Positions 1 through 64,000 of a DNA stretch of 64,000 nucleotides are shown one piece after another; positions within the stretch are counted from its first letter, which is position 1, and each line of letters opens with the position of its first letter. A model generated the notes under the pieces. It was not told the DNA's origin. It was given only the letters and a program-made list of their open reading frames with translations, and ran no database searches. The translations under genes were made by a program, and so were the position numbers. Origin of the DNA: Lophium mytilinum (taxonomy: Eukaryota; Ascomycota; Dothideomycetes; Mytilinidiales; Mytilinidiaceae); contig MU004185.1 in assembly GCA_010093605.1 (NCBI GenBank), positions 1,075,334 through 1,139,333 on the forward strand. Reading direction: 5' to 3'.

Positions 1-2450
1 ATGGTGCGGAGCTCGAAGTTGGAGAACAGAGAAAGGAGAATAAAATGAGTATGCAAAGGATGCCGTGCGCACAGGATGTATCGCGCCTCGAAGCTTGGTA
101 AATGGCCCGACTTTGGTTTATCTTCTGAGACATGAGAGCTCTGTAGCAACAGTTGTAAGCTTTCTTTCTCATGGGAAAGCAGAATTGAAGGAAAACCAGT
201 TTTAAATGGGCAGATGGCAGCTGCATGGCTGCACTGTCAAAGCAAGGCCAAAATCCGGGCATGGCTCTGGAGGTGGGATTTTGTGTTCAAATAGGATCTT
301 GCAAGAAAATTATGTGGAGGTAGAGGTGAGATCAACAACCTCAGCTGAAGAATACGATGGTGCGAGCAGTGTGCAGCATCGTAAACAAAAAGGAGTGGTT
401 CATTATGTGAGCTGTAACGCGCAGACTCGTGCGGACTCATGGAAGCTTTCTGGGGAGAAAAGCCAAGAGTTTGATATCTGTTATGGTATTCTTCCTCGGG
501 GGAACCTCTTCGGTTGGCGTGTCAAAAACCTCTACGTCTTTGCCGAATGGGTGCGTTGTCAAATATGAGATGGAAGTCTAGAATGGATCTGTGGTCTGGT
601 TGGCGTGTTCAACACAAAGATGGGAAACGTGATATGTAGAGCTGGGGGAATGAAGTCTGGTGCCGAGAGCAAAGCATGGTGGAGAGGGAGGAAGAAGAGG
701 AGCAAATGTGATTGGCAACGACTTGTTTCGTGAGTGCTTAGGGGAGCAAAGAACACGAGAGCTATCACACGCCAAAGCTCGCTGACTCGCCCGATATGTA
801 CCTATCTTCTTAGATATGAAAGATCTTCGTCGGTGGCTGGACTTCTCTTTTCATGGGAAGAAGAGAGGCTGGATGGGTGGCATCAAAATAGCTCGAATAC
901 GAACATGATGGGGAGAACTTCGAAACCAACATGCTCAAGCTAAAGATGCATGGCTCTGATCTCAGTCGTGGTCTTCAAACAAAATTGCGTTGACGTCGAA
1001 TGTGGAGAGAAGGGGGAGGATCAACAAACACTAAGTTATAGGGAAATAATGGTGGAGTGGTGATGACATCTACATTAACTACGGAGCTGAAGAGGCAGTA
1101 CGTGAGAAGTCACGAGCTGATGGTTGCTTACTCACCTAACTTCCGTTCATCTTCTGAGTACAAAAGCTCTTACACCGCAGCTGGACTTCTGTCTTCAGTG
1201 CCAAAGAGGGAAGTGGGAGTTCGAAAAGATGTGACGAAGTCAGTCCATGGGAGGGGCTTTAAAACCACTCCCACGGAGAATACGATGGCTTGGTTGCTGT
1301 GTTCAAAGACCATATGGACACGACCTGATGCGGAGGGGAAGAGCGGAGAATCAACAACATTCACCATGACAGATTTATGGGCCGAAGACTATGACAGGAA
1401 CCTTTAGCGGCCATGGCGAGCTATATCATGGTTGAGAAAAAGCAGAGAATCATGGGAGCCGGGATCTTTGAAGGACTATTCTAGGGTACGTAGGGCATCG
1501 AGTCTGCTTACTTACTCTCCAATTCTCCATCCTCCAAGGTATAAAAGCTTCAAACTGCTCTCCGCTCCCTGAACCCTCTCTTCCTTCATGGGAAGAGACA
1601 ATGAAGGATAGAAAATTCTCTTCACCGCCTCCATGGATCTTGCTTAGACAGTGTCCGCAAGCATGCCATGGCTCTGTGTGGTGTATCAACAAGTCTTGGG
1701 GGGCGGAGACATGGCGCGGCGAAAATCGAGACGAGTGTAAGTGGTGATGACGAGCGGCAAGATACACAACAGCAGAGAAGTGTGAGGTTAGTAACTGAAG
1801 CACGTGAAGTATCACGCGTCTGCTTACTCATCTTCCCTTTTCCTTTCCCCCGGCGGTATAAAAGCTGCCTCGCCTACATCCTAGACTTCTTTCTTTCCTC
1901 ATGGGAATGGGGAAAGGGTTTCGAATGGATATGAGGTCATGATTGATGTGGCCTGTGGAAAATTCGAACCGTACCAAACAATGGCTCTGGCTCGGTCGCT
2001 CGGTTCAAAACACTATACTTCGTCGTTCATGTGGTGGTGGAGGAAGGGTTCAAAACCGGCTTAGCCACCACGCCATGGTGCGGCAGAGGAGGAGGTTCAC
2101 AAGCACCAGCCAAATTCTCGATGGATTTGGCTAAACTGATCATCTCGACCTTGCTATGGTCCTGGTCTGGTCGGTGTGTTCAAAAATATATGCTTCTATC
2201 CACCATGTGGAAGAGAGGGATCAACACTTCGATCAACACGGAAGCATGATTGAAGACTGCGGGTGGGAGCGGAGAAGTTCAATCAAAAGAGCAAGATTGC
2301 GATGTGGGGAGGCGGAGGCATCAACAACATCGCCGCAGATCCCAAATGGTGGACTTGTCGAAGTGGGAGGGAGATTGTTCTGTGGTGATGGCGAACATCC
2401 TTCTACCAGATCAGTGAGAACCGCCTTTTCAGTCCCATGAGACTTATCAT
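1..2450. repeat. Degenerate tandem array, unit about 320-380 bp
   Basis: A set of words recurs in order along this stretch: a C/T-rich run, a TATAAAAGC-like box, then a CATGGGAA(GA) word, and separately ATGGCTCTG and GTTCAAAA words. The TATA-like box is clearest at 1540-1548 and 1857-1865, with weaker forms near 128, 815 and 1160. CATGGGAA-like words lie near 171, 851, 1588 and 1898. The spacing fits a unit of roughly 320-380 bp. No long convincing ORF runs through it, and the array probably continues off the left edge. Its origin (promoter-bearing repeat, old element or satellite) cannot be told from this sequence. Confidence 0.6.
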
Positions 2451-3149
2451 ATACCTGTAGGTCTAGAGTAGTGTTTGTAGATGGGGATGCTTAGCATCAT
2501 CGTGGATTGCTGCGGAGAGAGGCCCGCGGTCCTCCGACTTCCATTCCAGGGTTTTTTCGAACTCGTTGTGATAGAGTTTGTCCAGCAGCGGCTCGGTGAT
2601 GGTCAAGTATTGTATTGTTTGATGAGTGAGGGAGGAAGTTAGCTACAACGGAAGAATAGATATACGGTATCGGGCTGAGTAAGCTAATAGGCAGGAACAG
2701 GCGCCACATCGTTGATCCAGTCTCCCTCCCACGCGAAGGTTTCCAGCGAAGTTTGATCTAGTCCTCCTCTCATCGCATTCGATCCATTCGACTGTTAGAT
2801 CCCTCCGTCAAACTCTCCTCTCCTGATGGAAGAGAGAGCCACGCCTTGAGTGAGAAGATATACACCCCTGGATTGGTGGGTCATGTGAATAGTAAACTTG
2901 CACGGGGTTCGCAGCAGGGGCGGGGGGCGTGGGGGGGTGGTTACACAGAAAGGAGGATCTCGCTAGCATCAAAACGTCTCATGATCGATCAATAATACAT
3001 TAATTCCCTTGTGAGATACATGCTAAGGTACTTTACTTTTCCACAGGAAAGGTTGAACCAAGTCTCTAACGCCTTGAACCAACTCCATACGCCAAACAAA
3101 TAGCAAACCTCCACTTACCAAACGATTACCCCTTCTCGACCCCCGCAAA
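2451..3149. other. Intergenic, no gene seen
   Basis: This lies between the tandem array and the 3' end of the oleate hydratase gene. I see no coherent coding frame. A short G-rich run sits near 2910-2940. The last 100 bases are probably the 3' UTR of the neighbouring minus-strand gene. Confidence 0.5.
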
Positions 3150-4796
3150 CTAAGTCATCATCTTCGCCATCGCCTCCGACAGCACCCCCAAATGCCTCTC
3201 CCCCCTAAACACCCCCTTCGGCATCTTCTCCTTCCCCAACCCCATCAACTCCGCCACGGCCATCTGCGCACCCCTCACACTATACTCCACCGTAAACACC
3301 GTATCCTCCTCAATCTCCACAAACTGGCCCACACACCCCAAATTCGTGCTCTCCTCCGGCACCACCTTCGGCCGATCCCCGGCCTCCCGTGTCAAAAACT
3401 GGCTCGTGATATACGGCATCACACACGGCTTGACAATCGCCTGCTCCAAGATCGGATGCAGCGGGAAATGCAGATGCCCAAGTAGCTCTGTGAGGATCTC
3501 GAGCCCGGTACACTCGCTCATCTTCTTAGGGACGTAGTTGCCGAGCGCGGTGGGGAAGAGGCCGTAACCCCACAGCACGAAGGTGTCGCGTGGCTGGTCG
3601 AGGAAGTGGGGCTGGTGCGGGACGACGATGGAGAGCAGCCAGTTGCTGTCTTTGAACGTCATGAGCGCGCCGGTGCCGGGCTCGTTGTGCGTGAGGCCGG
3701 TGATGCGGGTGAGGAGTTCGGGGTTGGAGAGGGTGATGGTGAAGGATTCCCAGAGGGATTCGTTGATGCGCGTGCTGAAGACGGAGGGGTTGCCAAGGGA
3801 GGGGTTCTTTGCGGCGAGTTTTGTCCAGAGCTCCCAGGAGCCGTCTTGGAGCTCGTCTTCGAGGATGGGGTCGGGGGCGGCGTTGTTGGTGCCAATGGAG
3901 GCGTTGGAGGTCATGCTGCCGAGGGTCACGATGACGATGTCGGCGGGGTCGAGCTGTGCGGTCATGGGCGTGCCGTTGGAGAGCATGTGGATTTCGTCGA
4001 CGGTGGTGGGGATGCCGGTGATGAAGTCGATGTCGGTGACCTTTGTGTTGAAGCGGAAGTCAACACCTTGCGTTTTTAGATACTTGATGATAGGCTTGAT
4101 AATGCTATCGTATTGGTTGTACGGCGTTCGATCTACACCAGCGAGGGTGTTGATGCGTGGGAATTCGTGTAAGAAGCGGTGGAGGTAGCGGCGGAACTCG
4201 ACGGCGCTGTGCCAGGGCTGGAAGGCGAACATGGTTGCCCACATGTACCAGAACTTTGTGGTGAAGAAGGCTTGTGGGAAGCACTCGTCGATGCGTTTCT
4301 TGCCTAGGCTAGCCTCGCTTTCAAGCGTGATTCTGATCATGTCGAGGCGCTCGGTGGGACTTAGCCCCATTCTCCGGGTGTCAACGATTTCGACCTCGTC
4401 TTTACCACTAGCGAGGAGGCGGGCCTTGGAGTTGGTTTTGTTCTCTGGCACGGCGTTGAAGTCTTTGATTTCTTGGAGTAATGTCTTCTCTGGGTTCGTG
4501 AGAGAGGGGATGCGACTCAATAGCTCGTATGTGCAGAGATAGCTGAAGTTGAGCATTCGCCCACCACGGAGGACATAGCCCTCCTTGGCATTGCCGGATC
4601 CGTCCATTGATCCACCAAAGACGGGGAGTGACTCGAGGATGTGGATATTTTTAGGAGGCACCTTGGCATCCTGGATCAAATGAACGGCAGCAGCTAGCGA
4701 TCCAATGCCACCGCCGACGAGGTATGCCTGAGTCTCCTCTGGGTTACGATGGGATTGCTCCCCAGCCTGGCGACCCTTTTTGAAGAAGTGCGGCAT
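3150..4796 (-). CDS. Oleate hydratase (MCRA family), FAD-dependent
   Basis: Intronless 548-residue protein of the oleate hydratase / myosin-cross-reactive antigen family, which adds water to the cis-9 double bond of unsaturated fatty acids to give 10-hydroxy acids and needs FAD as a structural cofactor. Seen in the sequence: the dinucleotide-binding motif GGGIGS at residues 28-33, GGSMDG at 61-66, RGGR at 77-80, and the family blocks FWYMWATMFAFQPWHSAVE and YNQYDSIIKPII. The position after RGGR holds Met81, where the bacterial enzymes I remember have the catalytic Glu of RGGREM. No signal peptide is visible, so a cytosolic or membrane-peripheral location is likely. Bacterial members are usually a little longer. 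The family is best known from bacteria and its presence in fungi is patchy, so an old transfer is possible. The start is the first in-frame ATG. Confidence 0.93.
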   Translation of the reverse strand: MPHFFKKGRQAGEQSHRNPEETQAYLVGGGIGSLAAAVHLIQDAKVPPKNIHILESLPVFGGSMDGSGNAKEGYVLRGGRMLNFSYLCTYELLSRIPSLTNPEKTLLQEIKDFNAVPENKTNSKARLLASGKDEVEIVDTRRMGLSPTERLDMIRITLESEASLGKKRIDECFPQAFFTTKFWYMWATMFAFQPWHSAVEFRRYLHRFLHEFPRINTLAGVDRTPYNQYDSIIKPIIKYLKTQGVDFRFNTKVTDIDFITGIPTTVDEIHMLSNGTPMTAQLDPADIVIVTLGSMTSNASIGTNNAAPDPILEDELQDGSWELWTKLAAKNPSLGNPSVFSTRINESLWESFTITLSNPELLTRITGLTHNEPGTGALMTFKDSNWLLSIVVPHQPHFLDQPRDTFVLWGYGLFPTALGNYVPKKMSECTGLEILTELLGHLHFPLHPILEQAIVKPCVMPYITSQFLTREAGDRPKVVPEESTNLGCVGQFVEIEEDTVFTVEYSVRGAQMAVAELMGLGKEKMPKGVFRGERHLGVLSEAMAKMMT

Positions 4797-5808
4797 TTTG
4801 ATGTTGTATTTTTGGTTTTATTTTGATGACTGATATTCTGAAACTGAGTGTGATAGAAATTCGACTTACTACAACTGAAGGGTACAGCAGCTATATACCT
4901 ACCTGTACTGTCATCGGAGCACTCATACGACAAGTACACGGCCTCATGCAGGATTTGAGCTGGTCATGCCATCACCATTCTATCTAGAAACTTCCCAATG
5001 GGCAAGGCACATCGTGATGCGGACCACCATGAAAGCGGAGTCGGTAGGAACGGTGTGTCACATGTGGGCGCCGAGGGCCAGTAGAACGATCACATCAGAT
5101 CGTATTGAGTACGTCAGCGGCCTCGGCAAGCCTTTGAGGGTTGTTTTTGGTCAGGCCATTCCTAGGTATTGAGCTCGATGGGTTTTGACTGGGTGAGGAG
5201 AATGTGCTCTTGAATAGCACTCAGGGAGATGATCTGAAACCTAGCCTTTGATGAACTGCGTGTGATCAAACACCTTCGAGCAGAACCGACGAATGTCCGT
5301 TGCCGAGACGGCGGGACTTCTTATGGAAGCTGTCAGAAGAAAGGGTTGAGATCTCGTGAGATGGTGGCGTTCCGAACCGAGGACAAACTACTGTATTCTT
5401 CTACTAACGCCATCCGGTCATCAATCGGTCGTGTCACGATGAAAACCGAAAAGATGCTTGCATCCGAGGCTTCATCAATTGGAGTGAGAAGAGGGATCAT
5501 GTGAAGGCCGAATGTACGATAGAAAAGGTCAGGCAACTTAGTGCGAAGCAGAAATGTCCACAACCGCTGTTCTCCATACCTTTGAAAATCGTCAAATGGT
5601 GTATCATTCCTAAACTCTACCAAGCAAAAGATTTTGGGACAATGCCCTTCCATGCCGAACCGTCTAAAAAGCCAACTCTTCCGCCTGTGAAACGCCGTGT
5701 GCTACGCATATATGCATAAGTCCTAGTAGGCCCTCTACATCCGACAGACATGCCATCGTAAAGACCCTCAAAAAAGTGATCAAACATTTCGCCGATGGCA
5801 CTTCTGCT
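4797..5808. other. Intergenic between oleate hydratase and cystathionine gamma-lyase
   Basis: About 1 kb upstream of the oleate hydratase start. Apart from the short open frame at 5333-5653 (listed separately) I see no coding signal. Confidence 0.4.
5333..5653 (-). CDS. Possible small hypothetical protein or gene remnant
   Basis: An ATG-started frame of 106 codons with ordinary codon choice and protein-like composition (for example GEQRLWTFLLRTKLPDLFY). The frame stays open for about 15 codons upstream of the ATG, so it could equally be one exon of a larger or decayed gene. I do not recognise the sequence and see no domain. It lies in the spacer between two well-supported minus-strand genes. 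It may be a chance ORF. Confidence 0.3.
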   Translation of the reverse strand: MEGHCPKIFCLVEFRNDTPFDDFQRYGEQRLWTFLLRTKLPDLFYRTFGLHMIPLLTPIDEASDASIFSVFIVTRPIDDRMALVEEYSSLSSVRNATISRDLNPFF

Positions 5809-7174
5809 CTATGCGGAGTCGCCATTCACGCCATTCTTAACGATACCGCCAACCACAGCCTTCTCCAGCGCCTGCAACACATCCGTCCTCAGGTCGTCCT
5901 TGTCTTCAATTCCGCAACTGACTCGGACGAGATCGTCGAACACACCTGCAGCCTCGCGTTGCTCGCGCGGAATGCCTCCATGCGTCATCGCGCTCGGCAC
6001 CTCGACAAGACTCTCCACGCCGCCTAAGCTCTCAGCCAGCGTGAAGATCTTGGTGTGCTGGCAGAACCGCTCCGCAGCTTCGTGACCGCCACGGATGCGG
6101 AAGCTGAGCATACCACCGCCCATACCATCCCTGTGCTGTTTCAGTGCAATAGCGCGGTGCCTATGAGACGCAAGACCTGGGTAATTGACCGCCAGAACAT
6201 GCGGCGAGGCTTCCAGCGCCAGTGCCACAGCCGTAGCATTCGTAGTGGCCTCGCGGGCACGAAGATGCAGCGTCTTGAGCCCACGATGCGCGAGCCACGC
6301 ATCGAACGCAGATGGGACGGCACCAATCGCGTTCTGCAAGAACGACAGCTTTTCAAACAGCTCGGGCGAGTTGAAGGCCGCAACGCCCATGACAACGTCC
6401 GAGTGCCCGTTTATGTATTTTGTGACCGAGTGCACGACGATGTCCGCGCCGTGGTCTAGCGGGTTCTGCACGTATGGCGAGAGGAATGTGTTGTCTACCA
6501 CCACGAGTATACCATGCTGGTGGGCGACGCTGGCGACGGCGCGGATGTCGACGAGGGAGAGGGTGGGGTTGGAGGGGGTTTCGATCCATATGAGTTTTGT
6601 GGTGGGGCGGATGAGCTCTGCGATGTCGAGTTCGAGCGAGGGGGAGAAGGTGACTTGCACGCCGTGCGCGAGGGCGACTTTGGTGAAGTAGCGGTGCGTG
6701 CCGCCGTACACGTCTGAGACGGACACGACATGGGAGCCGCCGGCGAGGGATTGAAGGATGTTGGCGGTGGCTGCGGAGCCAGAGGAGAAGGCGAGGGCGT
6801 AGCGGGCGTGCTCGAGAGCGGCGACAGCTTTTTCAAAGTTGTCGCTATATGAATGTTAGCCTTCTGCTTCTCGTGGAGAAGAATTGAGGCTTGAGGATTG
6901 GTATGCGCCTACCGATTCGGATTCGAGCTCCTGCTGTACTCGTATTGTCCCACTGGTTTTCCGACTGCGGTTTGCGCAAAGGTGGTGGAGAGCGATATCT
7001 GGAATTGCGTCAGCATTTATCTTCCTTTGACCAAAATTGTAAACCTACAGCTTCAATCACTGCTCCCGTCACCGGATCATGAGGCGATCCGGCATGTACA
7101 GCCAATGTGCCAAATCCATGGACTGGAGATGCTGGCCGCGGGGGCGTGTCGATGGGGTGCTCTGGGTGCGTCAT
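5809..7174 (-). CDS. CYS3: Cystathionine gamma-lyase (PLP-dependent)
   Basis: Three exons: 7174-7049, 6998-6913 and 6844-5809, giving 415 residues. The enzyme cleaves cystathionine to cysteine, 2-oxobutyrate and ammonia in reverse transsulfuration in the cytosol. The start ATG (7172-7174) opens with MTHPEHPIDTPPRP, followed by FGTLAVHAGSPHDP, typical of the family N-terminus. The second exon carries YEYSRSSNPNR, the third SSGSAATANILQSL (PLP phosphate site) and SDVYGGTHRYF. The PLP lysine is in HSVTKYINGH, about residue 213, and SLGGVESL lies near the C-terminus. Cystathionine gamma-synthase and related Cys/Met enzymes share the fold. The SRSSNPNR block and the compact length favour the lyase, but substrate choice is inferred. 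Confidence 0.92.
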
Positions 7175-8182
7175 CTTTTCCAAGACGGAATGTGTAGATT
7201 TATAAAGTGAGTAGAGAACAGAGAGACCTTCAGCAGTCTGATCTATGGGGAGGCGAGGGCGTAAAAGGTATTGACCGGGACGGAGCTGCGTTTGTGTTCC
7301 TTAGAAATTCGTCCAGGCACAGCGACAATTAAATTGGGCAGTCACGGACAAAGACGGTCTTATATTGTTAAGGAGAGCGATGGCGCAATCGATTATGGCA
7401 CAATCAGCGGCGGGAAAGTGAGTTCAGAACAACAGGAGTCATCTTCACGCCCTTTATACGGTCTTTGGGTTAGGATTAGGGTTGGCGATATGGAATATGT
7501 CATGCCGTAAACACTGAATGATTAATGCCGTGGTTGGCTCTGGAAGGTGTTTCCAAGCGTGGCGATCTGTAAGCATCCGAGCTGCTTGCCCGTGAGTGTC
7601 GATGGTGTCATCGCAGCCCAGCTCCGCTTTTAGCCGAATATCTCTTGGCGAGGCTTACGATTTGGAAACATCTGTGCTACTTCGACCGTAGCTGTTGAGT
7701 AATAGTCGTATGATTCCAGAGTCTTGTGTGGTCCTAGTCCATCGGCTTCACGTAAAAGCCAGACACCAACCCCGCAAAGTCCGAATAAGGCAGGAGTGTA
7801 TATTGATATTATGATATTATGAGCAACTACGCTCTCCTACCCTCGTATATCTTTTCCCTAGAGAGGCGACTATACCGAGTTATCTCGCTTAGAGACAATA
7901 ATCCAGCGCCACATCTAAATCATGAACCAACCAGCTTCCTGCGCCATAAACCGTCAAACCCCAAAGGAGGAGGCACTGTGCCGTCGAGACTTCAAATAAC
8001 AGAACATGCTCAAAGACCGCAGAGAACAAAAACTCCTTCCATGACACGCAAGATGATGCCTCGTTGCCCGGCAAACGCTTCAATCCAGCCCATAAATCCC
8101 CAAAAACGTCGCTCCTGGTATCAAGATTCGTGTCCTATCCTTTATGCATTTCGTGACCCCTTGTATGTGTAGGTGAAGTTGT
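7175..8182. other. Intergenic, no gene seen
   Basis: This is the promoter side of the cystathionine gamma-lyase gene and the 3' side of the next minus-strand gene. I see no coherent frame. The region 7800-8180 is moderately A/T-rich. Confidence 0.45.
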
Positions 8183-9829
8183 TCAGACCCTCACAGGAGC
8201 GGCCGACCATCTCAGACGCCTCAGTCCCATCCCAGTGCCCCTCATTCCAGACGCAGCCTCTCGACCACAGCGGCCCGCGTCAGCGCCAACACTGCCCAGT
8301 TGCCCCACAGCCTCCGCGTGCCCGGCTTCACGACCGACGACGTAACCGGCTGAGAAGCTGATGGCACTGACAAGCACGACGACGCCCGCACTCACGACCC
8401 ACGTGAGGAGAGTCGGGCTGATTTCGTCCATCATTGGACCTGTCTTGCGGGCTTTCTTGACGGCGCGGCGGTCTTTACTGCTGCTTCGGGTGCCGGATGG
8501 CGGTGTAGCTTTACGTTTGTATTTATCGATGTTCGAGTCGCGACTGGGAGAAGATGCTGAGGATGATTGCGCCGATTTGGCCGGTTCTCCACCCATGGCC
8601 ACAGATTCGGAGACTAGGCGGAGTGAAGATGGATCAACCCGAGCACCACGGGCAATCCGATCTACAGATGGCTGGCCGGGCTTAGGTAGGCCGCGAACGG
8701 CCGCTGCAGCAGAGAGAAGGGTAGACAGGCTGGCGCGAAGAGCAGCGTCATGGTCCGCTTGGTGGGATGGCGAGATAACATTGTACGGAGTATGCTGGGG
8801 AGAGGAATAAGCATTGCGATGAGGAGTAGGCCGGGCGGGAGCCCTAGACTGCGAGAAGTAGGTAGTAGCAGCCTCGGGCCTAGTAGTTTGGGTGGTTGGT
8901 GGGTGCGAGAAGGCATTGGGCTGAGGGGTGAACCGTGATGCCCCCGTAGCCCGTGGATAGTTCACAGCCGTCGAGTTCTCATCGTCATCCTCATCCTCAT
9001 CATCTCCTTCCCGTTCTGAGAAGTCTGAGGACGTAGTCGAAAACACGGCCCGAGTGGAGCGGCGTACTTCCTGGTGCTGGTGGAGAGGCGAAGGACGGAT
9101 GGCCTCGTTCGACGAACTCATAACCCGGTCAGACTCGCTCTCGCTCTCGTCGTACTCCTCCTGGCTGCTTCCGCCGCCTGAAGCATGGTATACACCCCCC
9201 AGGCGCAGCGGGTTGGCGCCGTGGGACCGTCGACGCCAACGAGCATTCGAATCGTGGCGGACGCGGAGGCCAGTGGTAATGATCTCATCTGCGGCAGAAG
9301 ACAGGGAGGACGAGGAGGGCTGGGAAGTGACTTCTATCCAAGATTCTGAGGAGAGGGTTAGCGTGTGCTTTCGGGCCTAAAGGGGGTTTATCGAACGGCG
9401 AATAGGTTTATAAGCGCCGCAGTTTCGGCACATGTATTGACATTACAGTACAAGAGAGCACTCACCCTCTGATCTCTGACGGGGACCCAACGGGTGAGCA
9501 GCCTGTATAGACCTCAGCGTCTGGTTCGGAGGCGGGCCTTGCTCCGTCCCCGCGTCCCGCAACGGGCGCTGGTGGTTGGGGTCCTGGTTCTGCATGATAT
9601 AGTCCCCTTTCTCACTGCTCCCAGGTATAGACCCGTCGGCGCTCTCGAGCGATGAATAAAGGTAGTTGACGTCGCGTGGTGGAGGAGAGCAAGCGTTGTG
9701 TTTGCCCAGGAGTAGCGGATTGATGCCGTAATACGTGGTTGGGGACGATGTAGGCGGAGGCCGAAGTCGGTTCTTTGTCCCTCGCGTAGTAGAGAGAGAG
9801 TAGAGAGAGATGTAGTAGTTGCGCAGACG
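8183..9829 (-). CDS. Serine-rich single-pass membrane protein, unknown function (5' exon unresolved)
   Basis: Two exons are clear: 9829-9466 and 9345-8183, joined through a GTGAGT donor and a CTCCTCAG acceptor. The first begins at a TTTCAG acceptor and reads RLRNYYISLYSLSTTRG, then PTTYYGINPLLLGKHN. Because an acceptor precedes it and no ATG is in frame, at least one more 5' exon must lie upstream, probably within 9850-10200. The protein is rich in Ser/Pro, with an acidic run (EGDDEDEDDDEN), a basic run before the membrane (SKDRRAVKKARK), and one hydrophobic segment, LLTWVVSAGVVVLVSAIS, about 60 residues from the C-terminus. This suggests a tail-proximal membrane anchor with a long cytosolic or nucleoplasmic N-terminal region. 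I do not recognise the family and assign no function. Confidence 0.7.
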
Positions 9830-10199
9830 CTGAAACGGCAGAGCAGAGTGCGTACAGATGGTACAGCGTGCTCGGCGTGAGACTTGCGGTCAGCCGTGCC
9901 AGTGCCTGCGTGGCTTCGGCGCTGGTCGAGGGAGGCTGCGCTGAGAGGTCGTCTCGTCCCGCACCCAGATTGTCGATACCAGACCTGCCTTAACACGGCC
10001 TAGGCGTGATGCTGGCGCGCAATGACGTGGAGCATGCTGGCATCGCACCAACTTAGTATCTTCATGTGAAGCGGACGTAACTATATTCATCTTCATCAGA
10101 GTCTTCAACTTCATGTCCGCCTTCATATTCGCCTACTTCGACACCCCCCACACCCTGGAAGACACGGCTGGCTGGTCGGCTGGCTCGCATTCGGCAGAT
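9830..10199 (-). other. Region likely holding the missing 5' exon of the membrane protein gene
   Basis: The exon starting at 9829 needs an upstream ATG exon. A candidate frame from about 10194 down to 10068 on the minus strand encodes an acidic stretch (HEVEDSDEDEYSYV) before a stop, and another open frame covers 10126-9890. Neither can be joined with confidence by eye. Confidence 0.3.
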
Positions 10200-10625
10200 T
10201 CACTGCTGCACAAGGTCACATTGGCCCTGCAGTATCTCCACGTGCACCCCGGCATCCCCCATGATCTGCCTCACCTCGCGCCCAATTAAGCCAGTTATTG
10301 GGTCCTCGAGGGCGACGCGTGCCTTGTCTCGGACGCCATCTACCAAAGTACCTCTAGGCGCGAGCGTATGATGCTTAGCATTCTGCACAGCCGCGTAAAT
10401 AGGCACCACTTCTATAAGAGTATAACCGGAGCATCCAACTGCGAAATGCGAATGAAGCCACCAATCGAGAACAAACGCTGAAACTTGTTGAAAGCGAATA
10501 TCACGTGACTTTAACGCTCTATCAAACTCCCTGTACCAAGCTCGCCTTCCATCAGGCCATGCCACTTCAAATCCATACCTACCCGTTATATGCATAATGA
10601 TTGCCTTTCTGCGGGCTTTGTTCAA
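10200..10625 (-). CDS. Hypothetical protein fragment downstream of the HET gene
   Basis: An ATG-started frame of 141 codons, ending 25 bases from the HET stop codon and on the same strand. The translated sequence looks like protein (AWPDGRRAWYREFDRAL, VSAFVLDWWLHSHFAVG) but I recognise no family. It could be a small gene, a remnant of a larger one, or a 3' exon group once linked to the HET gene. No signal peptide or clear membrane segment is present. Confidence 0.4.
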   Translation of the reverse strand: MNKARRKAIIMHITGRYGFEVAWPDGRRAWYREFDRALKSRDIRFQQVSAFVLDWWLHSHFAVGCSGYTLIEVVPIYAAVQNAKHHTLAPRGTLVDGVRDKARVALEDPITGLIGREVRQIMGDAGVHVEILQGQCDLVQQ

Positions 10626-10650
10626 TATTGCACATCTACTTGATGCTATG

Positions 10651-13317
10651 TCACACCAACAAGAACCTGACTATCTCGTCTTCCGCCCATGGTGGCTTTG
10701 TCCAACCAGGAACTGACTCCTGAGAGTATAGTATCGTCCCCTCCTCATTCGTCCTCGCAAATCCCACTCTCTTGTAACATGGCACACCCCCGCGGTTCCC
10801 GGCCAGCGAAATCAAGAGAGAAAAACGCTGTTCTTTGGAATTTAGATGCCCTGACATAATCTTCGAAATTGGAAACACGAAGACTTCGTCGCAGATTGCT
10901 GTCGTGTCGAACCCGAATGCCCGAAGACTTTGCAGCGCGCTCATGTTATCAATCTGCCAGCGGAAGAGTTTCCCTCTTACGTCGATGAAGCCATCGGACA
11001 CACTGCCGAAAGGGTCGTTGCTAGACGCAGTCGTTTCGCAGCTAAGAATGGTCATAAGAGGCTCCACATCCCTCCTCCGAAAAAGTCTGAAGTCGTCGGT
11101 AACAATCTGGCCATCCACCGATGCCCATGACCATGTCGGGGCTGTCCACTGTAAGCGTAAATCGTGAACGAGGAGGGCCAGGAAACCGTGCCTCTATATG
11201 GAGTCGGGCGGGGGAGGGGAGGTCTGGTGCGATACCACGACAGCCCGCGTATCAAGCGCCCCTTCCAGAGACCAGCAGCATACTCATCGTCCAGTATACG
11301 ATGTATGACGCGAGCGATACCGGAGATGGCGATCAGTTTGTCGGATTGCTTTGTTAGTGAGCATCCGGTGTATGCATGTATAGATTTATTCCAGCGCCTC
11401 ATCCCTTCCCCGTTTTCATCACTTCTTACCGGATATTTCCGTTCTGACTTAAGGACAACATCATCCGAAGACCGCGGCCTAAGCTTGCTAGATTCGTAGG
11501 CTCCGCGTATCCTTACTGGGCATGATACCCGCTCTCTGCACTCCCAAAACATAGGCGAACCGAAATGAATGGTCCGAGGGCTTAGGACACGCTCTTGGAG
11601 CACCCACCCACGGGAATTGAGAGGCGAGCACTCCTCAAACTCTTTCCATCGGTCTTGGAAGCAGATGAATTTCTGCGTTCCCCGGCTAGTCCGAAGGTTG
11701 ATCCAAAAAGGTCTCCAGTCAAAAGGGTCATCTTGCTCACTGAGCTTTTGTCCAAAAAGTCCTGGGCCGGAAACATTGAACTCCGACGCCGCTATGTTGA
11801 GGGCTGCGTTTTGGTATACTTTGTCCATCGTGGAAGCCTCCAGTTCCCAATCCTCATCAGAGTCTTGGATTATCTTAAGGTGGCAATAAAGTTAGCAAAT
11901 CTTTCTGAACCAGAGTGAGAAAACCGGTATTGATGACAGGTTATGCTGCGTGAGATACTCCTTTGGGGAATTCCAAGACACCACTGTCCAATTTGCCAGC
12001 TCAACACTACTATTCGGGGGAGCCTGACTGCTGAGCAGGCAATCAGTCAAGAGGCAGTCTAATCTACACTGCTTGAAGTCTAACATCGCCCTCGAGTCTT
12101 CAGACCCCTGCGGGGATACTCTAAGCAGTAGCGTACCAGTGGTTGTCTCGGAATACTCCTGGAGTAGGTTCAAACAGACATATTGCTAGGAATTTTCTTA
12201 TCTGTGTTGGGGGCTTACGTACGCACAACGAATCGATCCATATGTATTCGTATTGTAGGTCTCTTGAAACTGAGATGGAATCTCTGAAAGTTTGAGGTAG
12301 GTCATCGAAGTTGATGCCCCCCTTGAATTGTTCCAGATTCGACAAAGTCAAGTTGAGGAACTTTGCATCGCCCCATCGGTGGCTTAATGTGATGTATCGT
12401 AATTGTAACGTCCGTGGAATATCAGCGTGGCCTACTAACCTAATTTGCGGATGCTCATTTGACCCGACATATATTAGACGGGTAGGAATGGAATGCTCAA
12501 AGGGGTCTGGTTGGCAGTTCAGATGGGAATGCAGGCAAGCTGTGATGCAATCGTTTAGCCAACTCCAGATCTCAACCCCTGAAGTTGGACAGTCGAAATT
12601 GTCTGACCCTGTGTATAGGTCAAGAAAAATAACCATTAACACTGATTTACATCTTTCGTGTGTGATGTACGTACCTCTGACCCGATGCATATCAATATAT
12701 TCCACCCAGGCATTATTGCCGACGCCAGACACTATTTGAAGCTCTTCCGTTTCGGTTACTTCTAAACTTACTTGAAGTAGGTGTAACAAGTCTAGCGGAG
12801 TTTTGTGATGTTTCAGGACTGCAGATCGGAAAAACCCGCAGAGTCTACAGGAATCTGCCACCTTCAAGACTTCCTCTACTGTGCGAAAAGGAAATCTTAT
12901 TTTGCCATTAGGGCTAGAGGAAGCAGTGAGTCTTCCTAAAATCGATGTCTTGTTCTCCTCTCCTGCGTCACTATCTTGATCGCCACAATCAAAGACGAAA
13001 CTGTCGCGACGCCTCCACTCGTAGTCGTCCCAGTTGTCAAGCCCCGCGTCTTTGCGTCTTTGAGTTAATCTTCTCAATTTGTTAGCTTCCACAAGACAGT
13101 ATTGAGAGGGTCTGTCATACGCGTCCTGGGAAAAGTGTCGCATCCATTCGCTTCGAAAGGCTGCCCACTTAGCCTCGAACCCAGATTTGTCAAATTCAAA
13201 ATAGCACAGAACGCTTGGCGCTTTTTTCTCGGCGTTCCTCACCAAATTTTGGATGAGAATGGCAGGGAGCACTACCTTATTAAATGTCAACCTTTCAACA
13301 TCCCTTAATAATAACAA
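10651..13317 (-). CDS. HET-domain (heterokaryon incompatibility) protein, 5' end unclear
   Basis: Four exons are inferred: 13317-12675, 12608-12223, 11873-11192 and 11141-10651, about 733 codons. HET proteins mediate non-self recognition on hyphal fusion. The core HET motif reads YITLSHRWGD, then DLPQTFRDSI, then YIWIDSLC joined across the second intron to IIQDSDEDW, and later NSRGWVLQERVLSPRTIHF. After the last intron comes PTWSWASVDG, a usual block after the HET core. The second intron is long (349 nt). The third (11191-11142) keeps frame only with a GC donor. The open frame reaches 13317 without an ATG; the first in-frame Met is about residue 59 (WMRHFSQD), and an in-frame stop lies just upstream. 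The 5' end coincides with one arm of an inverted duplication, so the gene may have lost its true start or use an unseen upstream exon. Confidence 0.8.
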
Positions 13318-13345
13318 GCAAGGCTCTTTGCGTATGCTATAGGGT
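13172..13345 (-). repeat. Inverted duplication, arm A (5' end of the HET gene)
   Basis: Read on the minus strand, this segment matches 13672-13817 on the plus strand at roughly 85-90 percent by eye. It contains long identical runs around GGTGAGGAACGCCGAG and CGCCAAGCGTTCTGTGC. It includes the first codons of the HET gene reading frame. Confidence 0.8.
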
Positions 13346-14308
13346 TATTTTATAGTATTTTCTTAGTATTATAGTGCCCTAACTATCTACCTGCCCCCTG
13401 TTCTACCTAGGGACGCGTCTTCTTCGCACCTTAGAAGAGCCCCCTAATTGCTTAAGCTTAAGGACTACTATAGGTAGAAGGAGCGCAAGTACTGCTATTT
13501 ACGGTAAATAATTCTAAGGTATTAAAACGTAGAGAGGGTTTTACTATAACGCGATTATTCTAAGTATTAGAATATAGGCCCGGAGGAGCTCCTATGCAAG
13601 GCTTACTAGATCTAGAAAATATTAGTAAGTAGCCCTATAGCACGTATAAATAACCTTAATTTGTATTAAGCTGCCTTACTTGTTATTATTAAAGGGACGT
13701 TGAAAGGTTAACATTTAATCAGGTGGTGTTCCCCGGCGTTCTCATACAAGTTTTGGTGAGGAACGCCGAGAAAAAAGCGCCAAGCGTTCTGTGCTATTTT
13801 GAATTCGACAAATCCTACCCAGTCGAACATGGCCTCGCATGCGAAGCATAAGGGGCCTGGATATTCCATTATGATGGGTTTGTGGATCGTGGAAGCTTGG
13901 AGCGGCTGCCTACGTGTATGCTTGGAAATCTTTAGGGTGGTCGCTGCCTCGGCAGGGGGAACTATCAGGCAAGGCTAAGCTCGCACACGTGACATGTCCC
14001 AAATAAGTTTCCCTTTCTTACTTACTCTATCTATTACCCCGGAAACTGAGACTCCTAAGAGCTTGTGTCACTTGCTAAGTCATAGACCAAGATCCAACAT
14101 TTTTTCATACACTCGATTGAGGATCTAATCCACATAAATTTGTACATTTACAGCAAAAAGCGAAATATATACAACTCGCACCACAGATGCGTTAGAAAAG
14201 AAGGAGCTCGTCACTACTACCACCCATCAAACCCAAAACAGACATCCATGCCCCTCAGAAAGTCTCATCCCCATTTGCGAAATTCAGATCTATCTGCTCG
14301 TCTTCCAT
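13318..14308. other. Spacer with A/T-rich DNA and a duplicated gene fragment
   Basis: From 13320 to 13670 the DNA is rich in TA dinucleotides and has no coding frame, an appearance common in RIP-affected fungal repeats. Arm B of the inverted duplication follows, and then about 450 bp up to the LPMO 3' end where I see nothing. Confidence 0.5.
13672..13817 (+). pseudogene. Inverted partial copy of the HET gene 5' end (arm B)
   Basis: The plus strand here matches the HET gene from its first codons to the DKSGFE region. Compared with arm A, an extra A in the ATTAAAGGG run shifts the frame, and several C/T and G/A differences are visible. Similarity stops near 13817, so only about 145 bp of the gene is copied. 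The fragment is too short to encode a product. Confidence 0.75.
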
Positions 14309-15376
14309 TTATACGCACTGGTGGTAATACGGGTTCCACTGCTTGCAAGTGGACCCCTCGACGCAAGTAGTCGCGCCGGTGTAGTTGGTGCCGCCGCACT
14401 GGTAGTACTTCGCCACCACACCTGTAGGTACAGCCGTCGCAGCCGCGGAGGTTGAAGACGCTGCTGTCGTCGGCCTGACAGCAGTCACGAGAGTCGTAGG
14501 AGCGGCGGGGAGGGTTGAAGTATGGAGTGCAGAAGATACGGCAGCGGAAGAGACAGCCTTGGACGAAGTTGACACAGCCACCGGAGTAGACACAACCGCA
14601 GCGGAAGAAACGGCAGAGCTGACAACCACGACCGCTGAAGTCGGCGTGGCAACAACAGACGAGACAACCACAACCGCTGAAGTCGGCGTAGCAACAGGCG
14701 ACGAGGCAACCACCGCAGCGGACGAGGACACAGCAGCTACCGATGAAGACGCAGCCACCACTGACGACGACGACGCGGGCGTAGAGCCAGACCCCCCAAC
14801 CGTGAAATCAACACACGCCTCATACGTCTGATCAATACTCCTCGCATCCCACCACCACTGAATCACACAATCGCCCGCCGTCGCGCACTTGCTCCCCAAA
14901 TCGCTCGGGATCTCAATCTTAAAGTTCGTGTTGTTCGCCTGCTCGGACAACGGGATCGAGTTCGTGGCATACACATCCCAATGGATCAACGGGCTCCCAA
15001 TAATCTCATTCGTCTTCGTGTCCACGATGCTCACGTTGGCCGTGCCGGTGTGCGGGGCCCGGATATCTACCACCATTGCTACCGTTTGTCCGGCGGTGTA
15101 GGACTGCACGTTCGCGGTGTTGTCGGCGTACTTGTAGCCCTTGCAGAGCCAGATGTCGCAGGCCGCGGCGTTGTAGTCGGATTGGGAGGCGGCGACCTGC
15201 AGCTCGCCTTGCACGTTGCCGTAGTTATCGGAGGCTTGGTTGCTGTAGACCTGTGCGCCGCAGGCGGCGGACATGGCGGTACCAGCGAGCCGGGCAGGGG
15301 GCGTGGTGACGAAGCCGTGGGAGTAGGCGGTGGTGGCGAGGTAGGCCAGGGTGAGGAGGGGGGTGAAGGAGTGCAT
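14309..15376 (-). CDS. Secreted LPMO-like protein with C-terminal CBM1
   Basis: Intronless 355-residue protein. Residues 1-19 form a signal peptide ending TTAYS, so the mature chain starts with His20 ([10 protein letters not shown]), as needed for the copper histidine brace of lytic polysaccharide monooxygenases. A second candidate copper ligand is the His of [10 protein letters not shown], and a buried aromatic lies in ACVDFTV. The layout resembles fungal PF03067-type (chitin-binding type 4-like) LPMOs rather than AA9, but I cannot assign the AA family or substrate firmly. A Ser/Ala/Val/Thr-rich linker of about 110 residues contains a near-exact repeat of [13 protein letters not shown]. The last 33 residues are a cellulose-binding CBM1 ([15 protein letters not shown] ... 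YYHQC) with four Cys and aromatic residues in place. Expected role: oxidative attack on cellulose or chitin outside the cell. Confidence 0.85.
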
Positions 15377-16056
15377 GGTTGTATGTAGATGTTTTGACGT
15401 CCTTTGTATTCAAAGATGGCTTTTGGATGGAATGAATGGATTTGGTAGGTAGGCCTAGTCTATAGCGACGAAAAGAATGACGGTGAAAAAATGAATGTAG
15501 CGGTCCCAGACCGAAGCAAGTATGTACGAATGAAAGTAAAGCGAAGAGCGCTGAATAGAGAAAAGAGGAGGGCAAAGAATCGTTCAAATACTCGTCCCAA
15601 AGAGCCCCGCATAGGAAGGTAAACTCATTACCGCTTTGCTGTATCCCAAAGGCGATCACACCGCTGCGACATGAAGGCTAGAAGCTTCCCACCCTTACAT
15701 AAAGAACCTTACCAGAACAGGTGTCCAAGCGGCTATACTAGACCTCTAACGATGAGGACGAACCAATCGCTTACTATGCCAAGTTGTTCGATACAGCCCA
15801 TGATGCGTGAAGCGCCGACCTACGCTACCCACCAGACCCGCCAAGCGCCCTCTCCCGGAGATTGAGCGCCACTATGTAGCTCCCGCATAACGTGCAGGCG
15901 TTGTTTATATCGGAAGCGATCCGCGTACCTGGGTTGAAACGTGGTGCGGGGATGGTGGCGTGCTACTAATATCCCGATGGGTTTCATGTCTCTAAACGAG
16001 GCCGAGATATCGGGGTTTTACCACTTTCGGTCGATCAACCGAGACTACATAGAACT
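15377..16056. other. Intergenic, promoter side of the LPMO gene
   Basis: No coherent coding frame is visible. This stretch should hold the promoter of the minus-strand LPMO gene. Confidence 0.45.
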
Positions 16057-16642
16057 TCACGGAACACCTACATAGGCTTGGCGAGACAGGTCACAAAAGG
16101 TAAAGCAGAAGGTATTAGAAACAAGGGGCGGCGGTGGAGGAGAAGTAGGTGATGGTGGAGGACAAGTGGCAGGCGTAAGTTTAACGTTGGTGTTGCATCT
16201 ATAAGTTAGCGCAACCACGATGTACGGGAATTTGGAGTAACTTAGAGCAATGAGCTCAGTTCTCATTTTGATTCGTCGCCGAGAGTTCCACCCGTGACCG
16301 CGCTTCCCGCGCTCTTCCATCCGATAATGTACACGCTCCCTGATCCATGCAAGTGCAGTGGCCGTCCAGCATCGAAGCACGCTGCGACGCTGATCGCCAG
16401 CACAAAATCTACCCGCCAAAAAGCCATGCCCCATCCGCTGTTAGACCCTCCACCCTCCACCCGCAACCCCCCAGCAAGGAAAAGACAAGTGTGAAGTGTA
16501 GGTAGTGAAGCAACAGAGTGCTTGGACAAATACGTACCAAGCAAAGACAGTTTCCAGGATCCGGTCGTTGAGAGAGTAGTCCATTCCATTTCAGGTCCGT
16601 TTGGGTGTCGTTCCGGAAGTAGATATCATTGCCGAAAGCCAT
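16057..16642 (-). CDS. Possible small spliced gene, or 3' UTR of SF3B1
   Basis: An ATG at 16642 opens a frame (MAFGNDIYFRNDTQTD) that meets a GTACGT donor, and a TCTAACAG acceptor about 110 nt further on leads to another open frame. Two frames remain open after the acceptor, and one encodes GWGMAFWRVDFVLAISVA, which looks hydrophobic. It starts about 85 bp beyond the SF3B1 stop on the same strand. I do not recognise any product and the splice is unproved. Confidence 0.22.
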
Positions 16643-16726
16643 AGCCAGCCGCCAGGATCACCATAGAGATTCACGAGCAGACATAGACATTGGGCAAGGA
16701 CATCACTTCAAAGAATCACGTACCTT

Positions 16727-19700
16727 TCAAAGGAAGATCTCCAACTCGGGCCTCTTGAGGGAGCCCTCGTCGAGAATCGGGTAGTATGGCACCATAGAGT
16801 CGCCGTTCTGGACATAGGCATCGTTATAGATGCGCCAGTAAGGGTTGCGGACCTTGCGTGCCGGATGGAAGAGGCCAGCCCAAGAATAGTTCATGACGGT
16901 ACCGGTACCGACGGCGTTGCGAAGTGCGTCAATAGCTTCTATGACCCTGTCGATGACATGAGGGCTCGTTTCGAAGAGGTTGGGCCAGACGAGATTGAGA
17001 AGATGCAGCTGCGAGATCATCAGCACACGTCTTCATAGCGGGTTCGATACATACCATTGCGTCTTCGCACCCAAGTCCGACGACTCCTAATGCGATGTGT
17101 TTGACTACCGCGGCCGCGGTCTGGCGATGAACTTGGTCTCGGTCGATGAGGGCGTCTTCGAGGAGCGGTGTGATTGCGTAAACGTAGTCTTTGGCCATCT
17201 CGCCAATATACTCGAAGAGGAACGACAGCGACTTCAGGACACCGTTTTGAACGTTCAGCTCTGGGACCCGGTACTCGTTCATGAGGGCCGGCAACACTGT
17301 GTATGGACCACACGTCTCAGCAACAATGCCAATGGCGACAGCCGTGCAGACTCGGCTCTGGCGCTCTTGTACCCTCAAGTTGTTCAGGAGTGTGTTTAGG
17401 ACATCTTGTGGACCAATAGCTTTCGCAATGAAGCCGAAAGTGTTATTGGCGGCGCGACGAATGCCCTTCTTGTGCGCTTTGAGCATGTCGAGAAGCTCAA
17501 AGCAGATTCTCATCCATTCTTTGGGAGGGACGAGATCGGCACCACGGTCCGCAATGCGTCCGACAAGGTCAATGGTATTCTCTTGAACCTTTTCGTGCCG
17601 ATTGCGAAGGATGGGAGTAAGTCGAGGTAGGAGATCACGGACTGGCGGCTTCATGGACTCGAGACCAACGACGGAGACAATGCTTCGGAGTGCACCGAGA
17701 ATGGAGCCTAAGACTTCTGGATACTCCTCTCCAAGGTATTCGTAGAGAATGACGCTAAGCTTGGACATCAAGTCGTCTCTGCCGCAGACCCTCATCACCA
17801 CTGTGATACGAGAGATCAAGTCCGCCGCTTGCATACGGACACTAGCCTGCTTGTTGTTCAGTCGCCAAAGAATCGAGCTGATAATCTGAGGAAGGTAAAC
17901 GTCAATGCGGGGCCCCAACGAGTTGAAGATTGTTCCGACGCCGTTCAAGATCAATTCGTCTTCTACGCTCTGGTCCTGGAAGGTGGTGAGAGTACCATCG
18001 ACGAGGCGCTTCTCGAGATCGTCATTGATAGAAGCTGCGCCTAAGCTTGAGATGACCTTTTCGATCGTCTCGATTGACATCTTGCGGTAAGCCTCGTTCT
18101 CGTCCTTCAAATTGCCCACGGTGCGCTCAACGATCTCGCTGACGCCGACCTTCTGTCCCAGGTCAAAAGTAGTTTGAATCACCTCCTTAGACATGCGCTT
18201 GTCGAGTGCCATTCGACGAACCCAAAAGGCCTTGAAGAATTCGTCGAGCATCTTGTCGATCAAGAACTTCCCCTTCACGCCTTTGGTTTGAGCGCACTGA
18301 GAGACTACCTTGAGCACGACCTTCTTCATCTCCTCATCGGGTGAAGAGAACTCTCGTAAGAGAATTTCCGTGATCTGGGTAGTGTAGTAGGTGGCGTACT
18401 CGTCGTCCATTAAGGGGATGAGGTAGCCAACGGCCTTGAGGAACGAGGTTAAGCTCTTACCCCGCTGCTTACGAGCACCAGTCCATAAAGGATGGAGGAT
18501 GACTTCGAAGCTATCAATACCGTACGGGTTCGAGGCCTCGGCAAGAGCAGCGAGTGCCAAGCTCGTGACCGTGCGGACTCTAGGTTGCTCGTCGTTGAGA
18601 TTGCCCGCAATGCACTCAACGAGACCCCTGAGATGAGGCAGGACAGCACAGCCCAATAGAATGGGAATTTGTTGAACGATCTTGACACCAGTGTGACGGG
18701 CCGCCCATGAACGCTTGCTCTTGCAAACGGCTCGGAGGAAAGGAAGAAGAGAAGGGATGCCAAGTGCAGATGCAACAACAGCAAACGCTCTAGCGGTGGT
18801 ATTGCGAACATACTCATCCGGGTGATCAATGTCCGGACGCATGGTACTAATCATATGTGCGAGGCCGGCGGCTTTACTGAGATTTGAGATGATCTCACGA
18901 CCCTCCACTCGGGCATAGTAATCCACGTCGATCAAAAGAGGTTCGATGACAACAAGAATCTTGTGCACGAACGGTCGGACGAGTTCATCTAGCTTGTACA
19001 AGATGCGGTCGATGACCTTGACGAGCAAATGACGCTCCTGGTCTTCCAGAGTTTTCTCCATGAGAAGCGGGAGTATCTGATTGAACAGTGGTCCGGCGCC
19101 AAATTGTCGGGCACTGTCGGTAAGCTGTCGAAGAGCCGTCTTGCGCATCGCCGGTGTGCCGTTCTTCACCTTGAGAAGCAGACGCATGATTTTGCGTTCT
19201 TTGAGTTCTTCGACTGTCATCTGATCCTCGTCTGCGCCGTCGACCAGTTTTCCAAAGTAGGCCATGTCCTCAGCCTTGAAGAATTGAAGATCTCCGACGC
19301 CAGGAATCTCCGTGGGAAGTTGCTTGCCCATCATCGAGTTGCTCTGAGGCGCTTGCATCATGAAGCCGCCATAGATCCCTGGGGTTGGCGGCACGAGGCC
19401 GCTCGGGGCGACTCTAGTTGGCTCGTAGCCAGGGGGCGGCTCGAGGATCTTGTAACCTTCGCTGGGTAACATCATGTCCAAAGCTTCATCAGACAGAGGC
19501 GCATTGCGAAAGTCGCCTCCAAAAGGCATGAATCCTACCTGCGAGGCATGCATGGGCGTGGCGAGCCCAGCAGCAACCGCTGGTGTGGCACCTCCAGCTG
19601 CGGGCACGACGTCCCACCTACGGGCTTTTGGTTTGACGGGCGGTGCTGGCTCATCCCACTTCGATGTCTTCTTCTTCTTCTCGACCGCCCCATTCGTTTC

Positions 19701-20465
19701 GCCGTCGGCCACTGGTTCAGTTTCCGCGCCCCAGCGATTCTTGCGCTTCCTGCCAGTCGCGACGTCAACGGTTGACCCAGCTTCACTGTTCTCTTTATCC
19801 GGAGTATCCCTCAAAGTAGGTCGATGCTCGACGACAGCCCCGGTCTCTCCATTTGCCTCTTTCTCGGCAATCAGTTTGGCGATCCTCGCTTCTTCACGCT
19901 CTACCTCCCGGGTTTGCATAATCTCCTTGTACGATAGTCCCTCGCTCGGCACACCAGCTTGGCTGTTTGCAGCGAAGGGATCAGCCCGGGTTGGGGTGAG
20001 AGGACCGCGTTGGAATCGGCGCTTCTGATAGTCAGTTTCGCGGGAAGCAATCTGTGCCTGCTTCTCTCGGCCCATGAGGATATCGGCCTCCTCGGTATCG
20101 CCACCTGCGAACTCGTTGATCTGCGCTTTCGTGGCCGTGTACTGGCCCACGAGCCGCCGGCCGTTGAGCTCGTCCGCATCTTGATTATCGTCGTCGTCAT
20201 CGTTGATGGCGATGGAAGTGTTGTATCCAGCAAATTTGTCTACGGCGGCCCGCTCATACAGCTCCGTGTCGAAGGACTCAGTGAGTGATGCCTTCGTCGA
20301 CGTGTCAGTCCGCTGCGTGGACGGGTCAAAGGCATTTGAACCTTTCTTCCCTGAACTGGCTGCGTTGCGCTCTGCTTGGAGGCGCCGGATCGTCTCGAAA
20401 TCCTCTGGAGGACGCGATGTTAGTGAGGAGCGCGGAGGAGATTTGGGGCACGTACTGTCAGACAT
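16727..20465 (-). CDS. SF3B1: Splicing factor 3B subunit 1 (SF3b155 / Hsh155 / Prp10)
   Basis: Three exons: 20465-20456 (only 10 nt), 20404-17055 and 17008-16727, giving about 1213 residues. SF3B1 is the largest SF3b protein of the U2 snRNP and holds the branch-point duplex. After the tiny first exon (MSD+K) comes [13 protein letters not shown]. The N-terminal region has the TPTRADPF and GRKRKNRWG stretches with repeated RWD/TP motifs expected of the U2AF-binding segment, and [19 protein letters not shown]. From about residue 400 onwards the chain is HEAT repeats ([40 protein letters not shown]). The last exon ends [18 protein letters not shown] and [19 protein letters not shown], diagnostic for the family. 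Introns are 51 and 46 nt with a CTAAC branch in the first. Conserved and certainly essential by analogy. Confidence 0.97.
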
Positions 20466-23287
20466 GGTGGCAACTGTCGCAAGCCAGTGTCTTCGGTTGT
20501 ATCAAGAATCCACGCGATGCAGTCGGAGGGCGCGCGTAGGATCAGCGCATGCAGAAGGATTGGGGTTGATGAGGTTGACGAGAGCCTGGTGATGAGGGAC
20601 GTCGCAGTTGAAGTTGACGAGGTCACGCCAAGACCGCGCTCGGACCAGTTAGTGCTCTGTGCTCCTCCTCACCTTTTGCAGCGTCTCTCGAGAAGCCTAA
20701 GGGGCTCGGCCGTGTTGCCTACTGACTACACAGATCTTCCATTTGGACCTCAACATAGGAGGCAATTCATTCTTCGCTGTAGCAGATTACTTCAGTCATG
20801 TCTTCTATACTATCCAAAGAACCATTCACCTTTCGCCTCCACCTCCAATCTGAAGGTGCTTCTTACTCATGCGCGGCACTTTCTATGGCAACAGATATTG
20901 AATCCAAGAGTTCCAGTTGTGCAGATTGTTTCCTTCGATTTCAATAGACTGATTCCACTGCGACGTCTAAGTGCGACATCAAAGCTCTCCTTCATCTACC
21001 TATACTGTACTGTACTAGGCAGGTCGGCAGAAGCCTTCTGAATTAGCTTGTGTCCGGTTCTTGATGCATCGTATATTCTCCATTGACCTTCAACTACGTT
21101 CCTAGTCATTCGTGGACGTGATCTGTATTATCGTCGCCGCTGGTAGAATGGAAATCATAAAAGAGCAGGAAGTCGGCCCAGCATACTTGTTTCTCATCGA
21201 GCAGCAATAGCACTTGTTAGCAGCGTATCTACATCGTCTATTCAACAACCAGCACGCCTATTATACTTTTCAAAGAACTCCGTCTCAAAGAATGCATGTC
21301 CTTCGCGAATGCGGTCCCCTTGAAGTCACTGGGTGCAGTGCACGTTCTCTACTCAATTCATATTACAGCGAGGGAGGTATACTAAATGCTTGAATCAGTC
21401 GGTCATCTATGCGCTAGGTCTTGGTTCACAATGGGCCTGCCCGATATTCGAAAGGAGCGGGTAAAACCGTCAGTCTACGATGAAGATTGATCCTTTTGCC
21501 AAATTGTCGTACATACATGCCAGCTCTCAGTCTCTAGGGATGTGATCTCCCAATCTGCTTATTCGTGACACGTGCGGGTAACCACGCCGAATTTCATCTG
21601 TGCGCAACTCTGACAGGAACGAACGCACATGGGACGAATTCGAGCGGGAATTGCAGGATTCCACGCAGGAACAGAGTCGGCGAAAAAGCGCAACCAGTCC
21701 TGAAAATCGCTACAGGGCTTTCCGGAATAGTGGCAATCAATCGCCCTCAATTTGCTTCATAGTTACGTTGCGCGATAAATGATCGCGCGCGCCATTACTG
21801 TAGACGAATAGAGTAGAGGTATTGCTAACTATCTCTACCTCCTAAGCAGACAATCAATTTCATTAGGCTGTCCTCGGAACTCGAGAATCTTCGGACCAAA
21901 ATAACAGAGATTGCGATCTAGGCTTAGTAGCATGCTCTACATGTGAGTTATACATAGCACATTTAGCACTATTGATCGTTAAAGACGAGGCTCTCTATCC
22001 TAACGGTTAGGACAATTCGGCACAGGCCTGATGCTACCGGCGATCTCGTTCCTAGGCCCCTACAGGGTTGTATCACAGTGTTGAGACGCATAGATCTCTA
22101 CGAGGGGGTTAGAAAGCGCCGGATAGGGTACGGATGGGCTACGATCACCCAAGCCTGTGAACGAGTTCATTGGTTTCGAGATCATTCACCTGCCCAATGA
22201 CAGAGCTAAGAGACTTATGAAGCTGATGTGTTAATTGCTTCTGCAAGCGAAGGAGAACATATTTAGTGAACTTCCAGTCTGTTTTGACGTCCCACGATTT
22301 CCCCAGCAGGCATGATCCAGCCTCACACTACCTGGAGTGCCACGTTGACGCCGTGCTTTTGGTTCGCGTTAGAAGGATTATTGATCGTCGGTCGGGCGCT
22401 AGAAGGGGGGAAGACGGAGGTGTGGTTCGAATATTGAGACTCGTCTCAAGTGCTATGGGTGTCGTGTAGGGGAGTTTGACACTACACTAGTTCGAAAACC
22501 TCCTGAAAGGATCCCGGACTGTCGACACGTTTAAGAAATAGCCACAGCATGATACAGGAAGGCTTTCTGTCTAGGCGATACTAGCACAGACCCCGAGACA
22601 CAATCCTTCAAATTGATACGGCCAAAACAACATCAATGGGTGCGCTCCCGTGATCTTTGTCGTCCCCGCTACCAGCGTCAGCAAATGGGTACAGACCCCG
22701 AACAGCGAAAGTGAAATCATCACGGTCAGTATTCTTTTTCAGTCACGAGATCCTTGAGAGCCACTGTTTTAAGCATTTGTAGTTCGTTGAAGTAGACTAA
22801 AGTCCTATTCCTAGCCGAAGCCAACCTAAGGTACCAAGTTTCACCGAAAGAAGCTACAAAAGGAAAGATCCAGAACCGTATGGAAGCAAGCATGATACTG
22901 AACCGAAGTTCCAATTTAGGCCGAAGCCAACACCATGGCTCCAATTACCAACCAACTTAGCAACAAAATAGAGGAAACCCACCCATATTAAAGCAAACAA
23001 GAAGGTGTTAATCGGTAAGAGAAGCATGGAATGAAACAAGAATTAAAGCAGTAGGTAAGTCTGTTCAAGCAACAGTAGAGTGAAGGTGGTGAACAAGCAG
23101 TAGAAGGGGTCTGTTAAAGTAAAAAGAGAAGCATAGTGTCGAAGCAACAAGGATGTAGCAGTATGAGCAGGAAACAAGAAGTGAAGCTGAAGGAAAGGTT
23201 TCAAGAAGCAACACAACAATAAAGTAGATGTTTGCAGTCTCTCCGTCTCGAAACACGTAGGATGCTCCCCACATCATATCTTAGCCA
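20466..23287. other. Long intergenic region (about 2.8 kb), no convincing gene
   Basis: The first few hundred bases are the promoter and 5' leader of SF3B1. The rest has only short unrelated frames. Around 21780-22020 it is A/T-rich with a weak tRNA-like A-box word (AACGGTTAGGAC). From 22730 to 23280 the plus strand is rich in AAGCAA/GAAGCA words, probably the 3' flank of the next minus-strand gene. Confidence 0.5.
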
Positions 23288-24528
23288 TCAGCGACGAGCA
23301 ATTTCAAGGTCGGTCCTCCGGTTAGCCTCCGTAAGCTTCTTCTTGAGTCCCGCGATGAGAGTGCCGTGCTCAAGGTATCCCCACTTCTTGACGTTCAGCT
23401 CGCCAGTCTTCTTGTCCATGACCTTGCTGTGGAAAGAGTTGCTGCCGAAGGAGAGGATCTCCATGACAGCAGCCGCATCTTTTCTATAGGGACCGGGGTT
23501 GTTGAAGCTAGTGAGCCAGGTACCAGCATCGGACCAGATCACTTTGAGGGCTTGAGGAACCTGGGAGTTGCTGGAGACATGGTCGAATCGGAGCTTCTTG
23601 AGTTGCTTGCAGTTGATCAGCAGCTGGAATGCTGGCTGCGCAGTCTTCCGCTCGTACATCTCCACGATGATCTTGGTTATGTACTTCCTGCCAACATCAA
23701 TCTGCAACAAGAAGTTCTGCAGGCTGTAGGTAGTCTCCATAATGAACTTCTGATTGAATAGGATGGGAAGAGCCTCTTCGCGGACTTGGCGGTTGAGGGA
23801 GAGAATGGCCAAGCGGTTCAAGCTGGTGAAGGCGGGAGCGAAGCTCGACTTGTGGGTTCCTCCCCTAGTCTTGACCCGGATAGTCTTGCCTTCGTCGCAG
23901 AGGATATGGTTATAGACCCGCTCACGGACGTTCTTCGGTAGCTTCATAAACTCGAATGGGAGTGTCTGCTTGACGATGATGGCTATGAGGCCCGAGTGAT
24001 TGGTCTGACCCATGTTGACCTTGAAATTTGATTAGCACGGCCCGAACAGCGTCCGAAATAGAATACTTACCATTCCCATCAATCTGAAGGGATTGTCAGA
24101 GCGGAGCTTGAGAAGCTGGCCGAACTGAAAGTCTTTGCCTAGCTGTTTACACATTAGCTTGGAATCAGCACAACAATGGACAATAACGTACATCAGAAGA
24201 CTGAGTCGCGGAGTTGAAGTAGACTTCGAGCACGATACCAGGGTCCGCCTCCTCCAGCCTGTTGACGATGGCGTCATTGACGTCGTTGAACTTATTTACC
24301 TATTCATAGCGTCAGATATGCAGGTCAGCGTTGAGAGGGTTGAAAGCATACCAAGGCGCGCTGGCGAGCTTTGAGCTTCTTGAGCTCAGTACCGGAAATT
24401 GCAGTGGCAAGCACGAGCTCTTTACCACGTGAACGGCCTGTCGCGGGAGTGCATGGGGCGAGAGCACCGGGGGTGGGAGTGCTCGGCGCGTCCAACATCA
24501 TCGCGTCCTCAGACGTTACGGAAGACAT
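23288..24528 (-). CDS. F-box-like / 2EXR-type protein of unknown role
   Basis: Four exons: 24528-24352, 24299-24192, 24142-24071 and 24019-23288, giving 362 residues, all joins in phase with good splice signals. The N-terminal part is Ser/Thr/Pro-rich (DAPSTPTPGALAPCTP), followed by ATAISGTELKKLKARQRAL and NKFNDVNDAIVNRLEEADPGIV. The C-terminal half has FEFMKLPKNVRERVYNHIL and LAILSLNRQVREEALPILF. This is the pattern of fungal F-box-like or 2EXR-type proteins, which form large families in Dothideomycetes and Leotiomycetes. A ubiquitin-ligase adaptor role is possible but unproved. A TATA-like TTATATG lies 130-140 bp upstream of the start. No membrane segment or signal peptide is seen. Confidence 0.8.
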
Positions 24529-26085
24529 TGTGGAGGTGAGAGGGGTGAGAATGTGGGGTGATTTGGACTGCGTGAGGCAAACGATCAGCTTCAAAAAGGT
24601 GGAGGAAGGTTGGTGGTTGGCGGAGGAGAGGAGGGAGATATGAGGTGGGGTGGAAGGAGGAAGGTTATATGTAGGTGGAAGAGGAGGGCAGAAGTCAGCC
24701 GACGCGAGATTGAGGCGCCCAGGCAGCAACTGAGGTGAGAGACGCGTTTTAAAGTGAGAAATCGGGTCGCCGTGACGCGCTTCCGGATTTGAAGTGGTCT
24801 GGGGCCCTTTTGGAAGTCATCTGGGGTGCCTCAACGTGGTAACAGCCTATGCAGCCAGAGCAGACAGAGCGCCCAATTCGCAGGTAGGTGAGCAACGACC
24901 TCTAGGCCAAAGGTCAACAGAGTGCGAATTGTGTTAAGGTTCCTGCATTTTACGCTGATTTCCTTGCAACTCTGAAGCTGACTCCATGGTGATAGGAGTT
25001 GCCCCGTGCTACAGATTGAAAACAGACAAATTGGACCCAGAGAATGAGGCTCTCTAGGAGTATCTTAAGATGACGCGGCAGCTCATGAAACTTGAACCTC
25101 ACGACATTCCAGCACCGCTGATACGTTTTTGACACCGTTCGGGATTGGATCAGGACCGGCCCAGACTGTCACAATATTTGCGAATTTCGACCAACTTGAC
25201 TCATGCTGCAGATACCAATGGGATCTGTTTCAACTTCAATTGGACGTTCTGTAGGATGACATCTCGATTTCGTAACTGAGGAGGATATCGTTGCGTTGAA
25301 GGTCGAGTATCTAATCTTTTCGTTAGCAAGAATCGTAGCATGCAGATCAAGTCTACATCACTTAGCTTGACTCACTTGGCTGAGAGCTACCCTTCATATT
25401 GGTCTCGCACTTGCTTGAACAGTCTTTCATTGCTCGTGAGAGCTGCTAATATGAGCGTGTGAATGACAGAGTCCACTGCATGATGGAAAAGTACTGGCAG
25501 TCTCTAGTTCTAGCATGCTCATTTCAGCCACATGTAGTCGGCCGTGCTACGTTGCAAACAAACTAAATTTTTGGGTTTTCGAACTTGCTCTCTTACAGGG
25601 TCTGATGCCCATATGTTGTACACATCCCTTTACTCGACAGCGCCATTGTAACTGTACGAAATCCGGCAAACATTGAAGAAGAGGAAGTAGATAGGAAATA
25701 ATATGGTAATACCATACTGCTGTCCAGATAGACCTACTGCCGCTGTCGTTGAATGAGCCCCGTAGAAGGGCTTTGCTCATTGAGTTGCGGGAATCTATTT
25801 TATCGTCGACAAGCACTGCTGGAAGACTTCCCTAGCTGTATACGGCCTACTCATTCCACGGATCTAATCAAAAGAATACTAGGCACGTTCTATGAGCCGA
25901 AGATGAGTTCCTCAAGATGTTGTGGTAGATGAATGGAAAAAGCACGTTCACCGACGTTGACTTGGAGCTCTGAGCACGAGCCTCAACATCCCACCTCAAC
26001 TTCCACCAAGCTTTCCCAATTCACCGCGCAATCGCACGAATCCCCGTCGCGACCACCTCCAAACCTCTAATTCATAATCGCAAAC
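24529..26085. other. Intergenic (about 1.55 kb), divergent promoters
   Basis: This lies between the F-box-like gene (minus) and the Sdc1 gene (plus), so it must hold both promoters. No coding frame stands out. A CTGGGGTGCC word near 24833 resembles part of the hairpin in the Ssb intron, but the match is too short to count as a copy. Confidence 0.45.
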
Positions 26086-26696
26086 ATGGCAGAAGCCTCG
26101 CCAAACCCCCTTCCCGCCGACCTCACTCCCACCTTCCCCGAACCCACCGCCAACGGCACAAACATGGACATCGACGTGAAAGAAGAAGCACCCATAGAAG
26201 TATTTACCCTCTTCCTCCGCTACCAAATCCCCAGCCCAATATTCTACCGCCATGTCCCTTCGGCGCAAGGCCGCCGCAGCCGCACAGGCTAAAGCCCAGC
26301 AGAACCAGCCCGTCGATCCGCCCACGCCCTCCGTCGCGCCCACAACTCCCCTCCCGAACCAGAGCACAGCTGCAGCGTCGGCTGCGCGCAGCTCGCCGCA
26401 CCCGGGCCAGAGCAATGGGCCGCTGCAGCAGCCGCCGACGAACCCGATTCCGCATGGGAGCCCAACGAGGGTGTATTTGAATACCTATGTTACGCCGCAT
26501 TTGTTGGAGGCTATGAAGCATTTGGCGACGCAGGAGTAAGTTGGGTTGACATTTCCTAGGGAGGGCTTTGAGGAGATGTGGAACGTTGGCGGAGAGGTTG
26601 GGCTATCATGCTAATACGGGTGCAAACAGGCCAGACAAACCGCTGAAATGGCTATCTGAGTTTCTGGCGGAGAAGAGTAGAGAGCTGGAGGGTTGA
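26086..26696 (+). CDS. SDC1: COMPASS complex subunit Sdc1 (Dpy-30 family)
   Basis: Three exons: 26086-26199, 26270-26535 and 26630-26696, giving 148 residues. Sdc1/DPY-30 dimerises and binds Bre2/ASH2L in the Set1 COMPASS complex, which methylates histone H3 Lys4. The Dpy-30 motif is at the C-terminus: TRVYLNTYVTPHLLEAMKHL followed across the second intron by PDKPLKWLSEFLAEKSRELE. The N-terminal half is Ala/Pro-rich and likely disordered. The first intron (70 nt, GTATTT donor, CAAG acceptor) is inferred from phase. If it were retained, translation could instead start at the internal ATG at 26252 (MSLRRKAAA), which would keep the Dpy-30 motif. The gene converges with the uS15 gene downstream. 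Confidence 0.9.
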
Positions 26697-27069
26697 AGCA
26701 CAACGGAACACGGCAGCTTTGATCTTATTCAAGAGGATCTGTTAAACGGGCAAGGGCATGTCACTCTAATGGGGCGGTTGTACAATATCTGCATGAGCCT
26801 GGCGTTCAAAACGGGGGGCGCCTACTGTGCAACGGAGATATCACTTTGGGACAGCACAGTTGGATCTGATGCACTGGGGAACGGTGTTTGTAGTGGGCGC
26901 GGCGCTTATGCACGCTTCCCTAATTGCTTGTAGGATTGCCATAATGGTGGATCCCAATCCCTCACAAACAATCTATTGGTAGTTGTGAATCTCAGTCCCC
27001 ACCCGGATATGCCCTTCGTTTGCCCATCCTCCAGCAAGAGAACTCCATTTTGATGACCAGACGACTAAT
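26697..27069. other. Intergenic between convergent genes Sdc1 and uS15
   Basis: 373 bp shared by two 3' ends. No coding frame or structured element is seen. Confidence 0.5.
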
Positions 27070-27869
27070 TTATGCGACCAGCGTGCTGGCAGTGGCGCTC
27101 TCGTATCTCCAGGTCGGGGGGAGGACGCCAACGGTCTTGTAGCTAATTAATCGGTGAGTAGACGCTCGACACTTCGATTGGGCGAAGACATACTAGCGAG
27201 ACAGGCGGTGGATACGGGACTCAATGAGAATGAGACGGAACTGGCGCATGTTAGAGCTTGGCTTTTCAACAAGGGAGTAGATCTAAGTACCTTGGAGTCC
27301 TTGTCGTTGCGGTTGCGCTCAAGATGCTTGCGGACGGCGACGGCCTTCTTGATCAACACTGAGGTTCGAGTTTAGTATTTGGAGCGAGGAGGAAAGAGCT
27401 TTAGCAAGGCTTCTCACTGTAAAGGTCCTCGGGAATCTCGGGAGCTTTGGTATAATTAGCATATGAAGACATAGAGCGGCACGAGAGAAGGAAGTCTGAA
27501 CATACCAAGACCTGTTTAATCAAAGGCACTCTGTCAGCATTGAAACCAAGCAGAGGCAAATTTATATAGCGCTGCAGATACATTGCCAGAGAGCAAGTAC
27601 TGCCGTTGACCTGCGCTTCACACGGGATGCGTACCATTGCCCTTTAGGATTCTCAAGATCTTGTTTCCGGTGACGACCTTGACCTGTGCGATACCGTGCG
27701 AGTCCCGGAGGACGACACCGATCTGGGATGGGGTTGCGCCCTTCTTCGCAAGCTTGCAGATCTGGTCGACAACCTGCTCGGGGGTGGTCTTGAGCCACGC
27801 CGGGGGAGTGCGCGAGTAGGGGATGGCGCTGGCCGATATGCCCTTTCCGTTGGAGTGGAGTCTGCCCAT
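27070..27869 (-). CDS. RPS13: 40S ribosomal protein S13 (uS15), with a 6-nt exon
   Basis: Six exons: 27869-27635, 27511-27506 (6 nt), 27444-27418, 27358-27291, 27240-27194 and 27142-27070. The joined CDS is exactly 456 nt, 151 residues, the usual length of eukaryotic S13. The protein sits in the small ribosomal subunit and binds 18S rRNA. The first exon reads [20 protein letters not shown], then [19 protein letters not shown]. The family block [13 protein letters not shown] is obtained only if GTCTTG at 27511-27506 is used as an exon. It has an AAACAG acceptor before it and a GTATGT donor after it. The last exons give [30 protein letters not shown] and [20 protein letters not shown]. One residue (Met in the Y-M-L-I-K-K join) differs from the usual His. 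Confidence 0.96.
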
Positions 27870-29531
27870 CTTGAATGTCGGATACCGTTGGCGTCGGGGT
27901 GCTGGTGGTGATGTCAAAGTCGTCGCTGAGAAGCTGGAGGTGAGGTTGTGGGAAAACGCAAATTGTTCGCTTGTGCGCTCGGGCCGCAGGGCGACCGCAG
28001 CTAGCCCTTACAAAAAAGCTGTCGCTCAACCTCACGCCTTCTCCACTACATCTCACATCGACAACATCAACTCGATGCAGCACGTCCGCGATGTAGCTCC
28101 ACCTACAGAGCCTCGCTGACAGAGAGCCTGGATGCCCACGTGTGCGTATCCTCATCACGAAAGAGGCCTCGACATGCTGGGCAAAGGGCTGATTCAGATC
28201 TGGTATGTTAGTTCCGCCGTTCACACTTTCCACCACCCTCCTTCAAATGATGATCTTTTCCAATACATACAATATTTCTGGTACCTCTTGATTTAGTGGG
28301 CCTGCGGGTTCGCGATGATCGCAACGGACTTCTGATAACTTAATGACTTCTTGTTACATTCGAAATCTCAATCCTGGATTGTGCTAACAAGTTTGAAGAT
28401 AGGAATAGTAATCTTAGACATAGCATCCTTCGAACCCATTGCTCAAACAAAGCTAGTGGCTTGCTTGGGAACGCATCACTAGTTGGGCGACCTTCATAGC
28501 TCGAGAAGTCCACACTTCATGCCCTCACGATATTCCACACCCCATTAGTCGGCTGTGGGCTTAGGTGAGCAAGCATGGACTCCCTCATACATGGGTGGTT
28601 CCCATGTATGTAGATGTGGTGTTTTAGTTGAGGTGGGTTTAGGCGGCGCGAAATCGGCGTTCATGAAAGCATAACAATGCCACCCAGACATCCCTTAAGG
28701 ATACTGTTAGAACTGTGATATCATAATGGACCTATAGACTGTACATTGGCCAAACCATATTAGTACATGAGCTCTCCGATGTGACCGTTTTGTCTTTATC
28801 AACACGTGAGTATTTGAAACCCCATGCGCGGAGCTTACACCGCAATTCCATTCAAGGTTTGCCAGATCTCTCTCAGTCATATCATATCTAAAAGTCTGAT
28901 GCTGTGCAGGTGGCATTTTCTGCGGGAGCGTGACTTTTTCACGTGCTCTTACAATCACTGCTGGGCATCAGGTCCCTGCGTCCCCCTTCTATTCTCTTTC
29001 CGAAATGCAGAAACAAGGTTTTGAGCTTAAACAGAATATTGAAACATCTTCCTGTCATCTGGTCCGAATCACTGTTACCTGCGTGGACCTTGCTCGCAAA
29101 CTTGGCAGGCGCAGTGCTGAAAACCCAAGTCACAACACCCGATCGTAGTTCCCTTATGACCGCAGGCGCCCCTTTGATGTTTCCAATTTACGCTCTGGTT
29201 TGATTAATAGGTGCCCATGTCTGAGGAATACTCGTTGTTCACACGTCAGTGTGCTGAAATGAGGCCGTTTTGGCATGTCAAATTCCCGAGGGTTCAAATC
29301 GTGGGCTCGCTCAAACGCATCTGCCAGCAGGCTTGAGTACACGGGGGAGCTTCTTCACGAACAAGCGAGCCACGCAGTGCCTTATTTACTACAACAAGCG
29401 TCATGAACCTCCTCCGCCTCCACCTCTCCACCAACCTTCCTCGTTCTCAACCCCCATTTGCCCTAGATCTGCATACCCAATACACGATCACAGCTCTTAC
29501 TTTATAGCATTTACTGCTCAGCACCGCTAAC
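27870..29531. other. Intergenic (about 1.65 kb), with a perfect hairpin
   Basis: Divergent promoter region between uS15 (minus) and the TOS1-like gene (plus). The first 200 bp are C/T- and purine-rich, as expected of a ribosomal-protein promoter and leader. A perfect 10-bp palindrome with a 5-nt loop lies at 28586-28610. No gene is seen. Confidence 0.5.
28586..28610. other. Short perfect hairpin
   Basis: CATACATGGG and CCCATGTATG flank the loop TGGTT. The palindrome is isolated and no T-run follows it. It may be a protein-binding site or chance. Confidence 0.5.
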
Positions 29532-31477
29532 ATGCTCATCTACTTGCGCCCCTTCATGGCGGCGCTCTTCGCGGTCCTGCTCTGCAGTGTCCGCGTCGTC
29601 GCGGAGACGTCGGGCGAGCTGTGCAGTGGCACGGCTACAATGGAGGGCGGCAATTCCTATTGCTCGCAGGTGACCAAGATCACTTATCACAACATTAGCC
29701 AGCATGGGAGTTATAAATCGACCACCAACATGGACGTGAACAGCGGGATCTGCTCACACGACAATGTCACCTATCCGAACACGGGCACCCTCACCCCGCT
29801 CCTCGGCGAGGTAAGTCAATCTCTCCTCCCAACGAGAGACACCTCTGTAGAAGATACTAACAGTCTCTCCGCACCAGGTCTCCATGCATCTGCGTGGTCC
29901 TATGAACTTGACTCAACTCGCTGTCTACACGCTACCGAACACCGTATCTGGCAAGCGCCGCTCCGTCTCCGATCATGGACACAAGGGCAAAGGTCATCGA
30001 CGCAAGTTCGCCGGCATCCATCCCAAGATTGGTAGTCATGATCACCATAAGCGGGACGTCGGTGATATGGTCACCGCCACCATCGACGGTCAAGTTGTTT
30101 CATGGATCAACGTGTACGACGGTACTCCTGCGACTCAAGAAACAGACAAAGCTTCTTTGCCGACGACAGAGGCTGCTCTTAGCTCTTTCGGCAATAGCCC
30201 TGTGACCACCACCGATATTCAGGACATCTATGTCGCTACTACCATCACCGAGGATACTGAAGCGATGAGCTCTGCTGCCATCACCCTGACTGGACAAAAG
30301 CCCCGCACTACTGTTTATGTCACGACTACCGAGATTATCACGATTCCCACTGGCTCCGCTGCTGTACTAAGTAAAGCAGAGGCGACTGGCGTTGATGCGA
30401 CGACCTATCTGCTGTCGGCGGATTCCTCAAGCTCGACATCTCTGTCTTCTGTTAGTGCAACGACTACTAGCGAAAATTCGGCTCCGACGACTCTACAATC
30501 GGTTTTCTCCGCGTACTCGACCTCTACCAATACCGACAGTGAAGGCGGCGCGGCGCCGACTTCTCCATCATCTACAGGCGCATCCAACGCACCACAGCCA
30601 TCGACCGCCGTGAAGGCAGAGGCAGGATCATGGAGTCGGGTCGCATACTATCAATCTGCAGCTTCAGCCCAAGCCACCGGATTCGCGTTCCTTAATCACA
30701 GAGGCAATGATGCAGTATCGGGGACTTGGGACTCGTAATAATATCGCTAACATAGGTTGGATTCAACATAGCTAATCGGTTATAGGAGTTTCGGCAACTC
30801 GCTCTCCTACGCATCTAGCGACGGGACTACGTGTGCGAATGTCAGCACTCCTTTCAGCGGCAACCTCTCGACCTCCGATGTCGAGCTGGCAGTGTTCACG
30901 GACCAAGTCTGCAACGGAGACTGCGATTACACCCGTCCAAAATCTGTAGCTCATCGTAAGTATAGAGTAAACCTAAGCGTTCAACAGGGCTAACAAATAA
31001 GACGGCTGGAGCGGCGAAGCGAAAGCCTTCTTCGTCGAGTTCCAGATGGATCACTATAACAACAGTCCAAGTTCCAATCAAGGGTTGATTCAAGATGCTC
31101 CGGCTTGGTGGTTCCTCAACGCCAATATCCCGCGGGTCCTCCAGTATGGAGACGACAGGAACAGCCAGCCTTGTTCTTGCTGGGCCTACGGCTGCGGCGA
31201 GTTTGACGCATTCGAGATCCTTGAACAGGGAGAGATGCGTGCCAAGTCGACCCTCCATCGGCAGGGAAATCTAGAGGGAGGAGACTCCAACTACTTCCTC
31301 CGCCCGGTTGGGAAGACTATCAAAGTCGCCGTTGTCTGGAAGGATTACAATATCACTGTTGCGATTCTGGACGACAGCTTCTCGTTCAGCGAGGTCCTCA
31401 CGGCGAGCCAAATTGCTGACATCGTCTCGTACTCTGAACAGAGCAACACCAATTCGCTGTTTGCTATCGGCACGTAG
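29532..31477 (+). CDS. TOS1: TOS1-like cell-wall protein (DUF2403/DUF2401)
   Basis: Four exons: 29532-29810, 29878-30734, 30786-30955 and 31002-31477, giving 593 residues. TOS1 is a covalently attached fungal cell-wall protein whose C-terminal domain is classed as a putative glycosidase. A signal peptide covers about residues 1-25 (AALFAVLLCSVRVVA). The N-terminal glycine-rich-protein domain (DUF2403) spans roughly 30-150, with CSGTATMEGGNSYCSQVTKI and Cys pairs. A Ser/Thr-rich linker follows, carrying TTVYVTTTEII. The C-terminal DUF2401 domain starts at WSRVAYYQSAASAQATGFAF and continues with FGNSLSYAS, DAPAWWFLNANIPRV and CSCWAYGCGEFDAFEILE. No GPI signal is evident at the C-terminus. Splice joins are all in phase, with CTAAC-type branch sites in introns 1 and 3. 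Confidence 0.9.
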
Positions 31478-32064
31478 AGCGACTTCAATCTCCGGCTTCT
31501 TTGCTGTTTGCCATGTGGCTTTCAAAGAGTAGTCAGTTTCCAACTTCTTGTATGTAGCTTGGAGGCGTGGAAGGCACGGGAAGTAATTTCCGGGAGAAGT
31601 TTGGTATGGGGCATATTGTCCACCGATGTATAATAGCAAATGGCAGACTTCCCACTTGATGTAGGGAGTGTTCTATCTTGATGCGATGATTGATACGACA
31701 GGGAGGCGACTCATGTGACGCGCGATTTGCTTGTGAAAAAACTCGAGTGAACATTAGGTCAGCGAGGATAGCCTCGGCCTCTGGAACCGTGAACCCTCGT
31801 AACCGTGCGGTCACCACCAGCAATCGCCTTCGCGCCGCATCATAAACCTCGCGCTCGCGTTCGCATCAAACCTTCTGAACATCCTACCCTTTGCGCACAC
31901 GGCCAGACTCCTCGTTCGCTTTCGGTGTCTTTCGCTCTTTTGTTTATCCGCAAACCCCGCAAACCTGCTAGCGGCTTATCACCCTACAACCACAAGAAAC
32001 TGGACTCGCGGACTGCAACCGCACACAGACCGATGACAGTTTGGTGAACTACTGCGACCTGGAG
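31478..32064. other. Intergenic, TOS1 3' flank and PEX13 promoter
   Basis: 587 bp between two plus-strand genes. The last 200 bp are C/T-rich with ACCCTAC- and CCGCAAAC-type words. No gene is seen. Confidence 0.5.
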
Positions 32065-33524
32065 ATGGCCTCACCATCGCCACCAAAGCCCTGGGAGCGA
32101 GGCGGCGGAGGAACCAGTAAGTGACGTCGCGCGAACGAACTCGTCTTGGTCGCATTCTCATCGTAATGGCAGGCCTCGCTGGGACGACAAACACACCAGC
32201 ACCCTCAGCTACCACGACGGCGACATCGACCTCCTCTACCAGTCCTCCACCTCTCCCGGAACTACCTAATACGCTGAACTCTGTTGTGAATCGCAACTCG
32301 TCGAACTATTCTACAATGAACCAGAACCGCCTCGGATCGTCCCCCTATGGATACGGTTCCTCTCCCTACTCCTCTCCCTATTCTCGACTCGGAGGCGGAC
32401 TCGGAGGTGGGCTCGGCGGAGGCTATGGCTCAATGTACGGAGGCGGAATGGGAGGCATGTACGGCGGCATGGGCGGCATGGGAGGCATGGGAGGCATGGG
32501 CATGGGCGGGATGTACGGAGGGATGGGCGGCATGCCAGGCGACCCGAATAACCCTGCTTCTTTAACCCAGTCGTTCAGCCAAAGCACACAGGCGACATTT
32601 CAGCTTATCGAGAGCATCGTGGGCGCCTTTGGCGGGTTTGCCCAGATGCTTGAGAGCACATATATGGCCACACACTCCTCATTCTTTGGTAAGTCTAGGG
32701 CCCTTTTTTTCTGACATGAAGTATTAACAAATGCTGCAGCCATGGTTTCGGTAGCCGAACAGTTCGGAACTCTTCGACAAACACTTGGATCCGTCCTGGG
32801 GATCTTTACAATAATGCGATGGATCCGGACAGCCATTGCGAAACTTACAGGGCGTCCACTTCCCGCGTCCTCGAAGGAGCTTACGCCTGCAGGCTTCGCT
32901 GCCTTCAATGGGCGTATGCCCGATGGTTCACCAGCGGCGCCGAAGCCTTCCAAGAAGCCATTTATTATGTTCATGGTCGCCGTATTTGGTCTTCCGTATC
33001 TGATGGGCAAGCTCATCAAGGCCCTTGCTAGGTCGCAAGAAGAGGAAGCGAAACGTCAAATGGAGGCAAACCCACAGGGCTACGTGGATGGGCAGCCATT
33101 GGATCCGAGCAAGCTGGATTTCTGCCGCTTGCTATACGACTTCACCCCAGATACGAACATGGCGTCAGTACAAGGAGTTGACCTAGCCGTCAAGAAGGGC
33201 GATCTTGTGGCGGTTCTAAGCAAGACGGATCCGCTTGGGAACCCATCAGAATGGTGGCGGTGCAGAGCACGCGACGGCCGGATGGGCTACCTTCCCAGCC
33301 CATACCTCGAGCCGATCCAGAGGCGGCCAGCTCAGGCCCAGATCACCAGCGGCAGCCAAGTCGGCAGCCCAGCTGGCAGCCGCGCACAAACGATGACTAG
33401 CAGCTCAGGTAGTCGTGCAGCAACCATGACTGAGACTACGGCCCCGGAGAAGCCGCCCCAGGTGGCTGGCAAGGCGGGTGACATTGGTGTTGAGAGTTTC
33501 CAAAAGGGCCAATTCTATTCATGA
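32065..33524 (+). CDS. PEX13: Peroxin 13, peroxisomal membrane docking protein
   Basis: Three exons: 32065-32116, 32173-32688 and 32740-33524, giving 450 residues. Pex13 forms the docking and translocation site for Pex5/Pex7 cargo with Pex14 at the peroxisomal membrane. The start MASPSPPKPWERGG is the usual fungal Pex13 opening. A Tyr/Gly/Met-rich segment (about residues 95-155) with YGGMGGM repeats follows, which fits the FG/YG-rich N-terminal phase of Pex13. Then come the conserved AMVSVAEQFGTLRQTLGSVL and a hydrophobic stretch PFIMFMVAVFGLPYLMGKLI. The C-terminal SH3 domain reads RLLYDFTPDT, LAVKKGDLVAVLSK, EWWRCRARDGRMGYLPSPYL. A Ser/Gly/Thr-rich tail ends the protein. All joins are in phase. 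Confidence 0.95.
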
Positions 33525-34288
33525 GGATTTTGGCTTGACATGGCGTTCAGGCGCTTTTTTAATCGCGGCACACTGGAAGGAACACTTTCTGTGTAGGTAC
33601 TAGGTTTAGGTCCATATTTGTAGCCCTAGGAAATGGGGTAGGGGAACGAGCGGTTTTTGGGCGCTTTTCTTTCTCTATGTATGTTGAGCTTGGTTGGCAA
33701 AAGCGTTTTGAGCGCTGGATACGAGTTCACTAGCGATCTTCTTGAATATCTGTGTTAAAAATTTACGTCCTTCTACATATCATATGGACTGTCGTGTTGC
33801 GTACTTGTGGTAGAACTTCTGCTATAGTCTTATACAAAGCAACTTGGAAATGTTGAGGAGACTGCTTTGATAACCCACTGCGATATTCTACCCAATATAA
33901 AACCTCCACCGGCTCAAAGTAGTAATCCAACGTCCAGTGAATTTTGGTGAAGTCATATCACGTGTGATTTTGCAACGGATTTAGCAGCGAATCGCCCGGC
34001 GTGTCACTTTGGGATCTTCGGCTGCCCCTCGACCAGCAATCCAGCATCTACAGCTGCCCGCGGCGCAACCGCTGCCTGAAAACGTATCCACCTGGCCAAA
34101 CAAACATTTTCCTGGGGTCACCTAGACATCCTCCCTACTTCTACTAACTAAATCTCACCTGGCTGCTGCAATACAGTCCTTCCTCGAATCCTAGAGGCCC
34201 TCCGCGCAGGCAGGTTGATCCAGCACACCTGGTCCTGCATTCCTACTACTCACTCTCTCTTCCTTAACTCACCTAAGCTCCCGCCAGA
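33525..34288. other. Intergenic, PEX13 3' flank and E2 promoter
   Basis: 764 bp with no coherent frame. The last 150 bp are C/T-rich with an AACTAAATCTCACC leader-like stretch before the E2 start. Confidence 0.5.
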
Positions 34289-34914
34289 ATGTTTGCCAAA
34301 AGGCTCGGTAAAGTATGTATTGCTCCAGTGCATGATTACGATCAAGAATGCTAACGAGGTGTATAGGAGCTCTCAAAGGTGCGTCACTCCATTTCACACC
34401 CCCAGCGCGACCCGTACTTATCCTCCTGTAGATGCAGGGCCATCTCCCACCAGGCATCGAGCTCATCAAGGTGGACGACTTCCAGGAGTGGCTTGTGGAT
34501 CTCAGGGTGCTTGATTCGAACCCGTTGTACGAGAACGAGGTATACCGGCTCAAGTTCACCTTTGGTAAAAACTACCCTATAGGTAAGCTTATTTCTCCCT
34601 ATATGGCCTTGAATAGAAACTAGGCTAACAACACTCTCACTATAGAAGCTCCAGAAGTCGTATTCGCCAAAGACGCAACTCACCCAATACCGTGGCACCC
34701 CCACATCTACTCCAACGGAATCATATGCCTCGACCTCCTTGACAACGCTGGCTGGAGCCCCGTGCACAATGTAGAGAGCATTGCTGTCAGTCTGCAGAGC
34801 ATGCTGACGGGCAACTCGAAGAAGGAGAGGCCACCGGGAGACGAGAACTTTGTCAAGTACAACACGCAGCGGCCGAAGGATATCAACTTCCTCTTCCATG
34901 ACAACAGCGTGTAA
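34289..34914 (+). CDS. Ubiquitin-conjugating enzyme E2, UBE2W / Ubc16 type
   Basis: Four exons: 34289-34312, 34367-34378 (12 nt), 34432-34582 and 34646-34914, giving 151 residues, the same length as human UBE2W. This E2 type transfers ubiquitin, in animals to N-terminal amino groups. Residues MFAKRLGK, ELSK and MQGHLPPGIEL form the N-terminal helix. The catalytic region reads HPHIYSNGIICLDLL, with the active cysteine in GIIC and the HPH in place of the HPN of most E2s. That exchange is typical of the UBE2W subgroup. It is followed by GWSPVHNVESIAVSLQSML and ends NFLFHDNSV, matching the WWYHDD-type tail. The 12-nt second exon is bounded by a GTATAG acceptor and a GTGCGT donor and keeps phase. 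Confidence 0.92.
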
Positions 34915-35746
34915 GGCGTCAGAAGGTTGAGGTGTGGAGAGACACAAGTGGGTTTCGTAGTCGTTTTCCTGGCATATGGCTTTTGCATGGCTATGGGTTG
35001 CACTGGCGTTGGGGCGAATGGCTCTTTGCATTGGTGGATCGGCGCCATAGCTGCTTTACCTATGATATTCTCATGGATGGGATGATTACGCCTGGGGAAG
35101 GATTCAAGATCCCAGCCTTAGTATGAGCTATACCCACCTGTTGCTTCTCTAGCCACGCCGAACATGAAAAGAGTGGCACTCATTGGTGTGTACGTTTATG
35201 CTGCTGCTTGGGGTGCTTCAATGTATGTTCAGAAATTACACACTAGATAGCAAATCTTCTCCTTGGGCTATGTGGAGACCTGTTGAAGCACTTCACGCAG
35301 TGGTAAATAGATGCACCTCCGAGACTGCGTGCTTGATGAGTGTAGAATTGATAGAAAGTGGCAGTCCATAAATTCGTGATTCTAATTCTTGATTTCCATC
35401 TTCGAGGTACTTCTGTGGTTGTGTACCCTATTTCAGCACCGTTTGAGGTCCTCCACCATGTCATTATTGCTTATAGAACACTAGCTCTGGCAAACCACAT
35501 AGCTCTCTGGGCCACCTCAGACGGTGTAGAACTGCGATTCAGATCGGCGGGATTTAAGTGCCACTTCGGCTATGCCCTCCGACGGGATGGACGTCGGCAC
35601 GCACAGACAGCAAAATCCCCGCGGCCTTAGCGGCAACATCCATTTCATAATTTTCGGAGCGCCCAAGGCTCGATTATCTTTCTCTCCACCACGCCCATCC
35701 TCCTCCACTCCTCTCCCTCCACCACCACACGAGGTATCTAGCCATA
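34915..35746. other. Intergenic, E2 3' flank and Ssb promoter
   Basis: 832 bp. No coding frame is convincing. The last 120 bp form a C-rich leader (TCTCTCCACCACGCCC) as expected for a highly expressed gene. Confidence 0.5.
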
Positions 35747-38090
35747 ATGAGTGACGAAGTCTACGAGGGTGCCATTGGCATTGATCTTGGTATGCGCCCC
35801 TGGTCGCCGACTCTCGCCGCACCCAATTTTTACCTGTACTAACGCTTTCACCGCCAGGCACGACCTATTCTTGCGTTGCCAACTATGAGGGCACCAACGT
35901 TGAGATCAGTACGCTATAACCCGCATCCGCTTTGCATAGAACGAATGACCTGACTTACTCGGCGCACAGTTGCCAATGAGCAGGGTAGCTTTACCACACC
36001 CTCCTTCGTCTCTTTTACGAGCGAGGAGCGTCTTATTGGCGAGGCGGCCAAGAACCAGGCTGCTATGAACCCGGAGAACACTGTCTTCGACGTCAAGTAA
36101 GATCTTCAAACTCTGACGAGAGGACAAATGGCTAACTATAAGCAGGCGTTTAATCGGACGACGATTCGACGATGAGACCGTCAAGAAGGATATTGAGTCC
36201 TGGCCTTTCCGCGTCGTCGACCAGGGCGGCAGCCCCATGGTTGAGGTTGAGTACTTGGGCGAGAACAAAACCTTTTCGCCCCAGGAAATCTCTGCCATGG
36301 TCCTCGTCAAGGTATGCATTCACTCGTTCCCATTCCAAGGCCACGCTTACATCTCTTAGATGAAAGAAGTTGCAGAGGTCAAGCTCGGCAAGAAGGTCGA
36401 GAAGGCCGTCATCACCGTACCCGCCTACTTCAACGACAACCAGCGACAAGCCACCAAGGACGCCGGTGCCATTGCTGGCCTGAACGTTCTCCGTATCATC
36501 AACGAACCTACCGCCGCCGCTATCGCCTACGGTCTCGGATCCGGAAAGTCTGAGAAGGAGCGGAATGTTCTCATCTACGATCTTGGAGGAGGAACTTTTG
36601 ATGTGTCTCTCCTACATATCCAGGGTGGTGTGTTCACTGTCAAGGCGACTGCTGGTGACACCCATTTGGGTGGCCAGGACTTCGACACCAACCTCCTCGA
36701 GCACTTCAAGAAGGAATTCAACAAGAAGACGAAGAAGGATCTGTCGGGAGATGCGCGAGCTCTCCGTCGTCTACGGACGGCTTGCGAGCGTGCCAAGCGT
36801 ACCCTTTCCAACGGTACCCAGACCACGGTCGAAATCGACTCCCTCTTTGACGGAGAAGACTTCCAGTCCAACATCACCCGTGCCCGTTTTGAGGACTTGA
36901 ACGCAAAGGCCTTCAATGGCACCATCCAGCCCGTTGAGCAGGTGCTGAAGGATGCCAACCTCGACAAGACCAAGGTTGACGAAATCGTGCTCGTTGGTGG
37001 CTCCACCCGTATTCCCCGGATACAAAAGCTCCTCAGTGACTTCTTCAACGGCAAGAAGCTCGAGAAGAGCATCAACCCTGACGAGGCTGTTGCGTACGGT
37101 GCCGCTGTCCAGGCCGGCATCCTCTCCGGCAAGGCTACTTCTGCTGACACTGCCGATCTCCTACTCCTCGATGTGGTTCCCCTCTCCCTTGGTGTTGCCA
37201 TGGAGGGTAACATCTTCGCCCCGGTCGTTCCCCGAGGCAATACAGTGCCCACCTTGAAAAAGTCTAAGACCCATCTCCTTACAGTCTCCTGCCACTGTCT
37301 GGGGTGCCTGACGATATTTTCCGAGGTCCAAATTTGATCATTTTGGACCTTCGGTAAACTCGCGAGGCCACCCCAGACGTTGGCAAACATAAGTAGACAC
37401 ATGAAGCTGACCACAAGCAGGCGTACCTTTACCACAGTGGCGGATAATCAGGTCCGTTCCCATGCCCTTCTGGCGTCTCATCAGAGATAATTTTAGCTAA
37501 CTTTTTCCAGCAAACCGTCCAGTTCCCCGTCTTCCAGGGCGAGCGTGTGAATTGTGAGGACAACACGTCTCTGGGCGAGTTCACTCTTGCTCCTATCCCT
37601 CCCATGAAGGCTGGTGACGCCGTCCTCGAGGTCGTCTTCGAGGTCGATGTCAACGGTATTCTCAAGGTCACTGCCACTGAGAAGACCTCCGGCCGCAGTG
37701 CCAACATCACCATCTCCAACTCTGTTGGAAAGCTGTCATCCACCGAAATCGAGAACATGATCGAAGGTAAGCTCCAAGCACTAATTCCTGTTTCCAACAC
37801 ATCTGCTGACCCGTTCTCCAGATGCTTCAAAGTTCAAGGCTTCCGACGAGGCTTTCAGCAAGAAGTTCGAGTCGCGACAACAGCTCGAGTCCTACATCTC
37901 CCGCGTCGAGGAGATGGTCTCGGATCCCACCACATCCATCAAGCTCAAGCGCGGCCAGAAAGAGAAGATTGAGAGCGCTCTCAGCGACGCCATGGCTCAG
38001 CTCGAGATCGAGGATGCTGGCGCAGACGACCTGAAGAAGAAGGAGTTGGCGCTCAAGAGGGTGGTAACCAAGGCTTTCTCTACCCGCTAG
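35747..38090 (+). CDS. SSB1: Ribosome-associated Hsp70 chaperone Ssb
   Basis: Eight exons: 35747-35789, 35858-35908, 35970-36096, 36146-36311, 36360-37261, 37421-37451, 37511-37766 and 37822-38090, giving 614 residues, the length of yeast Ssb. Ssb binds nascent chains at the ribosome with RAC. The start is [15 protein letters not shown], then [16 protein letters not shown]. The ATPase domain shows [47 protein letters not shown] and [16 protein letters not shown]. The substrate-binding domain starts after [16 protein letters not shown] and carries TFTTVADNQ, and the lid ends [17 protein letters not shown]. The Q-A-G-I-L-S-G region and absence of a C-terminal EEVD mark Ssb rather than Ssa. The sixth intron (37262-37420) is 159 nt, contains a strong two-stem hairpin, and has a weak GTCTAA donor. 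The other introns are 48-68 nt. Confidence 0.96.
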
Positions 38091-38966
38091 ACATCGAATT
38101 GTACATCGGAACTGAGGGATGCGGTTGGCTGAGAGCATTTGGGGACAGGTGAGTGTGCGGGTGTGCACGGGTGCGTGGTAATTACGAGAAAGCTAAGGTC
38201 TTTTTTTGGAATCGATCAGCAACGTGATTAGCTTTGAAAAGAACAGGGGAGACGGACTTTTTCCTTTTCTCTTTCACGGTGTTTATCATGTTCCAGATGT
38301 CGAAATTTCCAATAGAGAGTGGCTGGTTCTGGGCTTAACCTGTTTTCTGCGTTTTCCTGGCTTCTTCTAGGATTGCTGGAAAATTTGTCGAGTTGGGAGG
38401 ATTGATGTGGCCCTGGCGATATGCTGACAAAAGTATGTACTTATCATGCCCCCCTTCACCCTGTTTTCGGCTTGTTTGTGTGATCTAGATGATGATTGAA
38501 GCGGTGGGTTGTGAGTCTGTACGCCTTTTTGCGAATGGCAGTGGTGCTTCGATCTGCTTTCGGGGATCTGAACGGGATGCGAAGGAAGCGTTTTGAAGAA
38601 TGGGTAAATTTGATGAGCCACCTCACACGGCCGCAACCCGAAACACTTTTGCAGAATTCCGAGAATCCTTCGAAGGTAAGTTTTGTACAATTCCTTGCCG
38701 CCGTTCAGGGTGCTTCAATCGACTTTAAATTTTCTGAATGGCATGCGAATAAAGCGTTCGGAACAGTGGGTGAAACATAGGCACACTCAGCCACCTCAGA
38801 CAGCCGCCGCCAAAGGTAGCACGCATACGCAAAATGATAACGCTGATGTTTCGAGCACTTTTCCTTGCAGTAGAGGCTGCGCTCACTTTTTACTTATACA
38901 TTTCACACAGCTCTTTTATGGCCAAGAGGCTCTCTCCAAAGGTCTTTCTGCCGCTTCTCTCTCCTT
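38091..38966. other. Intergenic, Ssb 3' flank
   Basis: Short frames only. The T-rich runs and CTTTTTCCTTTTCTC near 38260 fit a 3' UTR of Ssb. Confidence 0.45.
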
Positions 38967-39640
38967 TTGCCCTGGCCTCTTCGATGTCAACCAGACCACC
39001 GCCCCGGCTGTGTCCTTCCGAAAGTCGTGGACGCTGGGGCATCTACGCCCTCGTCTTCGAGAAACCCGGCGCCACTCATCTTGTGTATACTAGCTCAGGG
39101 ACGGCCCCCAAAGAGGGTGTTCGGGGGCGCTAGCGTGCATACGACAGGCCCGAAGGGCGTCCACTCGTCCGAACCAGACCACTACATGGTGTATTGTTGC
39201 CCTTGGGGACTACAGCTGAAGTCCTTTTCGTACCACGGCCTGTGCAGCCACAACCCTCTCGCTGAACGAGTGTACGGAGACCTGGACTTTACTGCAGAGC
39301 AACTGGAGGCCCTTGCCGTGGAGACTAAGAAGAGGAACAACAAGACCAAGAAACGCTCTGCTGCAAAGAATCAACTCAAAGCACTTAGCAGAAAAGAAGT
39401 TCTACTGCGATCTGTGTGGGGTGCTTTGCATAAAGCAATGGGAGCTTACTAGGCACAACGCGTCCCGCCGGCATTTAGCCAGAGGCAAGAGGGCTGCAAC
39501 GAGCGTCAAAGCCAAGTACAGATGCGATACCTGAGACTACGCCACTAACAGCCGGAGTGCCTTCTGCAACCACAAACATTCGAAGAGGCACCTGAAAAAC
39601 ACCAACACGGCCAAGGCTGAGCCAAGCGGCTCGACCTAGT
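38967..39640 (+). pseudogene. Decayed C2H2 zinc-finger gene
   Basis: One frame reads from about 39186 to 39400 and encodes ERVYGDLDFTAEQLEALAVE and a Lys-rich helix. Another frame takes over near 39395 with KKFYCDLCGVLCIKQWELTR and HNASRRH, a C2H2 finger (C-x2-C-x12-H-x5-H). Shortly after, YRCDT meets a stop, and behind it the pattern AFCNHKHSKRH suggests a second broken finger. The frame change plus the stop indicate a non-functional copy. Fungal genomes often carry families of such zinc-finger genes, some linked to mobile DNA, but no transposase is visible here. Confidence 0.5.
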
Positions 39641-41604
39641 CGCTACTGCTTGGAGTGGTTCTACATTGCCCGAGGTGAAGAGTTGCCGTCTCGTTGTATT
39701 TTTCATAAATTCTACATCCAAGAGGTTTACGGGGTTGAGAGACATTTGACTAACAAACATAAAAGGTTTAGGATATTTCCTAGCGGCTTACTTATATGCG
39801 AAAAAGGAACTACGTTAGGTATATGTACCGTGTGCCTTTATATGCCCTTCGTGTCTGTTAAATATCCTCTTACACGGTTAGATCCACAACTCCTTCCAAT
39901 AAAAGAGACCACACTAGGTGCAGGCAGCGTATCCTTATATGTGCCCTCTACGTCTATCCAACATTCTACTACACGGTTGGATCCGTAACTTCTTGCAATA
40001 AAAGGGACTACTTTAGGTGCAGGTAGCGTACCCCTTAGCGTGCCTTCCGCGTCTATCAAATTTTCTCTTACGCGGTTAGATCCGTAACTTCTTGCAATAA
40101 AAGGGACTAGGCTGGGTGCACGTTACGTACCCCTTTGCGTAGCCCTATCATCCTTCAGTTTCCCCCTTACGCGGTTAGATTCGTGACTTCTTGCAATAAG
40201 GAATTACATTGGGAATACGTAGCGTACCCCTAGGCGTGCCCTCCGCGTCTACCGAAAATTATCATACGCGGTTAAATCCGTGATTTCTTCCATTAAAAGG
40301 CACTACGCTGGGGTTACGAAGCGTACGAATGAAATAATACTCAATAGGTGTTGAAAACGTGGCTTTGATGTGGAGAGGGATGTCTCTCACGTGCTTTTAA
40401 AACTTCGAGGGTATAAATACCTTTCGAGGGACGTCGCGGCAGGACAAGGAAGTGGGTTCGGGCTCATCAAAAACGGTGAGAACTCCAGTTATGGGAACTT
40501 GGAGTTCAACTACTCAGCGTTTATTTGTTATGGGAAGGGTGGAGGGCGGACTGGTGCAAAAGGGTACACCCAGGGATACGATGGAGAGGGAGTATCCTCG
40601 TCGTTCAGACTTGCAGACTGAAATCATGGCATATTAACGATGGGCTATAAGTTCTGTTAGTGCTACGGGAGGTTGCCAGTCGATGTATGTTGCATTCAGT
40701 ATCAGATTTTGAAGAGGACTATCAGTGCTTGTGTATAATCATGCTCATCTCCATCATACTACAAGATGCCTACTTCGCCATCTCTATGCAGCCGCGACAT
40801 CCTCCACCATGTGTACTTTGCTGCGCCAGGGTTGAACCGTCCCCTCTCCTTCTCCATTTGTTCCTGGGAGCTTGTGGTTTTGGCCCAAGACAAGCGCAAA
40901 TAACAGGGCCATACACGATCGTAATGGCAGAGTACCTTCTCCCTTTCCCATCCCTTGAAGGAAAACAAACCGGAGGGCGGCGAAGAAGTTTCATACTTTG
41001 CTTTCTGAAGAAATTGACGCCGAGACCGATTCACGTGCATCCACGGAACTAAGTGCTTGGACGCTTTGAGGTAGCTATCGATGTGGGCAACTGAGTCGTT
41101 TTGTCGTTGACTCGAAGAAGGCAGGAGTTTCTTGTTTGTATCGATGATCTTGGTCAAGCAGGCTCAGAGTTGCTCGTCGTCCCCGTTGTTTTCGGCTAAC
41201 TCGTCGAAGACAGTAGCCTTCTTGGAGCTAGAGTCGGGTGTGTGCGCTATTGTTTCTATGGAGGTAGTCGTGTATCTGAAGAATGATAGAGACGATCTAG
41301 AAAGGTCACTCTTTACGTGCAAAAGGTTGGTCTACATGTAACGTAGTGTACTTAGAGGCCGAGGTGTGGGTAATAGATGAAGGCGAGTAAAATAGCACCC
41401 TGTTCCTGGTGCGTGAGATCGAATAGTGTCGTGCTGTAGGCTTCTTGCTTGGGTAGCTCTCGTAGATGTTCGTTGTGCATGGAGAGTAGAAGGAAGTATG
41501 TCGAGAGTAAATGAGCAAATGATCCATTCCAAGGTAAGAGAGATCGAGAGACGGTTGCTGGTAAATTCGATGCGATGATCCTCCGCCGCACTCAACTCAG
41601 CGGC
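39641..41604. other. Gene-free stretch containing the 99-bp repeat
   Basis: After the zinc-finger remnant comes A/T-rich DNA, the tandem repeat at 39800-40335 and then about 1.2 kb with only chance frames. Confidence 0.5.
39800..40335. repeat. Tandem repeat, five units of 99 bp
   Basis: The word CGGTTAGATCC or a close variant starts at 39875, 39974, 40073, 40172 and 40269, spacings of 99, 99, 99 and 97 bp. Each unit also has a TTGCAATAAAAGG word and a GCGTACCCC(T) word. The first and last units have diverged most. On the minus strand two to three units are open in one frame and give a 33-residue repeat with LPAPxVVxFI and GSNRV motifs. The remaining units contain stops in that frame. Confidence 0.85.
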
Positions 41605-42102
41605 TTAATTGAGCTTCTGATACCCTCGCAACTTCTTTTCCTTCTTCCTATTTGTCTTTTGGCCGCTTTCAAACGGCTTCAGTATCGATCCAAGACCCTT
41701 TTCGACCCGCTTCCAGGCTTTTCGCGGAGATCCGCATGTCGGATTCTGATTTGAGTCGGTTTCGGACACTACCGGCGTAGAAACACTCGTAACGGCTTGA
41801 AAAACCGGTTCAGTTGTTTCCATCTCCTCGCGGAATTTACCCTGCATGTTGGGGTTCTGGGAGACAACCAGAAATACTGGCTCCTCGGGTAGTGGTTGCT
41901 GGGAGTAGTGGTCTCGCGAGTAAGCTGGGATGAAGCGCACTTGATGTGCAGCTTCATGAAAAGGTGTGTTATCTGCCTCTGGGAAGGCCTCGGCATTGGC
42001 CTTAGAAGCTGCCTTCTGATCCGAGACGCTATGGTCGCATGTCGACTGCTCCGAACGTTCTGTGATCGCGCACAAAAGGCGAAGGGTTGCCTCTTCCGCC
42101 AT
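41605..42102 (-). CDS. Hypothetical protein, 165 residues
   Basis: A single-exon frame with a good start context (AAGATGGCG). The N-terminal part is acidic and Ala-rich (MAEEATLRLLCAITERSEQ), the middle has FIPAYSRDHYSQQPLPEEPV, and the tail is basic (RKAWKRVEKGLG, KTNRKKEKKLRGYQKLN). No signal peptide, membrane segment or known domain is seen. A second long frame (41769-42488) overlaps on the same strand, but its Arg/Thr-rich composition looks like a shadow. This one has the more protein-like composition. It may be a lineage-specific gene or non-coding. Confidence 0.42.
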   Translation of the reverse strand: MAEEATLRLLCAITERSEQSTCDHSVSDQKAASKANAEAFPEADNTPFHEAAHQVRFIPAYSRDHYSQQPLPEEPVFLVVSQNPNMQGKFREEMETTEPVFQAVTSVSTPVVSETDSNQNPTCGSPRKAWKRVEKGLGSILKPFESGQKTNRKKEKKLRGYQKLN

Positions 42103-42919
42103 CTTCTGTCGTGTCTTTGAGGGGTTTGAGAGTGGTTTAGGGTTCTCTGGGTCACTCTTGTGAGTGTGTTTGTGGGTTGTTCAAAGCGAAAGGAGTTGAA
42201 GCGGTGTTCTGGTGTCAGCGGTTTTTTGTGTATGTCTGAAGCAAGAGCAGGAGGAGCGCAACGCATTATGAAGAAAAGCCAGTGTACGATGAGATAGCCA
42301 GATCGTTGCATTTCCATGGTTACCTTTCTTGGCGTATATGTATCCCATATGTTGCTTCTTTGGCCAGAAGACGTGATCCATGGATTCAGCTTCGTACGGA
42401 ACATGGAACGTGGAACCGAGAGCCGTGGGCGGCTCCACGATCCTCCATCTCTGTAACTTTGCACAAACAGAGGGCTGTAAGAGAGCAATCAATAAGGTCT
42501 ATGCCGTAAAATCAGAAGCAGTCGCAGTAATAAATGTGAAGAAAAGGAAATTGAAGCCACGGAGTAACGACATGTAGATCTATCAATCATGAAAAACGAG
42601 CAAAGAAGCGAAACACGCGGCTTATTCTCGATCCTCTATAGTCAGTATATCAGAACTCTGGGACGTTGCCTATACGTTTATTTGCCGTTTAATGCTTAGA
42701 GAAGGAGAATGTCGAACTGCCCCCTGAGCCGGAGTGATTTAATACTGAGCCGACGGCGCCAGGCAACATACAGACTAGCGCTATTCGCGTGTGATTGCGC
42801 AACAGCATGACCTTCTATTACTCATCATCAAACCTCCTCAATACTTCCATTAGAAAACAGGCTCTGCCACTGTAAATGCATTTCATAGGAGGTGCTATCG
42901 AGATTTTCTCGAGAGAATC
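42103..42919. other. Intergenic, promoter of the Zn2Cys6 gene
   Basis: 817 bp between divergent genes. No further coding frame is supported. Confidence 0.45.
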
Positions 42920-45093
42920 ATGAGTTCAAATACAGGAGGGTCGGAAAACTCCAACGAAACTTCTTATACATTCGACTTACCTTGTTCTATTTGCCGACGA
43001 CGGAAAGTGCGATGTTCAAAAACCCTTCCATGCGACAACTGTGAGAGGGCCGGTGTATCGTGTAGCTATGACGATGCGAAACGGAGTTCCCGTCGTCCAC
43101 CAAGGCATGCAGAACTCAGTACACGACTGGCGAGGGTGGAGACTTTGGTAAGAAGTACCAGCCAGCAACTGAAGCAGAGTAATCCCACTACGAATTGTGA
43201 GAACGAGCCGATGGATGAGGTCCTAGAGCCTGATCCGACAATGGAAAGCTTGGTGAAGCGTCTAGATCGCAAGTACAAATCGCAGCTCGCAGCTCCCGAT
43301 CCAAACACAAAGCGTGGAAAACTAGCCTATGAGGAGGGGAGCTCGCGGAGCATCCAAACGAGATTCTGGGCTGGAATGTATGAAGAGGTGCGTTTTCCTC
43401 TTCATTCTCGAGTAAGTTTCGCGTAAGAGAGATGGACTGAATTTCGCCGTCTACAAGATTCCCAACCTTAAATACCTCCTAGAAGAAGAGCCGCCTTCGG
43501 CATTCGACGTCCTCTTTCCCGAGACGATATCACCTCCGCTATGTTATCAGTTTTCTCTATCCCAGGCCAACAGCGATCTCTTAGTCCGCTCTTTTGTACA
43601 GAACGTAGATCCTTTCCTTCGAATCCTACACAAACCAAGACTTTTGCTCGAGCTCAACCATCTCAGGCGGGGGATATTGCGAGATGGGAATCAACTCGAG
43701 AGCCAACTCCAAGTAATTCATGCACTGGGCGCAATACCGATGACCGAAGATGAATGCATAATTCATTTTGGAGTGGAGAAGTCCGCGTTGATGAGCAACC
43801 TAAGAAACGCCGCGGAGAGAGGACTGTCCCGACTGAATATCACATCCACTCACAAGATCAGAAATCTCCAGACCTTGTTGTTATACATCGTAAGCTCTCC
43901 GCTCCTTCACACTGTTAGTAGAAACTTGGTGAGGCGAGATGAAGATATTACGGTTTCTAATAACGTTGAAATGTCTAGACTCTCCTATTCTGGACCGGCA
44001 GCATAGCTCAAGCTAGCGGTCTCCTTGGACTAGCCGTCCGTTTTGCCCAACGAGTTGGCATCCATAAAGACGCAGAGCGGTTCAAGCTTTCGCCCTGGAG
44101 AGTAGAGATGCGACGTCGCATGTGGCACCATATCATCTTGTTAGACACTTGGTGCATCGAACACGAAGGTGCCGAGAGTATGATCTCTGCTGGGTCTTCA
44201 GACACCTCTCTTCCTCAAAATTCAAATGATTCAAGCTGGGATGCCTGCGAGTTTGCGCTGGAGGGACCTACCCCCTCAACTCGATACACCGATATGACAG
44301 GAGCCCTCGTCCAGTTTGAGCTTGCTCTAGTATCTAAAACGATCTTGGAAGACTCGCTGAATAGTAACGAGACTGAGGCTTCGTTGCAATTTCAGAAAGA
44401 GCTAGTCGCGCAAGCTAGGGACAGAATCGAAGCGACATACTTACATGGTCTGAATACGACGCAGCCATCGCAGAAGATCATCCATGACTTGACTGCTCTC
44501 GCATTCGAACGGTTCTTTTTTGCGATCCACCAGCCCCTCTTCAAGCATGGACATGGCGGGGAGTTGGTCACTCCAGGACTCCAATCTGAGTGAGCACACC
44601 TCCCTTTATCGGTTCTATATTGCTCACTATATCTTCTCCTAGGCTATTAGATCGAGCAGTCGCATACTGCGAGACTGTTCAGCGTCTTCAGGAGGAATAT
44701 GCTCCTCACCACCTCGACTGGATTCTTGTCCGGGCGTTCTCCTGGGACTCGGTCGCAATAATGCTTACGACTTTGATGAAGGAACACGCTCATGGCTCTA
44801 CGACCCAAGGACAGCGAGCTCGTGCGAGGATCGAACGTCTCTTCCAACATCGACTGTCCATCGATTACCTGGCCGGCAATGGCAATCTCTGGAAACCTCT
44901 GCTGCAGCTATGGGAAGGACTGCTAGCCCTCGAGAATGGTGGACTGGGGAGACAGGACGCAGATGTGCTGGTGGATTTCAACGAATGGCCCGTCGATAGC
45001 GTCAGCCTGGGCTTCGATATAGATGCTGCATTTCCTTTAGATGTGACTATGGAACCTGGTGGTGCAGATATAGCATTGCATAGCTCCGAATAG
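42920..45093 (+). CDS. Zn2Cys6 transcription factor with fungal-specific regulatory domain
   Basis: Four exons: 42920-43387, 43458-43889, 43979-44589 and 44643-45093, giving 653 residues, all in phase. The Zn2Cys6 cluster lies at residues 22-48: CSICRRRKVRC, LPCDNCERAGVSC, spacing C-x2-C-x6-C-x5-C-x2-C-x6-C, followed by a basic linker (KRSSRRPPRHAE) and a short coiled-coil-like stretch (LARVETLVRSTSQQLKQ). The middle homology region (fungal_trans type) runs from FVQNVDPFLRILHKPRLL through TLLFWTGSIAQASGLLGLAV, FAQRVGIHKD and EMRRRMWHHIILLDTW. Such proteins are nuclear and bind CGG-type sites. The target genes cannot be told. The neighbouring SDR gene (620 bp downstream, same strand) is a possible target but nothing links them. 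No biosynthetic core gene is nearby. Confidence 0.92.
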
Positions 45094-45715
45094 ATTAGAC
45101 TCCAATTCTACTGACATCGTTGAATCGTTATTTGAGGCAGATTGGGGCAAGATGAAAGTTATTTGTTTCGAATAGTCTATAGACTCGCTAGGGTATTCCA
45201 GCAATGGGGGGCAGTACTTCGATATTATAAAACATGAAGATTTGGAGCATCACAGCAACAGTGGAATCTAGTAAACTCATATCTTTGGCGAGAAACCACA
45301 TCATAATCATCCTACCTCTTTAGCAGCATTACTTTAGAGCGCCGAGCGAACAATAAGCGTCGCCGTACATTTCGCTGCCAAGCTTTTCGGCGAACGACTC
45401 CAGCGAGCGAGCGAGCGAAACAGCCACTGTAAATGTCAAACAACCCACGAATAAACTCAGTATCAAGAGGTTGGTAATATCAGACTGTTTGTCAGCCTTA
45501 TTAATCCTACAGGAAGCGAATAGTAATGAATTATGATGTATATTGTTGAATCCATAGAAGGGATCAAGTACATAAACCCTTCTGACCCGCCAGCAGATGA
45601 ACATTCCCTCATCATCAGACCATCTTCTACGCAACAACCCATCCAACTCAACCCCTCATCATCCTATCGCTACCCTTCCGTTGCTCGTAAAGCATAACTT
45701 CTCTTCAACGCAAAA
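45094..45715. other. Intergenic with a short GCGA microsatellite
   Basis: No gene is seen. A (GCGA) run lies near 45400-45420. The last 60 bp look like the leader of the SDR gene. Confidence 0.45.
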
Positions 45716-47024
45716 ATGAGCCCACGAATCTTCATCACGGGAGTTACCGGTAAGACATGATCCGCTATACAAATCCATCTCTACTAATAGTGCAACTTCA
45801 GGTTACATCGGAGGACACCAACTCGGGCCCCTTTTAACAGCACACCCCGAGTACAAGGTTGCTGCTCTGGTCCGGAATGAGGCCCAAGCCAAAGCCGTAA
45901 AGGCGGCTTACCCAGCGGTCGAGACCGTCCTAGGCGACTTGGACAACGACCAAGTCCTTCGATCGGAGGCGGGTAAAGCAGATGTTGTCTTGAGTACGTG
46001 CGGTATCCAATCTAAAATTATGTTGGGTTGACATGTAGACAGACCTTGCCTCTGCGGACCATATTGCGGGCGCGGTCTCCCTCATCAAAGGCATTGCAGG
46101 AAGCCAAAAGAACACCAAGCTCATCCATATATCGGGTACTGGCATCCTGGGAGATACGTCTACTGGCGCGGGAAACAAGTCCGAGAAGGTGTACCGTGAT
46201 ATGTCATCCACAGATATCGGAGAGATCCTGTCATTCGATCTTACGCACATCCACCGCGATGTGGAAGAGGCGGTTATCGCTGCTGCTAAGGAGAATGGTG
46301 TCACCGCTGCCATCATTAGCCCTCCAATGATCCATGGTGTTGGCGCTGGGCCGGTCAAGAAACGAAGCATTCAAGTTCCGATCTTGATCGAGAATGTATG
46401 TCCGTTCTATGAGAGATGTGGAACCGTGCTAATCGCGTCAAGATCTTGAAAAGAGGAAAGGGCTTCCAGGTTTTGGAAGGAAACAATATTTGGAATAGTA
46501 AGTCTTGGGAGGCTGCCCCAATCTATGATTTCTTCAAACACGTCTTGACTAATTGACCAAAGGTGTCCACATTGATGATTTGGCGAGCGCAATCACTCTT
46601 CTCACCGAAGAAGCCCTCAAAGGGACAGAGAGCAAGGCTGCGTGGCTACCTGAAGGATACTACTTTACCGAGAGTAATGAGTTTGTGAGTCGAGTGCCTG
46701 ATCATTAGTGAATACTCAGCTTTAGCTAATCCCTCTGAATAGCGCTGGGGAGATATCAGCGAAGCTGTGGCCAAGATCGCTCACGACAAAGGTCTTATCG
46801 CAACTGCAGATGTCGAGAAGCTCTCTCCGGAAGAGGCGACTGCCATCCATCCCTGGGGTACTATCCTTTGGGGAACAAACTCTCGCGGCTCTGCTGAGCG
46901 CTTACGGGCTTTGGGATGGAAGACGTCTGGCAAGAGTATCGCTGACAGCTTGCCAGCTATGGTTGCATTTGAGGCCGCCGCCGAAGAAGGACAAAGGCAG
47001 GAATTGACGTTCGCCGATAAGTAG
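45716..47024 (+). CDS. NAD(P)-binding SDR-family protein (epimerase/NmrA-like)
   Basis: Six exons: 45716-45749, 45802-45993, 46043-46395, 46443-46497, 46563-46684 and 46743-47024, giving 345 residues. The N-terminus MSPRIFITGVTG joined to YIGGHQ is the Rossmann GxxGxxG nucleotide site. VRNEAQAK and LGDLDND follow, then the ADVVL strand, ASADHIAGAV and LIHISGTGIL. Y/K active-site residues of classical SDRs are not obvious, so it may be an atypical SDR (NmrA or epimerase type). The C-terminal part has SVHIDDLASAITLL, as in sugar-nucleotide epimerase-like proteins, and ends AFEAAAEEGQRQ. No signal peptide is present, so it is probably cytosolic. The acceptor of the second intron was chosen as ACAG at 46039-46042, because the TAG four bases earlier breaks the frame. 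Confidence 0.85.
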
Positions 47025-47228
47025 AGCACCCTTTTAGATATATAGGTGTATCAGGAGTGGAATTTAAAAGAGACGAGAGTTAAACAACGAGCGACCCTAC
47101 ACTCATAGATGTCTCTGTACAACGTTAGCAACCTAAGTCTTGGTATCACAGGTGTTTGCAATGAGGCGAAGGTCTATGAACGCCAATTCCGAAGCGCTAG
47201 CTCGCTGACATCTCCAATTCTAGCTATC

Positions 47229-47705
47229 GTATATGTACGGGTCAGAAAACCTTCACCGCCCCCATTGCTGCCAAGCAGGGCTGAGTGCGTGGTAACTTCA
47301 AATCCCGCGCGTCCTCTCTTTTGTCGTATTCCTAACGACATCCGCTATTGCGGATTATGAAACAACCCTACTGCCTTAGGGGGCCCCTTGGGCGCCGCAG
47401 ACGTTGTGTATACTCAAAGGGCATTTCCGAACTTTTCTCTAACCTCCAGTTGCAACGCGTGCTGATGACACGCGCTTACTAGGCATTCCTCGTTGAAGAG
47501 CAATAATTGCAATGCTCTATCCCCAGCACGACAGAGTCTAACAAGATTACCCAGACCTTTCGGTCAAGGTGATGAACTCGTTGGCTCTGTCAGTGTAACG
47601 CGCGTGCGGCCCACTAGCGAGGACGTTCTGATCAATCTTGGCGTGCGCCGAGCGTCGAGAATGTCATGGGATGACAAGGTCGGCGGACGCGTGCCGTGTG
47701 AGGAG
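47229..47705. repeat. Direct duplication, copy 1
   Basis: Two parts match copy 2: 47229-47325 (around GGCTGAGTGCGTGGTAACTT) and about 47620-47700 (around TTGGCGTGCGCCGAGCGTCG and GGTCGGCGGACGCGTGCCGT). The middle part differs and is longer here. Confidence 0.8.
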
Positions 47706-47950
47706 TACAAGAGAGAATTTGTTTTTAAGAGAAGGGAATGAGAGAAATCGTCTCTAGTGCCAGATATTGACTTTGATGAGCTGACGCGAAATTAATCCAA
47801 ATGCTTGTGTAATTAGAGTAGATACGAAAAGAAAACAAGCCTATGTTTGAGCTTAATAGAACGGAGTCGCTGTCTCGTATAGAGCAAGGAACTGAGCAGA
47901 CTGCTCTAGAGTAGCTATTCCAGAATAAGACGAGACGGACACTCCGTCGG

Positions 47951-48275
47951 TATATGTACGGGTCAGAACACCTTCACCGCCCTCATAGCTGCCAGGCAGG
48001 GCTGAGTGCGTGGTAACTTCAAATCCCGCGCGTCCTCGCTTTGTCATCGTCTGCTTGCCCTCCTGCCAACAAGCACTCCCGCAAAGGTCACAGCGGCTGC
48101 TGGCACGCGACGATCTCCGCCTACGATCATGACCCCTTTCACTGCCTTGGTTGCGAGGTGCTTGTGACAGGTTTTTCTCAATACCCACAAGCGAGGACGG
48201 CTTTTTAACCTTGGCGTGCGCCGGGCGTCGAGGATGTCATGGGAGGACAAGGTCGGCGGACGCGTGCCGTGAGGA
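47951..48275. repeat. Direct duplication, copy 2
   Basis: It matches copy 1 at 47951-48046 and about 48193-48272 with only scattered differences. The middle is shorter than in copy 1. Neither copy has a recognisable coding frame, and short flanking target repeats are not evident. Confidence 0.8.
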
Positions 48276-49009
48276 AAGATTGGGAGAAGAGGGAGCTATT
48301 AGGGAAACGTAGCGAGAGAGATATCGTACCTCTTAAACTGAACTTACCAAAACAAAAAAAACCTTTTGATCTGATTTTGTACCTCAGTTGTGTTCTGAAA
48401 CTCAATCACGGAAGCCGCGTCATAGAGGGGCTGCTGAAGTTGAATCGCAGGTGAATGAAGACCGTGAAAATTTGTAAGAATTTGCGGTGTCGTGTAAGCA
48501 AGAACATAAGAACATAGCGTTGGTTTCTAGCCCTCGGCCTAATACATGGAGTACCCTGTAGTGTAGCACGCTGAATGATAACAGAGTCTCCTGCCGAACA
48601 AGAACATGGAATAGTTCAAAATGAACACGCTGCTAGTTGTGTTTGTTTCTTCCCAAGCATATTACAGTCGAGAATAACGAACAGGGGCGTGCTCATTGTC
48701 CTGGTAGTTTGAGTGCTTGATTGACCTTTATATATGGAGGTTGAAGGAATTTCAGTGAGTCAGAAGTGGGCAGTGGCAGGAGTGGCAGAGTAGCAGCAGG
48801 TGGGTCCCGCCTCGGCGATCGGAGCCATTTCTCCGGAACGAGGCGATTCGCTCGCGCCTGCCCACATTCTAAGCGAAAATCGACTCAGCAAGACCTCACC
48901 GACGCCGCTTCATCCACAAACCCTCAATCAACCGGTACGTGTGCAATCCACCCCGCTCGTGTTCGCGGCATCGACATCAAGCTGATCTATCTCCACAACT
49001 GTAGACATC

Positions 49010-49571
49010 ATGGGTAAAGGAAAGCCAAGAGGTCTCAACGCCGCGCGCAAGCTGCGAAACCACCGCCGCGAGAATCGGTGGTCCGATCTCTCCTTCAAGA
49101 AGCGCCTCCTCGGCACTGCCTACAAGTCCTCGCCATTCGGAGGCTCCTCCCACGCCAAGGGAATCGTTCTCGAGAAGGTCGGTGTTGAGGCCAAGCAGCC
49201 CAACTCTGCCATTCGGAAGTGCGTGAGGGTGCAGTTGATCAAGAACGGAAAGAAGGTCACCGCTTTCGGTACGTTGCAACCGGACGGATGAGACGGAAGA
49301 AAGAGATTCTGGAGTTCCTGCAGAGGCTAATGGGATGTTCAGTGCCAAATGACGGTTGCTTGAACTTCGTCGACGAGAACGACGAGGTCCTCCTAGCTGG
49401 TTTCGGTCGTAAGGGCAAGGCCAAGGGTGATATTCCTGGGTATGCACTTTCCAGTCCAATTGGGCCTCACGATACTAACAGCTGTCCAGTGTGCGTTTCA
49501 AGGTCGTCAAGGTCTCCGGAGTCGGTCTCTCAGCGCTGTGGAAGGAGAAGAAGGAGAAGCCCAGGTCATAG
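49010..49571 (+). CDS. RPS23: 40S ribosomal protein S23 (uS12)
   Basis: Three exons: 49010-49268, 49343-49439 and 49490-49571, giving 145 residues, the standard eukaryotic length. uS12 sits at the decoding centre of the small subunit. The sequence starts [20 protein letters not shown] and contains [20 protein letters not shown]. After the first intron comes [20 protein letters not shown], where the PND loop includes the prolyl residue that is hydroxylated in other eukaryotes. The C-terminus is [20 protein letters not shown] followed by KEKPRS. Introns are 74 and 50 nt with a CTAAC branch in the second. The upstream 250 bp hold the expected promoter. Confidence 0.97.
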
Positions 49572-49980
49572 GTGCTTTCTCGATACAAGCTTGATGGTTC
49601 ACACGATGGTCGACGGGCAGCGGTCACGATGAAGGGGGCATTGGCCTCCGAGGTTGAAGGAAATGCTCTGCAGACACACTTGGAGGCGTTATGTGGACGA
49701 TAGTCTGGAAAAGGATGTTTGCTGAGGCGAATCTCATAAATGCGCCAAGACAACTCTTTCAATCAACTGGCTGACTGCTCTGAGACACACGGTCTATGTA
49801 TTGGTGCTCCTGTCCGACTGCCTTTTAGTTCTATGATCATCACACACGTCTAGCACCTGATTTAGCACAAATTGTTCTACGCTTGGATAATCAACTATGG
49901 ACGGTAGACTCATACAGAGCAGGCATATAATATAATCATTTATGTTGGTCGATCTCATCTCTGATGATGCGTTACGGTAG

Positions 49981-50026
49981 ACGGGCTGTTGCGTATCGAA
50001 ATAAGTGTCGCTTTTGTGGCACGGGC
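49981..50026. repeat. Inverted repeat, left arm
   Basis: Reverse complement of 50210-50256 with about 4 differences. The shared core is CACAAAAGCGACACTTATTT followed by CGAT and GCGCAACAG or GTGCAACAG-like ends. The loop is about 183 bp. Confidence 0.85.
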
Positions 50027-50209
50027 CCGAACACCAACACCAACGCCGCAGATGAAGCAATTAATACTTTGTCATTTGGCCCACAGCCTCAAGAACAGCT
50101 TCCAGCCTATCTAGATATTCAGAAATGAGTTGAAATGGTTGAGGTTTGGTGGTGTAGGAGCATGTGGGAGTCTTATTGTTTGTTGTAATCGCCCAAGTGC
50201 ACGGGCTTA

Positions 50210-50256
50210 GCCCTTGCCACAAAAGCGACACTTATTTCGATGCGCAACAGACGGGT
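50210..50256. repeat. Inverted repeat, right arm
   Basis: Partner of the arm at 49981-50026. Both arms begin or end with ACGGG/GCCC words, which may represent the edges of a small non-autonomous element. Confidence 0.85.
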
Positions 50257-50632
50257 TTGGCTGAGACGGCACAAGGGCCACTTTCGCGCGCTCACGGCTT
50301 GCGACTTTCGGGCATCGCTCCTTCACACCAGCGCGCGCCTAAGCGCGCTTTACAATCAACCTGCTAACCCACGAGCTAATTTGTGCAGCACCACGTCACT
50401 ATAAACTCGCCGTGGTCTGTTTCGCATGGACCATCAATTGAGCTAACTCTCCAAGTCTCGAGGCCAAGATTTACCTCTCAAGCTTCTTCAATTGCTCCAC
50501 CTTTTCACCTCTACAACTTTCATGCTCACCAGCCTAGCAGTGGCCCTGATACTAGCTGCCGCTATCCAGTTCATTCCCTTCAATAATCACTTCCATAGTT
50601 ACCTCAAAACGTCTCCTAGTACAGCAGTCAAC

Positions 50633-51499
50633 ATGAGCACCCCACGCGCTTTCACCCTCAGCAAGGAGGTCTTCAATCCAAGCTTGTACAAGCTGGTCCA
50701 GTCCACTTGGTTTGGAGGCCTTCCCGAGGGCGCTAGAGCTCCGACTAAGGAGGTCGCGAAGGTACGTGGCATTCAATTGAGTCTTCTTACATTCTTCTTT
50801 CTGACTGGGCTTCAGAGATGGTGGGGAATGGGAGCCGTTCCCGAAGAGAAAGCCGCCTTCGACACAGTCTGCAGCTCCAACTTCCTCTCTGCTCTCGAAT
50901 CCATCGGCCCTGAGAAGTTCCCGCTCTCTCAGGTTCCCTCCTCTGCGATTGCCGAACCCTTTCTCCGCGAGATCAGCGAGCAATCCTCACAAGATGACGG
51001 CGCTGAGAGCGCGTCTACGGCCTTGAGCCTCATCCTGCTCCTCGATCAGATGTCTCGCAACATCTGGCGCACACCGTCAACACTCCCGCTGGTCTACAAC
51101 CACTATGACACCATCGCTACTGCTATCATGACGAGCCTCCTTTCACCCAACAGCACGCTCCCGCGTCTCGACAAACACCCCCTCTACCGCCTCTCAGCCG
51201 CCCACCGCTTCTGGTTCTATATGCCTCATATGCACTCAGAGTCTCGTGAGCTCCACCATCAGCTGGCTGGTGTGCTTGGCGAGTTCCGGAGCGAGCTTGT
51301 CGATGCTGGAACGGAGTGTAAGGATTCCCTCGGATACTTCGACAGGGCGGCGGGATTCGAGGAAATCCACGCCAAGATAGTTGAGAGATTCGGGAGATAT
51401 CCTCACAGGAACGAGGTTCTGGGTCGAGAGTCGACTGAGGAGGAGGCGAAGTACCTCGCGGACGGAGGAGAGACCTTTGGTGTGGGCAAGAAGGCTTAG
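50633..51499 (+). CDS. DUF924 family protein
   Basis: Two exons: 50633-50761 and 50816-51499, giving 270 residues. The 54-nt intron (GTACGT donor, CTGAC branch, TTCAG acceptor) has no stop and is a multiple of three, so it is easily mistaken for coding. Removing it joins KEVAK to RWWGMGAVPEEKAAFD, as in the family. DUF924 proteins are widespread in bacteria and fungi, alpha-helical, with no firmly known reaction. Seen motifs: LSLILLLDQMSRNIWR, HPLYRLSAAHRFWFYMPHMH and RFGRYPHRNEVLGR. The frame is open upstream to an ATG at 50492 and would add 47 residues including a hydrophobic stretch (LTSLAVALILAAAIQF), perhaps a mitochondrial or membrane-targeting version. Confidence 0.87.
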   Translation: MSTPRAFTLSKEVFNPSLYKLVQSTWFGGLPEGARAPTKEVAKVRGIQLSLLTFFFLTGLQRWWGMGAVPEEKAAFDTVCSSNFLSALESIGPEKFPLSQVPSSAIAEPFLREISEQSSQDDGAESASTALSLILLLDQMSRNIWRTPSTLPLVYNHYDTIATAIMTSLLSPNSTLPRLDKHPLYRLSAAHRFWFYMPHMHSESRELHHQLAGVLGEFRSELVDAGTECKDSLGYFDRAAGFEEIHAKIVERFGRYPHRNEVLGRESTEEEAKYLADGGETFGVGKKA

Positions 51500-52113
51500 G
51501 ATCGGTATGTCCTCTGACGCTGCGATGACGGGTTGGGATGAACTCCAGCTTCCCTTCAAACTAATGACGGCTGACTTTCAATTTTCATGATATGAGGGGG
51601 TCTTGATGTGGAGGGTTGGCATCCGAAACTCCTTTCTGGCGTTTTATGCGGGCAGATGAAAATTTTGGAGGTGGCCCAGGGTGTCATGCCCGAGCCATTG
51701 TCCCTTCGATTCCTGCTATGATTTGGGCGTTGAAAAAGGGTATGCTGAACGGCTTCTCCATTATGATACCCCAACAAACCGATGTACTAATGTCCTCACA
51801 CATATTGAATATCAATATTGATTTCACGTTTAAACTCAGATGATTTGCACGTGCTTCTATGGACAACATCAGAAAATATGTCTTAGAATGTGTTTCTCTT
51901 GCCAGCGAAGACTTGTCAATGAGGGTGGCACATGAGAACACCGATTGGACGCCAGCATGCAGTCTGAAAATGCGCCTGACGAGGCTGCATCAGAGGATAT
52001 CGACTCAGCCTCTTTTGCCTTCCTTTTTCCTGGATCCTTTCGAGTCTCCGTCGTTGTCTTCTTCACTAAACATCCCGTTGCATTTCGCCTGCTTACCAAA
52101 TATTACCGTCGCC
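51500..52113. other. Intergenic, promoter of the HeLo-like gene
   Basis: 614 bp with no supported gene. The open frame that runs through 51859-52113 is likely leader sequence, because the conserved protein starts at 52114. Confidence 0.5.
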
Positions 52114-53950
52114 ATGGCAGCTCTCACTGCGTTCTCCGTCGCATCAAATGCCATCAGCCTTGCAGATATCGCTTTCAAGCTCGGCAAAGAAACCTTCGAA
52201 ATCTACGATCGCCACCGCCATGCTGCCCAAAGCGTTCCTCGACTTTTGTCCGAGCTCCAGGCTCTGATGTCCGTTATATCGCACACGCAGATGTTCCTGC
52301 GCGACTTCGAGAAGTCTCCTTTTGCAGTCAACGACAAGCAAATACTGCCAAATCTGCAGACAATCCTCACACTCTGCGAGAATGAATTCAGAGAGTTGCG
52401 CAAAATTGCAAGCGAGGTCAAGGTTGTAGACGGAGATTCGTGGCTGGAGCGATTGCGGAAAAGCTGGCGATGGACAGCTGAAGATAAAAGCGTGGAAGAT
52501 GCAAGTGTGCGTCTGCATAGGCTGGGGACAAACCTCACAGCGGCCCTATCGGTTACAGGAAGGTAAGTTATCCAGCGATATGCTGCTGAACAAGGTCTGA
52601 CTCATACGTGGCAGGCAGCAAGACATCGCCATTCGCAAGGAGATGCAGGAAACGAGGAACGACATCGCTACCCTCTTTCAAACGTTAACTCAATATACAA
52701 TATCAGTGACCACAAAGGCCCCTATCAGTCCCCAGGCGCCTCGCCAGATTAAGCCTTTCCGGCACAGTAAGAAACGAGCTTTGATCATCACATCACCAAA
52801 AGCAGGGACAAGAAGCCTTTCGAATGCATGCGACATCACTCGCAAGGTGGTCTCATGCGGTCCGCTAGATCTTAAGAATACCCAATCCTCTACCTACGAC
52901 TTGGAGGTTCAGTCATTCCGGTCCTATGCTTCCCAATTGACGCAAATTGGACTTTTCGAAAACCAAGACCAGACACTAGCTCTTGAAGCTGAACCCGAAA
53001 TGCTGGAACAAATCACCTTGCCTTTAATCCTTCTAAGAAAGTGTCTTCGCCAGGCATTTGACATCGCGGCTTCCTCAGGGAATGTCATCCTGACTAAAAG
53101 CGAATGCTTTTACATCAAGAGTGTTTTGGATCAACTTCTCGCCTCGTGCCACAATGCATCCGCAGACTTTCTCTCTCTGAATTCAACAACATCGCAAGAA
53201 CTCAGCAAGAACCTAAGGCCAGTGGTACGGGCCGCGTTGAAACCGTCGAATCCCTCGCGACCCTCGTCCTGGTCACTACAGTCGATGCCCAGGACCTTGG
53301 TTCGGCAACTGTATGCGACACATACTCCACTTGGCCGCCTTGAAATAGACGTTGCAGCCCTGAGAAACTCGCTCACAGATCAAATGGCGAACCAAGTTTT
53401 CGCTTTCTCTTTCTCATTTCGACCGACTCAGTTGTTGGCTCAAGATGCGATTTCAGTCACGTACATGTCGAATCTGATGTTTCGGCTCAGCACGGAGCCG
53501 CCAATCAATCGTATCTATCCTCATCGCGACCCATACCTATGGACTGGGGCACTGAAGACGTCTCTCGGTCAAAGCGATACCGCCTCCTATTCGACATTGT
53601 GCGCCCATATGTCATCTAATGCCGACCGTCATATCACATTGTCATTAGACTTGTGGACATCTGAGTTACCGCAAGAAGCAAGTATTATTCTTCGACGCAT
53701 GAATAGGGCATGGCCGATCAGGATAGGCGACATCCAGCTCTGGAAATATGAGGCGACTCGTGAGACCAATAAGCCACAGAAAACATGGAATATTGCGCGC
53801 TACCTCCAAGGGGCTTCCAATGAAAGGTATTTCTCGGCGCAAGATGATATAGCATGGGAGGTGCCATTGCGGCGGTCGGCCGCTTGGAGTTTATTGTGCA
53901 CACCCTTACATGGACGATCTCCCACCCCCAACGCACGATACATACGATAG
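52114..53950 (+). CDS. Protein with N-terminal HeLo-like domain
   Basis: Two exons: 52114-52562 and 52615-53950, giving 594 residues. The N-terminus MAALTAFSVASNAISLADIA, then FKLGKETFEIYDRH, PRLLSELQALMSVI and LCENEFRELRKIASEV, has the pattern of the fungal HeLo-like / STAND N-terminal domain found before NACHT-ankyrin proteins. Here no NTPase P-loop or repeat domain follows. The rest is a long unknown region with LEMLEQITLPLILLRKCLRQ-like helices and no membrane segment. In related systems HeLo-type domains act in membrane-directed cell death or signalling, but this is not shown for this protein. A basic patch (IKPFRHSKKRAL) follows the splice site. The start was chosen at the ATG directly before the domain. 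Confidence 0.75.
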
Positions 53951-54936
53951 TTCGGAAACGGTTTTTAAATTTTACCAATCGTGTTGCAGTATGGGTTCTA
54001 CCCCGGAACATGAGGCAGAAAATAGCAATGAGCTCTGGACGCCTAACACCGAGCTCGATCTCGATACCCACAACTTTGTCTCGCTTCAGTGCAGAGATAT
54101 TTGGGTCTAGCGAAGACATGACAGATCACGAGCAAGATGATTCGGCCTAATTGGCCATTCGAAACGTTCCCGGGATGATACATGTGCAAAGGAAGTCGCG
54201 TTGCATGGGAGCTTGGGATCAAATGATTTCATGAGTTTGATTATAACGAGAAAAACGGAAACTTGACGTGCTCGTGCGCCCTAACTGCTCTATGAAAAGA
54301 CTGAGTGTGCAGCTCCTGGAGACGCAACCTGCGGACCCCACCTCTATTTTGATGGGCAAATGGATTATGTATTATACAAACTCTCCGTCCATTCTTCACG
54401 TCTCGGCGCATCTAGTCGCGCTGGAATTTCTGTTATACGAGACGTGGTTGTTGAGTTATCTGCGAAAAGGTGGGTTTGCGGTTGAATGGCCGAAAATTTG
54501 AGGTTTCCGCAACTCAACACCTTTGGTTTTCTTGGCGGCCAAGACTTGCCGAAAGGAGGACTGGAAGGTGCGCACGTGAGCGAGGAGGAAGGGGCGAGAG
54601 CGCGGATTGGCTCAGCAGACTCACCACGAGGCTTCCACCCGTCGCCGAACAACTCCGCAGCGAATGCGTTGGCAGGTCGGCGACGACGAAAGACAGGAGA
54701 CGACCTCCCAAGGTGATATATAAGGTTGAGTATCTCTGCATCCTCATTAACTCTTCCCTAAACCGGCCGAGAGTCGCGTGGGAAACATCCGACCTACGAC
54801 GGTGACTTGAGCCTTCCAACTCTACCCAACATGACCAACAAAAGCGTCAGCCGCTTGCTTCCACCGAACCAGCCTCCTACACCACTCACCCCCTCCCTAT
54901 ACTTCATGGGCTGGAACCGTACACGAAACTCCAGCC
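53951..54936. other. Intergenic, no gene seen
   Basis: Nearly 1 kb. The part 54800-54936 is probably the leader of the next gene. Several short frames have no protein-like character. Confidence 0.45.
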
Positions 54937-55997
54937 ATGGACAAGGTGTCGCAACTCTTCAAGGACGCCATGGGCGTCGGCAAGCAACCCCAGGAGGCGG
55001 ACGACGTGGTCAATCGGCCTCCGGTGCGACATGCCTTGCGATTGAGATCGAATGGACTTGTGGACTTGTCAACGCCCGGCGACGAGATAGCCGTAATGTA
55101 CGTCTTCAGTTCGTTCAAGTATCTTCGCGAATACTTCTCTAATGTATCTTTAGAAGCGATCGCAACTGCCGGCAATCACCTCTTCTCCGCCTTCCGCCAG
55201 AGATACGCAATCGCATCTTCAGACTCGCCTTTGGCGGCGACGGTAGGCATATCCACGTTTACGACAGGTCACTTGACCCGACTTCCAACCCGAGCTCTAC
55301 AGCAGCTAGTACCCCGGAGCCCTCCAAGGTCGCCAAGTTCCTGGGATGTAGCGGAAGCCAAAAGAAGAAGCACGAAGAGGAGCTGAAGCATTCACCCATC
55401 GGCCCACTGACTAACTGCATGTACGACGACCACGAGGAGTGCTTCAAGAAGCCAGACGCCAAATCGCTGCAACTCCTCGGCTTCCGTGGCGTCCTGCCCT
55501 GGGAAGCGCCGCAGCTCGGCCACGACCGCATGACGCTCATCGCGCGCACCTGTCGCCAGATCTACAACGAATGCGCGCTGATGCCGTACATGCTCAACGT
55601 CTTCTCCTTCAGCCCTGGCGTCATCGGGACGTGGATGCAGCGGCGCATCCCCGCGCAGAAGGCCGTCATCACCACGCTGTTCGCAGAGCACCTGGCCTGC
55701 AGCTACAACGTGATGCGGTGCCTTTGGGGCAACGCTAGCGCGCAACGCGCGTTGAGTCGGGATAGCAACTACGACCGGAGACTGTTCCAGGGCTGGACTG
55801 CGCTGAAGATGGTTTACATCTCGCGCCCGGTGGTCGCGAGTGTCTATGGCAGGCGATGTCTGTGCCATGGGGATTTGGTCGTTGAGCTCGAGGAAGATAT
55901 GCAGGATACGATCGCTAGGCGAATTTGCGCGAAGAGGATTGACGATATTCTGTCCATTGCGCCTCCTGGTCTCAAGGTCGAGCTTCTGGATTGGTGA
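54937..55997 (+). CDS. F-box-like (2EXR/DUF7730-type) protein, splice uncertain
   Basis: ATG at 54937 (MDKVSQLFKDAMGVG) to TGA at 55997. The second exon starts at 55223 after a CATCTTCAG acceptor. The first ends either at 55097 (GTACGT donor, 311 residues) or at 55118 (GTATCT donor, 318 residues), both in phase. The C-terminal part is well supported: LAFGGDGRHIHVYDRSLDPT, LTLIARTCRQIYNECALMPY-like (MTLIARTCRQIYNECALMPY), VFSFSPGVIGTWMQRRIPAQ and KAVITTLFAEHL. This is the usual pattern of fungal F-box-like proteins of unknown role, and an adaptor role in protein degradation is possible. It lies convergent to VPS8. Confidence 0.72.
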
Positions 55998-56576
55998 CGG
56001 CCGAGGGACGATGGGTGATGGACCTTTGGGGAATCGACCAGCTTGTGACGGACCTGTCTATAACGGATCAGCGTATGAGGGGCTTGTACAGGATGAACTA
56101 CCTTACGATGAGCTAAGGACGATGCAAAGTCCGGAGGGCGGACTTGCAGACGACGCGACATGCTCCTGGATAGACTAACGAGGTATGACTTCTTGGAGCG
56201 CTTGGACGGTTAACGGTGTGTTATATGGGATCTGTTTTTACGGCTGATGCTTTAACGATGTACGACTTTTACGAATGTCAAAAGGGGAGATTGGAGAGTT
56301 GCTTCGAATGGTGATAACATGGCTGGAGACTTCCATGCGAGACATGACACGATAACATGAAACACAGTTTTACTACTGGAAGAACGTGACCTGTTCATTT
56401 GACATGGAACCTGCAATGATGGCGCTTAGTTCGAGCAGCACGATTAATGAATTGTAAAATACTAACCCCACACTCTCTCGTCAGCTCGAAGCGAACACGA
56501 GAAATACTAACCGCTCCAAAACCCTACTGCGAGAGATATACATACACTCAACCCCCCTATCCCTGCCACATCACCT
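55998..56576. other. Intergenic between convergent genes
   Basis: 579 bp shared by the 3' ends of the F-box-like gene and VPS8. No gene is seen. Confidence 0.5.
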
Positions 56577-59500
56577 CTATGCACAAATCGGACACTTAAA
56601 CCGCCTCTTCCCCCCCTCCTTCCCCTCCTCACCTCCCTCATCCATCGCACGCACAAGACACCTCCGATGCCAAAGATGCCGACACGCAAACACAACCAAC
56701 GGGCCCACCTCCTCCTTCTTCCCCTCTCCCTCCTCTTCCTCTCTACTACTCTCCTCCTCCTCCTCATCATCACCACTCCCCGTCGCCCTCCCCTTCCCCC
56801 TCTCCTCCCGCCGCCTCACCTCACTCCCCCCTCTCCTTCTCCCTCTTCTTTCTTCTTCCCGCTCCCCCCGCCGCGCCCACGCATCCCAGATATCCCCGCC
56901 CGCGCCCGGCCCCCACGCCCGCCGCCGGCACCCCTCGCACACCTGCCCGCGCGGCCGCCAACCCCGCTGCCGCAGCCCGTGCACCGCCGCGACGTGCGTG
57001 AAGGCGTCTTTGTCGAGGAAGCGGGTTGCGAGAGCGAGGATCGTGTCTTCGAAGGCGTAGGCGGCGAAGATGTCGGCTAGAACGGCGCGGAGGTCGGAGA
57101 GGGAGGGGGAGGAGCGCGAGGCGCGGGTTAGGAAGGCGCGGAGGATGCGGAGAAAAGACGGGTGTTGGTGGTGGTGGCGAGAATGGGAGCGGGAGGGGGT
57201 GGGGCGGGTTTTCTGGGGGGTTGTCGTTGAGGTTGAGGTTGATGAGGGGGGAGGAGGTTTGGGGGTGGCGGCTGTGGAGGCGAGGAGGGCGCTGAAGGTT
57301 TGTTGGACGGTGGCGCGGAGGGAGGTGGTGATTTTGGCGGTGTCGAGGCCGGCGGGTTGGGTGGTGGTTAGGGTGGAGGCGGCGGAGGAGACGGTCTTGG
57401 TGACGCTGACGACGGTGTCGACGAGGTCGAGCCAGAGGAGTTCGTCGATAGCGAGGCTTTCTTCGGTGTCGCCGATGGAAGGATCTAGTCGAGTAGGGTT
57501 GGCGGAGCTGCGTTCCATCGTCCGGGTTTGGCCTTGACATAGCCATATTCCGACCTTGGTGTATTTCTCTACACCGTCCAACAAATCCCCGACAGCTTCT
57601 TCCGTATTCGCGGCATCTGGACTGTCGGCGGCGGCCTTGATTAGGCTGGTCAAAGCAATTTCGAGAGTGCCCAGGTGCTTGACAAGTCGACCCATAGCAT
57701 CCTTGACGAGACCATCACGGGCCATGAGTACAACTGTAGCATCGACTACGCCGCTCTTCTCAAGGGCCGGAAGCACTGAGCTGAGCCGCAGATCCCCTGA
57801 CTTGAGAATGCTCACGAAGTCCGCGACGTGAGCGCTATTGTATTTGCACATCAATTGGACGTATCGCTCGGCAAAGCCAGATGGAGCCCCTTCTCCTAGG
57901 TAATGTGAATCAACGTTGCTCTGCTCTTCCGGTTCAATGATGGCCCGTAAGAACTGATACTGCGATTCCGACTCATCTTCCAGAGCATCCAGAACATCGC
58001 GTAGGAGATCCGGAGCGTATTGCTTAGTGATTCTAGCAGTTCGAAATGCATCAATGCTGGCAAGCTCTCTTGCATGGCCGACAATGACGGCCTTGACTTC
58101 GTTGATTTGCTTCTTGTTGAGACCTCTGCTAGGCCTCATGCAATCGCCAATGCACTCAAAAATTGATTCTCGGCTCTCGGTATCGTTGAGATGTGCCTCG
58201 AGAAGTTTAGCATATTGCTGAGAGCTCTTATAGACGGATTTAAGGACTCGATGGAAACCGGCTTGTTCGAAAAGCGGAACAAGACTCTGAAGGTCTGGAG
58301 GATGGTAGATGGAAAGTAGGTATTCAACACTGAGCTGGCAGTCGTCCTTGACGACGTCGGTAGGGTAATTGCACAGACCGATGAGAATTTTGTGAAGCGA
58401 CGTTCCGGGTAATATGATATGCTGCGGATACTTTGGGAGGTTGCGGGCTAAGAACATGTAAAAGTAGATGATGTCTTCTGGATCAAATTCCTCGGGAGTC
58501 ATCAGACCCAACAGAACATTGATAATGTATCGTCGAGTTGGTGTAAACGACGAAGCTTGTTGGGTTCCATTTGTCTGAGTACCATTCCCATTTGGGTTCG
58601 AATCTTGTTCGCCATTCAGATAGCTGTCTTCGAACGCCTCGTTGAGCATGCTCATGAAACTTCCTGTGTCGAATGAAAGAATCATACGCAAATAGGGGAA
58701 AGGTGGCTCCTGGCCCTTATCTGAGCGTGAAAGGAAAACCTCGCCGGATCCCTTCGGCCAATCGAGGGCTTTTCCAGAGAAGAGGTAGCTGTACAAGTCT
58801 CTTTTAGCTTGGTTTGCATCCGCGTCCTCCATGAAAGTGCCACTAGGATAGACACGACTAGTGAAACTATAGGCAAGATATGGGAATATCTTCATAGCGG
58901 AGGCAACATAGACGTTCTCTGTCTGATCATCTCTGTCATCGTAATCGACTACCTTGATGAGGGTCAAAATGTTGATAAGTGGAGTGATGTAGTCGTGAAG
59001 TGCCTGTGTCCAGACATATATGAGAGCGTCATACAAAGTGTACTGCTGACAGAGAGTTGTGACTTGGTCGATGTCCATAGTGAGGGTGTTGAGCCGGCAT
59101 AGCATTTCTTCGAGCCTTTTGGCGCGATTCGAGGACGCATAGTACGTGATGAGGTCCTTCAAAACATTAGGTGGAACCGCTGTAATCTCTTCTTCCAGAA
59201 TGTAAGGCTCGAGAGTTTGGAAGAAGATACCCTCGGCTGATCCTTCTTCGTAAGCGTCATAAATTTCTTCGAACAAGAAGTCTTGTTCTTTCATACTCAA
59301 ACAGCCAGTAAAGCATACTTCAGCTAGGTCTGTTAGTTGCTTCTCCCGAGTGTCTTTATCAAGAACGTTGGATTTCCGCGCAAAGGTGTATTTCAAGGAA
59401 GCGGCCATCATATCAAGCAGCTTCTCTTGAACAAGCTTGTGCCGCGCTGTATGGTCCTCTGGCAAGCCGACGGTCAATTTGTCTGCATCGCCGTTGTAGT

Positions 59501-61496
59501 AGGAGGTAGCAAGCCCAATAGCCGCAATAAAGTCGCCATCTTCCATGAGAGCCAGCAAGCGGTCAGCCCAGTTGGACAAAGTGCCAATGGAGATATCGTT
59601 GAATCCCAGAATGAACAGTCGCCCTTTGTAGGCCCGGAAGCTCATGTGAAATGCGTCTGCTACAACACCGTGCATTGAGTCATCTTGTTCGTCGAGTTGT
59701 TCGATCACTGGTTGAAGCTGCTTCGAGAACAAATCTTCATGGTATATGTGTTTCTGCAACAGATCGAATGAGTCTGTGATTCGTAACGATGTGTCTTCCA
59801 ATATGATCAGACGCTGGCTGATGGTCAAAACCCCGAGCACGGATCTACTCAACCACTGAACAGCTACAATAGCTTCGTCGCCCCTCCAGCGACTCCGTGG
59901 TTTAAACGTAAGCTCTGGTGGCTTCTCTTTGTCCGGTACCGTTATCGCGTCGACATCCAGAATTGTCAAGATGTTTGACCAGCAGTAGACGAGTTTTGTT
60001 TTCGAGACCTGCTGCTGGGAGTTGCCGGAGGCGTTCTTTAGTTTCACCGCGGGAAACCAAGCCAAGCACCCACTTAGCGTGCTATGAGGTGCGATTTCCT
60101 TTGGTCTTGAGGCTTTATGTTGCGTTTGAGCAAGGGGCGTAGTAGACACAATGACTAGCAGGTACGGCGTAAGAAGCGCAGTCAAGCCCATGCTGTCAGT
60201 AGGCTGCTCCACGTTTCCCAGTGGCAGAGGCGCAAATGCTAGGACTGAACTAGGTTTCCGGGGTCGCTCGGTTGACTTCGCTGTTAAAGGGTATCTCCCC
60301 AGAATCCGAGTGATCTTCACAGTCCTTGCGACTGCTCCGAGACCTCTCGTGGCGAGATGAGAAAATGCCATTCCACCGTCATCTGCGGAGACAAGGGCAG
60401 TATGTCTTGTGCCCAAGAAGCCCACATGAAGAATCGCTGTGTCAGCGACATGTCCATCAGACCGCCGATCATCTAGCGCGCCTCTTTCGATCGGAGGAAT
60501 ATGAAGAAACGGCTTGGCCGGCCTTGCAAGCTCCCACGTGAAAATGTTTCCAGTACCATGTCCTCCAGCAACGGTTGAATGATCAGCAGAAATAGCCAAA
60601 GAAGTCACTGGCCCGCATTCAATAGCTGTATTCGTCGTTAACGCAATTCATATCGAACATTTAGAGCTGTGGTTACCTTTGGTACCTGGTCCTATGATGG
60701 ATTTGAGCACTTGATTATAGTCGAAAACCAGAATGAAGCCTTTTGACGTGCCGACCACAATCGACGCAGCAACTGCTAGGCATGTGGGACGGCCAAAATT
60801 GCGCTTCCCAACCTCTGAGAATATTTGGCCTGTTATCTTCTTCAACTTGGTCCACCGTACCACTTCCCATGGAGCTTGCGGAGTATCTGCTTCACTCTGC
60901 TGATACAAGAGAGTGCTTGCTACAGAGGACTGCCGCGACCGCGTATTTAGGAAGGCGGGAGATACCACTCTTGGTGAGTGTAGCGGGGATGGTGTTAATC
61001 GAGAGGAAAAGCGTCGTTCGAACGGCTGCAGAGCGGCGGGATGGTGCATGCGAGAGAAGGAGGCATGAGAGGCTGGTACACTCGGGGAGGATAGTATTGA
61101 GCCCTGAAGCAATTAGATGTGTCCATGATACCCCATCCAAGAGCTTACTTGAATCGAGGGCGTATCATCTGGTATTGATGCTGATTCCGGACTCCCAGGG
61201 ACCTGGGCTCGTTGCCGGGTGGGTAATCCAGAGCCTACTTCTGTGCCATCATCTGTACCCTGCTCTTCATGATCCCTAGCAGTAGGTATTGCAAAATAAC
61301 CTCCATTGGCACCAGTTCGTAGCTCGTCCCGTACATGCTGCTGCTCTTCCTCGATAACCTCCTTCGTCAGGACACCACCATCGTTTGACTCCTCTTGCTC
61401 CACGAAGTCCCCAAATGGCTCCTCCACTGTTGCACCGCTTGTCCCCCGCTCTTCCTTGTCAGCGGTGACATCGCTCTCTCCCGAATCTGAGCTCAT
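56577..61496 (-). CDS. VPS8: Vacuolar protein sorting protein 8 (CORVET subunit)
   Basis: Three exons: 61496-61149, 61103-60677 and 60625-56577, giving about 1607 residues. Vps8 is the Rab5-binding subunit of the CORVET tether on early endosomes. The acidic N-terminus (SSDSGESDVTADKEE) is followed by a beta-propeller: CLAVAASIVVGTSKGFILVF, ECGPVTSLAISADHSTVAGG, HGTGNIFTWELARP, FLGTRHTALVSADDGGMAF. The alpha-helical middle includes FSKQLQPVIEQLDEQ, CRLNTLTMDIDQVTTLCQQY and SYLFSGKALDWPKGSG. The C-terminal RING-type finger has CEGC, CRHLWHRRC and CPIC. Between CEGC and CRHLWH lies an Arg/Glu-rich insert of about 80 residues, much longer than the usual RING loop. Upstream lies the divergent GPALPP gene. 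Confidence 0.95.
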
Positions 61497-61931
61497 CGGT
61501 CTTGTTTGCTGCGGCGCATGTCTTCAATCGCGCGTTGAAGGTTGAGCTTGAAGGGGGCGGGATATTGATTAAACCCAGAGACCTGTAAGCATCGGTGAAG
61601 TTCCCCGTGTATCTGAAGCTATTCGGTGGGTCCGTGTACTGTTTGTTGCGGCGATGCGGTGGTGCCTGGGAGGAGTTCAAGTACTCTACAACGATTGCGG
61701 CAGACGGGGTCCAGGATGTAATTTCGAAACTAGAGCAATCCTCGGTCTCAAGTCTCCTGGAATTAGAGGTTCAGGGCAGTAGGAACGTAGGCGAGGCAGG
61801 GAGTGCAGTTGGTGGTGGTGTATCATTCAAGCTTCGAGGCGCTGTTGTCGATCCGGCAAACACCGCCTAGCTTCGATGCTCATCTTCTACTCCTCAAACA
61901 TCACCACAACATAATCCACAAAGTCTCCAAA
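61497..61931. promoter_or_regulatory. Shared divergent promoter of VPS8 and the GPALPP gene
   Basis: 435 bp separate the two start codons, so both promoters must overlap here. No TATA box is obvious. Confidence 0.5.
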
Positions 61932-62828
61932 ATGCCCTCAATAGGCCCCCAGATACCTCCTCACCTGCTCGCCAAGCGGAAGCGCGACTCCGAAGACGAC
62001 GAATCTCCCAAACCCTCACCAAACCGCTCGAGCAGCCCCGACAGCAGCGACAAGCGACGCAAAGTCCTGGGACCCGCACTACCACCAGCTCCTTTAGATG
62101 AACGACCGCCAGGGAATCCATCGGCCTCAGATTCAGACGACAGTAGCAGCGACGACGATGACTTTGGTCCCGCGCCGCCTCCAGCCAACGGCGCAAATGT
62201 ATGCAGCTCCAGCACTCTCAGCCTTTGGAGTGGCTCCCACTAATTATCTACGTAGACATCAAGCTATGAACCCTCTGAATCTAAATCAGCCTTCGACACC
62301 GACCCCGCATATGCGCCCGCCGCACCCTCCTCCAAACCCCGCCGCGACGAATGGATGATGGTGCCCCCCAAAGCCGACGACCTCGCCGCGCGCATGGATC
62401 CGAGTAAGCAGCGCGCACGCAAATTCAACAGCGGTAAAGGGGCACGCGCGCCCGGAGCTGCAGACGGCGACAACGCTATCTGGACAGAGACGCCGGAGCA
62501 GAAGCGCAAGCGGCTCGCAGATGAAGTTATGGGCGTTGCGCCGGCAGGGAAGGCGAATGTGTCGGCGCGGCAGCAGGCTAGGGATCGAGAGGCGGAGGAG
62601 ACGGCGAGGAGGGTGAGGGAGCACGATGAGCGGCATCGGGGGAAAAGTCTGTTTGAGCGGCATCAGGCTAGTACCACTAAGGAGAAGGAGGATGATCCGA
62701 GTAAGAGGGCGTTTGATAGGGAAAAAGATGTCGCGGCGGGAGTAAGGCTAGGGACGAAGGAGAAGAAGGAGATGCTGAGCAAGGCGGCAGATTTTGGATC
62801 GAGGTTCGAGAGGGGCAGTTTTCTGTAG
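61932..62828 (+). CDS. GPALPP-motif / DUF3752 protein
   Basis: Two exons: 61932-62198 and 62256-62828, giving 279 residues. The GPALPP motif occurs as GPALPPAPLDERP and, in a variant form, as GPAPPPANG, after a start that itself reads MPSIGPQIPPHLLAKRKRDS. The middle is acidic (SDSDDSSSDDDDFGPAP). After the intron comes the DUF3752 part: RRDEWMMVPPKADDLAARMD, RKFNSGKGAR, IWTETPEQKRKRLADEVMG and RGKSLFERHQAS, ending FGSRFERGSFL. The family is conserved from fungi to animals, nuclear by prediction, with no established activity. The high charge suggests disorder. Transcribed away from VPS8. Confidence 0.88.
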
Positions 62829-63557
62829 TGGCTTGTGAAAGTGGGAGGAGTGTCTTAAGGGAACTTGGTGATGCTTGGCACGCTGCACACGGCACCTATC
62901 GTAAAACTAGCCCTAGAATCGAACTCTGAACATGTATATGAAGTTCGCACTGAGCCTTACTATACACTGTATGCATGTGAAAAATTTGCAGTATGGCCTC
63001 ATTCAATAGATGCATTTTTCGAATACTCGGTGGTTCACCGCAGGAACTACACGTGGAAACCCTCAGCTTTAAAATATCATGGAATCTACAAGTTGCTAGT
63101 GGCTATCTCAGTTGAATTGAAAACATGCCATGAGTAAAGACGATCAACGCCAAAGCGATTTAAAATGTTGGTAGCGATAGGTACTATACGTACGAGTGGA
63201 GTTGCGGAGCCCACTCCAGCACGAAATAAATTGGATTAAAGAAAGATTCTCCCCCCGACTCGATTCTGAGTTACTAGAATTGAGGAGTGACCTCTCCTGA
63301 ACAGCATGATGGCTCGTTATGTGGTTGCAAACGACGAATACCAAGCCATCCTTTGAAGTGTTGTTTCAGTGGGGCCGATTGTCCACCCTCTGGACCTATC
63401 AATTGGCCGAGACGCTTTGACACACACACCCATGGTACCCTTGTAATTTCACTCACTCCCGAAGGTCGGCTGACTGTTCTCTAGGGTTGGTTTTCGCTCT
63501 AGTTTGTCATGGGCTATATACCAACTATTTTTGCCAACTCTTCATCAATCACCAACA
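62829..63557. other. Intergenic, no gene seen
   Basis: 729 bp between the GPALPP gene and the tRNA. Moderately A/T-rich, short chance frames only. Confidence 0.5.
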
Positions 63558-63688
63558 GGCGTGGTGGCGGAGTGGTTATCGCGCAAGCCTAGAAAGCTTG
63601 TTCCTTCGGGAGCGCAGGAAAGCGATTTGATTCCTAGCTTCAATACCATCAACTAACAGTGTTATAGGTTCGAGTCCTGCCCACGTCG
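63558..63688 (+). tRNA. tRNA-Ser(AGA) with a 50-nt insertion in the T arm
   Basis: The acceptor strand GGCGTGG (63558-63564) pairs with CCACGTC (63681-63687), discriminator G. The D arm reads GCG...CGC with GAGTGGTTAT in the loop. The anticodon arm is CAAGC-CTAGAAA-GCTTG, anticodon AGA. No intron is present at the canonical 37/38 position. The long variable arm TTCCTTCGGGA marks a class II serine tRNA. The T-stem 5' strand GCAGG (63614-63618) and the T loop plus 3' strand TTCGAGTCCTGC (63669-63680) are both intact but separated by 50 nt, 63619-63668. The Pol III B-box GGTTCGAGTCC (63667-63677) stays whole because the insertion ends in GG. The A-box word TGGCGGAGTGG is present. This is either a rare ectopic intron, or an inactive gene copy. 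Confidence 0.85.
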
Positions 63689-63696
63689 AAATTATC

Positions 63697-63701
63697 TTTT
63701 T
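63697..63701 (+). terminator. Pol III terminator of the tRNA gene
   Basis: A run of five T begins 9 bases after the discriminator base, the normal place for RNA polymerase III termination. Confidence 0.7.
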
Positions 63702-64000
63702 GATTTTCCACATATCTTTTTGCTCCCACGTTGCTCCGGACGGCCAGGACATCAGCAATACGTTTGAACAGTGACTGATAAGCGTGTGCATTCTTTTTGC
63801 CCTTGTGCAATGTGATAGCCGGGGTAATGTGACAACTTTTGCTCGGCTAGCAGCATATGCGCCTATCATCAGTGAATGACATCTACGTGACATCCGGGCA
63901 GGCGAACACGGCATGTCGATAATGTGATGTGATCTTTATGCAGGAAGATGACGGAAGTAACGATGTTCAACCTATAAATCAAGTTCTATGTTACCACAAG
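63702..64000. other. Right edge, no gene seen
   Basis: About 300 bp after the tRNA. No supported frame. A gene entering from the right cannot be excluded. Confidence 0.4.

Follow-up and report, generated by a model that had tools for sequence, protein, structure and literature searches.

Interruption of a tRNA-Ser(AGA) gene of the ascomycete Lophium mytilinum by 50 nucleotides in the T arm

The region from position 63558 to position 63688 on the forward strand of the analyzed DNA is a tRNA-Ser(AGA) gene that carries a 50-nt interruption at position 53/54, in the T arm. All positions refer to the window, that is, the whole stretch of 64,000 nucleotides from contig MU004185.1 of the L. mytilinum genome assembly. 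The interruption probably arose when a small insertion recently put one of several tRNA-Ser(AGA) gene copies out of function, and this explanation is the one that makes the fewest assumptions. The features of the interrupted gene are summarized in Table 1.

Table 1. Positions of the tRNA-Ser(AGA) gene parts, the insert and associated motifs in the window
Feature	Position	Strand	Remark
5' part of tRNA-Ser(AGA): acceptor 5' strand, D arm, anticodon arm, variable arm, T-stem 5' strand	63558..63618	+	
A box TGGCGGAGTGG	63565..63575	+	consensus match
T-stem 5' strand GCAGG	63614-63618	+	
AGG, first copy, bounding the insert	63616..63618	+	
50-nt insert at 53/54, register 0	63619..63668	+	36% G+C
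ACTAAC, fungal branch-point-like motif	63652..63657	+	consensus RCTRAY (available part of PMC5832005)
AGG, second copy, bounding the insert	63666..63668	+	restores the B box start
B box GGTTCGAGTCC	63667..63677	+	
3' part of tRNA-Ser(AGA): T loop TTCGAGT, T-stem CCTGC, acceptor 3' strand, discriminator G	63669..63688	+	
T5 run, RNA polymerase III terminator-like	63697..63701	+	

The Rfam tRNA model matched the interrupted gene from 63558 to 63688 with a score of 41.3 bits (gathering score 29), and this was the sole tRNA match in the 64-kb window at E-values up to 1. The acceptor stem comprises 7/7 pairs including one G-U pair, the D stem three Watson-Crick pairs and one G-U pair, and the anticodon and T stems five pairs each; the anticodon loop reads CTAGAAA, without extra bases at position 37/38. 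When the flanks were joined without the insert, ARAGORN recognized a normal tRNA-Ser(aga) of 81 nt. The gene is missing from the ARAGORN listing of the window as it stands, and the 41-nt anticodon intron that the program assigned to the interrupted gene, with introns of 0-200 nt allowed, was dismissed as a false call. A search of both strands for an A box, a B box and a 7-bp acceptor stem so spaced gave a single hit in the window and none in 40 Markov-1 windows.

The A box TGGCGGAGTGG was assigned by its match to the A-box consensus TRGYNNANNGG. The distance from the start of the A box to that of the B box is 102 nt, and 52 nt without the insert. Transcription of the interrupted gene by RNA polymerase III is plausible, since the A box, the B box and the terminator are intact and the insert is free of any run of four T residues. 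These findings bear out the original prediction, which had described, with correct coordinates, an interrupted tRNA-Ser(AGA) gene with an intact cloverleaf, A box, B box and T5 run and an empty canonical intron site: the Rfam score, the paired stems, the located motifs and the ARAGORN call on the joined flanks all agree with it. The further claim that promoter and terminator favour transcription was likewise supported, in that the intact A box, B box and T5 run suggest transcription, while saying nothing about removal of the insert. An AGG repeat around the insert had been claimed as well; it is present, and the boundaries were refined to four registers.

Because AGG is present on both sides of the insert, four junctions are equivalent, and the registers 63616-63665, 63617-63666, 63618-63667 and 63619-63668 all give the same mature tRNA. 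The register 63618-63667 gives an insert that opens with GA and has AG as its last two bases. The sequence ATAGG at the end of the insert can pair at four of five positions, one of them a G-U pair, with the T-stem 3' strand CCTGC, and in the Rfam alignment the additional nucleotides precede the T stem. As both of these differ from an interruption inside the T arm, the latter placement rests on the perfect pairing GCAGG:CCTGC. A 19-nt inverted repeat with 79% complementarity connects positions 63447-63465 in the upstream flank with positions 63603-63621 in the variable arm and the start of the insert; it may be due to chance.

The course of events that we prefer would start with a small insertion that broke a single member of a set of tRNA-Ser(AGA) gene copies in a filamentous ascomycete. 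The insertion may consist of 47 bp plus the 3-bp AGG repeat, or of 50 bp of filler DNA whose joining used a 3-nt microhomology; a 3-bp repeat could stem from a small duplication of the target site as well as from microhomology-based end joining. It would be young, since the remainder of the gene is free of decay. RNA polymerase III would probably still transcribe the broken gene. Because nothing was found that would remove the insert, the RNA should retain the disrupted T arm and would be degraded or inactive, and the remaining gene copies would supply the tRNA-Ser(AGA). We thus infer the existence of other copies, the retention of the insert, its age and the mechanism of insertion. According to the available part of PMC4090602, short insertions in the D and T arms of eukaryotic tRNA genes mostly affect a single gene among many synonymous ones and are presumed to mark pseudogenes, and the perfect cloverleaf around a single interruption argues for a broken copy in the present case. 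A flawless remainder of the gene would equally be explained by selection, and the intron-like combination of RCTAAC and TAG/G (the slash marks the junction here and below) in an AT-rich insert with a CAG/G context is a further point against a broken copy.

That no source of the inserted sequence was found also counts against a broken copy. A second copy of the insert is absent from it, the longest exact match of 11 nt being reached by 51 of 100 shuffled sequences; within about 2 kb around the locus the longest match is 10 nt, which 10% of 2000 shuffled sequences reach. With regard to a DNA transposon or its footprint, the 3-bp AGG repeat may be a target-site duplication, and terminal inverted repeats are lacking in the outer 10 bases (1 to 4 of the 10 pair over the four registers). 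Local alignment of the insert to the tRNA as a direct or inverted copy scored 7 and 6, respectively, and 31% and 74% of 1000 shuffled sequences were as good. A search of positions 60000-64000 for Rfam families at E-values up to 1 returned only the tRNA itself, and the 20-base core of the insert had no matches in viral contigs.

An intron of the U2 type at an AG/G site with a GA donor, either a rare GA-AG intron that is still removed or a decayed GT-AG intron, is an unlikely explanation of the insert. In the corresponding register 63618-63667 the sequence reads CAG/GAAAGC...ACTAAC-N5-TATAG/G, in which the branch A (63656) precedes the last base by 11 nt and the TAG closes at 63667. The donor consensus is CAG/GTAAGT, which CAG/GAAAGC matches at 7/9 positions, and the AGG repeat is the expected trace of an intron with a G start and an AG end at an AG/G site. 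Against this reading, a GT or GC donor occurs in none of the four registers (the dinucleotides are AA, GA, GG and AG), and the donor base +6 is mismatched too. Spliceosomal introns of ascomycete rDNA have canonical GT donors. In fungi, GT-AG introns make up 98.7%, and all classes besides GT-AG, GC-AG and AT-AC together account for 0.257%, as given in the part of PMC7072748 that was available. Fungal introns contain RCTRAY at a branch-to-acceptor distance of 6-36 nt (PMC5832005, available part), and the insert likewise contains RCTRAY within 6-36 nt of a YAG. The motif ACTAACAG near the 3' end of the insert carries more weight than the original prediction had given it, as it forms with TAG/G a good fungal pair of branch point and acceptor, though with a GA donor. 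For comparison, every AG/G followed by another AG/G 42-62 nt further on was collected from both strands of the window, the locus itself being excluded. Among the resulting 954 spans, RCTAAC is placed as in introns in two, at least three of five donor matches after the first G occur in 89, the branch motif and such a donor coincide in none, and 15 have a G+C content of 36% or less. The span at 39725, one of the two with RCTAAC, combines GT, CTAAC and TAG and is perhaps a genuine intron. In 351 AT-rich 50-mers ending in AGG the branch motif occurs more often, at 2.0%. The motif test is moreover post hoc, having been chosen after the motif was noticed, and the consensus pattern GTNNGN...RCTRAY...YAG is present 58 times in the whole window, which is not above the Markov-1 expectation of 55.1 (sd 8.9), so that such motifs are weak evidence. 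The post hoc nature of the test and the lack of enrichment keep the spliceosomal explanation at the low probability stated above. The insert has 50 nt; introns of the window were predicted by pattern only, within preset limits of 42-120 nt or 45-90 nt, and the 13 donors predicted from the open frames of the window, which are partly mutual alternatives, were not used as evidence. Support from published systems comes from the fungal U3 and U6 RNA genes, which are often interrupted by introns, with RCTRAC found in 129 of 138 U3 introns (PMC5832005), and from the GA-AG introns of two animals, which show a conserved upstream AG and a downstream A like the insert (PMC7072748); both sources are cited from the parts available. 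As a possible entry route, an excised intron may have been reverse-spliced into the pre-tRNA; for the group I introns of fungal rDNA, such a route has been suggested (PMC1299323, available part). Nuclear tRNA genes with spliceosomal introns are unreported in the partly accessible literature consulted. The AGG repeat, the ACTAAC...TAG/G end, the AG/GAAAG start, the low G+C content and the flawless exons agree with removal by the spliceosome, and the GA donor opposes it. That a U2 intron at CAG/G is actually removed as a GA-AG intron before maturation, with tRNA splicing that depends on the spliceosome and is independent of the endonuclease, is highly improbable, with about half the probability given to the spliceosomal explanation as a whole.

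The insert might instead stay in the RNA and be tolerated or used, either with an enlarged variable region and a new T stem AUAGG:CCUGC or in a gene that serves only as a TFIIIC binding site. This reading agrees with the pairing of ATAGG with CCTGC at four of five positions (one G-U), with the Rfam alignment of the gene and with the intact A box, B box and terminator; in the free ensemble, however, the alternative T stem reaches a probability of 0.03 or less per pair in comparison with about 0.13 for the original one, and we know of no parallel for a variable region that is 50 nt longer, which makes retention of a functional insert quite unlikely. It is very unlikely that the insert is an ectopic tRNA intron at 53/54 that the tRNA-splicing endonuclease excises, with the fungal ligase Trl1 sealing the exons. 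Such an intron has precedents in the T-arm intron of the tRNA-Ile(UAU) of Cyanidioschyzon merolae, which is located at the same position 53/54 (PMC9602550), and in archaea, where 53/54 is among the intron sites (PMC4090602); bulge-helix-bulge substrates can be processed by the eukaryotic endonuclease (PMC4090602), all according to the available parts of these sources. Removal of the insert yields a perfect tRNA, as judged by ARAGORN on the joined flanks. No bulge-helix-bulge was detected at any of the four junctions, however: in its strict form, a 4-bp central helix with flanking bulges tested in the four registers, the central helix does not exceed 2/4 pairs; three or four pairs are attained by 505 of 2000 shuffled inserts. 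In the constrained fold the 5' side of the insert pairs with the 3' exon, and the loops follow in the order opposite to that of the bulge-helix-bulge motif, whose loop order served for comparison. This fold (-36.9) is no more stable than those of the controls, since equal or greater stability was reached by 75% of the shuffled inserts (n = 300) and by 90% of the genomic 50-mers (n = 300, taken from the 351 AT-rich ones ending in AGG); the respective values for the free folds are 80% and 92%. In the free ensemble the probability of the original T stem is only about 0.13 per pair. The stem that forms between insert and T loop in the constrained fold (UUUGA with UCGAG) was rejected as a meaningful structure because the controls are equally or more stable. 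The eukaryotic endonuclease is believed to locate the splice sites by their distance from the tRNA body, and it does not need the anticodon loop to pair with the intron (PMC4090602, available part); neither property favours a T-arm site. In the absence of a bulge-helix-bulge and with ordinary folding, a tRNA-endonuclease intron is unsupported. The original prediction had offered two options, an ectopic tRNA intron or an insertion that silenced one gene copy, of which the former, taken as an endonuclease-cut intron, finds no support here and the latter fits best. Finally, an error of sequencing or assembly in the source genome is hardly to be expected: the locus is known from one sequence and nothing speaks directly for an artefact, the locus is ordinary DNA, and no direct repeat of at least 12 nt that could mislead an assembler is present in the region 63300-64000.

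With the presumed pseudogenes carrying D- or T-arm insertions (PMC4090602) the present case shares the nuclear tRNA gene, the single short insertion within the T arm and the otherwise intact remainder; the present insert differs in having branch-point-like features, and the described cases are single copies among synonymous genes. The ectopic introns of C. merolae (PMC9602550) likewise interrupt a eukaryotic tRNA gene in the T arm at 53/54, and removal of the insert would give a perfect tRNA as in C. merolae and in nucleomorphs (PMC9602550, PMC4090602). In contrast to these introns, the present case lacks a bulge-helix-bulge, comes from an ascomycete and not from an alga, and is known from DNA alone. 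The spliceosomal introns of fungal U3 and U6 genes (PMC5832005) resemble it as short inserts with RCTRAC and YAG in genes of small structured RNAs; at the time of that paper, frequent interruption by an intron was known for no small structured RNA besides U3 and U6. The U3 introns average 92 nt and are GT-AG in 136 cases, given as 98.54%, whereas the insert measures 50 nt and starts with GA, and a tRNA as host of a spliceosomal intron, unlike U3 and U6, is undescribed in the literature consulted. Short inserts in a structured RNA gene are also represented by the spliceosomal introns of ascomycete rDNA (Cubero 2000, Bhattacharya 2000; via PMC11889510), whose host, in contrast, is rRNA. The GA-AG introns of the copepod Eurytemora affinis and the tunicate Oikopleura dioica (PMC7072748) have the same AG/GAA donor context and AG acceptor, but they are numerous animal introns in annotated protein genes and are supported in part by RNA reads. 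All these comparisons refer to the parts of the cited sources that were accessible. Among the papers listed on tRNA interruptions, covered by titles and the openings of abstracts and including few subscription journals, no T-arm intron and no spliceosomal intron was described for a fungal nuclear tRNA.

Relatives of the gene were searched for in other collections, none of which is built from eukaryotes. A loose pattern of the eukaryotic tRNA-Ser(AGA) matched nine stretches in genome contigs and none in viral contigs. Two of the nine stretches (L004, positions 459-540, and L007, positions 3793-3874) are uninterrupted tRNA-Ser(AGA) genes, which we take to be of the yeast type; the contigs are labelled Corallococcus and Verrucomicrobiaceae, respectively, and the genes probably represent eukaryotic contamination of those assemblies. 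In a third stretch (L002) a tRNA match of 37.9 bits was obtained at the pattern site, covering model positions 7-64 of 71, and the other six stretches contained no tRNA at the Rfam gathering score within the stretch examined. Plasmids and phages gave no match to positions 63500-63760. A gapped T-arm pattern detected 107 stretches in viral contigs, which are pattern matches only and from which no inference was drawn.

As a broken gene copy, the interruption of this tRNA-Ser(AGA) gene is an ordinary event. It points to a blind spot of detection, as interrupted fungal tRNA genes may go uncounted, since ARAGORN missed or miscalled the present gene and the search of tRNAscan-SE 2.0 for non-canonical introns is described for the archaeal mode (PMC8450103, available part). 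Were the insert spliced, it would be, to our knowledge, the first T-arm intron recognized in a fungal nuclear tRNA. Were it removed by the spliceosome, two splicing systems that are thought to be separate would be joined, and reverse splicing into structured RNAs would become testable in a small gene.

Other elements of the window were recorded alongside the tRNA gene. Seven open frames were scanned, including single ones with a HET domain, a Zn(2)-Cys(6) cluster, Pex13 and Hsp70, and one with a fungal cellulose-binding domain together with an LPMO. Together with a C/D snoRNA of an Aspergillus family, these frames make the surroundings resemble the DNA of a filamentous ascomycete. Adjoining open frames on the reverse strand between 10651 and 13344 may be pieces of one HET-domain gene; the frame 11052-11891 on the same strand, the sole one scanned among them, scores for HET. 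A piece of 18S rRNA (RF01960) was detected on the reverse strand with 119.8 bits and a match from 47453 to 47900, of which only the part from 47453 to about 47605 is aligned with high confidence (model positions about 1490-1643); the remainder of the rRNA gene is absent from the window, and the isolated piece is probably a fragment of nuclear rDNA. In addition, a C/D box snoRNA of the family Afu_264 (RF01505), known from Aspergillus fumigatus, is located at 28243-28337 on the forward strand and scores 50.2 bits.
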